A DNA stretch of 41,641 nucleotides, from IMG/VR virus record IMGVR_UViG_3300007351_000431, positions 1 through 41,641 of that record; one strand, given 5' to 3'. Within the stretch, counting starts at the first letter, position 1, and every line of letters begins with the position of its first letter. Position numbers and translations under genes: made by a program. This document shows positions 1-41,641 of this stretch, piece by piece. The notes under the pieces were generated by a model that worked only from the letters and a program-made list of their open reading frames with translations, had not been told where the DNA came from and searched no databases. This DNA comes from a virus.

Positions 1-1
1 C

Positions 2-1198
2 ATGGAATCCCTGGAGGAACTGGCCCGCCTGGCGGAAACAGCCGGCGCGGCGCCCGCGGCAAAGGTGCTGCAGCAAAAAAGCAGGCCGGACGCGGCTTTC
101 TTTATCGGCCGGGGCAAGGTGAAAGAACTGGCCCTTCTCCGGCAGAACCTGTCCGCCGAATTGATCATATTTGACGAAGAACTCACCCCCACCCAGACCC
201 GCAACCTGCAAAACGCCGCCGGCTGCCGCGTTATCGACCGGACGGCGCTGATTCTGGACATTTTCGCCCAAAGGGCCCGCACCAGGGAGGGCAAGCTGCA
301 GGTGGAACTGGCCCAGTTGAACTACCTGCTGCCCCGCCTCACCGGCATCGGAACGGAACTTTCCCGCCTGGGCGGCGGCATCGGCACCAGGGGACCCGGT
401 GAGACCAAACTGGAAACCGACCGCCGCCACATCCGGCGTCGCATCGAAGAACTAAACCGCGATCTGGAACAGGTGCGCCGGCACCGTAAAAAACAACGGC
501 AAAAGCGCCGGGAGTCATCCATGCCGGTTGTTGCCCTGGTCGGGTATACCAACGCCGGAAAAAGCACCCTGCTCAACGCTCTGACCGGGGCGCGGGTGTT
601 TACCGCCAACCAGATGTTCGCCACCCTGGACCCGACCACCCGCCGCCTGCAGTTGCCGGATAACCAGGAAGCGCTGCTGACCGACACGGTGGGATTCATC
701 CGCAAGCTGCCCCACCACCTGGTGGCCGCCTTTCGCGCCACCCTGGAAGAAGTCGGGGAGGCCGACCTGCTGCTTCATGTGGTAGATGCCAGCCACAACC
801 GGTTCGCAGAGCAGATCGAAGCAGTGGAAAGCGTTTTAAAAGAGCTGGGCGCCCGTGAAAAAAAGACCATCCTGGTTTTAAACAAAACGGACCGGCCGGT
901 TGACCATCAGGCGCTGGAAGATTTCAAAATTTCCTGCCGGCGCCAGGTGGCCGAAGTGTCCGCCAGAACCGGCAAGGGACTTGAAGAATTGAAACGATTA
1001 ATTGCCCGGCACACCTGCCGCCAGCAGCGGAAACTAAAAGGTTGGCTGCCCCACGGGCGGACGGACCTGGTGGCCCTGCTGTACCGGCAGGGATTAGTCT
1101 ATAACGTACAATACGCCGAAGAAGGCATCTGGCTGGAGGCGGCGGCCGGCGATCCTCTCTGGTCGGCTGTGGCCCCCCTCCTTAAAACCCCTTTATAA
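2..1198 (+). CDS. hflX: GTPase HflX (5' end cut by window)
   Basis: HflX is a ribosome-binding GTPase that splits stalled or stress-damaged 70S ribosomes. The N-terminal HflX domain carries the family's glycine-rich TRGPGETKLETDRR stretch at residues 129-142, followed by a basic coiled linker. The G domain shows G1 GYTNAGKST (181-189), G3 DTVG (228-231) and G4 NKTD (294-297). The first ATG is base 2 of the window and the family normally has more sequence before this point, so the true start probably lies upstream. Its last 17 bases overlap the end of the convergent hydrolase gene. High GC and host-like codon use mark it as chromosomal rather than phage. Confidence 0.95.
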   Translation: MESLEELARLAETAGAAPAAKVLQQKSRPDAAFFIGRGKVKELALLRQNLSAELIIFDEELTPTQTRNLQNAAGCRVIDRTALILDIFAQRARTREGKLQVELAQLNYLLPRLTGIGTELSRLGGGIGTRGPGETKLETDRRHIRRRIEELNRDLEQVRRHRKKQRQKRRESSMPVVALVGYTNAGKSTLLNALTGARVFTANQMFATLDPTTRRLQLPDNQEALLTDTVGFIRKLPHHLVAAFRATLEEVGEADLLLHVVDASHNRFAEQIEAVESVLKELGAREKKTILVLNKTDRPVDHQALEDFKISCRRQVAEVSARTGKGLEELKRLIARHTCRQQRKLKGWLPHGRTDLVALLYRQGLVYNVQYAEEGIWLEAAAGDPLWSAVAPLLKTPL

Positions 1199-1967
1199 GA
1201 ACATCCGACCACAACCCCGGCGCCCGGGAGGGAGCGCTCGCCAGGACCACGTCCGGCTTCAGGCGCCGCCTGGCGCTGCTTAGCGCCCTGGCCGGTTCGT
1301 TGTCGTCTTCACTGAGGTGTCCCAGCACCACCAGCCGGCAGTTCCCCTGCCCGATGGACCGCAGGGCATGGCCGCACTGATCGTTGGACAGGTGGCCGGC
1401 CGGCCCGAGATTGCGCCGTATCACATGGCGCGGTTTCGCGGAACGCCCGTACATTTCGACGTCGTGGTTGGATTCTATGTATAAATAATCAAGAAACGGG
1501 AAAGTGCGCAGGCAGTTTTCCGGAACGAAGCCGGTATCGGTAATAAACCCCATTCTTTCACCGTTGCTGCTGATAATGAACCCCACCGTCTCCACGTCGT
1601 GAGACAGCCTGAAAGGCGTCACCGCCAGGCCGCCGATTCTTTTCCTCACCCGCTCGTCTAAAATCTCAAACGCGGGATATTCGTCGAAACAATAGCTTCC
1701 GGCAAGCTCTTTCAAAACGGCGGCAGTGGAACACACAGGAACATTCTTTTCCTTGAGAAGAAACCGGAGGCCGTAAACGTGGTCGTTATGGCAGTGGGTG
1801 ACCAGAACTACGTCGATGTCGCCCGGCGAGAGCCCCACCTCAGCGAGAAACGGCTTCAGATCCCTTTTTCTGAGGCCGCAGTCAATCAACAGGCAGGTGT
1901 TTTCATCCCGGACAACAACACTGTTGGCATAACTGCACGACGACAGGCTGCAGAACTTTAATCTCAA
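1182..1967 (-). CDS. Metallo-beta-lactamase-fold hydrolase, WalJ/YycJ-like
   Basis: The protein has 261 residues with the metal-binding motif THCHNDH (HxHxDH) near residue 57 and a second conserved HD pair in RLSHDVE, as in metallo-beta-lactamase-fold hydrolases. The N-terminus (CSLSSCSYANS, then LLIDCGL) matches the YycJ/WalJ subgroup, which is linked to cell wall and DNA metabolism, although the substrate here cannot be read from sequence. The start is TTG at 1967, preceded by a GGGGG ribosome site at a suitable distance; no better ATG exists. It converges on hflX with a 17-base overlap, so both genes end without room for a separate terminator. Confidence 0.85.
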   Translation of the reverse strand: MRLKFCSLSSCSYANSVVVRDENTCLLIDCGLRKRDLKPFLAEVGLSPGDIDVVLVTHCHNDHVYGLRFLLKEKNVPVCSTAAVLKELAGSYCFDEYPAFEILDERVRKRIGGLAVTPFRLSHDVETVGFIISSNGERMGFITDTGFVPENCLRTFPFLDYLYIESNHDVEMYGRSAKPRHVIRRNLGPAGHLSNDQCGHALRSIGQGNCRLVVLGHLSEDDNEPARALSSARRRLKPDVVLASAPSRAPGLWSDVLIKGF

Positions 1968-2074
1968 AAGTCAATCCCCCTGAATCAATCTCCAAGCATA
2001 TTACTTAGACGATTCGGGAGGAATTCCTTTTTTTTAAAGGGAAAATCCCGCCGGGCTAGAATTATGAATCTATA

Positions 2075-3583
2075 ATGAATGAAGCACGCCGCGCGGAACA
2101 ACCGGGAATCGTACAGACCAACCGCACTTTAGTCGTCATCGCCGTCATGCTGGGAACATTCCTGGCCGCCCTGGATGTGACCATTATTGGCACGGCCATG
2201 CCCACCATCGTCGGCCGCCTCGGCGGAATGTCCCTGTTTCCGTGGGTTTTCTCCACCTACCTGCTTACTTATACCGTCACCACACCAATCTACGGCAAAC
2301 TGGCCGATCTTTTTGGACGCCGGATGGTCTATGCCTGGGGAACGGGTGTTTTCCTTCTGGGATCGGCCCTGTGCGGGCTGTCGGAAAATATGAGCCAGTT
2401 GATTATTTTTCGAACCGTCCAGGGTCTGGGTGCCGGAGCGGTACTGCCGGTGACCATCACCATCATCGGCGACATTTTTACCCTGGAAGAAAGAGCCCGG
2501 ATGCAGGGATTATTCAGCAGCGTCTGGGGGGTGTCGGCCATTGCCGGCCCGGCCCTGGGCGGCGTTATTGTCGATTACCTCGACTGGCGCTGGATTTTTT
2601 ACCTCAACCTGCCTATCGGCATAGTGTCCATTCTGCTGCTGCTTTTATACCTGGAGGAAAGAAAGCCTTCCGGCCGGCCGCAACTGGATTACCTGGGCTC
2701 AACCACCTTGCTGTTGGGGGTAAGCGCCCTGCTGCTGGCTCTTCTCCAGGGCGGGACCGCCCACCCCTGGAATTCACCTTTCATATGGACAATGTTTTTG
2801 CTGGCGGCGGGATTTTTACTTGCTTTCATCAAAATAGAGTCGAGAGCGCCGGAACCGATACTGCCGCCAACCCTGTTCCAAAATCGTGTAATCTCCGTCT
2901 CGGTGGCCGGCAATTTCACGGCCGGCATGGTATTGATCGGCGTCTTTTCATATGTGCCTCTTTTCGTCCAGGGAGTATCAGGAGGAACGGCGGTCAATGC
3001 CGGCGCGGCCCTGGCACCGATGTCAATCGGCTGGCCCCTGGGCAGCATTGTGGGAGGCCGATTCCTGCTGCGGGTCGGTTATAAAAAAATGTCTGTTCTG
3101 GGTATGGCCCTGCAGGTTGTCGCCGCTGTGCTGCTTCTTACCCTTGATCCAGCCACGACCCGTGCTTTTATAGCCGCCACGACCTTTGCCATGGGGTTGG
3201 GGCTGGGTTTTTGCACTACGGCGCTGATCGTTATGGTGCAGGCAGCGGTGGAATGGAACCGCCGCGGAGTGGCTACGGCCATGGTCCAGTTCATGCGTAC
3301 CCTTGGCGCAACTTTGGGCATCGCGGTTACCGGCACGGCACTCAACAGCCTGCTGGCATCCCAGTTCAACCAGCATGCGGGCGGCCTGGATACGGAAGTA
3401 ATTTCTACCGTTAACCGCCTGATGGATCCCCTGCAGCGCCACCTGATCCCGCCGGAGCAAATCATACCTTTAAAGACAGCCCTGGCGGCGGCAATTCACG
3501 GCAGTTTCTGGCTTGTTCTGGCCGCGGCGGTAATAGGGCTGGTGTGTGTTTTTCTGCTGCCCGCCAGGCCTCCGGGGGAATAA
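2075..3583 (+). CDS. MFS drug exporter, DHA2 (EmrB/QacA) family
   Basis: This 502-residue integral membrane protein has about 14 hydrophobic helices, the layout of the DHA2 proton-driven multidrug exporters. Motif A is visible as GKLADLFGRR after the second helix, and the ALDVTIIGTAMPTI stretch in helix 1 is the typical D1-type signature of this subfamily. The long tail, with a predicted extra loop before the last helix, also fits DHA2. It stands alone, transcribed rightward. The ribosome site before ATG 2075 is weak. The substrate cannot be inferred. It is the last clearly host-type GC-rich gene before composition drops near 3590. Confidence 0.9.
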   Translation: MNEARRAEQPGIVQTNRTLVVIAVMLGTFLAALDVTIIGTAMPTIVGRLGGMSLFPWVFSTYLLTYTVTTPIYGKLADLFGRRMVYAWGTGVFLLGSALCGLSENMSQLIIFRTVQGLGAGAVLPVTITIIGDIFTLEERARMQGLFSSVWGVSAIAGPALGGVIVDYLDWRWIFYLNLPIGIVSILLLLLYLEERKPSGRPQLDYLGSTTLLLGVSALLLALLQGGTAHPWNSPFIWTMFLLAAGFLLAFIKIESRAPEPILPPTLFQNRVISVSVAGNFTAGMVLIGVFSYVPLFVQGVSGGTAVNAGAALAPMSIGWPLGSIVGGRFLLRVGYKKMSVLGMALQVVAAVLLLTLDPATTRAFIAATTFAMGLGLGFCTTALIVMVQAAVEWNRRGVATAMVQFMRTLGATLGIAVTGTALNSLLASQFNQHAGGLDTEVISTVNRLMDPLQRHLIPPEQIIPLKTALAAAIHGSFWLVLAAAVIGLVCVFLLPARPPGE

Positions 3584-3660
3584 ATAACCTTACATAGGGC
3601 AAATTTCTACATACCGGATATTACGTGGAATTTATCTAGCTGAGAAACATGAAACGAATA

Positions 3661-4287
3661 TTATTGTTTTTTCTCAGTTTGTCTACACTTATTTTGTGCA
3701 CATTTTATCCCTAGTTCTTTACATAATTTTTTAAGTTCAGGACAAATCAACCCCATTATTGTTTTAACATCTAAAGCATCTACAAATCCCTCGACAGCAG
3801 AGCCTTTGATATACACTTTGTCAGCTTTTTTAAATAAAGCTTTAATAGTTTCTGCACCACTAGTTTTAGAAATGCTTGGGGGTTCCGATAATCTAAGATA
3901 TCGAAGTACTCCTTTCATGTCTTTCAAGAACCAATCTTCTATAGAGCGTCTAGCTTTAACATGAATGACTTTTTTGGCACCACAAGCCTTTAGTTCCTGT
4001 TCGACCCCAGACCAAACCACTGGAGGGTTAGGAGAGAGATCGAACACGTCCGTATCATAACACAATACTACAGAAAAGTTTATCCCTGGGTCTCCACTAA
4101 TAACTTGTTTGGCGAACACTCTTTTTGCCTTGCTTTTATAATTTCCAATGCCTTTAAGGTTTCTTATAATCAGTTTATCAACTATAAATCGCTGTTCAGG
4201 GGCAAATGAGCGAAGCTGACTAATGATCTTTGAATAAAACTTTTTCTCTGTATCACCTTCAACGAAGATTACAATACCCTTACTCAT
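3661..4287 (-). CDS. Toprim-like protein, partner of the AAA ATPase
   Basis: The protein has 208 residues. It shows a Toprim-like pattern: a hydrophobic strand ending in VEGDTE (E10, E14), and later VVLCYDTDVFD, where D78 and D80 form a DxD pair. OLD-type nucleases, RloB/AbiL-like proteins and the AriB subunit of PARIS use this metal-binding arrangement. The chosen start, ATG 4287, overlaps the end of the ATPase gene by 8 bases, which suggests translational coupling; an ATG nine codons further upstream is less likely. Base composition is AT-rich, unlike the host genes to the left. The exact family is uncertain. Nuclease or effector function is inferred from motif and context. Confidence 0.65.
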   Translation of the reverse strand: MSKGIVIFVEGDTEKKFYSKIISQLRSFAPEQRFIVDKLIIRNLKGIGNYKSKAKRVFAKQVISGDPGINFSVVLCYDTDVFDLSPNPPVVWSGVEQELKACGAKKVIHVKARRSIEDWFLKDMKGVLRYLRLSEPPSISKTSGAETIKALFKKADKVYIKGSAVEGFVDALDVKTIMGLICPELKKLCKELGIKCAQNKCRQTEKKQ

Positions 4288-5578
4288 TATTACTAGTCTC
4301 CAAGTATTGCTCAATCATTTTTATGTCTTCTTCTGTACCACTGAGTAATTCAAATAAATAATCTCCAGTCGACATTTCCAAGCTAGTAGCATCATTAATT
4401 AGAGTTTTTTGGGCTGACATCCGTACTCGTTTAAATTGAGCAACACCATATTTCCCTGGTAATCCTACATATATATTACGTGGTTCGAGATATTTAATAA
4501 TATAAGGGGAGTGACTAGTAAAAATTATTCTAGACTTGCCTAGCAACTGTGACAAAACTCTTAAATAGCTCTGTAACAGACTTGGATGAATAGAATTTTC
4601 AGGTTCTTCAACCGCAATGAGCGAAAGATTATTTATATCAGCAATAATGATATTTGTTAACAACAGAAATACTCTTTTCGCGCCATCAGACATATCTTCG
4701 AAACTAACAGGTTGATTTAAATTATGATCATTTACATATAATACATACACTTCCTGACTTAATTTGAAGGGCAAATCATCAGGAATCTCTCCATGAAATT
4801 TTCCCTTAAAGGCAAGTTCTTCCACATTAATCTCCTTAATTTGAGGAAAAAGTTGCATGAATGCATTCTTAAGCAATTCATATTTTTCAGGATACTGCTT
4901 GCTCAAATGAAAAATTACTCGAGGCAGGTTGTCAGTTACTTCCATTTCTAATGCATTAAAATCCTTCCGAACTAGCGGATCAGGAGTGTATGAAGAACTA
5001 GCATCCAGATGACGTTCAATGTAAACCCTTAAGCCATTAATTTTTTTAATAATTTCGTAGTAATACAGTGAGTCAAATGCCTTCAATTTATTTACAATTA
5101 AATTATTGTCTTCTATGGAAATCTTACTACTACATCTACCTGATTCAGCACTGCGATAGAACGCCTTGTCCATATTTCTGCTTATTAAAGCTTTATACTT
5201 TTGATTTTTATTATCAAGTTTTGCTTTTAGCCACTCACCAACAATACAAGCACCCGTTTCATCATCTCTTACCCACCTAAACTGATATCCATATATTACA
5301 TTATATGTACTTCCGTCTATTGACATCTCCATCTCAAACTCTATTCGAAAGTCCTTTGAAGGCATGCTCTTATTTAAGGGAATACCCTTCGACCAGGACA
5401 TCATCCTTTTCTTAGTGTCTTCATTTTTTAAAATAAAATCTACACCAAAATCAATTGCCTGGAGTAAATTAGATTTGCCGTAACTGTTCAAAGACACTAA
5501 AGCAACCATCTCACTGCAAATTATTTCTGACATCCTAATGTTCCTGAACCCATCGACTGATATTCTACGCAACTTCAT
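4280..5578 (-). CDS. AAA_15/OLD-type ATPase
   Basis: The protein has 432 residues with the ABC-like head of SMC/OLD ATPases: an N-terminal strand and FRNI turn, a P-loop SLNSYGKSN at 29-37, an ABC-like signature MSDGAKR at 296-302, Walker B with catalytic acid LIAVEEPE at 320-327, and the H-loop TSHSP at 354-358. The first glycine of the P-loop is replaced by serine (S29). Start ATG 5578 is preceded by GGCGGGGGA; an upstream in-frame ATG is possible but lacks such a site. With the overlapping Toprim-like gene it resembles split OLD systems such as PARIS or AbiL, which sense phage infection. That role is inferred. Confidence 0.8.
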   Translation of the reverse strand: MKLRRISVDGFRNIRMSEIICSEMVALVSLNSYGKSNLLQAIDFGVDFILKNEDTKKRMMSWSKGIPLNKSMPSKDFRIEFEMEMSIDGSTYNVIYGYQFRWVRDDETGACIVGEWLKAKLDNKNQKYKALISRNMDKAFYRSAESGRCSSKISIEDNNLIVNKLKAFDSLYYYEIIKKINGLRVYIERHLDASSSYTPDPLVRKDFNALEMEVTDNLPRVIFHLSKQYPEKYELLKNAFMQLFPQIKEINVEELAFKGKFHGEIPDDLPFKLSQEVYVLYVNDHNLNQPVSFEDMSDGAKRVFLLLTNIIIADINNLSLIAVEEPENSIHPSLLQSYLRVLSQLLGKSRIIFTSHSPYIIKYLEPRNIYVGLPGKYGVAQFKRVRMSAQKTLINDATSLEMSTGDYLFELLSGTEEDIKMIEQYLETSNNE

Positions 5579-5645
5579 ATTCCCCCGCCTCTCTTTTACC
5601 TGTGTAATAATGCCCATTACCATCATAACATCCACCACCTAGATA

Positions 5646-5713
5646 CGCAATATTTTTTTTCATTTATATACTAATATGGCCGTATTGCGATCAATTCATA
5701 CCACATTGCGCAA
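5646..5713 (-). promoter_or_regulatory. Promoter and dyad of the ATPase/Toprim pair
   Basis: Reading leftward, TTGATC (5689-5694) and TATATA (5665-5670) are separated by 18 bases, a plausible sigma-A promoter about 90 bases before the ATPase start. CGCAATA at 5646-5652 and TATTGCG at 5683-5689 form an inverted pair flanking the -10 box, and a TTGCGCAA palindrome lies at 5706-5713. These could be binding sites for a regulator. Promoter call is by eye only. Confidence 0.4.
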
Positions 5714-6219
5714 ATTATTATTACACAACATCAAAATTTCCTAATAGCGAATGTGCCATAAACCAAATTACCCTCCAGACGCCCTTAATAAGAAACGCCA
5801 TAATGACTGGAAGGAACAGACCAGTATCGCATAAAGCCCCCTTCGGTAATGAAGTTGTGTCCTTTTTGTACTTAGTACAACCACCATACAATTAAGAATC
5901 CATTTATAAAAGCGGCCATAGGGGAAGCTTATATATATTTAGGCAGGCTGCCTTAAATAGCACAGACAGACCAAACATATATTTGGGTTGGTATTTATGT
6001 GAAGATGTGCTTAAAAAAGAAAAAAGAGAGAATCGTCAACCCCATCCGCAAGATAAATACCCCAGAGGGATTAGAAAATGTGTAGGTTAGGTTAAATGAT
6101 ACAATTGGTAATGTCATAGAAAATCGAATCCCTTTGGGGATCCCAGATAAGAAATAAGTTAACTTTTGCCACCGTCGCCTCCCCCGTCGGCTCTACCCCA
6201 AAACCTTCCGTAAAACCAA
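5714..6219. other. Intergenic stretch, no convincing gene
   Basis: I see no open frame with a ribosome site and family resemblance in this AT-rich stretch. There is a short ATCCC/GGGAT hairpin near 6127-6142 and scattered poly-A tracts. The position between a defence-like gene pair and a tRNA integration site suggests debris of an earlier insertion, but nothing in it identifies an element. Confidence 0.4.
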
Positions 6220-6255
6220 CAAGGGCCTCTCACCATAAAACGTGAGAAGCCCTTG
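6220..6255. terminator. Hairpin terminator downstream of the tRNA-Ser site
   Basis: Two 14-base arms (6220-6233 and 6242-6255) pair with a single mismatch around an 8-base loop. On the minus strand the hairpin is followed by a T-rich run and sits just after the 3' end of the tRNA fragment, so it is most likely the original terminator of the tRNA-Ser gene. It could also act rightward. Confidence 0.75.
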
Positions 6256-6269
6256 TCTTTTATCAATTA

Positions 6270-6335
6270 TGGCGGAGAGACAGGGATTCGAACCCTGGAG
6301 ACCGCTCATCACAGCCTACTCGATTTCGAGTCGAG
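6270..6335 (-). other. Prophage attachment site: 3' part of tRNA-Ser(CGA)
   Basis: Read on the minus strand, these 66 bases are a tRNA-Ser from the anticodon stem to the encoded CCA: stem CTCGA/TCGAG around loop CTCGAAA (anticodon CGA), a long class II variable arm, T arm CAGGG-TTCGAAT-CCCTG, then acceptor strand TCTCTCC, G and CCA. The acceptor 5' strand and D arm are absent: sequence beyond 6335 is unrelated and AT-rich. This is what a tyrosine-integrase phage leaves at one end after integrating into a tRNA gene, with the crossover at the anticodon stem-loop. The intact, rebuilt tRNA should be at the other prophage end. Confidence 0.85.
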
Positions 6336-6366
6336 TTATTAAACTATCAATAGTAATTATAATCTA

Positions 6367-6478
6367 TCACAAACCAGTAAAATCAAGGCTTTGCAGACTT
6401 TGCGCTCGTCATATTTCTTTATATGATTTCACAGGATATTAAACTTTTTGTGAAATTTTTGTGAAATTTTTTGTGAGG
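6367..6478. repeat. TTTGTGA repeats beside the attachment site
   Basis: Three near-tandem copies of an 11-12 base unit (TTTTTGTGAAA at 6445-6455 and 6456-6466, TTTTTTGTGAGG at 6467-6478) lie 110-140 bases inside the attachment site. TCACAAA at 6367-6373 and TTTCACA near 6427 are inverted copies of the same core. Their place and arrangement fit integrase arm-type or accessory-factor sites. This is inference from position. Confidence 0.4.
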
Positions 6479-6495
6479 TTATGAAGATATATAAA

Positions 6496-6527
6496 TAAAA
6501 AAAGCCCCGTTCCGAAGAGCAGGGCTT
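6496..6527 (-). terminator. Terminator of the phage late operon
   Basis: On the minus strand AAGCCC (from 6527) pairs with GGGCTT (to 6502) around a CTCTTCGG-type loop and is followed directly by seven Ts. It lies 30 bases after the holin stop codon and ends the long leftward transcript of structural and lysis genes. Confidence 0.85.
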
Positions 6528-6556
6528 AATTACTTTTCTTAATGCTGTGAGTTCTA

Positions 6557-6730
6557 TCATTCAGATTTCTTTGCATCAACATAAGCCTGTCCGAAGATGT
6601 AGCTCATAACAATGGCCGCAAACGCCATGACCGTATTTTCATCGATGTTCAAATCCAAACCCCGGTTTGCTATGACCAGAGCTGCAGAGATTACAGCCAT
6701 CCATAGTTTTCTGCTTTTTAGCCTATTCAT
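6557..6730 (-). CDS. Small phage holin-like membrane protein
   Basis: The protein has 57 residues with one clear hydrophobic helix (WMAVISAALVIANRG) and a second weaker one (VMAFAAIVMSYIFGQAYV), then a charged tail ending DAKKSE. This layout and its place next to the amidase fit a phage holin or holin-like protein that controls endolysin release. I chose ATG 6730 because an AAAGGAAG ribosome site lies upstream; the ATG six codons earlier overlaps that site. It is the last gene of the late operon, 30 bases before the terminator. Confidence 0.65.
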   Translation of the reverse strand: MNRLKSRKLWMAVISAALVIANRGLDLNIDENTVMAFAAIVMSYIFGQAYVDAKKSE

Positions 6731-6744
6731 ACTATCACTTCCTT

Positions 6745-7488
6745 TCAATTCAGTCGGTTATTTCCGGCCTGAGCTGTTATTATGCAAAGCTGCCGCAGCA
6801 TCTCCCACACTTCGGCCCGTTTTGCCGGCTCCAGCGGCCTGGTACCATCCGAGATGCCGGCTTCCCTTGCCCAGGCCCGCGCCCTGACTACCCAGGCCGG
6901 CAGGGTTTCAAGCTCAACAGGTGCTTCCGGCTCAATTCCCAAGTGTTTCAACACACCGTTTGCAATCGCTCCGGCAGCTTTCGCCTGATAGTCCGGCATC
7001 TTCAGCAAAGCCTCCTCCGCCGGATTGCTTATGAATGCCAGTTCCACCAGCACCGCCGGCGCGTCCGTCCAGCGCAGAACATAAAAACCAGCTTCTTTGT
7101 CTTTATCGCCATCGCTCACATCAGCCCGGAAAACCAGGTCCGGAAAAACCGTTATCAAAGCATCAGCAATGCTCTCTGCGATTGGATCAGCGGCGCCCTG
7201 GCCGCGCGCGGTCCACACCTCCATACCTTTTGCCTGCGGATTCGTAAAAGCATTAGCATGGATGCTGATAAAAATATCAGCGCCGGCGGCGTTTGATATT
7301 TTTACCCGCTCGGCTAAACCTACATCGGAGTCATCAGTCCGGGTCAGTTTCACTTTTATCCCAGCAGAAGTTAGAATTTCAGCCAGCTTTTTGGCGATGG
7401 GCAGAACTACATCTTTTTCTCTTGTTCCGCCCGGGCCGGTTGCGCCAGGATCACGTCCCCCGTGCCCTGGATCTAAAACAACAAGCAT
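6745..7488 (-). CDS. Endolysin, N-acetylmuramoyl-L-alanine amidase (Amidase_3)
   Basis: This 247-residue enzyme would cut the bond between muramic acid and L-alanine in peptidoglycan at the end of the lytic cycle. The Amidase_3 zinc site is complete: H9 in LDPGHGG, E24 in TREKD and H77 in SIHAN, with the catalytic glutamate E149 in VLVELAFISN. The last 50 or so residues (WVVRARAWAREAGISDGTRP) resemble a short SLH-like wall-binding repeat. There is no signal peptide, which fits holin-dependent export. Start ATG 7488 has an AGGGAGGT site. Holin-like genes flank it on both sides. Confidence 0.9.
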   Translation of the reverse strand: MLVVLDPGHGGRDPGATGPGGTREKDVVLPIAKKLAEILTSAGIKVKLTRTDDSDVGLAERVKISNAAGADIFISIHANAFTNPQAKGMEVWTARGQGAADPIAESIADALITVFPDLVFRADVSDGDKDKEAGFYVLRWTDAPAVLVELAFISNPAEEALLKMPDYQAKAAGAIANGVLKHLGIEPEAPVELETLPAWVVRARAWAREAGISDGTRPLEPAKRAEVWEMLRQLCIITAQAGNNRLN

Positions 7489-7494
7489 TATTAA

Positions 7495-7680
7495 TTACCT
7501 CCCTTTAACCATTATCAAATTAATAATTAACGTTCCGGCCACCCCAGCGGCTGTGCTCATAATCCACCACTGGAGCTTGTCAATTTTTTTACTGATTTCT
7601 TTGTTGTCGTCCTTCAGCCCCCGGATGGCTTCTTCTGCGGTCGCCATCCGCTCGCATGATTCGCAACTGACCGGGGACAA
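7495..7680 (-). CDS. XhlA/holin-like coiled-coil membrane protein
   Basis: This 61-residue protein has an amphipathic, heptad-like N-terminal half (ATAEEAIRGLKDDNKEISKKIDKL) and a C-terminal membrane helix (WWIMSTAAGVAGTLIINLIMV) ending in KGR. It is the layout of XhlA-like lysis proteins and of class III-type small holins. A GGAGG site lies 8 bases before TTG 7680, so I prefer that start to the GTG codons at 7686 and 7689 that overlap the site. It precedes the amidase by 6 bases, consistent with a lysis cassette. Confidence 0.65.
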   Translation of the reverse strand: MSPVSCESCERMATAEEAIRGLKDDNKEISKKIDKLQWWIMSTAAGVAGTLIINLIMVKGR

Positions 7681-7698
7681 ATGCACCACCTCCAGTTT

Positions 7699-8898
7699 TT
7701 ATTTCCATATTGCGCCATCAAAGTATTTCAAACCCACATCAACCCAGGCGCTGCCATCCCACTGTCTCAGCGCCTGCGCCTGAACCCACTGGGAGCCGTC
7801 CCAGTATTTGAGGTTCAGGGTGCTTTCTATGTCGAGCGTAGCAGTCCAGATTTGGTATATGCCACTGCTATCCGGTTCTTGCCACACGTAGTATATTTTG
7901 GAACCGACTACCTGCAGTTGGGGAGAAAGGCCGTTTGACGTAAGACCTGATCCGGCAGTCCTTTGCGTGGCGACAAAGTTGCTGCCGTCAATGTTCATTT
8001 CAGCAGTCCATAGTGTGTATACACCGAACACACTCCGTGCCCACACGTAGTAGATTTTGGAGCCCACCACCTGCAGTTGCGGATATGGAGAATAAAAGCC
8101 GGATGTTCTCTGCGTGTTTGAAAAATATGTCATTGGCGTGTCGCTCTCGGCGGTTACGATACCTTGTTTCTCGTATACATAATAAATCTTATCATTTACT
8201 ACCTGTAGCTGCGGATAGCGTTCATCGCCAGTTCCAAGTGTCCACTGAAAATCTTCAAACAAGTGTATATCAAGCTGCATATTGGCAGTCCAGATATGCT
8301 GGTATTGGGAGCTATCTTCTCCGTCCCACGCATAATAAGCCCGACCCCCAACTACCTGCAACTGAGGGTAGTATTTAGTTTTACCGGTGAAAGTCCTCCT
8401 CGTTGGGCTAAACCCCAATCCGCCCAGGCTCGTTTCGGCAGTGTAGATTTCATCGTTGCCGGCACCAGTGCCGGTGCTGGATTGACGCCAGACATAATGG
8501 ATTGTGTCGCTGACCACATGTAGTTGTGGGTGGAGATTGTATCCACCATTTTCTCTATGGGTTACCGCGAGTCCACTGCCGTCGATGTTCATCTTGGCGG
8601 TTTCAATATCATACGAACCGTGTTCTTCCCACACGTAGTAAATCTTCGAACCCACTACCTGCATCTGCGGGCTGTATTTGCTGTTCGGCGTGGTAGTTCG
8701 TTTGGTTGCCACAAACCCGCTGCCGTCGATGTTCATCTCGGCTGTCCATATCTGAAAGGGGCCATATGGATAGCTCTCCTTTTCAGCCCATACGTAGTAA
8801 ATCTTCGAACCCACCACATGCATCTGCGGTACTTTTTTTTCATATGGCGTTGTAGTCCTCTGCACCGCTGTAAACGCCACTATGCTGTCACCACCCAC
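7699..8898 (-). CDS. Seven-repeat propeller-like tail adhesion protein
   Basis: This 399-residue protein contains seven copies of a PQ(L/M)xVVGSKIYYVW strand motif, beginning at residues 24, 77, 124, 178, 229, 273 and 326, each followed by IWTAEMNIDGS and an AT.RT strand. Seven units of about 50 residues of beta-strand pattern fit a seven-bladed beta-propeller. Residues 363-399 hold three short WDGS-type repeats (YWDGSQW, QWDGSAW, YFDGAIW), common at phage fibre tips. The start is GTG 8898, overlapping the upstream tail gene by 19 bases. Its place at the end of the tail module, just before lysis genes, argues for a receptor- or polysaccharide-binding protein. Confidence 0.7.
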   Translation of the reverse strand: MGGDSIVAFTAVQRTTTPYEKKVPQMHVVGSKIYYVWAEKESYPYGPFQIWTAEMNIDGSGFVATKRTTTPNSKYSPQMQVVGSKIYYVWEEHGSYDIETAKMNIDGSGLAVTHRENGGYNLHPQLHVVSDTIHYVWRQSSTGTGAGNDEIYTAETSLGGLGFSPTRRTFTGKTKYYPQLQVVGGRAYYAWDGEDSSQYQHIWTANMQLDIHLFEDFQWTLGTGDERYPQLQVVNDKIYYVYEKQGIVTAESDTPMTYFSNTQRTSGFYSPYPQLQVVGSKIYYVWARSVFGVYTLWTAEMNIDGSNFVATQRTAGSGLTSNGLSPQLQVVGSKIYYVWQEPDSSGIYQIWTATLDIESTLNLKYWDGSQWVQAQALRQWDGSAWVDVGLKYFDGAIWK

Positions 8899-10094
8899 AA
8901 ATCCCCGGTTTCAAACGCAGTCGGCTCGGTACTCTGCACCCAGATGTTGCGGCCGCCTGTTCTGGATTTGGTATATGTATCCACACTCCTGGGGCCGTGT
9001 TTGTATAGCCCCGGCCATCTCCCAATCCAATCGGGGCGGGTCACCACGGCATCAATGTAGACATCACTGCCGCTGATCATGTCGAAGCGCAGTTTAATCT
9101 TCCCCCCACCCGGTACCGGTGTGGCGGCAAATGTTTTCTCTCCCTCGTGCCAGTCAAACGCAGCATCAAATGTCAGAGAGTGCGGAGATGTGGAATTTAC
9201 TTTTTGCCATTTCCCGTCAATCTGTCTCCACACCCAGAGCAGGACGGCAGAACCACCCTGCAGCACAGTAACTTTTACCTGGCCGCTGCCCTTCACCATA
9301 AATGCAAACCGAGTGTCCGGGCACCAGCTCCACCAGTCAGGATCGACGAATCCAATTCCAGCCTCTTCTTTTTGCTCAGCATACTGGCCTGCAGTCAACT
9401 TCAAGCTATAGGTATTGTCGAACTCTGAATCCGGGGAGACAACACCGCTCGTATTCCAGTAACTCGGTTTTAAAGTTACGGGATCAAACACCTCAAAAGA
9501 TGAGTTATAGCATTTATTGGGATAAAAATCCAAGTACTCATCGTTAATCCCATATGAATCTGTAGGCGGATTTTCTTTTTCTTCAACCTCTTCCGCTGGC
9601 GGCTCGTACTCCGTTTCTTCCGACGGCAATAAGTTTTCCTTCAGGATAAATGCATCCAAGTAAACTCCGCCGGTAAAATCATTGGTTGAAGCTGTTACTC
9701 TGACTTTTTGCAGTGTTATTCCCTGGCGAACCTCGCATTCAGTGAGTATACGTTTCCAGCCGTCGCCCAAATCGCTTGTAGACGGGACATCTGCCCGGAA
9801 GGGAAAGATAAAGGTATCTTTAGAACCGTCGCTGTAGAAATATTCAACTTTGAGCATCGCTTTAATCGCTGTGGATGAGCCAGAAGATTTGAAGTCTACG
9901 CCCAGCCGAAAATCTGGCGGCTGCGCAGTAAAAAGCACCTCCTGATACATGCTTGCCGCATTCGCAAGCTGAAAGCACTTACTGCCATCAATGCCGCCAT
10001 CGACAACGGTAACGCCGGTACTTGTCCAGCCTGCTAAATCACCCGTTTCAGCGGATGGGTTAGCTAACTTGTTATGTGAGTACATTTTCGGCAT
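8880..10094 (-). CDS. Tail protein with two carbohydrate-binding-like domains
   Basis: The protein has 404 residues. Two segments, about 5-150 and 190-370, each begin with N(K)xxNxSxE and show the beta-rich, aromatic pattern of jelly-roll carbohydrate-binding modules (CBM4/9-like). They are joined by an acidic, proline-rich linker (near residues 155-185). The protein probably sits at the tail tip and binds cell-surface sugars. It is between the repeat-containing tail protein and the propeller protein, in the same operon, with GGTGG before ATG 10094. The exact family is not recognised, and no catalytic motif is visible. Confidence 0.55.
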   Translation of the reverse strand: MPKMYSHNKLANPSAETGDLAGWTSTGVTVVDGGIDGSKCFQLANAASMYQEVLFTAQPPDFRLGVDFKSSGSSTAIKAMLKVEYFYSDGSKDTFIFPFRADVPSTSDLGDGWKRILTECEVRQGITLQKVRVTASTNDFTGGVYLDAFILKENLLPSEETEYEPPAEEVEEKENPPTDSYGINDEYLDFYPNKCYNSSFEVFDPVTLKPSYWNTSGVVSPDSEFDNTYSLKLTAGQYAEQKEEAGIGFVDPDWWSWCPDTRFAFMVKGSGQVKVTVLQGGSAVLLWVWRQIDGKWQKVNSTSPHSLTFDAAFDWHEGEKTFAATPVPGGGKIKLRFDMISGSDVYIDAVVTRPDWIGRWPGLYKHGPRSVDTYTKSRTGGRNIWVQSTEPTAFETGDLWVVTA

Positions 10095-10104
10095 GGAGAA
10101 CCAC

Positions 10105-11406
10105 CTATATCAAAGAATAACCAACCGAATAAGTAATTGAATCAGCATCCGCATGAGTTACTGTTACCCGCCATGTTCTGGGAATAATATCATTGGCTAC
10201 TGCATTTGCTGCTGCAGTTGCTGCCGGGAAAACTTTGTAAATATTTGTATTGACAGTTGCAACTGCTGCCCCTTCCAAAATGGTGTAATAATTCCCGGAA
10301 GCAGGGTCTTTGCCTTCGATTTTTAAAGTGATCGAAGGAGTATCGGTAATAGCTGTAACATCGAGAATCACATGAACACCGTTTTTATGGTTGTTCGACA
10401 GGTCGGGACTGCTCATAGTTGCTGTTCTGGCTGCGCTGGCCAGGGCGGTACCTTCCTGGCTTGTAGCTGGCAGGGTAAGCACGTCAACATCACCGATGTT
10501 ATTTGTACCGGCAGGGAGCGCATCAACGATTCTTTTAATGCCGTCAGTGTCTTTTATTGCTGTAAGTAAAGTCTCAAGAGCATCAATGTAGCCAATGATA
10601 ATATCCTGCTTCGCTTCCGTTGCCGGGGCTGCTATGATTTTTGCAAGTACCGACGCCAGGGTTGTCTCAGTAGCAAAATCTTTTGCAATGAGCACATCTT
10701 GTTTTGCTGAAGTCGCCGCCCCAGTCGGCAGCACGGAAGAGGCAACACCAACATTGCCGATGTTATTTCCGCCGGCAGGAAGCGCAGCCTCAATGTTAAC
10801 CTTGCCAATATTATTTCCCCCAGCAGGCAATGCCGCCCCAATGTCAACTCTATTGGTCGTGCCCGGCGTAGTCTGGTCAATTCCCACTTTACCAAGAATG
10901 TTCGCCCCGGCAGGCAGGGCATCGGTGATCTTTTTAATGCCGGCGGTATCTTTAATAGCAGTTAATAGCGTTTCAAGAGCATCAACATGTCCAATAATGG
11001 TATCCTGTTTTGCCTCTGTCGCTGGAGCCGCAATGATTTTGGCAAGTATTGATGCTAAGGTGGTTTGAGTCGCAAAATCTTTAGCGTTAAGCACGTCTTG
11101 CTTAGCTTCGGTTGCTGCCCCGGCAGGCAAAACCGAAGCCACATCCTGCCGGACGAATAATCTGCCTTTTTGGTCAAATAGTGCATTGGTTCTATCGCCA
11201 ACCGCTACATCTGCCGGCAAAGCTACCGGGTCAACTGCCTTGCCGCCGATTTTAACCGGTTTTCCAGTGTCAACAGCATCGTGAGCTACATCGCCGGTTA
11301 CCCGGCCGGCATTGTTCTCCCCCTTCCAGGCATCGAAGTCGGTACCGGCATCATTCTGTATCTGCGGAATCGGGCGCCCGTTGTCGTCAAGCTTTAGGTT
11401 TGCCAT
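10105..11406 (-). CDS. Repeat-containing tail or fibre protein
   Basis: The protein has 433 residues. After an N-terminal domain (about 1-85) it contains two copies of an 87-residue unit (90-176 and 221-307). Each unit runs LPxGAAT-AKQDVL-AKDFAT-TTLAS-LAKIIAAPATEAKQD-II-DALETLLTAIKDT-GIK-DALPAG, with short AALPAGGNNIGKVNI motifs between. The last 115 residues are a separate beta-rich domain (LKIEGKDPASGNYYTIL). This AATEAKQD type of sequence is common in phage fibre shafts. Start ATG 11406 has a strong AAGGAGGT site. It lies directly after the hub protein, so a baseplate or fibre role is likely. Confidence 0.6.
   Translation of the reverse strand: MANLKLDDNGRPIPQIQNDAGTDFDAWKGENNAGRVTGDVAHDAVDTGKPVKIGGKAVDPVALPADVAVGDRTNALFDQKGRLFVRQDVASVLPAGAATEAKQDVLNAKDFATQTTLASILAKIIAAPATEAKQDTIIGHVDALETLLTAIKDTAGIKKITDALPAGANILGKVGIDQTTPGTTNRVDIGAALPAGGNNIGKVNIEAALPAGGNNIGNVGVASSVLPTGAATSAKQDVLIAKDFATETTLASVLAKIIAAPATEAKQDIIIGYIDALETLLTAIKDTDGIKRIVDALPAGTNNIGDVDVLTLPATSQEGTALASAARTATMSSPDLSNNHKNGVHVILDVTAITDTPSITLKIEGKDPASGNYYTILEGAAVATVNTNIYKVFPAATAAANAVANDIIPRTWRVTVTHADADSITYSVGYSLI
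10486..10746. repeat. Intragenic duplication, second copy
   Basis: This segment encodes residues 221-307 of the tail protein and is a near copy of the segment at 10879-11139. The two are about 130 bases apart. Differences are mostly conservative, such as LNAKDFATQ versus LIAKDFATE, so the duplication is not very recent or is under selection. Confidence 0.8.
10879..11139. repeat. Intragenic duplication, first copy
   Basis: This segment encodes residues 90-176 of the tail protein and pairs with the copy at 10486-10746. Such repeats in fibre genes allow length change by recombination. Confidence 0.8.
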
Positions 11407-11424
11407 TTTATGACCTCCTTCCTT

Positions 11425-12846
11425 TTAAGGAACTATGTCTCTCGGAACATAAGCGTAAAGTCCAGGCGACATGAACACCCAATCATGTGGCGCAATCGGC
11501 TTTCGTGCCTCAATCCTGCCGCCTAAGCCGCCATCATAATTAAGCGTAATGCGAATCGGGAGCGCATCAACGATTCCAATTTTGTCTGTTTGGTCTTGAA
11601 TTTCTACAATATCATTCACTTCTAGCGCAGGATCACCGCGAACATCTAAAGAAAGATTCATATACGGGTCTTTTAGAAGCGAAAGTAACGATTGTGCATA
11701 TAACGTTGCAACTTCTTTGTCCTGGATCATCTCATTATCTATTTTTAACTCTCTTTCACCCCATCTTGCCAACAAGTACTCATCTTGAATTAGTGAGGTT
11801 GAATTTAATGTTTCAATCATCCGTCCAAATACTTCCAAACTAACTGTTTCCGCAGGGCCTGAATTAGACACAGAAACGGTAATCGACCAGGTTCCGTATT
11901 CTATCGATTCAACTACTGCATTTTTAGCCCCAACGAGACTTATTTGGTCAATTATCGCTACCGGCCCACTAAATGCTAAATTTTGAAAAATAAAGCCGCC
12001 GTTTGGTATGGCGATTGAATCTATTTTCAATAAAGAATCAGATTTTTTAAGGTACGGTGTTTTGTAAATCATAGATACTTTGTTATATGTGTCCAAATAT
12101 TTTTGCGGGTTTTCCGCAATGATAATTTGGTCATTGTCGGTTAAAGTAACTACAGCGTTTCCAGACTTGAAGTTATTCTTAACTCTAACTACACCATACC
12201 GGTTTGCTGAAACATTGCAGTTTCCAGCGATAGCCAGTACTTGAAAAGCGTCTCTAACTTTTCCTTTCGGGAACCACCCAACTTGAATTGGCTGGTTCAG
12301 GCTGATGTCAATTTCGTATTGATCGGGAGCCAAACCCAAAACCTGAAAGAGTAATTCAAACATCCCGGCTACAGTGGTATTTGTTTGCACCGGCAGCATG
12401 GGAATATCCTTATTGCCAAGCTCATACAACTTGTCATATCCGGTAACCGTGGCTTCTACCGATTCAGACGGCGCCGACCAATCGCCGGTACGGAAAACTC
12501 CCAAAGGCACATATTCAAAAGTACCGGGTGAAGTTTCCAAGCCTAAGTAAGGCTTGATTAAAAGGTTTGGCCGGAGCTTATCATAGTACGGGCTGGTTAA
12601 ATTTGTTGGCGTAAAATCTCTACTTGAATTATCGAAGCTGATAGTTGTTTCGTTTGCTGATACCAGCCCCAGGGGATTATCTGACTCCGCATGAGCTTCT
12701 TCGAGCAGATGAATATCTACAATAGTGTTTTCATCAAGCTCGATCGGAGGCTGGCCGTCCCCGTCGAAGTATGCCAGCACCCGGGGTTTTATGTTTCGCA
12801 CGTCGGCGTTTATGGCTGTTTTATAATCATTGCTAACCATGATCAT
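11425..12846 (-). CDS. Tail hub / tail-associated protein
   Basis: The protein has 473 residues. The sequence is rich in beta strands and includes TTISFDNSSRDFTPTNLTS, VPLGVFRTGDWSAP and VTGYDKLYELGNKDIP, the type of pattern seen in the gp27-like hub domain of siphophage tail proteins. Order in the operon (tape measure, small tail protein, this gene, fibres) is where the Tal or hub protein sits. The start ATG 12846 directly follows the upstream TAA stop, and GGAGG lies 8 bases before; a second ATG is two codons later. No lysozyme or peptidase domain is visible. Confidence 0.6.
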   Translation of the reverse strand: MIMVSNDYKTAINADVRNIKPRVLAYFDGDGQPPIELDENTIVDIHLLEEAHAESDNPLGLVSANETTISFDNSSRDFTPTNLTSPYYDKLRPNLLIKPYLGLETSPGTFEYVPLGVFRTGDWSAPSESVEATVTGYDKLYELGNKDIPMLPVQTNTTVAGMFELLFQVLGLAPDQYEIDISLNQPIQVGWFPKGKVRDAFQVLAIAGNCNVSANRYGVVRVKNNFKSGNAVVTLTDNDQIIIAENPQKYLDTYNKVSMIYKTPYLKKSDSLLKIDSIAIPNGGFIFQNLAFSGPVAIIDQISLVGAKNAVVESIEYGTWSITVSVSNSGPAETVSLEVFGRMIETLNSTSLIQDEYLLARWGERELKIDNEMIQDKEVATLYAQSLLSLLKDPYMNLSLDVRGDPALEVNDIVEIQDQTDKIGIVDALPIRITLNYDGGLGGRIEARKPIAPHDWVFMSPGLYAYVPRDIVP

Positions 12847-13218
12847 TTAAATTTCCTCCAGCGTAAAGGAGACATTTTCATACAGCCAGCCTCCAACCGT
12901 ACTTCTTATTATCTGGCTGGTTTCATCTGAGAATCTGATTGAGTATTTGCCAAAAGTGCCGTCTCTGCGCTCAATCTCGATCTCCCAGGTACCCGATCCG
13001 ACAAAGGCAAGCCATATATCTATATCTGGACCGGTAATAAGGTTATAAGAAAACACAAAAACTTTCTTCGTGGCGATTACATCGATAACTGTTTTTCCAG
13101 ATGAAAGCCGGATGGACCGGCGAATCTCCTTTGTTGTTTCTGATAGTTTGCGCCCATTTGGAGGTAGTAGAGTTTTCTCACTTTGCAGTGACCCTACTAT
13201 ACCGATATAGACATTCAT
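12847..13218 (-). CDS. Small tail protein in the distal-tail (Dit) position
   Basis: The protein has 123 residues and is beta-rich, with no family I recognise with confidence. It lies between the tape measure and hub genes, where Dit is found, but it is shorter than usual Dit proteins. Its start overlaps the tape measure stop (ATGA-type, 13215-13218), and its TAA stop abuts the next ATG, so the three genes are translationally linked. A tail-tip adaptor role is inferred from position. Confidence 0.5.
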   Translation of the reverse strand: MNVYIGIVGSLQSEKTLLPPNGRKLSETTKEIRRSIRLSSGKTVIDVIATKKVFVFSYNLITGPDIDIWLAFVGSGTWEIEIERRDGTFGKYSIRFSDETSQIIRSTVGGWLYENVSFTLEEI

Positions 13219-15830
13219 TCGCCTCTTCTCGCTTTCTCAAGCTGGCGTATCGGCTGCAATTTGCGCTCAAGTTTCATCAGATCTTGGTTGTCGAGCACCA
13301 AAGCGGTTATGCCGCCGCTGCCGGAAACTTCGAACTGTGCGCCTTTTAAAGCGCTTACAATAGCACTAGCCAGGCGGTTGTAATCAATCAGCGAGGATAG
13401 CTTTTCAATCGGCAGAACGGCCTCTGTCCCCGCCTCGCCAACGCCGATTATGGACGGGCTGGTAAAAATACCACCTTTACTGTACCAGCTCACGTCAAAT
13501 ACGGGATACGGTACAGTTACAGGCCCCACCGATCTATACCCGGTCCCGACACGAACATGAGGCAGAGGAACATGTAACGAGGTGATACCATCGATAAAAC
13601 TTCGAATAATATTACTGCCCCACTCCCGGGCTCGCTTCGGTAGCCCAGCCAGCCAATTCCATAGCTCGTTTAATTTAGCTGTAGCCTCGTTTACCAGGTT
13701 ACCAGCAGTCCTGACAACTGCGGTTTTAATATTACCCCATATTTCACCAGTTTTTTGACTTATCCCATCCCAATTCTTATAGATAAAGCCAGCCAGTATT
13801 CCTACTGGGCCGCCCAGGATCCCCAGCAGGATCGGCCACCAGTCGACTAAGAACTGCTTCAGGCCTTCCCAAATGGTTTCTGTGGTAGATTTGATTCCAT
13901 TCCAAGTATCCTCTATTAGCGCTTTTACACTTTCCACAGCCCCATTAAAAATATTCTCAATGCTCTCCCAGAGGTTTTTAAAAAACGTTGAAATCGGTTC
14001 CCAATTTTTAATTACCACATAGGCTATCGCAGCTAGACCGGCAATAGCAACCAATGCTATGCCCAGAGGACTCATAATAAACGATAGCGCACCGCCAAAA
14101 CCAACACTTAATATATTCGATACCACGCTGAAAGCAGTACCAAGCTTGCCTATTATGACCGTCATATCTATCCCCATGGCCGACAAACCAAAGAACGTCA
14201 TACCCAATTTCGAACCAATATCAATAAGACCGGTGATAAGTGGTACCGCATCACCAAGAGGGGCAAGAAAAGACATCTCCAGAGAGCGCTTAATTCCCTC
14301 CAACGTAGCCATGAAACCGGAATATTCTTCGTCTAAGGATTGTGTTGCCCCACTTAAATCTACTGTTTTATCTTTCGTTTCCGCAAACGCCGCTACAATG
14401 CTGCTGATCTGATCTGCGGTCAAGTCCTCAAACTTGGTGCCCATCAACTGAATGCCAAGATTATACTTTTCCTGCTCACTGCCTACCTGATTTAAGGCCT
14501 CAAACACCTGGAAGAAAGCATTTCTCCCAGCCTCACCACCCTGAGCGAAGGCAGCGATAATCCTATTGGCCTCATCCGCCGGAAACATGCTCATGATGGC
14601 CTGCTGCGCGGTATCCCCATCTGTTTTTACTCTTATACCGAATTCTTTGACCGCATCAGCCAGGTAATCAGTATTTCTGGCGCCGTTCTCCATACCAATG
14701 CTAAGCCAGTTTAGCATATCGGTAGCAGATAACCCTATGGCTTTAAAATGTGCAGGATACTCCTGAAAAGTATCAAGTAAATCCCCAGCATTGCCAGCGC
14801 CTCCCTGAAAACCGGTAGTAATTACATCAAAAGCTTGCTGCGAATCTATCTCCCACGCTTTTGTAATTGCCCGCACGGCCTCAAGGTCCGATTGCGTGTC
14901 CGCACCAAGTTCAGCAAAAACATTATTTAAGCGAAAAACATTTTCAGTTTGATTTTTTAAATCTTCTCCAACAAGTCCAAGAGCCTGGTGTGTTCTTGCG
15001 GTAACCTCGCCGGCTTCCCGCATGGTTTCACCGAAATTATCGGCATACACATCTCTGGCAATACCTTCGAACTCTTTGGCCTCTTCTTTCGTCAGTCCAA
15101 GCATGGCCCGGAGATGGCCTGCACTTGCTGTCGCTGAGTCGAGCCCGCCGGCTATCTCGCCCCCGCCGATACCAACACCTGCTGCAGCAACACCCTGCTT
15201 AACTTTATCCATTAGTCTGTCGGTATCACGCAGCTCGTCCTGGACCCCGCCAAGAGCCCGCTTAGCATCCTGCTCCATTTTATGCCAGGTATCGCCATAT
15301 AGCAGCAAGCTACGCCTGTTTCGGTCTACTTCGTCATCTATCTGAGCAAATGCCTGAGCTATTTCCTGTGCCGCCGCCTCCCCGGCCTGGCCGCCTGCTC
15401 TGAGTTCACGGATAAGCTTATCAGTCGTCACGTCGTCAAATAGCCCGGCAATAGCTTGCTGTACTTTATCAGCATCGTCCTGAAATCGTCTTAACTCCTG
15501 TTCGGCTTTGACCACTTCACGCTGGAAAGCCCGGTACTGCCCTTCACTAATCTCGCCCCGGGCAAATTGCTCATTAACTTGTTCTTGCGCAACCCGGAGC
15601 TTGTTCAACTTTTCTTCAGAATTGGCAATTGCATCAGCCAGGAGCTTTTGTTTTTGCGCCACAAGCTGAGTATTTGAGGGATCTAATTTCAGGAGTTTTT
15701 CAACCTGTTTTAGCTCACTCTGAATATTTCGAGCATTTTTATTAACATCAGAAAGGGCTTTTGATAAACCTGTCGTATCAGAGCCGATAACTACATTTAT
15801 GCCTTTAATGGTCTCCGACAATTTATCCAT
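13215..15830 (-). CDS. Phage tail tape measure protein
   Basis: This roughly 870-residue protein sets tail length and lines the tail tube before DNA ejection. The N-terminal part (IKGINVVIGSDTTGLSKAL) and the following 150 residues are heptad-rich coiled coil (QSELKQVEKLLKLD). Around residues 540-640 lie hydrophobic segments (MGIDMTVIIGKLGTAF, LGIALVAIAGLAAIAYVVI), and tryptophan repeats (NLWESIENIFN, DTWNGIKSTTETIWEGL) follow, typical of the family. The start is uncertain: ATG 15830 has AAGGGG directly before it, while TTG three codons later has better spacing from the same site. An opposing gene separates it from the chaperones. Confidence 0.9.
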   Translation of the reverse strand: MDKLSETIKGINVVIGSDTTGLSKALSDVNKNARNIQSELKQVEKLLKLDPSNTQLVAQKQKLLADAIANSEEKLNKLRVAQEQVNEQFARGEISEGQYRAFQREVVKAEQELRRFQDDADKVQQAIAGLFDDVTTDKLIRELRAGGQAGEAAAQEIAQAFAQIDDEVDRNRRSLLLYGDTWHKMEQDAKRALGGVQDELRDTDRLMDKVKQGVAAAGVGIGGGEIAGGLDSATASAGHLRAMLGLTKEEAKEFEGIARDVYADNFGETMREAGEVTARTHQALGLVGEDLKNQTENVFRLNNVFAELGADTQSDLEAVRAITKAWEIDSQQAFDVITTGFQGGAGNAGDLLDTFQEYPAHFKAIGLSATDMLNWLSIGMENGARNTDYLADAVKEFGIRVKTDGDTAQQAIMSMFPADEANRIIAAFAQGGEAGRNAFFQVFEALNQVGSEQEKYNLGIQLMGTKFEDLTADQISSIVAAFAETKDKTVDLSGATQSLDEEYSGFMATLEGIKRSLEMSFLAPLGDAVPLITGLIDIGSKLGMTFFGLSAMGIDMTVIIGKLGTAFSVVSNILSVGFGGALSFIMSPLGIALVAIAGLAAIAYVVIKNWEPISTFFKNLWESIENIFNGAVESVKALIEDTWNGIKSTTETIWEGLKQFLVDWWPILLGILGGPVGILAGFIYKNWDGISQKTGEIWGNIKTAVVRTAGNLVNEATAKLNELWNWLAGLPKRAREWGSNIIRSFIDGITSLHVPLPHVRVGTGYRSVGPVTVPYPVFDVSWYSKGGIFTSPSIIGVGEAGTEAVLPIEKLSSLIDYNRLASAIVSALKGAQFEVSGSGGITALVLDNQDLMKLERKLQPIRQLEKARRGE

Positions 15831-15855
15831 CCCCTTCAGGCAGGAATATAAAAAA

Positions 15856-15875
15856 TTCCAGCGAATATACTGGAA
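15856..15875. promoter_or_regulatory. Dyad with possible -10 box before the moron gene
   Basis: TTCCAG (15856-15861) and CTGGAA (15870-15875) form a perfect inverted repeat with 8 bases between. TATACT at 15866-15871 inside it would serve as a rightward -10 box for the lipoprotein gene, so a protein bound to the dyad could block it. I see no good -35 box. The hairpin form could also affect the tape measure leader on the other strand. Confidence 0.4.
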
Positions 15876-15902
15876 AATTAAATTTACGAGGAGGAATTGC
15901 AA

Positions 15903-16379
15903 TTGAAAAAATTATTACTGGCGACGATTTTACTTCTTTTAATGTTTGTATTTGGCTGTTCTGGTTCAAATGAACTAAAAGATTTTGCATCAAAAGAAAA
16001 AGACTGGCTTAACCAGTTACAGCCTATCGTGGCACAAATAAGAATAGATTACGCTTCTTGGGAAAGTGGACAAATCAGTAAAGAACAATTATCTGAAAAA
16101 CTATCTATTCATTATCCAAAAGTTAAAGAGTTGAGAAATCAGTATAGCCAGTACAGGTCAGATGTAAAGCTATCAGATAAGGCAAAAAAAGATGACTTAT
16201 ATACAAAAGGACTAGGTTATGGTGATAGCATCCGTTTAAACGTAGAAAGTTTTCTCTTTTATGCAACAAAACCTATTTCTGATAGCGATTTGAAACAACT
16301 GTATGAAACCGAAATGAAGAAAGGGTATAACCGAAAACTTGAATTGCTACAATCAGCAATAGACAAACTACTAAAATAA
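15903..16379 (+). CDS. Putative lipoprotein, moron gene
   Basis: The 158-residue product begins MKKLLLATILLLLMFVFGCSG: a short basic start, a hydrophobic helix and a lipobox-like cysteine at about residue 19, indicating a secreted lipoprotein. The mature part is charged and helical and I do not recognise it. GAGGAGGA lies 8 bases before TTG 15903, which I take as the start. It is AT-rich and oriented against all surrounding tail genes, between the chaperone and tape measure genes, with its own possible promoter. These are hallmarks of a moron, a gene expressed from the prophage in the lysogen, perhaps for superinfection exclusion. Confidence 0.7.
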   Translation: MKKLLLATILLLLMFVFGCSGSNELKDFASKEKDWLNQLQPIVAQIRIDYASWESGQISKEQLSEKLSIHYPKVKELRNQYSQYRSDVKLSDKAKKDDLYTKGLGYGDSIRLNVESFLFYATKPISDSDLKQLYETEMKKGYNRKLELLQSAIDKLLK

Positions 16380-16873
16380 ACCAACCTGATCAGCATATAC
16401 CTTTTTAGGGGCATCATCAGTCAAATTTGCCACAATAAGCATGTCAAACAAGTCCTCGACATACTCGTTATCCACTTCGCCCTGCAATTTATTAAATGCT
16501 CTGCAAAAAGAGAGACAAAAATAAATTACCATTTGATACTCCGACAAGTGACTTATATCCTTGCCGGAGTTACTGCGTTTGGGACTTGCGCCGCCTTCAT
16601 ATTGGGCACGCCGGTTACGTATTCCCTGATATAACCGACAACTCTGGCAAGTTCCTCGAAATCCATGTTTTCCTCAATGGCATCTCTTGTTACATTGGTA
16701 TTGTTGAATGCGGTTTCAATAACCCCTAACATCTCGTCGATGATCATTTCCCCATCAAGTTCGCCATTTTTATAAGCCTCCTGGAATTTAATTATTTGCC
16801 GCCACAGTTTTACTTTTGGTTTCGACATAACATATTTTTTGCCGTTGATCATAATTTGCGGTGGAGTTTTCAC
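16371..16873 (-). CDS. Tail chaperone fusion made by -1 frameshift (G-T type)
   Basis: If ribosomes slip back one base on the C CCA AAC heptamer at 16577-16583, translation leaves the short chaperone after codon 99 and continues for 68 codons to a TAG at 16371-16373. The result is a 167-residue fusion whose tail includes HLSEYQMVIYFCLSFC and ends VYADQVGLF. This extra frame is open across the zero-frame stop and matches the T part of G-T chaperone pairs, which in lambda and many siphophages load tail tube subunits on the tape measure. Its last bases overlap the end of the convergent lipoprotein gene. Confidence 0.8.
16538..16583 (-). promoter_or_regulatory. Programmed -1 frameshift signal
   Basis: The minus strand reads CCCAAAC (16583-16577) in phase C CCA AAC, then a 6-base spacer (16576-16571). 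An 11-bp stem follows, ACTCCGGCAAG (16570-16560) with CTTGTCGGAGT (16548-16538), around an 11-base loop. The only non-Watson-Crick pair is G-U. The zero-frame stop codon lies in the loop. Heptamer, spacing and stem all match known stimulators of -1 frameshifting. Confidence 0.85.
16553..16873 (-). CDS. Tail assembly chaperone, short form (G type)
   Basis: The 106-residue zero-frame product starts at GTG 16873 after AGGGGG and stops in the frameshift hairpin. It is helical and charged (KVKLWRQIIKFQEAYKNGE, MLGVIETAFNNTN), like short tail chaperones that sit between the tail tube gene and the tape measure gene. The start, size and position fit this role; the sequence itself is too divergent to name a family. 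Confidence 0.75.
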   Translation of the reverse strand: MKTPPQIMINGKKYVMSKPKVKLWRQIIKFQEAYKNGELDGEMIIDEMLGVIETAFNNTNVTRDAIEENMDFEELARVVGYIREYVTGVPNMKAAQVPNAVTPARI

Positions 16874-16930
16874 GTTCTTACCCCCTGATTTAGTGGTTAT
16901 GTAAAATTGAGGGCGGCACTGGGACCGCCC

Positions 16931-17821
16931 TTAAGCAGTAGTGAAGTTCACGATGAGTGGCGCCGCCATCGCGTTGCCGGCCAAATCCTTAACCCCTGTG
17001 GTGACAATAAAAACATGATCCGTTAAAGCACTAAGGTTAGATGCCGGGTTGAAGGTGATGATTTCGTGATTAGCGTCAATTGATAATGCCCCAGGGATAA
17101 CAGTGCCGTCTGCTTTCATGAGAATGAAGTTCGCTGCAGTCACATCGCTAACCTGGATTGCTTCATCGAAGGTAATAACGATGTTAGCGTCAACAGCAAC
17201 ACCGGCAGCGGCATCAACCGGTACGCTGGTAGCGATTGGGGGAGTTGTGTCAGTAGTGCCGAGTGGCCCACTGGTGAACCAGTTGGTCCCCGTCGCAGCA
17301 ACGTAATCCGGATCATCGCCTCGGGTCGTCCGCTTATACTCATTATTATAGGCAAGTACAGTGAACTTACCTGTCAACGTAGGAACTTGAAAGGCGAGCT
17401 TACTCTCTTTCGTAGTAAACGTTTCCTGGGCTTCTGCGAATTTCCCCTTGTGAAGCCAGACGTATCCGAAAGTGCCGTCCGAAAGGGTTGTGCGGAAGCC
17501 GATGGCCGCGTCCGGGGAAATATCATTTCCAGCATATTTGGTTACACCTCCTGCGCGCGTGTGCCCGAGCAAAACCGCGCGCTCAACTGGAGTAAGGTCT
17601 GCAAGCTTCAAAGATACCTCGATTTCACCAATGCTATTCGCCACAATTGCCGGCGCATTATCCGCGAATAAAGTAGTAATCACCCCGTTCGGGTTTACGC
17701 CGATTTCAGTAATGCCTGGCACAGCAGCAGCCGCTTGCCAAGAGGCCCCGGTTACAGTGTCTGAAATTAACAAGGCGTAATGCAACTGATCAATACCGAT
17801 TATCGCTTTGCTATTTCCCAT
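16931..17821 (-). CDS. Major tail tube protein with C-terminal Ig-like domain
   Basis: The protein has 296 residues. The first 180 residues have the beta-rich pattern of siphophage tail tube subunits (IGEIEVSLKLADLTPVERA, AIGFRTTLSDGTFGYVWLHKG, LTGKFTVLAYN). Residues from about 195 on (TPPIATSVPVDAAAGVA, ANIVITFDEAIQVS, VKDLAGNAMAA) form a Big_5-type Ig-like domain, often displayed on the outside of phage tails. The order tube protein, chaperone pair, tape measure supports the call. Start ATG 17821 has a GGAGG site. Confidence 0.85.
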   Translation of the reverse strand: MGNSKAIIGIDQLHYALLISDTVTGASWQAAAAVPGITEIGVNPNGVITTLFADNAPAIVANSIGEIEVSLKLADLTPVERAVLLGHTRAGGVTKYAGNDISPDAAIGFRTTLSDGTFGYVWLHKGKFAEAQETFTTKESKLAFQVPTLTGKFTVLAYNNEYKRTTRGDDPDYVAATGTNWFTSGPLGTTDTTPPIATSVPVDAAAGVAVDANIVITFDEAIQVSDVTAANFILMKADGTVIPGALSIDANHEIITFNPASNLSALTDHVFIVTTGVKDLAGNAMAAPLIVNFTTA

Positions 17822-17825
17822 TGTT

Positions 17826-18146
17826 TTAACCTCCTATTAATTGAATTTCATAGATTATCTGGCGTAAATTTTCTTCATCCAGCCAGACTTCAATCTTCGA
17901 ATAAGGCATACGCAGTTCCTTAAGTTTGTTCTGGACCGATGTTTCAGTTACTGAATCTTTCTTATCAGTGTAAAGCTCTACTTGAAAATTACCTACTTCC
18001 AAGTAATTCTGATTATCTGCCATCATGTCATCACTATAAGCGAATTGGTAAGTAATAAACGGCGGTATCTGCGGGGTTGTAAACTCCCCATAGGCCACAG
18101 GCATGCCGAGGCTTTTCAAAGCCGTATAAAGTTCGGCCTGGGTCAT
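17826..18146 (-). CDS. Head-tail connector or tail completion protein
   Basis: The protein has 106 residues. Its opening (MTQAELYTALKSLGMPVAYGEF) and middle part (PPFITYQFAYSDDMMADNQNY, FQVELYTDKKD) resemble small siphophage proteins that cap the tail tube below the connector. It sits between the HK97 gp10-like gene and the tail tube gene, the usual position of such terminator proteins. The function is inferred from position and general similarity. Confidence 0.65.
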   Translation of the reverse strand: MTQAELYTALKSLGMPVAYGEFTTPQIPPFITYQFAYSDDMMADNQNYLEVGNFQVELYTDKKDSVTETSVQNKLKELRMPYSKIEVWLDEENLRQIIYEIQLIGG

Positions 18147-18148
18147 AA

Positions 18149-18529
18149 CTAGCCCCCGTTTCTGATAATCCGCTTAATATTTTCCTGCAACTTACCTGCA
18201 TACTTATCATGTGCCGGCCGCATATGCGGATAGGCCTTTACCCGGCCACCGCTGACCTTGGCATGGCCGAATTCGAGCAGGTGGACTCGCCTATAGTGCT
18301 TGCGGTTCCAGACCACATACCGGCGCTTACCCGGGAAAGACTTGTTGGTCTTTACAAAGGTCCTGGCATATTCCCCGGTATGTTTCCTGGCCAGTGATTT
18401 TACCTCTCTAAGGACATTGTCGACCGTGATGTCAACCTCTTTCCTGACTGCTTCACTCACACCCTCGGTGTAATCCCTGACGGCATCAGTGATGGCGGTG
18501 GTCAGTTGGTCTATACGGACATTAGCCAT
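18149..18529 (-). CDS. HK97 gp10-like head-tail connector protein
   Basis: The protein has 126 residues. It shows the gp10-family layout: a helical N-terminus (AVRDYTEGVSEAVRKEVD), SLARKHTGEYARTFV and a conserved HLLEFGHAK.GGRVKAYPHMRPA segment before a helical end. Proteins of this family join head and tail or complete the tail tube. ATG 18529 is chosen because the frame then aligns with family N-termini; an upstream ATG six codons earlier is possible. It overlaps the end of the endonuclease gene by 8 bases. Confidence 0.8.
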   Translation of the reverse strand: MANVRIDQLTTAITDAVRDYTEGVSEAVRKEVDITVDNVLREVKSLARKHTGEYARTFVKTNKSFPGKRRYVVWNRKHYRRVHLLEFGHAKVSGGRVKAYPHMRPAHDKYAGKLQENIKRIIRNGG

Positions 18530-19109
18530 CAGCACCCACCCTTTCACGCCTGCATCTTTCTGTTAACCTTTCTTCTGTGTCACCCCGATAATACCGACTC
18601 ATTAGCCCTTTATAGCTAATACCAGTGTTGGTCTTATTGCGAGCCTGGGTGAATTTATCAGAGAAGCGGCAATTACCGGGTTCATAATTTCCGTCCAACT
18701 CAATCCGGTCAATAGACAACTCATCAGAGTATCCATTCTGCATGGCCCAAGTATAAAAAGCTTCAAAATCGTTAATCCATTCTGCGCAAACTGTAATCCC
18801 GCGTCCACCATAATTTTTATATCGACTGTTTTTCGGATTGTAGCAGCGGCCTTTCATCCCTGACCATATGTTATATAGCCGGGTGCGCCTTTTTCCGTGT
18901 GTGACCGGGCGTGTTTTGATCAATTCAGCATTAAGACATCCACAACTCCTTGTATTTCCGTTTAGAAACCGGTCACGCCTAACCTCTGTAAATTTTCCGC
19001 ATTCACATAGGCATTCCCAAAAAATGATTCCATTTTTTGAACGTTTATTGGTTAAAGAAACAACAGTAAGCCGACCAAACTTTTGACCGGATAAGTCATG
19101 TAATGTCAT
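18522..19109 (-). CDS. HNH/AP2-type homing endonuclease-like protein
   Basis: The 195-residue protein has a cysteine-rich start (WECLCECGKFTEVRRDRFLNGNTRSCGCL, split here as CLCECGK and SCGCL), then the RLYNIWSGMKGRCYNPKNSR, YGGRGITVCAEW and LSIDRIELDGNYEPGNCRF segments. These are typical of phage-borne HNH-like proteins with AP2-type DNA-binding features. It is inserted between two connector genes where no endonuclease is needed, so it is likely a freestanding homing element. It has its own AAAGGAGG site before ATG 19109. Catalytic activity has not been verified from sequence. Confidence 0.7.
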   Translation of the reverse strand: MTLHDLSGQKFGRLTVVSLTNKRSKNGIIFWECLCECGKFTEVRRDRFLNGNTRSCGCLNAELIKTRPVTHGKRRTRLYNIWSGMKGRCYNPKNSRYKNYGGRGITVCAEWINDFEAFYTWAMQNGYSDELSIDRIELDGNYEPGNCRFSDKFTQARNKTNTGISYKGLMSRYYRGDTEERLTERCRRERVGADG

Positions 19110-19124
19110 CGATCATGCCTCCTT

Positions 19125-19430
19125 TCAACCGTCACCGGCTATTTTTTCACAGGTAAGTTCAAGCTCTTCAAAGTCAACCGCATAGGTACGAATGACATTG
19201 TACCGGACGCCTTCAAAGACGACTTTCTTTTCTCCGTTATACTCGTATCCGTGGACAACAAATATCAACTCTGGCCGCAATCCCGTAAGGGCGGCATTGT
19301 AATGCTCCGAGCGGCCCACAGATTTAAGACCGCACAAAATTACCGTTTCCGTTTCAGTCGGTATTTGGTTTCCAATTTCATCCTCTGTGTAGGTCTGGCT
19401 GATTAAGGTGAGTTCGTGATCATAGGTCAT
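19125..19430 (-). CDS. Head closure / head-tail adaptor protein
   Basis: The protein has 101 residues. The sequence MTYDHELTLISQTYTEDEIGNQIPTET, with LCGLKSVGRSEHYNAALTG, resembles SPP1 gp16-like adaptor proteins that close the portal channel. The start ATG 19430 shares its A with the upstream TAA stop (TAATG), indicating coupled translation; a longer in-frame extension upstream is a shadow of that gene. It lies between the gp6-like connector and the endonuclease insertion. Confidence 0.7.
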   Translation of the reverse strand: MTYDHELTLISQTYTEDEIGNQIPTETETVILCGLKSVGRSEHYNAALTGLRPELIFVVHGYEYNGEKKVVFEGVRYNVIRTYAVDFEELELTCEKIAGDG

Positions 19431-19858
19431 TACGCCACCACCCAGACGCCATTTACAAGGTCTACGGTCGTCCAAACCCCGTCAATATACATTTGCTTAC
19501 TGCCATCCGTACTAAGCAAATACACTGTATACAGGTCCGGTAATGCAGGAAGAACATCAACGGTCAATATTGCGTCTACCCTCAGCCTGTTTACCGCAAG
19601 GTGGATGAATAGACTGTGCAGCCGGTACTGCAGATGCCTGGGCATCCCGTTATCTTTGTCTCTGCTTTGATATCTCCATGTGACGTAATCAACCACGAAA
19701 ATCAAGTGATGAAAGTTAGCCTCATCCAGAACTAACCCCTTTTCATCTTGCAATTCTGTTATTACGCCGTTGGCGATGGCGGTCAGGTAAGTGTCCCTGA
19801 CCGCCGTTTTGATTCCAAGACGTTCTTTAACTAGCGAAACAATTGCCGCTGCATCCAT
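19430..19858 (-). CDS. gp6-like head-tail connector
   Basis: The protein has 142 residues with a helical first half (AAIVSLVKERLGIKTAVRDTYLTAIANGVI, here seen as several short helices) and HHLIFVVDYVTWRYQ, as in gp6-type adaptors that bind below the portal. The C-terminal 45 residues (LYTVYLLSTDGSKQMYIDGVW) are beta-rich and look like an extension. It follows the capsid gene and is coupled by TAATG to the next gene. Confidence 0.7.
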   Translation of the reverse strand: MDAAAIVSLVKERLGIKTAVRDTYLTAIANGVITELQDEKGLVLDEANFHHLIFVVDYVTWRYQSRDKDNGMPRHLQYRLHSLFIHLAVNRLRVDAILTVDVLPALPDLYTVYLLSTDGSKQMYIDGVWTTVDLVNGVWVVA

Positions 19859-19876
19859 CGTTTAATCACCGCCTAA

Positions 19877-21562
19877 TTAGGCCGTGATGGTGTAGGCCGC
19901 GGTTAGAATGGCAGAATTAGTCATGCCGGTTTTAATAGCGATAGCCTTAATAGTTGTACTGCCTGTAGTAACTGTAATCGGGCCGTTATATAGCGTCTTT
20001 GTTGCATCCGGAGTGCTGCCGTCAGTAGTATAGTAGATTGCTGCCCCTGACGTCTCGCAAGTCAGATCGATATCCTTGCTGCCGCCAGCATAAGTCCCGG
20101 CAATCGGCAAGGCAACCGGAGTCTTAACTGTATTAGCCAGGTCAGCCGCGAAGGTGGTAGTTGCAGTAGGCGCCGCGTTGTTGATATTCACCATGACAAA
20201 GCCTTCACCGAATACCGGCTTACCGTCATAGCGTGCCGTACCTCTGAACACGGTCTGATCTTCAATAAACAGAGCGTGTTCAGAAACTGCCAACTGGGCG
20301 CCGGCACGCTCCGCCAGTAGGAACAGACTGCCATAACCACCGATAATGTCGTAATCGGCCAGGAAATCTAGAATAACGATATCCCCGCCAACAATAGGCA
20401 TGGTCATATTCATTCCGGAAACGAGGGCGCCGGCCGCATTAAAGACCACAGCTTTTGAAAGCAAGGTATTCCAGGTCAGGGTATTCAGAGCCCAAAACTT
20501 GCTGCCATCACTGTAATTAGCTTTAGCTACCCCGAGATCAAGAATCAATGCCGCAAAGAACTCCTCTGCGGTCATCCCGGACGGGTTGATCTGCAGAATA
20601 TTGGTGACGTGCAGGTCAGTCCAGTCGGGGCCATCAGCATCCCAGTTTGCGGGTTGTGAAGTTTGAGCCAGTCTGGTGGCAATACCAATCGGCATTTTGG
20701 AGCCATTGCCAAACAAAATAGCTTTGTCAATTGCAAGACCGATTGCCTGGCCCAGAGAATCCAGAATTTCATCGGCCAAGTTTTCGTCCGAATCTTCCAG
20801 GGTAGAGTTCGGGATCGGGATATACCCACCAACCTTATACCCGTCAACTTCGATCTGAGCAAAGCTCAGGGTCAGTTCGTTTAGAGCAGCCACAGCTTCA
20901 GTCCACACTGCTTCCGGCACGGTCCCGGCTATGTTCTGCCGGGCCTTGCCGGCCACGGGCTTGAGTTTGATCTTCGTAACGAGTTTAGAGTACCGGTGCA
21001 TGTTATCCCGCAGTAGTTCCAACATCACTTCAGGAATAGTCAACTCCGCGCCGGTTACGGCCCTCTTTTGTCCAATCATCCCACGAACACGGGTTAAAAA
21101 TTCTTTCACATCGTCCCGGGCCACCAGGGAGGTGCGCTGTTCACGGGTCATACCCAAAAATTTAACACGTTTGCTCATGTACGGCTCATCCTTTCTTTTT
21201 TCGGGCTCCTTCGGTACCGTCGAAGCCGGAGGGGTTTTTAACCGGCTGTCGATTTCGTCCAGTTCCTTTTGCAGGCTTTGGATTTCGTCCTCTAACTTTT
21301 TTTTCGCGTCCTCATTGGCCTGCTGGTCAGTTGCCAAGGCTTCCTGGTCAGCCTCAAACACGGCCACCGCTTCGTCTACAGTGGCCTTATCCTCTTCCGG
21401 AGTTTCGTCGGTAATCTCATTAACCGCAGCTTCAAGCTCTGCCTCACGTGTTTTCAACTCTTCGGAGCGGGTTGCAAACTCCGCGTCCTTTTGCCGCAAT
21501 TCGTTCAACTGACTTTTTAGCGCCAAAATGCGTTTACTCAGGATCAATTGTTTTAATGCCAT
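19877..21562 (-). CDS. HK97-fold major capsid protein with scaffold and surface domain
   Basis: The protein has 561 residues. Residues 1-115 are a long charged coiled coil (delta or scaffold domain) ending near RKDEPYMSKR, where the prohead protease probably cuts. The HK97-fold core follows (VTGAELTIPEVMLELL, ALNELTLSFAQIEVDGYKVGGYIPI, ILFGNGSKMPIGI). From about residue 480 a beta-rich domain (AGGSKDIDLTCETSGAAIYYTTDGSTPD, seen in pieces) matches the CHB_HEX_C_1 type and is probably exposed on the capsid. ATG 21562 is preferred, with GAGG upstream; it overlaps the protease end by 10 bases. Confidence 0.92.
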   Translation of the reverse strand: MALKQLILSKRILALKSQLNELRQKDAEFATRSEELKTREAELEAAVNEITDETPEEDKATVDEAVAVFEADQEALATDQQANEDAKKKLEDEIQSLQKELDEIDSRLKTPPASTVPKEPEKRKDEPYMSKRVKFLGMTREQRTSLVARDDVKEFLTRVRGMIGQKRAVTGAELTIPEVMLELLRDNMHRYSKLVTKIKLKPVAGKARQNIAGTVPEAVWTEAVAALNELTLSFAQIEVDGYKVGGYIPIPNSTLEDSDENLADEILDSLGQAIGLAIDKAILFGNGSKMPIGIATRLAQTSQPANWDADGPDWTDLHVTNILQINPSGMTAEEFFAALILDLGVAKANYSDGSKFWALNTLTWNTLLSKAVVFNAAGALVSGMNMTMPIVGGDIVILDFLADYDIIGGYGSLFLLAERAGAQLAVSEHALFIEDQTVFRGTARYDGKPVFGEGFVMVNINNAAPTATTTFAADLANTVKTPVALPIAGTYAGGSKDIDLTCETSGAAIYYTTDGSTPDATKTLYNGPITVTTGSTTIKAIAIKTGMTNSAILTAAYTITA

Positions 21563-22134
21563 TTCTTTAACCTCGCTTTCATGGTATCCCGCCATGCTTG
21601 GACTTGACGGGCTTTTACCTGTTCGTAATCTTTTTTCCTGGCAGCCACAGACGTATCTTCATAGGCCGGGAAGGTTACTACAGAAATCTCGTAGAGCTTT
21701 ACCCGCTTGATTGTCCAGTGAACATTCCCATTTTCACCCCATGTTGTTTCTTCTTCCAGAATATCAAAGCCAAACGAGCAGTGAGTTATATCCCCGCGTT
21801 CCACCCTGGCATATAGGTTCATAGCGTCTTGGTCAGAGGGATTGATTTTTACCCGACCCCAAAGCCCCTGGGCATCAACCTTAAGCTCCAGAGTCCCGGC
21901 CTTGTTACGCCCAAGGACCAAGCGAGTCTCGTGGTCGATAAGTGCCCGGATGTCATCGGACAGGGCCCCATCAAAAGCGGTTTCAGCGATGCTTTCCGTT
22001 GCGCCCGGCCATAGCTCGTAAACACCGCCAAACACAGCAAAATATCCCTCAATATATTTCTCACCGTTAGCCTCCGCCGCCCTGAATTGTGTTGGAAGAC
22101 CCCGGGCCTGCCTTGCGCTCCTATTCATCCTCAT
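21553..22134 (-). CDS. Prohead maturation protease (S78, HK97 gp4-like)
   Basis: The 193-residue serine protease removes the scaffold domain of the capsid protein during maturation. The S78 pattern is visible: IEGYFAVFGG, histidine in ALIDHE and serine in DITHCSFGF, followed by EISVVTFPAYEDT. Several close starts are possible (GTG 22137, ATG 22134, ATG 22128), all overlapping the portal stop. Portal, protease and capsid are in the standard HK97 order. Confidence 0.9.
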   Translation of the reverse strand: MRMNRSARQARGLPTQFRAAEANGEKYIEGYFAVFGGVYELWPGATESIAETAFDGALSDDIRALIDHETRLVLGRNKAGTLELKVDAQGLWGRVKINPSDQDAMNLYARVERGDITHCSFGFDILEEETTWGENGNVHWTIKRVKLYEISVVTFPAYEDTSVAARKKDYEQVKARQVQAWRDTMKARLKKWH

Positions 22135-23314
22135 CACCCCCGTTCAACTTCTTCTGTTGACCAAGCTTGTCAGCCGGCACATAATTCTCCAGAGCAAGCA
22201 GCTCGTCCATCTCGTCATCTGGAGCCATGCCAACCCAGTCCCGCCATTCGTTCCTGCGCATGGTCATGCGGTCCACCATGGCCGAACCAGCTTCAATGAT
22301 GTCCTTAAGACTGTAGGAGTAAAGGCTCCGCGGGTTAAATCGCCAGTAAAGGTTAGGTGAGTAGAGTAGTTTTTTGGTCAATTCCTGCTCAACACTCATC
22401 GCCAGCGGCATTAACCGGGAGGAAATAAAATTATTAAACTCATCCGCCTTGAAATCCCCCACACCAACCAGGAAGGGCGGGACGCCGAAAATCCCGGCCA
22501 CGGTCCGTTTATCAATCTCCAGGTTTTTTGCAATAGCCAGATCATTCAATGTCAGCGGTTTGACCTGCTGCACTTCAAACGCCTCTGATGGAATAAACCA
22601 AGGTCTGCCGTTTTCGCTGGCATCCAGGTACTGTTTTGATAGTTTTGTGCGCCCTTCGACACTTGCAAACTCTTCCGTAAGGCCGTCAACCTTGACGATG
22701 ATCGACGGCGCCGGGCTCTCCATAAGCGCCTGCTTGGTTGCCCCGGCCTGACGAAGACCTTTTATCACATCTTTTAGAACCACCCGACGTCCCGTTCCGA
22801 TCCATGGCCGCTCCGGATCCGGATTAATAGCAAAGTGCAATACCTCGTCCGGGCTGTAGCTGTGCTGGCCATAACGAATAATATAACCATCGTCCGAATC
22901 CAAAAAGCTGACCTGGGAGGGTTTGAGTGGTACAAGGTTATCCAGATAACCATCAATATAACGAGGGTATGTTACCTGATTCCCTTTCCCTGGAAGAAGC
23001 AGAGTCCAGACAAGGTTGTATATAAATGTTTTCCTGGTCATCAGCTTATTTGGAGCTATGTCAAGCTTCCTGGAAAGCTCATTTTTGATGCGAATATCGC
23101 CCTTATCGGTATTCATCATAAGGTAAATAGTCATACTGCTGATCAGGTCAGCGTAGACGTGGGCACACATACGTACTTCCGGACAATCAGACAGCCTTGT
23201 GTATTGGCCGGTTGTCAGGATATTGTAGGCATCAACCGAGCAAAGCCAGGAGGTATCGCTCCTTTTCTGCGCAGGGGCGTCCCTTGCTTTATGGTTGCGT
23301 TTTTTCTTGCTCAT
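22121..23314 (-). CDS. Portal protein, HK97 family
   Basis: The protein has 397 residues. Portal features include [20 protein letters not shown], a stem-like helical part, [19 protein letters not shown] and the conserved [20 protein letters not shown] with [13 protein letters not shown]. The protein forms the dodecameric DNA gate at one capsid vertex and binds the terminase. Its ATG overlaps the terminase stop (ATGA). The N-terminus is rich in lysine and arginine, and the end (NGGDEDE) is acidic. Confidence 0.93.
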
Positions 23315-25056
23315 TCATCCAGCCACCCTCTTGCCCGACTTGACTTCTCTAAGTTCTCCAGTAGCCGGCAGCAGGCAAACACTGCTGCATCGAAAACGTC
23401 TATCCTTTGCTTCGGCATGACCTTTTCATATTGCACCTGGTCATCCGTCTTTTCTATGGCTTTTACGTTTTGTGTACAGTATTCAAATGCTCCGGAATGC
23501 AGGTAGTAAAATCTGCCGTCCTTTGCCTTTTGCTCAATGCGCCGAAATCCCTCTGACTTTCGCCAGAAATATTGCGGCTGGTCCACAATAGAAAAGCCGG
23601 CTTGCTTCATGCCAAGAAAATATTCCCGGGAAAACTTTTTGTCATGGCCAATCTGTTTTATCTTGAATCCTTTGGCTTTCATGTCTTTAAACCACTTGAC
23701 TATTTCTGTATAGTTCACAGTGGGATGGTTACTCATAGTAAGCCAGCCATCGTCCCTCCAGCCAAATAACGGGATATTATCCTCATCAGCTTTCCGGGCA
23801 GCGGCCACAATAGGGAACCATGCATGGGTTATAGCGATATCAATTTCTTCTGGCACCTCAATTTTCTCGCCCTTTTCGTTTAGGACCGTTATCATGTGAC
23901 CTGTTCTATAGCTGCCGTACAGGGCCGCAGCCGTCAGGTCGTGCAGCTTCGATAGATCAGCCCCGCCGTACCAAACAACAGGCAACCGGGCCAGTTCCGC
24001 CAAAGTCCAATTATATTTCCGGTCTGATTTCCGGAATTCCTCTATGTTGAAATAGGCCTTCATGGCCGCCGTGTAGACATTGAGCGACTTCGCAAAAAAA
24101 TCTTTTCTCTGCTGGGGGTCGTTCTGGGCCTGCAGGGCATCGTTCATGATGTCATCAGGCCGGATGGAAGCCCCATACGCTGGGTTCGCCATCTCGTGAA
24201 TAGCTGGGTTTGTGTAGTCCACATCCCCGTTTTCATCCTGATCGGCCTTGCAAATGAAAACGAAATAGGCCTCGTCCTTAACTGTGCCGTCCAGAATCTT
24301 TTTGCAGTATTGGAGCCGCTGGTAACAAAACGAAGTCATGTCGTCGCCGGCAGTAGTGATCCCAATCATCAGTTTATTGGTGTAGGCCTTCATGGCCTCC
24401 TTGATGATATTGTATTGCTTCGGCGTCTTGTAGGCGTGTATTTCATCCGCTATGGCAATGTTACAGTTCAGGGAATCCTGCCGGTCCGGGCTGGCAGCCA
24501 GAGTTTTGATATAGATCGACCCGTTTCCCAAGTCGCCGCTTATGCTGTGCTCCTGGTTGTTATCCAGTACCCGGAAGTTATCTCGCTCCCCCATCTGATC
24601 AAGATTGAACAGAATGAAATTAAAACTCTGGAGTGATTGCTCCAGGGCAGCCCCCACAATGTAACACTTGGACCCGGATTTTCTCTCCAGCAGCCCCAAC
24701 GCCCACGCCAGAGCGGCGGCAAAAGTAGTTTTAATATTTTTCCTGGGGATAAAAATAAACGCCTCTTTGAAGCGTCTAATTTTAGTCCCCCGGTGGTAAA
24801 ACCCCAGCAGGTTGTAACCCTGGAATTTGTGGAACGGCTCCAATAAAAAAGGCTCCCCGCGTAACGGAGTGCCGTCTAATTTCTCACCTTGAGCATGAAC
24901 AAAGGTTTTTTCAATGATCCCGATTACAAATTCAGCGTCTTTCGGGTTAAAATCGTATTCCGGATTTGCCAGGTCTTTCAAGAATCTTTGACAACCCTGG
25001 ATTTGCTCCTTACAAGCGATCTTTCTACCTTCGACAATGCTCCTGGCATACTCCAT
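23311..25056 (-). CDS. terL: Terminase large subunit
   Basis: The roughly 581-residue packaging motor has an N-terminal ATPase with a variant P-loop IPRKNIKT (R105, K106, K109 from the chosen start) and Walker B IAIADEIH (D204, E205). A nuclease domain follows, with metal ligands likely in [11 protein letters not shown] and the C-terminal [12 protein letters not shown]. This is the Terminase_1 type linked to HK97-like, often cos-cutting, phages. The start is uncertain: an open frame runs upstream to 25212 inside terS, but family N-termini (residues like [15 protein letters not shown]) fit ATG 25056, which has no strong ribosome site. Confidence 0.93.
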
Positions 25057-25072
25057 TACGGTGTCAAAGTTT

Positions 25073-25432
25073 TTATGTTTCTTTTTCAAGACTTTGAAGT
25101 GCTGCTGCCAGTTTGGATTGCCCGGCCTTTTCAGCGGTAACAGTCTCCAGTGCTTTTGGATTGAGGCAGAGGCGGTCTGAGTATGCCAGGATATCCTTTC
25201 GGAGCGTTTCAAGTGTAGCCACTATCGGAGCTTTCTTTTCGCTGCCCTGGTCAGTATACACCCTGTATTTATAGTCGCTTTCCACAAATCTGCTCGTCAG
25301 TATTCTGTATTGCTCCACCAGTTCAGCGTATATGTCAATAAGCCGGTTATATTCCGGTTTATAGATACCCAGTTTTTTCATATCAGCTATGGTTGCCCGC
25401 TTGACCGTTTCTTTGCTTGGTAGTTTTGTCAC
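25073..25432 (-). CDS. terS: Terminase small subunit, P27 type
   Basis: The protein has 119 residues. It opens with a helical DNA-binding part ([23 protein letters not shown]) and continues as long helices with [10 protein letters not shown] near the end, as in P27-type small terminases that recognise the packaging site. GTG 25432 has GGGAGG 7 bases before it, so I prefer it to a TTG nine codons upstream. It lies directly before terL. If the phage is cos-type, the cos site is expected in the stretch just upstream (25433-25532). Confidence 0.8.
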
Positions 25433-25532
25433 CTCCCCGCCTCCCAAATTTTTTTTCAATGGCCGCTCTATTGGAAAGAGTTCCTCAGCCCGGTCCCTGT
25501 TTGGTTTAATTTTTTGCCTTCAAGGTGGGGGG

Positions 25533-25676
25533 CTAGTTCAGTGTGTCCAGTTGCATCATCAATAACATAAATCTACCAATCGCATTTTCAGTTTCTTTCT
25601 CATCGTTGCTTTCAATGGCTTTTACCACATCATCACACGCATCCCTTAACTTTCTAAATACCTCTATGCCTTCCAC
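25533..25676 (-). CDS. Small acidic phage protein (47 residues)
   Basis: A short open frame starts at GTG 25676, with GGAGG 9 bases before, and ends at TAG 25533. It encodes a helical, acidic peptide (VFRKLRDACDDVVKAIES, then AIGRFMLLMMQLDTLN). It overlaps the end of the HNH gene by 23 bases and is in phase with the operon. Small proteins of this style are common beside phage terminases, but I do not know the function. Confidence 0.6.
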   Translation of the reverse strand: MEGIEVFRKLRDACDDVVKAIESNDEKETENAIGRFMLLMMQLDTLN

Positions 25677-25974
25677 AGGATTGCACCTCCGCTGTATTTT
25701 GTGGCGATACCCTGGACAGCCAGGCTTTCCCCAACTCCGTCAATTCGTTATTACTTCTGTCGTGCATGCTGTCATGGCACTTGCAACACAGGCTAATCAG
25801 GTTCCAATTTACCATGCTGAGCTCCGGCCTTTGCTCGAGAGGATAGACGTGATGAACCGTTGTAGCTGGTGTACTCTTTCCGTATCGCATACACTCCCGG
25901 CACAAATATCCGTCGCGCCGGAGAATATTTTTTCTTTTAATTTTCCATTTTTTAGATTTATAAAAAGGATTCAC
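25654..25974 (-). CDS. HNH endonuclease beside terminase
   Basis: The protein has 106 residues. It has CRECMRYGK (CxxC), TTVHHVYPLEQRPEL and NLISLCCKCHDSMH, the HNH core with zinc-binding cysteines. In HK97-like cos phages an HNH protein beside the terminase is needed for cutting of genome ends, and this gene's place directly upstream of terS fits that role. The start is GTG 25974 with a weak ribosome site. The hicAB pair diverges from it. Confidence 0.85.
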   Translation of the reverse strand: MNPFYKSKKWKIKRKNILRRDGYLCRECMRYGKSTPATTVHHVYPLEQRPELSMVNWNLISLCCKCHDSMHDRSNNELTELGKAWLSRVSPQNTAEVQSCGRHRGI

Positions 25975-26021
25975 CGTATCAACATTCTCACTATATTTTT
26001 AAATATTTTTACAAAAACCTC

Positions 26022-26050
26022 TTGACATATACACATCTATTGTGTATAAT
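26022..26050 (+). promoter_or_regulatory. hicAB promoter with internal operator
   Basis: TTGACA (26022-26027) and TATAAT (26045-26050) are perfect sigma-A boxes with a 17-base spacer. ATACACA (26029-26035) and TGTGTAT (26041-26047) form an exact inverted repeat filling the spacer and overlapping the -10 box. A HicB dimer bound there would block transcription, the usual autoregulation of this family. Confidence 0.85.
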
Positions 26051-26070
26051 ATAAGCAAGAGGTGAGGGGC

Positions 26071-26244
26071 ATGAAACGAAAAGACTTAATAAAACTTCTA
26101 AAGAAAAGCGGGTGGTGGAAAAAACGTGAAGGTCATGACCATACCATTTACACTAACGGAACGGCAAACGAACCAATCTCACGACAAACCGAAATAGACG
26201 ACACATTAGCAAAGAAAATCATTAAGCGGCGAGGGCTGAAATAG
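26071..26244 (+). CDS. hicA: HicA-type mRNA interferase toxin
   Basis: The 57-residue toxin has the HicA dsRBD-like fold signature: KRKDLIKLLKKSGWW, then GHDHTIYTNG with the catalytic histidine, and a C-terminal LAKKIIKRRGL. HicA proteins cleave mRNA and arrest growth until inhibited by HicB. ATG 26071 follows GAGGTGAGGGG; a GTG three codons earlier would overlap that site. It is rightward, opposite to the phage operon, with its own strong promoter, so it is expressed in the lysogen. Confidence 0.9.
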   Translation: MKRKDLIKLLKKSGWWKKREGHDHTIYTNGTANEPISRQTEIDDTLAKKIIKRRGLK

Positions 26245-26281
26245 CCCTCTAATCTGCCGCAATAAAGGAGAGTGTTATTAA

Positions 26282-26677
26282 ATGACAAAGGTGTATCCCA
26301 TTATCCTTACACCAACCGATCAAGGATACGTAGTAACTGTTCCCGACCTCGACATTAATACACAAGGTAAAGACCTCGCAGAAGCAATTTATATGGCTCG
26401 TGACGCTATTGGGCTTTGGGGAATATGCGAACAAGACGACGGACGTATTATCCCTGAACCTTCCACCTCTGAACCTCCGCATGAAGCCGATGAGCTTGTT
26501 TCATGGGTGGACATCGACTTTACGAGATATCGCAGAGCAAACGATATGACTACTATGCGAATCAATGTATCAGTTCCAAAGTATCTAAAAGTCCTCGGTG
26601 ATGAAGCTAATGTAAATTTTTCTCAGGTCCTCCAAGAAGGACTAAAAACCCGCCTCGGAATCGTTGAGCAGCCCTAA
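26282..26677 (+). CDS. hicB: HicB-type antitoxin
   Basis: This 131-residue antitoxin has the degenerate RNase H-like HicB domain (YPIILTPTDQGYVVTVPDLD, GKDLAEAIYMARDAIGLW) and a ribbon-helix-helix-like C-terminus (MRINVSVPKYLKVLG, FSQVLQEGLKTRLG). It would bind HicA and the operator in the shared promoter. An AAAGGAG site precedes ATG 26282. Only 37 bases separate it from hicA, and a terminator overlaps its stop codon. Confidence 0.9.
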   Translation: MTKVYPIILTPTDQGYVVTVPDLDINTQGKDLAEAIYMARDAIGLWGICEQDDGRIIPEPSTSEPPHEADELVSWVDIDFTRYRRANDMTTMRINVSVPKYLKVLGDEANVNFSQVLQEGLKTRLGIVEQP

Positions 26678-26693
26678 CCAGGCTGCTTTTTTT
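26667..26693 (+). terminator. Terminator of hicAB
   Basis: AGCAGCC (26667-26673) and GGCTGCT (26681-26687) pair around a 7-base loop and are followed by a run of Ts to 26693. The stem includes the hicB stop codon region. Confidence 0.85.
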
Positions 26694-26736
26694 AAAACAC
26701 AAAAGCCGCCCTTCCGGACAGCTTTAAATTTTTAGC

Positions 26737-26772
26737 GGGGGACCGGCGATATCACCAGATCCCCCTTTTTTT
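26737..26772 (+). terminator. Second rightward terminator
   Basis: GGGGGA (26737-26742) and TCCCCC (26760-26765) pair and are followed by seven Ts. It backs up the hicAB terminator and would stop rightward transcription from entering the antisense of the early operon. Confidence 0.7.
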
Positions 26773-26843
26773 AGGTTGTCTGCTTCAGGGCATACGCTAC
26801 AAAAATAGCATACATCTCTTTTCTGTCAAAGTCAAGAGTTTTT

Positions 26844-27167
26844 TTAAGCAAACTGCCATAGATCCAACACCCTTTTCACAGGCTTCTTCCGCTTTCGCCT
26901 CGACAGCCGGCTCCCGCTGCTGCGATAATCCCGGACCGGGATCAGCGGCAGCACTTCAGTATATCTGCCGCCGACGGCCCAACGCATCTGCTTTTGAAGC
27001 TGCTCTTCCTGCGCTCTAGTTCTCTCTTCGCTTTTAAGCAGCAGAAGCTTACTTTCATCATCCCAGAATTCCCCGTCACATCTGGGGCAGCACCAGAAGC
27101 CTTGTTTTTCGTAGATCATGATTTCGCCACATCGGGGACAATGCAGTATTTTTTCTGCTAAAATCAT
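26844..27167 (-). CDS. Zinc-ribbon phage protein
   Basis: The protein has 107 residues. The N-terminal HCPRCGEIMIYEKQGFWCCPRCDGEF part carries two CPRC knuckles (HCPRCGE and CCPRCDG) that form a zinc ribbon; the rest is charged and ends in a basic stretch (SRLSRRKRKKPVKRV). A nucleic-acid binding role, perhaps in late transcription control, is possible since it is the last early gene before the packaging module, but it is not recognised. Its ATG overlaps the upstream TGA (ATGA). Confidence 0.6.
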   Translation of the reverse strand: MILAEKILHCPRCGEIMIYEKQGFWCCPRCDGEFWDDESKLLLLKSEERTRAQEEQLQKQMRWAVGGRYTEVLPLIPVRDYRSSGSRLSRRKRKKPVKRVLDLWQFA

Positions 27168-27418
27168 AACGCTTCTTCACCACCTCTTCTATTACTTAAT
27201 AATTTACGTTTTATATTTTCAGGAATATCTCTGGTTAACCAGAATTCATGTTTTAAATTCGGCCTAAAATAACAACACCAATCACCTTCTCTTTTTTTGT
27301 GCAAGCACCCGTAATTTTTTACCTGGCGCCAACTCAGTAACCAGTTATGATATTTACATAAACCTATCTGGTTGAATTTTTTTGGCTTATAATAAGAGGC
27401 TCGTTTTACCCTTGCCAT
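27164..27418 (-). CDS. Small basic phage protein after a mini-ORF leader
   Basis: The protein has 84 residues, is basic (MARVKRASYYKPKKFNQIG) and has scattered cysteines and histidines (CKYHNW, YGCLHKKREGDWCCYF) that might bind metal. No family is recognised. ATG 27418 follows AAAGGAGG by 8 bases. The codon shares its A with the stop of the last of three tandem mini-ORFs (TGATG), so its translation is probably coupled to theirs. It overlaps the next gene by 4 bases. Confidence 0.6.
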   Translation of the reverse strand: MARVKRASYYKPKKFNQIGLCKYHNWLLSWRQVKNYGCLHKKREGDWCCYFRPNLKHEFWLTRDIPENIKRKLLSNRRGGEEAL

Positions 27419-27509
27419 CAACACTGCCTCCTTTCAAGGTATGCTCCCATATTTTTCCTCAAGGTATGCTTCCATATTTATCCTTAAGGTATGCTTCCAT
27501 ATTTATCCT
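27418..27509 (-). repeat. Three 25-bp tandem repeats, each with a mini-ORF
   Basis: Units at 27435-27459, 27460-27484 and 27485-27509 are head-to-tail copies with exact 25-base period; the last two differ at one base. On the minus strand each carries AGGATAAATATG or AGGAAAAATATG, a ribosome site plus start. The three starts (27500, 27475, 27450) open frames of 13, 13 and 10 codons: MEAYLKDKYGSIP, MEAYLEEKYGSIP and MGAYLERRQC. The first two overlap in different frames because 25 is not a multiple of 3. The third ends at TGATG over the start of the downstream gene. Confidence 0.7.
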
Positions 27510-27527
27510 CTTTGCTTGTACATTAAT

Positions 27528-27919
27528 AGTGGTACAGACTTTAATCCATGAAAGCCTTGGTATTACTGGATTCTTACCTATAGATAACTTGTCGTACTAA
27601 TGGAACCACCAAAATCCAGCAATGCCGGGCTAAAATTGGATTCTGTCGTACTACCAATTGTGTGGTGGTACAGAACAAAATAGGTCTCAAGCCTTGATAT
27701 ACTTGGTTCAAATTGTGTCTTGTACCACTGTACCACTGATTTTCGATATATATAATGTATATTTTTTATACCTATACCTTTAGGGTATACCTTAAGGTAG
27801 GGTATGTCCTATATGAATATATATATATAAATATTAGTGGTACAGTGGTACAATATATATATTATTCTTACAGCCCCAAGGCTTTTAGCTTGTACCACTC
27901 TTGTACCACTAGTACCACT
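27528..27919. repeat. TGTACCACT repeat region, candidate replication origin
   Basis: About nine copies of TGTACCACT or its complement occur at 27528, 27664 (variant), 27721, 27729, 27836, 27844, 27891, 27902 and 27911 (AGTACCACT). The pairs at 27721-27737 and 27836-27852 are exact 17-base inverted repeats. Between them lies an AT-rich tract with TATATA runs (about 27748-27835), as in a DNA unwinding element. The region has no plausible gene and sits just after the primase-helicase gene, where phage origins with iterons are common. Origin function is inferred. Confidence 0.6.
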
Positions 27920-27926
27920 ACAAAAA

Positions 27927-30863
27927 CTAACGGTTAATCACTTTAATAACCCTTGCTCTAACCCCGCTCTCAAGAATTTTCCCTGGAATATCATACCGAA
28001 TCTTCCCACCATGATGGTAACTATCAATTTTCCCGGCCGCAGCCCATTCCCGAATTATTCTTCGACTACTGGAAAATTGTTCTGATAAAAACCTGTCTAC
28101 TACACTGCGAATTACATAGAGATTCAAGCTTTCCCGATACCCAAACCGGGGCCCTGAGGCACGCTCTGTAAACCTGTCCTGGTTTTCAGCCAACCAGTCA
28201 ATAAATGTCTCCCAGGCTCTTTCTGGTTCGCTGGCCTCAGACCTGGTTACCAGCCCGGCCAGCACCTGGGCGGCAGTGCCCGTGGCGCCGGCCTTCGCCT
28301 GCTCCCAGGGTTCACCGAACACCCAGGATGACGCCAGGTAATCAGCAGTCGCTACGCAGGCCACGGCGTCGATATGGCTGTCAACGCAGTCCGGATAGGA
28401 TATCCTGAACCCAGCCTGAAATTCGCGGTACGTGGTAAAAATAGCCCCGTAGTCAGCCGCCAGCAACTGAGCCAGGAATTCAGGTCCTGCATGGCCGTGA
28501 TTTCTCGGCAGGAAATAATACAGACCGCGGGCAAACTCGCGGTCATGCGCCAGAGGACCGTCGCAAACTTCCAGTACCCGGGTCATAACACCTTCCAAGG
28601 AACCGGTATTGGACAGCGTGCCTTCCCCTGTAGATAGCATAATGGTCCGCCAGGTGGCCAAGTTCTGTAGCCCGGTTTTAGTTCCCCGGCCGCGGCCCCG
28701 GCCTTCGCCCAGGATGTATAACAGCGGGTTGATATCCTGTTTTTTGAACCTGTTTAAAACCTCACGCTCATTAACGGCCAGCGGCAAGTCAGAATGCAAT
28801 GCGGCCTTGCGCTCCATGGCCGTGGCGGTGGCGTCAAACGTTCCAATCAACAGGTCCGGGTTCCCCCATACCGACATGACCGCCCAAAGGGTTGCCGTTT
28901 TTCCGTCCTGACTACCACCCCAGTTGTGCAGGATGAAGTTCCGCTGGCCCAGGATCCGGAGCAATGGCGCCGCGAAGCTGGCCGCCAGGATGAACCTGGC
29001 CTTTGGTGACTGCCGCAGGTACTGCATCCTGGAGATCCATTCCTCCCGGGTACCGGCCGTGGTGAAGCCGGAAATTGTCCGCTGGCTGCCGTCGTCGTCG
29101 TTATCGATGCGGTACCGGCTTGAAAAATTCGGGAGAACAAATTCACGGTCACCACGCCAGCCCAGCTTTGACACAGCCTGGGAAACAGGTATGGTATCAC
29201 GGTTAATGTCCGCAAGAGCATCAAACCATTTAACCAGATATTTAGATGATTCACTGGATACCGGTACCCCGAAGTCTGCCATCCGCAGGATTTTTCTGGC
29301 ATCGAAAATAGTTGACCGCGGAAACAGCACCCGGCGCCACCCGTTCAAGTATTGGAAGCAAATTTCAAGTTTCTCGGTTTCCGTATCCACATTAAAAATA
29401 CGTTCTGTAATAATCACTGGGGCGCCGGCGGCTTTATAGGTCATGATGTCCCCGGATCTTGTCTCCTTGACGAACAGGATACCTGATTTTTCGAATTTAA
29501 AGTTCGGTGGCAACGCCAGGTCCACCGGTAATTCCGGAACGGTATTCCTGAGCATCCTGGTACCCGGCGGTGTCTCCCCGGGCGAATTGTCTGAAGTCTC
29601 ACCTGTCTGAACTAAATGATAGGGATTTTCCTGTCGAGCGTGCTGCCGGTGCTGCTTGATATTTTTTTCAAGATCATTCAGGTTGACGCGGCCCTTGCAG
29701 GAAGCCTTGAATTTAGCGTATTCGGCCTGGTCGTGTTTTTTTATAATCGCCAGGGCCCCCAGGACCTCCGGGACGAATACAGCTTCCGGAGTAGGCGCCG
29801 GGATCCCCCGGACGACGGCCCGGGCCTGCGCTACTTTGGATAAGCTCCATCCGCAGGGGGCCTGCACGCCGCACCCGTCCGGCGGGCAGCCCTGGAATCC
29901 GATAGCTTTCTGAATGTACTCGCATGACTGCGGATTCATGGCTAGGGCCTCATTGATTTTTTTGTCAGTATCCTCAGGTCGGTACCGCCCAGGGTCCAGG
30001 GCGGAAAACTGGTGGACTGCTTGGATGCCGTCCGATGCCCGGACAATATTTGTCAGCGCCGCCAGCCATTCGTCATAAGCGATGCTGGCAGCGTTCAGTT
30101 GGCAGTGCTGCAAGAAGCGGCAGGAACGGATCATGAGTTCCGCCAGGCCGTCAGTCGGCCGGCGCTCGAATGCCGCTGTTCGGCCAGGGGCGATAGTGCC
30201 GGTTTCGACCGGTGGTAGCAGATCCTCAATTTCCGAAGGGTTGTATCTGATATCGCCCTGCTCAATAATCTGGGCCATGACCGGGTTGTCCGGTTGTTTC
30301 TGGTTCATGATTCCAGGTACCCGTAAGACCCGGGTCAGGTCCGCGGTGGTGTCGATTTTCCAACCACGGCTGGCGGCATTTTGTTTTACTACGGCCTGCA
30401 GTGCCCGAAGTAAGCCGGCGGCCTGGCCGCGCTCCTCAGGCGTGTCAAATTCCCAGGGCTCCCGAAAGAGCCAGTACGCATGGATGCCGTACCCGCTCCA
30501 GATCACCATTGACGGCGGGAGTTCATCAGGTAGAAGCTCCATGGCAGCCGGTATGTCAGGAGGGAGCTCCTGGACCTTATGAACCGGGTGTTTGATATCG
30601 ATATCCACCCACAGGCCTGGAATGGCCGCAATTTCCTCGTTTTTGGGCCGCTCATATTGTCCCAGGCCTGTGGCAGTCACCCCAACACCGAAATATACGT
30701 CATGATGGGCAGCCGCCAACTGGCTGGCGGTTTTTGCCATCGCCTGGATGTCGCCGGCGGAAAACGGGTATGTTTTCCGCCCGGACAACGTCCATAGGTA
30801 AAGATAATATTTAGGATCAAGGTACTCATACAGGGAGAATAGAAAGTCGTATATAGGTTTCAA
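27927..30863 (-). CDS. Phage AEP primase-helicase (DUF927-type)
   Basis: The 978-residue replication protein starts with an archaeo-eukaryotic primase-like domain: LWVDIDI (D87, D89), SGYGIHAYW (123-131, the sGxGxH motif) and DLTRVLRVPG (175-184). A four-cysteine cluster follows at C314, C326, C331 and C337. The C-terminal half is a DUF927-type helicase with P-loop GGSQDGKT (649-656). The end looks like a winged helix (VDRFLSEQFSSSRRIIREW). It would prime and unwind at the neighbouring repeat region. Its stop codon is eight bases from the last repeat. Confidence 0.85.
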   Translation of the reverse strand: MKPIYDFLFSLYEYLDPKYYLYLWTLSGRKTYPFSAGDIQAMAKTASQLAAAHHDVYFGVGVTATGLGQYERPKNEEIAAIPGLWVDIDIKHPVHKVQELPPDIPAAMELLPDELPPSMVIWSGYGIHAYWLFREPWEFDTPEERGQAAGLLRALQAVVKQNAASRGWKIDTTADLTRVLRVPGIMNQKQPDNPVMAQIIEQGDIRYNPSEIEDLLPPVETGTIAPGRTAAFERRPTDGLAELMIRSCRFLQHCQLNAASIAYDEWLAALTNIVRASDGIQAVHQFSALDPGRYRPEDTDKKINEALAMNPQSCEYIQKAIGFQGCPPDGCGVQAPCGWSLSKVAQARAVVRGIPAPTPEAVFVPEVLGALAIIKKHDQAEYAKFKASCKGRVNLNDLEKNIKQHRQHARQENPYHLVQTGETSDNSPGETPPGTRMLRNTVPELPVDLALPPNFKFEKSGILFVKETRSGDIMTYKAAGAPVIITERIFNVDTETEKLEICFQYLNGWRRVLFPRSTIFDARKILRMADFGVPVSSESSKYLVKWFDALADINRDTIPVSQAVSKLGWRGDREFVLPNFSSRYRIDNDDDGSQRTISGFTTAGTREEWISRMQYLRQSPKARFILAASFAAPLLRILGQRNFILHNWGGSQDGKTATLWAVMSVWGNPDLLIGTFDATATAMERKAALHSDLPLAVNEREVLNRFKKQDINPLLYILGEGRGRGRGTKTGLQNLATWRTIMLSTGEGTLSNTGSLEGVMTRVLEVCDGPLAHDREFARGLYYFLPRNHGHAGPEFLAQLLAADYGAIFTTYREFQAGFRISYPDCVDSHIDAVACVATADYLASSWVFGEPWEQAKAGATGTAAQVLAGLVTRSEASEPERAWETFIDWLAENQDRFTERASGPRFGYRESLNLYVIRSVVDRFLSEQFSSSRRIIREWAAAGKIDSYHHGGKIRYDIPGKILESGVRARVIKVINR

Positions 30864-30888
30864 TGGTTTCTCCCTCTCTTTAGTTTAG

Positions 30889-31068
30889 TTAACTCTTCTT
30901 ATAAACATTCAGGCCGATCTTCACATCATCACAACCAGGAAGGGGCTGATTTCCTTCAGTGCTGGCAATAATTGTGGTTTTGCCGCTTGATGAAGGGCCG
31001 AATTCCTTGCTGATGTCGATGGTTATGGTGAGAATATTTTTATTTAAGTCAAGTTTGACGTTTTTCAC
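30889..31068 (-). CDS. Small conserved-type phage protein (59 residues)
   Basis: An open frame from GTG 31068 to TAA 30889 encodes MKNVKLDLNKNILTITIDIS, a segment FGPSSSGKTTIIAST and an end DDVKIGLNVYKKS. The start overlaps the nuclease stop (GTGA), and GGAGG lies 10 bases before. The GPSSSGKTT stretch looks like a P-loop but the protein is too small for an NTPase; similar short beta-rich proteins are common in Gram-positive phages, with unknown function. Confidence 0.65.
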   Translation of the reverse strand: MKNVKLDLNKNILTITIDISKEFGPSSSGKTTIIASTEGNQPLPGCDDVKIGLNVYKKS

Positions 31069-31442
31069 CTGTTTATTTCCTCCCTTGAATTACCTGATAA
31101 TATTTTCTTTGCTTCCTCCGGATTCCTGGCCACTCCGGCCAGGGCCCCCGCCCTGGCCATCTGCGCAAGAAAATTCTCCTGCTCCGGGCGCAGGCGGCCG
31201 GTTTTAGATTTAACTTCTATGAAAACCGCCCGTCCACCGCCGACGGCAACCCCGAACAGATCGGAAAAACCAGGGGGTAGGCCTGTCTTAAACCGGCGTG
31301 GCCGGTAAATGGTAATACTGCCGTCCGGGTTGTGCTTGATGCTGTCACCGGTCCAGGCCTCGCCCACATTAGCCCGAAAAGTTATTACTCCGAGCTTGGC
31401 AAGCTCTAAACGAATGAGATTTTGAATCGAATGTTCATTCAT
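31065..31442 (-). CDS. VRR-NUC domain nuclease
   Basis: The 125-residue protein is a stand-alone VRR-NUC (PD-(D/E)xK) nuclease: PPGFSDLFGV supplies the catalytic D, AVFIEVKSKTGRLRPEQ the ExK pair, and QENFLAQMARAGALAGVA the conserved end. Such enzymes are thought to resolve branched DNA and are common in phage replication modules. It directly abuts the DUF3102 gene upstream. Confidence 0.9.
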   Translation of the reverse strand: MNEHSIQNLIRLELAKLGVITFRANVGEAWTGDSIKHNPDGSITIYRPRRFKTGLPPGFSDLFGVAVGGGRAVFIEVKSKTGRLRPEQENFLAQMARAGALAGVARNPEEAKKILSGNSREEINR

Positions 31443-32468
31443 TTATGCAAGCCTCTCAGACATTTTTTCGATTAATCCCAGAACGGCTTTCTTATACCGC
31501 TCGGTTTCATCGATCTCGGCCAGCACTCCCAGCAGGGATTTGAAATTGTCAACTAATTCATCGAAATAAACCTTAAACTTAAGGGCCGCGGCATTAGTAC
31601 CCTGCTGGGTTGTTTTATTCCGGAGCTCGTCAAGTTCTTTTTGTACTTCATCCGGGATCTTTTCAATGGTTGCAACCGGTGCTTCAATGGGTTTTTCTCT
31701 GAGCTGGCGTTCGAGTTCTTCGATTTTTTCAAGAGCTTTCGTGAGTTCGTTGTCCGTTTTGACAAGGGACTTGGAAAGACGATCAACCTCATCGGTGTTT
31801 CCGGAGGCCTGGGCTTCGGAGAGTTGCTTTTTCATATCAGCCATAGATTGCTGCAGTTTCTTGATTTCACTCTTTGATTCGTCTTTTTCTTTTTGAAGTG
31901 CATCCTGCAGCATTTTAACGCTATCCTGAGCTTTGCGAAGAACCTGATCAGTGGTCTGGAGGTTAGCTTCGATTTTGAACTTTTCCGCTGAAAGTATTTG
32001 TGCCTCTTCCGATTTTTCAACAGCGGCTTTTTGAGCAATTTCCAGTTTCCTTAACGCTTCATTTTTTTCCTTGATGGCCTGCTGCAGATCCCGGGTGGAC
32101 ATGTTTTCGAGATCATGTTCTTCGATAAATTTTTCCCGTTCTTCCACCCCGAGGAGAGCAACGGCCTGGGTATAGCTCAAATCTCCAAGCGCTTGGAAAT
32201 TTGCATTATCCCCCAAAAGGGATAATTGATTGGGACCATATTCTTCAAATATCCTCATGAGATTGTTGGCTGTGCTCTTGGAATATTCAACCGATCTTTC
32301 AAGCCACTTACCCCATTCACCATGTGGTACTACCAATTTTGCTTCAGCAAGGCGCCGGCCGATCTCAATACTGTTATACAGGGCCATTGTTCTTGTTTGT
32401 TTTTTGATATTGTTAATTTCAGCCGCTATCAATTCAGGAGTCCTCTGTATCGCAACCGCTTTTTCCAT
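31443..32468 (-). CDS. DUF3102 coiled-coil protein
   Basis: The protein has 341 residues. The first 110 residues match DUF3102 (NSIEIGRRLAEAKLVVPHGE, WGKWLERSVEYSKSTANNLM), a domain frequent in Gram-positive phages and plasmids. Residues 130-280 are a long coiled coil (ALRKLEIAQKAAVEKSEEAQ onward), followed by a helical end. It may bind DNA or organise the replication complex, but its function is unknown. ATG 32468 has an AAAGGAG site. Confidence 0.8.
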   Translation of the reverse strand: MEKAVAIQRTPELIAAEINNIKKQTRTMALYNSIEIGRRLAEAKLVVPHGEWGKWLERSVEYSKSTANNLMRIFEEYGPNQLSLLGDNANFQALGDLSYTQAVALLGVEEREKFIEEHDLENMSTRDLQQAIKEKNEALRKLEIAQKAAVEKSEEAQILSAEKFKIEANLQTTDQVLRKAQDSVKMLQDALQKEKDESKSEIKKLQQSMADMKKQLSEAQASGNTDEVDRLSKSLVKTDNELTKALEKIEELERQLREKPIEAPVATIEKIPDEVQKELDELRNKTTQQGTNAAALKFKVYFDELVDNFKSLLGVLAEIDETERYKKAVLGLIEKMSERLA

Positions 32469-32483
32469 CTTAAATCTCCTTTC

Positions 32484-32974
32484 TTATGCCGGTATTCTTA
32501 CTCTTGACTTTACTTTCTTGTTTTGTAGTTTTTCCGCCTCAAAAACCTTAATAAATTCTTTAACCTGATTGTCTGGATGACAGTTGTCAATCCCTCTAAT
32601 CTGCACTACCCGCCTGTTCCTGACCTCAGCGGTATAATACGGTTTGTCCGGCTCAGATATTTTGCGAATAAGCAGGAGAATATTCTCCCCGTCAGCATAT
32701 CTTTTAGCGTAGGTACCAACGCAATGGTTAAGAGCCTTGCCTTCGGCTATAAGCTCATCGGAGCGCTGTGCTGGTCTAATAAGTAGCCCCTGGTTTGGAA
32801 TTCTTTCCGGCAGTGGGTGCAGTAGCCGTACTGGCGCTTCCCCTCACGGCGGGTAAAAATGTACCGGCTGTGCCTGAAAACCGCATTGGTGGCAAAGTCT
32901 TTAATTTCTTGACTTATTCCCAGGGTAAAGTGGTCAATACAATCTTCATAATTCTCGTACCCGTTTTTCTTCAA
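32484..32974 (-). pseudogene. pcfJ: PcfJ-like gene with large internal deletion
   Basis: From TTG 32974 (GGGGGG upstream) the frame encodes a typical PcfJ start (NGYENYEDCIDHFTLGISQE, then SRYIFTRREGKRQYGYCTHC) and stops at 32747. In the -1 frame, from about 32800 to TAA 32484, lies a typical PcfJ end: NQGLLIRPAQRSDELIAEGK, LNHCVGTYAKRY and KPYYTAEVRNRRVVQIRG. Intact relatives have several hundred residues between these parts, including the rest of the zinc-binding region. The gene has lost its middle and changed frame near 32785-32805. No slippery site or hairpin supports a programmed shift. Confidence 0.7.
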
Positions 32975-32990
32975 GTCATTTGCCCCCCCA

Positions 32991-33347
32991 TCATAGAAGA
33001 TCCTCAAGCTTAACATCAAAATCAGGTACCGGAGCGACGGGGGGCAATGCTGGTACCGGCGTGGGTATGCTTACCCGGGCTTCTTCAATCCCGAAATACT
33101 TCAGGACCACCGCAAAACCTTCAGCATCGGTCAGTACTGCGCAATTACCAACTTTATTTTTATTAGCAACTTTCCGCATTTCATCCAGGCTTTTTGCGAT
33201 CGTCTTGTCTGTGGCCATGATTTTTTCTGCCGATACAGGGCATGTCTCCAGGTGTTGCAAAAGGAATCCGCCAACCACCTGAATATAGGGGTTGTTGGCG
33301 TTTTGGTTCATTTCTGTTCTTATTTTTGAAATTGCATTTTCAAGCAT
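32991..33347 (-). CDS. pcfK: PcfK-like protein
   Basis: The protein has 118 residues. It matches the PcfK type: NPYIQVVGGFLLQHLETCP, DKTIAKSLDEMRKVANKNK, VGNCAVLTDAEGFAVVLKYF and a proline-rich linker with an acidic end (DFDVKLEDLL). PcfK and PcfJ genes occur together in conjugative plasmids and phages, with unknown biochemical role. Here PcfK is intact while its partner is broken. An AAGGAGG site precedes ATG 33347. Confidence 0.8.
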   Translation of the reverse strand: MLENAISKIRTEMNQNANNPYIQVVGGFLLQHLETCPVSAEKIMATDKTIAKSLDEMRKVANKNKVGNCAVLTDAEGFAVVLKYFGIEEARVSIPTPVPALPPVAPVPDFDVKLEDLL

Positions 33348-33360
33348 GGTTATTGCCTCC

Positions 33361-34737
33361 TTACCTGATAATTACTGGTATTCTTTTGATTTCAGCTATT
33401 TTTGTAATCCATTTAAGTGAATAGCCGCGCCGTAGCGCAATCTGTTCAAGATCGGTAATATTTCTGGCCCGGCCAACTTCTTGCCGGCGTTTTTTACGCT
33501 CAAGTTCATCAATTTTGGCCAGTTCGCCCTTGCGCTGCTCTGGTTTGGACCGTTCTCCTGCCACATATGCATATCCACAGAGCGGGCAGCCAGGTGCTGG
33601 ACGGTGGGCAGCGTAGCATCTCGGGCACTGCCGCAGTGATATTTCCCGGGGCTCCTGCTGTTTTTTCTTTTTTCCCTCAAGGGACCAGTCCCGATCTTCG
33701 TCAGGAAGCCCATGTCGATACACATTCCCCACGTGGTCAATGATGACGGCAACCTTATCCGGGTTGTTGCAATCCGGCCGCATTGGGCGCATTGATTGCT
33801 GAATGTGGAGCGTCAGGGACTGCGTGGGCCTAAGTAAGATAACCGCCTCCATGGCCGGCACGTCGAACCCCTCACTGATAAGGTCCACGTTGCACAGTAC
33901 TTGTATTTCCCCGGCTCTGAATTGCTCGATGGCAGCTTTTCTGACCGCATCCGGTGTCTCCCCGTCGATATGTACCGCCTGGATCCCGGCATCACGGAAC
34001 ATTTCTGCGGTATGCTCGGAATGTGCCCGGCCTACGCAGTAGCAAACGGCCCGTTTTCCATCGGCAAGTTTTTTATACTGCTCAATGGCATCCCCGATGA
34101 TTTCCGATTTATCCATCCGGAGAGCAATATCGGACCGGACATACTCTCCGTATTTGACCCGTAGGCCGTCCAGATTTGCCCTTACAGGCGGGGCATAGTA
34201 CCGATAGGGTGATAGGTTGCCCCAATCAATCAACTGGCGTACAGACGGTCCCAGGACGAGGGATTCAAAAACGTCCCCCAGGCCTTCCCCGCCCATGCGG
34301 GCCGGAGTTGCGGTGAGGCCGATGACGAAAGCTTGAGGATAATATTCTAGCAGTTTTTTCCAGGTTTTAGCCGTACTGTGATGTGCCTCATCATATATTA
34401 CCAACCCTGGAGTTTGAATTTTACCTAAGCGCCTAACCACAGTGAAAATGCTACCGATTTGTATCCGCTCATCAGTGTTCGGACTACCCGGGGCAATAAT
34501 TCCATGCTGCACTCCCATGGCGGAAAACGTCCGGCTGCTCTGGTCAATTAGTTCCTGTCTATGGACTGTAAATAATACCTGCTGGCCCCGGACGGCGGTT
34601 TGCGCCGCCATCCAGGCCATAATCACTGTTTTCCCAGATCCGCAGGGGGCCACCATGCAGGTGCACCGGCGCCCCTGGCGGAACTCGTCACGGACGCCTT
34701 CAATGAGCAGTTCCTGATAATGTCGAAGTGTGAACAT
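33361..34737 (-). CDS. SF2 DEAD/DEAH-type helicase
   Basis: The 458-residue helicase has motif I APCGSGKTV (near residue 33), motif II YDEAHH, motif III GLTATPAR and motif VI QQSMRPMRPD, a phage-type variant of QxxGRxxR. A C-terminal zinc ribbon (RQCPRCYAAHRPAPGCPLCG) follows. Such Res-type helicases serve phage replication or recombination. ATG 34737 follows GAGAGGAAA. Its start overlaps the end of the GIY-YIG gene by 38 bases. Confidence 0.92.
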   Translation of the reverse strand: MFTLRHYQELLIEGVRDEFRQGRRCTCMVAPCGSGKTVIMAWMAAQTAVRGQQVLFTVHRQELIDQSSRTFSAMGVQHGIIAPGSPNTDERIQIGSIFTVVRRLGKIQTPGLVIYDEAHHSTAKTWKKLLEYYPQAFVIGLTATPARMGGEGLGDVFESLVLGPSVRQLIDWGNLSPYRYYAPPVRANLDGLRVKYGEYVRSDIALRMDKSEIIGDAIEQYKKLADGKRAVCYCVGRAHSEHTAEMFRDAGIQAVHIDGETPDAVRKAAIEQFRAGEIQVLCNVDLISEGFDVPAMEAVILLRPTQSLTLHIQQSMRPMRPDCNNPDKVAVIIDHVGNVYRHGLPDEDRDWSLEGKKKKQQEPREISLRQCPRCYAAHRPAPGCPLCGYAYVAGERSKPEQRKGELAKIDELERKKRRQEVGRARNITDLEQIALRRGYSLKWITKIAEIKRIPVIIR

Positions 34738-34975
34738 GGGTTTTCCTCTCTGTTTTGCAAATAGGGCAATACTGACTGGCCTTTTTCATGTTCTTCAGGC
34801 GGCGCTCAAAATTTCTGTCGCCGTTAGGCCATACCCGGACCAACTCAAAATCAATGCCGGTCCCGGCTCTATGTTGCTGAAGCCTGGACTGCAGTTCATC
34901 TTCGCCGCCATCAACAAAACCAATGTAATGTTTTGCGTGACGATAGTTTTTAGCAAAATGAAGCAGGTAAACCAT
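34700..34975 (-). CDS. GIY-YIG superfamily nuclease-like protein
   Basis: The 91-residue protein contains VYLLHFAKNYRHAKHYIGF, LQSRLQQHRAGTG and WPNGDRNFERRLKNMKKASQ, then CPICK. This is a divergent GIY-YIG layout seen in a family of small bacterial and phage proteins. The start is ATG 34975, one base after the SSB stop, or ATG 34993 within the SSB end. A longer open frame upstream is an out-of-frame shadow of the SSB linker. Catalytic activity is plausible but not shown. Confidence 0.7.
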   Translation of the reverse strand: MVYLLHFAKNYRHAKHYIGFVDGGEDELQSRLQQHRAGTGIDFELVRVWPNGDRNFERRLKNMKKASQYCPICKTERKTHVHTSTLSGTAH

Positions 34976-34976
34976 C

Positions 34977-35591
34977 TTAAAAGGGGATGTCATCAAAGTT
35001 TCCACTGAACCCCTGCTGCCCGGGGGGCTGCGGGCCAGGTGGCATTCCCGGCGCGCCAGCGGGAGGTTTGCTATGCTGCCCAGCCGCTGGATATCCCGAG
35101 GGGGGCCCGGGAGGTCCCTGGTGATACTGTCCGGGAGGATACTGGCCAGGTCCCTGTTGTCCAAGATAGGGAGGATACCCACCAGGTCCCGGTGGTGGAA
35201 CGTAACCGGGGGCGCCGGCCGGCGATGGATATCCCGGATACCCGCCCGCCGGGCCCTGCGGATGGGCTGCTTGTCCTTGTGAAGGCGGAGGCTCGATGAA
35301 AGAAAATCCCTGCACCGCAATTCTTACGGTAGTCCTGGTTTGCTGGGTTTGCTGGTCCGTCCAGCGATCCTGTTTGAGCCGACCCCATACTAATAGACGG
35401 TGGCCTTTACTGCATGAATTGGCGATGTTTTCCGCCTGTTTCTCCCATGCTTCGCAGTCAAAAAAGTCAGCTTCATTATTATTGCCATAACGGTTCAAGG
35501 CGAGGGTAAATCTGACTACTGCTTTACCCTGCGGTGTATACCTTAGTTCCGGGTCCCTCGTGAATCTACCTAAAATACCTACCTGGTTCAC
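34977..35591 (-). CDS. ssb: Single-stranded DNA-binding protein with long Pro/Gly linker
   Basis: The protein has 204 residues: an OB fold from about 1-105 (VGILGRFTRDPELRYTPQGK, VVRFTLALNR, EADFFDCEAWEKQAE, GHRLLVWGRLKQDRW), then a very proline- and glycine-rich linker of about 85 residues, and the partner-binding tip FDDIPF. GTG 35591 is preceded by GAGGTGA, so the longer frame upstream is not the start. It coats single-stranded DNA for replication and for annealing by the ERF protein encoded just upstream. Confidence 0.93.
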   Translation of the reverse strand: MNQVGILGRFTRDPELRYTPQGKAVVRFTLALNRYGNNNEADFFDCEAWEKQAENIANSCSKGHRLLVWGRLKQDRWTDQQTQQTRTTVRIAVQGFSFIEPPPSQGQAAHPQGPAGGYPGYPSPAGAPGYVPPPGPGGYPPYLGQQGPGQYPPGQYHQGPPGPPSGYPAAGQHSKPPAGAPGMPPGPQPPGQQGFSGNFDDIPF

Positions 35592-35595
35592 AAAA

Positions 35596-36261
35596 TCACC
35601 TCGTTCTTTGATAATAGAGTTTCGCTTCATCCTCAACCACAGCCAGTTCCAGATCTGATATTTGGCTGATCTGCTTTTCGAAACGCCGTTCCAGATATTC
35701 CTGCAGAGCGCCAAGATCCCAATTCAGGCATTGCCATAGATAGCAAATAGCCCTGATTTTTGGAGTGTCGGGCAACCCCGGAGGCAATCCCGGGCCAAGC
35801 GGCGCCGGCGTCGCACCGGATTGCATAAATTGTTCTTTGTCTGTCCTTCCGTCATTTTCCGGTTCGTCGCCGGTCTCAATATTCAGTGCGGTCAGCCAGG
35901 CGTACTTCATGGCCATGGTCTGAGCCTTGGCCACTGCCTTGTCGCCAGGATCAGTACCGGTGCCAAGACTGGTGACGGTGACCGATTCACCAGAATCAGC
36001 ATCGATAATAGTCAGCTTACACTGCACAGTAACCAACTGCCATACGCCGCCCCGGGCGGTGGCTTTTTCTTTTTCGCTGACTAGCGAGAATTCCGGCACG
36101 CTGGCAAGGCGGGCCTCGGCCAGGGCCTGGTTAACCTTTTCGGCCACGGCCGCAGCGGAAACATACTTGTACCTTTGTTCCTTGTTTTCGCTGTCCTTCT
36201 GGACATAGCCGCAGGTCTTCATGACCTGTACAAGTTTGGCCGCGATGTTTTTTTGTTCCAT
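35596..36261 (-). CDS. ERF-family single-strand annealing protein
   Basis: The 221-residue recombinase of the Erf superfamily promotes annealing of complementary strands. Family signs include KNIAAKLVQVMKTCGYVQKD, YKYVSAAAVAEKVNQALAEA, GTGTDPGDKAVAKAQTMAMK and YAWLTALNIETGDEPE. The C-terminal helical segment probably binds SSB or forms the oligomer. ATG 36261 follows AGGTGATAAGA. It is flanked by SSB and Gp157, a common phage recombination set. Confidence 0.9.
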   Translation of the reverse strand: MEQKNIAAKLVQVMKTCGYVQKDSENKEQRYKYVSAAAVAEKVNQALAEARLASVPEFSLVSEKEKATARGGVWQLVTVQCKLTIIDADSGESVTVTSLGTGTDPGDKAVAKAQTMAMKYAWLTALNIETGDEPENDGRTDKEQFMQSGATPAPLGPGLPPGLPDTPKIRAICYLWQCLNWDLGALQEYLERRFEKQISQISDLELAVVEDEAKLYYQRTR

Positions 36262-36266
36262 TCTTA

Positions 36267-36761
36267 TCACCTAATCCTTATGTGGTAACCCTGGTGAAGG
36301 GCGGCGCCGGGAACTTCAGTTCCACGCTTAATGGTGTCGAGTATCAATTTCTTATCCAGAATGGGCGCAGGTACCGGGATATACCAGTATTCTTTTGGTA
36401 TTTTTTCAATGTCCAGCACGGAAACACTGGCCGGCGATTTCTGACGTGCAACGGTACCGATATCGGTAAAAATCTTGTCTTTTGCCGTGAGCTCCATGGC
36501 CTGGAGTAGATAATCTTTGAGCCATTTAATCTTGTTTTCCGTGGACTTCTTTTTATCGGCCAGGCGCTTGGATTCACTGTCGAAGGCATCGGCGCTTTTT
36601 TCGAGAGATTTAATTATCTTGGCAATGCTACTGGCTTTCTGTTCAATGACCCCCTCGATTGCCTGAAGTGTGTCCTCAAGCGCCTGAAAATTAAGCTCGT
36701 CATCTGATTCAAGGCTGTCGAAAATTTCATTGAAAGCACCGGTTAATTCATACAGTTTCAT
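36267..36761 (-). CDS. Gp157-family phage protein
   Basis: The 164-residue protein matches the siphovirus Gp157 type: a helical, charged first part (LESDDELNFQALEDTLQAIE, SESKRLADKKKSTENKIKWLK) and a beta-rich end (DIGTVARQKSPASVSVLDIE, IPKEYWYIPVPAPILDKK). It is typically encoded beside annealing proteins; in a few phages it has been tied to resistance, but its function is not established. ATG 36761 has an AAGGAGG site. Confidence 0.9.
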   Translation of the reverse strand: MKLYELTGAFNEIFDSLESDDELNFQALEDTLQAIEGVIEQKASSIAKIIKSLEKSADAFDSESKRLADKKKSTENKIKWLKDYLLQAMELTAKDKIFTDIGTVARQKSPASVSVLDIEKIPKEYWYIPVPAPILDKKLILDTIKRGTEVPGAALHQGYHIRIR

Positions 36762-36772
36762 GCTTGTCCTCC

Positions 36773-37561
36773 TTATATTGCAATAGTCACGGAGTTAAAA
36801 ACCTCTTTAATTCGCTCTAGGCACCGCTGGTACTCGTCATGGTACCAGATCAGCATCTTCACCAGTCGCGGCGACAGGCTTACTCCTTCGGCTTGCTGCA
36901 GAAGGTACTCAAGGTCGTTTATATCATCCCCAAGTTCGTCCCGGAGTTCCAGGGCCTGGGCAATGGTCATCCGGGCGGTCGCCGGTTCATCTTTCTCCCG
37001 CACCGCCCCCGCGGCCGCGGCAACGGGAATTGGGGTATTGATTTTCATTCCAAGCAAACCCCATTCAACTTTCAGCTTGGTCAGCGAAGAACGCCACATT
37101 GTCGGCAGTCCTAATTTAATGAGGACTGCGTCATCAGAGAGACCTTCTTGCTTGTACTGCAGATATGATTCTTTTGTAAGCTTTTCCTCCAGAATCTCCC
37201 GCTGCGTCTTCGGGCGCTCAGGCGGTTGCGCTCCTTCTGGCCCAGTCTGGCTGGCGTTACGCAAAACTTCGTAATTTTCATCCAAAACGGCAGTTTCGTT
37301 TCGCTCGACCGTTATTTCCATCTTGTCCTCCTTCTTTATTTTCTTTTTCCGTTTCCAATTGAAAAAGACGGGTTTTCTTGCGCCTGACTTTGTTGGAGGC
37401 ACCCCGTACCTGGCCGCTATCTCCTCCGGGCTCATCCAGTATGTGATTACCGGCCCGGCGCCGGCGTAGCCGTCCCCAACGTCACTGCGCTCGAACGGGA
37501 AGCGTGGATATCCGCGCCTGCTATTCCGTATACTCAGGTTGTGGCCGCTCTGGCCAGCCAT
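36773..37561 (-). CDS. Hypothetical phage protein with possible internal start
   Basis: The full frame has 262 residues: an N-terminal part with YWMSPEEIAARYGVPPTKSG and a basic stretch (KRKKKIKKEDK), then a part with TQREILEEKLTKESYLQYKQ, LSDDAVLIKLGLPTMWRSSL (a helix-turn-helix-like segment) and a helical end. ATG 37561 has AAAGGTGATATC before it. Residue 81 is an ATG (37321) with an even stronger AAGGAGG site 5 bases upstream, so a 182-residue product is likely too, or the frame is a fusion of two former genes. Function unknown. Confidence 0.6.
   Translation of the reverse strand: MAGQSGHNLSIRNSRRGYPRFPFERSDVGDGYAGAGPVITYWMSPEEIAARYGVPPTKSGARKPVFFNWKRKKKIKKEDKMEITVERNETAVLDENYEVLRNASQTGPEGAQPPERPKTQREILEEKLTKESYLQYKQEGLSDDAVLIKLGLPTMWRSSLTKLKVEWGLLGMKINTPIPVAAAAGAVREKDEPATARMTIAQALELRDELGDDINDLEYLLQQAEGVSLSPRLVKMLIWYHDEYQRCLERIKEVFNSVTIAI
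37327..37333 (-). promoter_or_regulatory. Internal ribosome site for a second start
   Basis: AAGGAGG followed by ACAAG and ATG 37321 lies inside the 262-residue frame. The same AAGGAGGACAAG arrangement precedes the neighbouring Gp157 gene, which supports real use of this start. Confidence 0.6.
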
Positions 37562-37565
37562 GATA

Positions 37566-38333
37566 TCACCTTTTTTCTCTCCATTTCAACGCACTTCTTG
37601 CCCCATCCTGACCGGGCGGGATCATGCCCGCATCCTGGGCCTCGGCTACCAGTACCACCTCTTTCGGAGTAAGCTCCGTCACATCCCGGCGCCCGGTCTT
37701 ACACGGCGCCAGGCAGTATATATGCCTGGAGTTTACCCTAAAATAGCGGTAGTTGTGCTTGTTCTTGATTATCGCCGCCCGGAATTCCGCAATCCGGGCT
37801 CTGTGCTTTCCCAAGGTATCCTCTATCCATTCCGGTGGAAGGTCAACATTCAGGTCAGCATAATCCCTGGCAGTCCCCATGGCTGATAATGCAAGTAGCC
37901 AGTTTAGTTGTTCTTTTTGATTGAGTAAGAGTTCAATCCGGGTGTGATTCCATGCTATCCATGGGGCGCTCCCCTGCTCTAATCGCAGACTGACAGTTTT
38001 CTCTCTTTCAAATTTTGAGATTCTGGCGCCGATGTTTTTCAATTTCTCCAAGGTACCATGCAGAGGCCTCAGCGGTTCAAATTCCCCATTGCCTTTCGGG
38101 AAATGCAGAAAATATGCGTTTGTTAATACGGCCTCCCAGTATTTTTCCTGGTCGGGGCCAAGGTAGGTCAGCACCTCGGGTTGCCGTTTTTTCAGTTCAT
38201 TCAGAATGTAACGGACCGGATCCGGGATGGCTTCGATCGGCCAGGGCATTTCAAGTTTGAGCTGGCCATCTTGGAGGTAGATTTTAACGCCCATTTGCTG
38301 GGCTTGGGTGATGAAATTGCTGATTTCGCTCAT
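37566..38333 (-). CDS. TubC N-terminal domain-like phage protein
   Basis: The protein has 255 residues. Residues 1-65 (ITQAQQMGVKIYLQDGQLKL, then NELKKRQPEVLTYLG) resemble TubC-type docking domains, which occur alone or fused in many mobile-element proteins. The rest, with KYWEAVLTNAYFLHFPKGNG and VDLPPEWIEDTLGKHRARI, is not recognised. It is in the early operon between recombination genes and small regulators. No ribosome site stands out before ATG 38333. Confidence 0.6.
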   Translation of the reverse strand: MSEISNFITQAQQMGVKIYLQDGQLKLEMPWPIEAIPDPVRYILNELKKRQPEVLTYLGPDQEKYWEAVLTNAYFLHFPKGNGEFEPLRPLHGTLEKLKNIGARISKFEREKTVSLRLEQGSAPWIAWNHTRIELLLNQKEQLNWLLALSAMGTARDYADLNVDLPPEWIEDTLGKHRARIAEFRAAIIKNKHNYRYFRVNSRHIYCLAPCKTGRRDVTELTPKEVVLVAEAQDAGMIPPGQDGARSALKWREKR

Positions 38334-38340
38334 GGCTACG

Positions 38341-38556
38341 CTATCCCCGCCAAAGCCACATTATTAACCATGCAATACCAATTAGTAGCACCAGCATGGC
38401 ACATTCCGCCATCATGAGTAAGTCCACCCAGGATCTGCTTATGTGTTTTTTCTGACGAAGCTGTTTTTGCTGTTCTTGAAATAGTTTTTCTAAGAATTTT
38501 TCTTCGGCTTCCCGCTCGGCCAGACTATGCCTGATTGCGGCAGCATTCAGTTTCAC
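38341..38556 (-). CDS. Small membrane protein of the early operon
   Basis: The 71-residue protein has a charged helical N-terminus (AEREAEEKFLEKLFQEQQKQ) and one C-terminal membrane helix (AMLVLLIGIAWLIMWLW). GTG 38556 follows GAGAGGTGA. It overlaps the gene upstream by 32 bases. The function is unknown; early membrane proteins of this size sometimes act in superinfection exclusion. Confidence 0.55.
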   Translation of the reverse strand: MKLNAAAIRHSLAEREAEEKFLEKLFQEQQKQLRQKKHISRSWVDLLMMAECAMLVLLIGIAWLIMWLWRG

Positions 38557-38749
38557 GTTTTATCACCTCTCTTGCTTCAAACATCGGGCAAGCTTTTTTC
38601 AAACCATGGATCAGGGTATCTTTCAGGTCCCCATTTTTAAAATCAATCTCAGTAGATATCTGGCAATTACCAATAGCTCGCCGCCGGTGCTCGAAGTGCC
38701 GGCAGTCCTTGCAGCGTGCTGACGACTTAGCCGCGGGTTTCACTATCAA
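38525..38749 (-). CDS. Small cysteine-rich phage protein
   Basis: The 74-residue protein contains ARCKDCRHFEHRRRAIGNCQ and ACPMF, a CxxC-x(12)-C-type set of cysteines with histidine that may bind zinc. Short proteins of this pattern are common in Gram-positive phages. TTG 38749 or GTG 38743 would be the start; neither has a strong ribosome site. Confidence 0.55.
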   Translation of the reverse strand: MIVKPAAKSSARCKDCRHFEHRRRAIGNCQISTEIDFKNGDLKDTLIHGLKKACPMFEAREVIKRETECCRNQA

Positions 38750-38761
38750 ACCAGGTTTGAT

Positions 38762-39094
38762 TTAAATCACCTCCAAGCTTTTTTTAATCAACTGGTAAGG
38801 ATGCTTTCTTTTAGCTACTGAAAACTGCTCTTGTTCCGCTATCCAGGCATCTAGTGATTCCTCCCTGAGAATAATCCTGGCGCCGATCCGGAAGTGAGGA
38901 ATTTTACCTCGTCTTATAGCTTCCCTGAGTTTTGTTTCACCGATGGCGCCCTGGAAGTATTCCTGCAAGGCCGTAGCAACGGTGTGAACACGTCTTGAGC
39001 GGTCTTCGGCGCCCGGTTTGGGTATTTTACGTCCACACTCTTGACAGAAATTTGCAGTATCGGGCGCCTTCGTGCCGCACTCCTGGCAGTACAT
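38762..39094 (-). CDS. Zinc ribbon fused to excisionase-type HTH
   Basis: The protein has 110 residues. MYCQECGTKAPDTANFCQEC is a double-CxxC zinc ribbon; residues 45-90 (IGETKLREAIRRGKIPHFRI, GARIILREESLDAWI) form a helix-turn-helix of the excisionase or MerR-like type. It may act as excisionase, as expected near the right end of the element, or as a regulator. Its ATG directly follows the antirepressor stop, with GGGAGGG upstream. Confidence 0.7.
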   Translation of the reverse strand: MYCQECGTKAPDTANFCQECGRKIPKPGAEDRSRRVHTVATALQEYFQGAIGETKLREAIRRGKIPHFRIGARIILREESLDAWIAEQEQFSVAKRKHPYQLIKKSLEVI

Positions 39095-39988
39095 TTAGTT
39101 ATGATCCCTCCCTTCATCATTAATTTCCCGCTTTACAAAAACCATTGTCCGGCAACTATCACCTTGACGCATCCTAAGACCATACCTTTGCTTGTCTTTT
39201 TCCCGAAACTTTTTAACCAGCTCCTGGCGATGTAACTCCCTCAATATGAGTGTCAGGTTATACCTGTGTCTTTTCGCCCAGGTTTTCCATAGGTCGTATC
39301 TCACCAGCAAGTAATCGTCCCGCTCCAGAGCCAGTTTTTCACCTTTTTCCGCGTATTCGTTCCAGAGCCAGTTCAGGGCCTGCTTTGCCTGTTTGCTGAG
39401 GGTATGGGCTTCTGCTTCGGCTGCTTTGTGTGCCCTGAAGGTTTCCATCTGGGTAATTTTTTGTTCTTGCTTATTTGCAGAGGTTTCAAGTATTGAAATT
39501 ATGTCATCATAGTTATGGCCGGTTTCTTCCTGCGTCTGCCGGAGTAATCCAGCACGCAGGCGCAATTTCTCCGGTTTGGACAGGCCTTTGTTAAGTCTGG
39601 TGTCCTGACGCAGTGCAATACCGAGAGAATCCATCCAGGGGAAGGAGTTGCGTTTGGTGGGGTATGTGCCGGTTTTGCGGATTGCTGGTAATACTTCGTG
39701 AGTAACCCACCGCTTGAATGCTTTGGCTTCAGGCTTGCGGCTGGTAAGAATTAGGGAGTAGAGGCCGGGCTCGTTGACAATATTTGTATTTTGTTGTCTG
39801 CCTAAAGCATCGATGACCTCAATAGTATTGACCTCATCTTCATCAAGTCGTTGAATCGTCATGGTTACATTTCCCAGTTCTAAAATTTCACAGACATCTT
39901 TTGCAACAAACCATATCTGGCTGTTTTTTATAATTGTCCTTACGGGGTTTTCACCATATACAAAATCTTGCCTTTGCAGTGCTTTCAC
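39095..39988 (-). CDS. BRO-N antirepressor-like protein
   Basis: The 297-residue protein begins with a BRO-N domain (PVRTIIKNSQIWFVAKDVCE, ILELGNVTMTIQRLDEDEV, GLYSLILTSRKPEAKAFKRW, VTHEVLPAIRKTGTYP). Such proteins counter the prophage repressor or regulate the lytic switch. The C-terminal 170 residues are helical and charged and may form the multimer or partner-binding part. GTG 39988 has GGAGG 7 bases before. It lies second in the lytic operon after the Cro-like gene. Confidence 0.9.
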   Translation of the reverse strand: MKALQRQDFVYGENPVRTIIKNSQIWFVAKDVCEILELGNVTMTIQRLDEDEVNTIEVIDALGRQQNTNIVNEPGLYSLILTSRKPEAKAFKRWVTHEVLPAIRKTGTYPTKRNSFPWMDSLGIALRQDTRLNKGLSKPEKLRLRAGLLRQTQEETGHNYDDIISILETSANKQEQKITQMETFRAHKAAEAEAHTLSKQAKQALNWLWNEYAEKGEKLALERDDYLLVRYDLWKTWAKRHRYNLTLILRELHRQELVKKFREKDKQRYGLRMRQGDSCRTMVFVKREINDEGRDHN

Positions 39989-40078
39989 TGTCCTGCCTCC
40001 TTCGCTTATGCTGGTACCGGTTTTGGCCTCCTTGGTGCCGTTTAATAGGCTGCTGGGATCGGGGTTAATCTCTTGGAA

Positions 40079-40303
40079 TCAATGCGACACTTTTTTTAAA
40101 AAAAATAAATCTTCAAACTTTTTGTCAGGGAACAAAGCCAACAATTTTGCTATAAATCCTTCCCCAGGAATGCTGCGGTTAGTTTTAACTCTCCATAATT
40201 GAGTTCTGTCAATGCCCATTTTAACCGCTAATTCAGTATCGTTCAAAGAATGATCCTTTTGCAGTACCTCTAATACATCGATTTTAATTCCAATGTTGAT
40301 CAT
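40079..40303 (-). CDS. Cro-like HTH protein
   Basis: The protein has 74 residues with a helix-turn-helix (LNDTELAVKMGIDRTQLWRV) in the middle. It is the first leftward gene, divergent from the repressor, the usual place of Cro. ATG 40303 follows AAAGGGAGTGG; an upstream in-frame start is weaker. It would bind the operators between itself and the repressor gene and favour lytic growth. Confidence 0.75.
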   Translation of the reverse strand: MINIGIKIDVLEVLQKDHSLNDTELAVKMGIDRTQLWRVKTNRSIPGEGFIAKLLALFPDKKFEDLFFLKKVSH

Positions 40304-40341
40304 AGAGCCACTCCCTTTTGGCATGGAATCCTTGCAATATT

Positions 40342-40370
40342 AGAATACCACTTGCGTGGAATATGTGCAA
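40342..40370 (-). promoter_or_regulatory. Leftward early promoter (PL/PR-like)
   Basis: On the minus strand TTGCAC (40370-40365) and TATTCT (40347-40342) have a 17-base spacer. The -35 box overlaps the GCAATAC half-site at 40367-40373, so the repressor could shut the promoter. GCAATAT at 40334-40340 is another half-site just downstream. Confidence 0.6.
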
Positions 40371-40404
40371 TACTTTTTTTAAAAAAATATCAAAAAAATA
40401 TAAA

Positions 40405-40438
40405 TGTATTGCATTGACGCAATACAATAATTTATAAT
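40405..40438 (+). promoter_or_regulatory. Repressor promoter and operator
   Basis: TGTATTGC (40405-40412) and GCAATACA (40419-40426) form an exact inverted repeat with a 6-base spacer. TTGCAT (40409-40414) and TATAAT (40433-40438) with 18 bases between make a promoter for the repressor gene whose -35 box lies in the operator. The repressor would therefore control its own transcription. Confidence 0.7.
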
Positions 40439-40457
40439 TGCTTAGGGGGTTTAAAAA

Positions 40458-40907
40458 ATGGAACAAATAAATTTCGGGAAATGGCTAAAAAAACAAAGGG
40501 AAGTCGCCGGCTTTAAAAGCCAGAATGAGTTGGCAAATGTTTGTGGGGTAGACAACTCCACAATTGCCAGATTAGAGCGTGGTGAAACAAGACCAACACC
40601 TGATACCCTTAAAAAAATAGCGCCTTTCTTGAAAGTTAATTACGAAGGTCTTATGTGCGCTGCTGGCTATATATGGTCAAGTGACAATAATAATGATTCT
40701 GTTCTAATGTCAAAGATATCGAAATCAGAACAAAAAATCGTTTCTGCTTTAGCTAATGATCCAGATCTCTTAGAATTTTTTCAAGAATTAACCAAAAGAG
40801 AAGATTTACAGCTACTGTTTAAGCAGGTCAAGCTCCTATCTACAAATAGCATCAAGCGAATAATCCGTTACATAAAAATAGTGGAAGATGAAGAAGCAAC
40901 AAAATAA
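40458..40907 (+). CDS. XRE-family phage repressor
   Basis: This 149-residue protein has an N-terminal XRE helix-turn-helix (FGKWLKKQREVAGFKSQNEL, VCGVDNSTIARLERGETRPT) and a helical C-terminus that probably dimerises. There is no LexA-type autoproteolysis domain, which fits induction through the neighbouring ImmA-type protease. AGGGGG precedes ATG 40458 by 8 bases. It diverges from the Cro-like gene over shared operators, the standard lysogeny switch. Confidence 0.88.
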   Translation: MEQINFGKWLKKQREVAGFKSQNELANVCGVDNSTIARLERGETRPTPDTLKKIAPFLKVNYEGLMCAAGYIWSSDNNNDSVLMSKISKSEQKIVSALANDPDLLEFFQELTKREDLQLLFKQVKLLSTNSIKRIIRYIKIVEDEEATK

Positions 40908-40932
40908 TGATTGCTAAATATAAGAGGATTAT

Positions 40933-41295
40933 ATGAATTCCTTAGATTTAAGAAAAAAACCCAAATATCAAATACTACGTAGTCTTTTAGATAAAAACAT
41001 TTGCCCTACTGAAGTAATGCGGGCCTTTGATATATTTCCGCATGAGGTCTCTCTGGGTGGTGAAGTAGCCGCTTTTGTTTATAAATCAAGAACGGGTTAT
41101 TATCATGTCTTTGTTAATCAGTTATTATCTCCAGAAACAAAACGGGAGGTATTTTTCCACGAGTTATACCACATCATTGAGGACATGCCCAAGCAAACAT
41201 ATATTCTAGGGATGGATATACAGCACAAAGAGACAGAGAAAAAGGCTGATCTCTTTTTTAGAGAGATAATGGAAGCTTACGCTGTTAGCAAATAA
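40933..41295 (+). CDS. ImmA/IrrE-type metallopeptidase
   Basis: The 120-residue protein has the zinc protease motif HELYH (H76, E77, H80) and a later glutamate-rich EKKADLFFREIMEAY that includes the third ligand region. ImmA proteins cut a cognate XRE repressor after DNA damage or a cell signal, causing prophage or ICE induction. It lies 25 bases after the repressor gene in the same operon, so the repressor is the likely target. Confidence 0.88.
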   Translation: MNSLDLRKKPKYQILRSLLDKNICPTEVMRAFDIFPHEVSLGGEVAAFVYKSRTGYYHVFVNQLLSPETKREVFFHELYHIIEDMPKQTYILGMDIQHKETEKKADLFFREIMEAYAVSK

Positions 41296-41315
41296 ATAAT
41301 AAAGGAGGGCTCACG

Positions 41316-41641
41316 GTGTCTTTCAAAGAAGAACTTCAAAAACTTTCAGTTCAAATCATTGAAAGAAAGAAACATATAACTAACGAAGAAATGACTAAGC
41401 AGGCCTTGATTATTCCCTTTCTTCAAGTTCTCGGCTATGATGTTTTTAACCCTCTGGAGGTAAAATCAGAATATATCTCAGATTTTGGTAAGAAGAAAGG
41501 TGAAAAAGCAGACTACGCAATCTTCAAAGATAATAAACCAATAATTTTTATTGAAGCTAAAGCAGTTACAGAAAACACAGATAACCACGATTCCCAACTG
41601 GCAAGGTATTTTAATGCCACTCCTGAAGTCAAATTGGCGAT
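41316..41641 (+). CDS. HsdR-N-like nuclease-fold protein (3' end cut by window)
   Basis: The visible 108 residues start at GTG 41316, after AAAGGAGGG. They include EEMTKQALIIPFLQVLGYDV, NPLEVKSEY and EKADYAIFKD with IIFIEAKAVTE, the PD-(D/E)xK arrangement of the type I restriction HsdR_N domain. Stand-alone proteins of this type are frequent in Gram-positive lysogeny modules beside the repressor and ImmA, with unknown function; a role in immunity to other phages is possible. The C-terminus lies outside the window. Confidence 0.75.
   Translation, partial: MSFKEELQKLSVQIIERKKHITNEEMTKQALIIPFLQVLGYDVFNPLEVKSEYISDFGKKKGEKADYAIFKDNKPIIFIEAKAVTENTDNHDSQLARYFNATPEVKLA

Follow-up and report, generated by a model that had tools for sequence, protein, structure and literature searches.

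A candidate bipartite replication origin of the SaPI/PICI iteron type adjoining a primase-helicase gene in a tailed prophage

The stretch of DNA analysed here, referred to throughout as the window, comprises 41,641 nucleotides and carries at positions 27528-27919 an array of short repeats that is, in all probability, a phage replication origin of the bipartite iteron type known from SaPIs and PICIs, bound and opened by the initiator-helicase encoded beside it. An earlier note on this DNA had proposed a candidate phage origin with iterons; that proposal is supported by the anatomy of the array, its conservation among relatives, the fold matches of the adjacent protein and published precedent, and an origin is the best supported of the readings considered.

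The array occupies 392 bp and contains seven exact copies of the 9-mer TGTACCACT, starting at 27528(-), 27721(+), 27729(+), 27836(-), 27844(-), 27891(+) and 27902(+), together with two copies bearing one mismatch that start at 27664(-) and 27911(+). Exact copies in the remainder of the window are confined to 4334 and 22926. When one mismatch is allowed the whole window holds 15 copies, compared with a shuffle mean of 5.2 and a shuffle maximum of 11, and the Poisson probability of at least nine copies in 392 bp is approximately 4e-18. The centre of the array is formed by two inner iteron pairs, each with an 8-bp period, in which 27721-27737 on the plus strand (TGTACCACTGTACCACT) is the exact reverse complement of 27836-27852 on the minus strand; this 17-bp inverted repeat extends to 24 nt at 92% identity. 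Between the pairs lies a 98-bp core (27738-27835), the putative DNA unwinding element, whose length is conserved in relatives and whose AT content of 78%, against a window mean of 52%, is equalled or exceeded in 82 of 41,542 sliding windows. On the gene side, three outer iterons follow on the plus strand, the exact copies at 27891-27899 and 27902-27910 and the one-mismatch copy AGTACCACT at 27911-27919, which is the nearest to the initiator stop codon and lies 7 bp from it, on the 3' side of the gene. The far side carries a one-mismatch iteron on the minus strand, TGTACCACC (27664-27672), matched in relatives by an iteron of the same orientation at approximately +50 to +65 relative to the inner pair, and an exact, outermost iteron at 27528-27536, also on the minus strand. 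A degenerate repeat read by eye, TGTCGTACTA, occurs at 27644-27653 (+) and again at 27590-27599; it matches the iteron core weakly and is possibly a decayed far-side iteron.

The anatomy described in the earlier note was thus recovered, including about nine copies of the 9-mer in fewer than 400 bases, two overlapping pairs forming an exact 17-base inverted repeat around an AT-rich tract and an adjoining AEP primase-helicase gene, and the count of the 9-mer that it called for, made over the whole window, gave two exact copies outside the array versus seven inside. The GC-skew analysis it had also suggested was carried out and revealed no turning point at the array; skew is uninformative on the origin here because nearly all genes share one strand. 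The AT-rich core does not form a significant hairpin relative to shuffled sequences (z of -1.4 in the window and -1.0 to +0.1 in relatives), and a search of Rfam returned a single sub-threshold miRNA match that is attributable to chance. Three tandem 25-bp repeats, TCAAGGTATGCTTCCATATTTATCC, 88-100% alike, are present at 27434-27508, between the putative origin and the start of the gene at 27164-27424.

The putative initiator gene (27927-30863, minus strand), assigned by Pfam and predicted fold, encodes a protein of 978 amino acids. The order of its domains is an archaeo-eukaryotic primase (AEP) domain at approximately residues 1-217, a Cys-rich/linker region, a DUF927 MCM-like AAA+ helicase at 455-731 and a Cch-type winged helix, HTH_56, at 881-975. 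Pfam matches are to PF06048 (2.9e-48) and PF18662 (4.8e-11), with further matches to phage families of primase and primase/helicase type, and domain searches found no Rep_3-type domain in the protein. A structure model built from 29 homologues has a pLDDT of 84.8, but its pTM of 0.51 leaves the arrangement of the domains relative to one another uncertain. Residues 448-978 are predicted to fold like SaPIbov1 Rep (8tch; Z 32.7 over 458 residues, rmsd 4.8), and residues 437-978 like SCCmec Cch (5dgk; Z 29.6). Residues 1-217 match AEP primases, namely S-2L PrimPol (6zp9; Z 18.5) and RepB' (3h20; Z 14.1), and both AEP motifs, WVDID (with D87 and D89) and SGYGIH, are for the most part retained across 15 relatives. 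With the predicted fold and the catalytic DxD...sxH motifs both present, the N-terminal domain is assigned to the AEPs.

From the biochemistry of SaPI Rep and Cch2, we infer that the array functions through iteron binding, core melting and priming. The C-terminal winged helix of the 978-residue protein would bind the iterons, and the opposed inner pairs would place two helicase assemblies face to face across the core. Melting of the AT-rich core would then allow the helicases to load and subsequently travel outwards, while the AEP domain, carried on the same chain, would synthesise primers to be extended by the host DNA polymerase.

The array is maintained in close relatives. Two phages whose initiators are 73-75% identical to that of the window (L044 and L046) possess the identical 9-mer in the same position and layout. 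Two others, with initiators about 66-71% identical (L037 and L119), carry TGTGACACT at all positions, and a fifth, at 67% identity (L053), carries (T)GCCCAGT in all copies, the layout being kept in each case. A concerted change of all copies with retention of the layout is the pattern expected of sites read by one protein. In L053 (7900-7952), L042 (7880-7943) and L046 (7930-7964) the reading frame of the initiator extends into the outer iterons, and the repeats thus encode its C-terminal end (GQTGQGLGQA, for example). Relatives in named genomes belong to Peptococcaceae, Desulfosporosinus, Pelosinus and other Bacillota. An exact 16-mer scan of IMG/VR gave 15 matches, of which those in L010, L012, L015-L017 and L019 are isolated and probably due to chance; the repeat letters alone are therefore a poor search key. 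A first scan of genome contigs with the single protein sequence gave no match, and one alignment proved too diverged for that purpose.

By alignment, 401 relatives were identified in IMG/VR, the best 80 of which were taken; after six annotated phage and plasmid loci had been added, 61 intact, non-redundant initiators (<80% identical) constituted the survey set. Loci were chosen by initiator homology alone and control tiles were drawn from the same loci. Each locus was scored by the most frequent 7-mer within 450 bp downstream of the stop codon, at least six occurrences being taken as a cluster, a count that overlooks weak arrays and could include unrelated repeats. By this measure a cluster lies 3' of the gene for 46 of the 61 initiators, compared with 7 of 1299 control tiles, and on the upstream side of the 61 genes the 7-mer count never reaches five. 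For 12 of the 61 relatives the 7-mer count gives no clear cluster; inspection by eye revealed weak or displaced arrays in L053, L054, L024 and L025. Four of the seven control matches fall in three loci that lack a cluster just 3' of the gene (two in L051, one each in L096 and L110), suggesting that some origins may be displaced. Among named bacterial genomes, 8 of 14 loci have at least six copies and two more have four or five.

The repeat letters vary between phages, and include AGTGGTACA, AGTGTCACA, AGTGGGATA, AGTGGTCTCA, AGTCGGTTCA, AGGTAACCGA and TAGGTGAAACA among others, while the spacing is stereotyped across the family. A core could be recognised in 55 origins, and the start-to-start gap across it is 77-128 bp (median 98). 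The outer direct repeats are mostly spaced by 12 or 11 bp, and on the far side an opposed copy is typically found near +54, with forward copies near +75 and +92. Inner pairs mostly have a spacing of 7-9 bp at either edge of the core, with 9 bp prevailing on the gene side. The 8-bp inner period, which had been considered unusual in the earlier note, is therefore normal for the family.

Several lines of evidence indicate which part of the initiator the iterons follow. Such arrays occur in the phages THSA-485A, which has a CHC2-type primase region, FP_Epona, with a DnaG-type primase, and phiRg507T2 and Jekyll, with a separate primase gene, all of which have only the helicase/winged-helix part in common with the window protein; the array therefore tracks the helicase and winged helix and not the AEP. 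Across 74 initiator-repeat pairs, repeat similarity correlates with the identity of the winged helix (partial Mantel 0.19; 0 of 300 permutations) and with that of the preceding linker (0.17; 0 of 300 permutations), whereas the correlation with the AAA+ core is approximately zero. Assignment of iteron specificity to the winged helix alone was rejected, as the linker correlates nearly as well. Over 925 positions there are 27 differences between L074 and L071, most of them in the winged helix and the C-terminal tail, and the two are identical over the AAA+ segment compared (600-770); their repeats are AGGCGTAAGG and AGGCGATAGG, respectively. The wing ITSTPKANGGKEYCIRKWF and the iteron AGGCGTAAGG occur together in L068, L074, L084 and the more distant L076, and the wing IASQPKKNGGREYSISKWF is likewise paired with AGGCGATAGG in L071 and L075. 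These pairings suggest a recognition code in which the wing reads the repeat, a code that is not proven because the end of the gene adjoins the origin and co-inheritance could give the same signal.

Similar arrays were also observed in other settings. L005 encodes a protein that shares the AEP half but has a D5-type helicase, followed after 6429 by its own repeats, AGTGACA/TGTCACT; downstream iterons are thus not limited to DUF927 helicases. Three gut phages, L008 (7540-7690), L018 (4325-4480) and L020 (5025-5180), contain TGTACCACT/GGTACA arrays with the same paired, opposed layout around an AT-rich tract, located between repressor and integrase genes. No DUF927 gene was found in these three records, that of L020 having a D5-type helicase elsewhere, and the arrays possibly represent an origin separated from its initiator. 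L009 (4430-4880) has TGTACCAC repeats in opposed pairs with an AT-rich core near terminase-like genes, and its record gave no match to DUF927 or D5_N.

Counting against an origin are the GC skew, which lends it no support, the 12 of 61 relatives without a clear cluster, and the like-lettered arrays that occur without a DUF927 gene in L008, L018 and L020. Alternative functions were also weighed. The earlier note had named primer sites for the primase as one of two suggestions. On a reading of that kind, single-stranded TGTACCACT would serve as primer template and the helicase would be positioned otherwise. SCCmec CCPol-MP primes in vitro at an iteron region, TACCACTTAAT, that has TACCACT in common with the window iteron (PMC7581432), and the AEP fold matches RepB', the structure of which includes its initiator DNA (3h25). 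However, like arrays occur in relatives with CHC2/DnaG-type or separate primases, facing double-stranded sites with an AT core between them are the architecture of an initiator that binds duplex DNA, and the repeat letters track the C-terminal domain rather than the core. We therefore regard primer synthesis as a very improbable primary role for the repeats; some priming at the iterons is possible.

It is slightly less probable still that the array comprises arm-type sites of a phage integrase, a partition site or an operator for downstream genes. The same repeat does lie between repressor and integrase genes in L008, L018 and L020, and the downstream gene at 27164-27424 is transcribed away from the array, but the window proteins that were scanned include neither an integrase nor ParA/ParB, promoter-like sites around the array are close in number to the shuffle mean, and throughout the family the array is 3' of the initiator gene and absent upstream of it. 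Finally, degeneracy of two copies in the array and the presence of two exact copies in other parts of the window might be expected of chance or of a decaying, functionless repeat family. The probability given above counts against this explanation and the comparative data, in which the layout is conserved while the sequence changes in concert across phages, refute it; we attach almost no weight to it.

The element that carries the putative origin is a prophage, that is, a complete tailed phage and not a satellite. The window encodes TerL, a small terminase, portal, prohead protease, capsid, tail tape measure and amidase, as well as SSB, ERF, a BRO-type protein and a cI-like repressor, and a flank encodes an HflX-like protein, so named from its sequence, which we take to mark host chromosome next to the phage. 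PICIs are helper-dependent satellites without a capsid, portal and large-terminase set of their own; this element encodes terminase, portal, capsid and tail and is therefore a phage, the PICI type applying to its replication module only. Among the genes of the window, none was recognised as encoding a DNA polymerase. An AAA_21/AbiEii-like ATPase gene and a small neighbour (3661-5638) lie at the prophage edge and possibly form a defence cassette, and a HicB-like antitoxin gene at 26282-26677 lies on the strand opposite to its neighbours, with no HicA partner recognised.

If the origin reading is correct, this phage group gains a concrete, testable origin and initiator, and the presence of a PICI-type origin in complete phages bears on the source of PICI replication modules. 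Approximately 70 initiator-repeat pairs are now collected and could be used to work out origin recognition by a self-loading helicase. A broader proposition, on which we are evenly divided, is that origin geometry is fixed while the letters drift with the initiator wing, producing a decipherable code and many mutually private origins, with PICI modules as one branch of a family widespread in complete phages. Private origins of this kind would be the phage and satellite counterpart of incompatibility groups.

Comparison with known systems places the module closest to SaPIs and SCCmec. In PICIs the origin directly follows the 3' end of rep and has an AT-rich region bounded by two sets of iterons (PMC6092414), and this bipartite rep-ori layout has been published as unique to PICIs; judging from the loci collected here, it also occurs in complete tailed phages, and it was found in dozens of phages, each with its own repeat. 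Among open papers, a full-text search combining DUF927, iteron and phage returned PMC7581432 only; subscription papers fall mostly outside such a search, and earlier phage cases are conceivable. The window shares with the SaPI/PICI rep-ori (SaPIbov1 Rep, 8tch) an initiator helicase of the same fold, an origin immediately 3' of the gene and two iteron sets around an AT-rich region, a layout also present at the rep gene of the SaPI-like PT1028, with the repeat GTTCCC. It differs in residing in a complete tailed phage, in the fusion of an AEP primase to the Cch/SaPIbov1-type helicase and in its iteron letters. The C-terminal domain of Cch2 binds direct repeats downstream of the Cch2 gene, in a region that includes TACCACTTAAT (PMC7581432), and the SCCmec Cch/Cch2-CCPol-MP system (5dgk) accordingly resembles the window in its Cch fold with a C-terminal winged helix, in iterons downstream of the helicase gene and in the shared TACCACT; Cch2, however, has only three 5-nt iterons, and CCPol-MP is a separately encoded primase that is not an AEP. 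The pRN1 protein ORF904 and other AEP-SF3 initiators likewise combine AEP, helicase and winged helix, with an origin downstream of their own gene (PMC4234260), but pRN1 employs a 100-nt stem-loop in place of iterons, and an SF3 helicase, whereas the window core folds no better than shuffled sequences. Classical iteron plasmids (Rep_3/RepA with DnaA boxes) also have direct repeats and an AT-rich region; the window differs in having short 9-bp sites, set 8-11 bp apart in opposed groups, and an initiator that is itself an MCM-like helicase. In layout and initiator the window matches the PICI and Cch systems, and its putative origin therefore belongs to their kind, here carried by a full phage.
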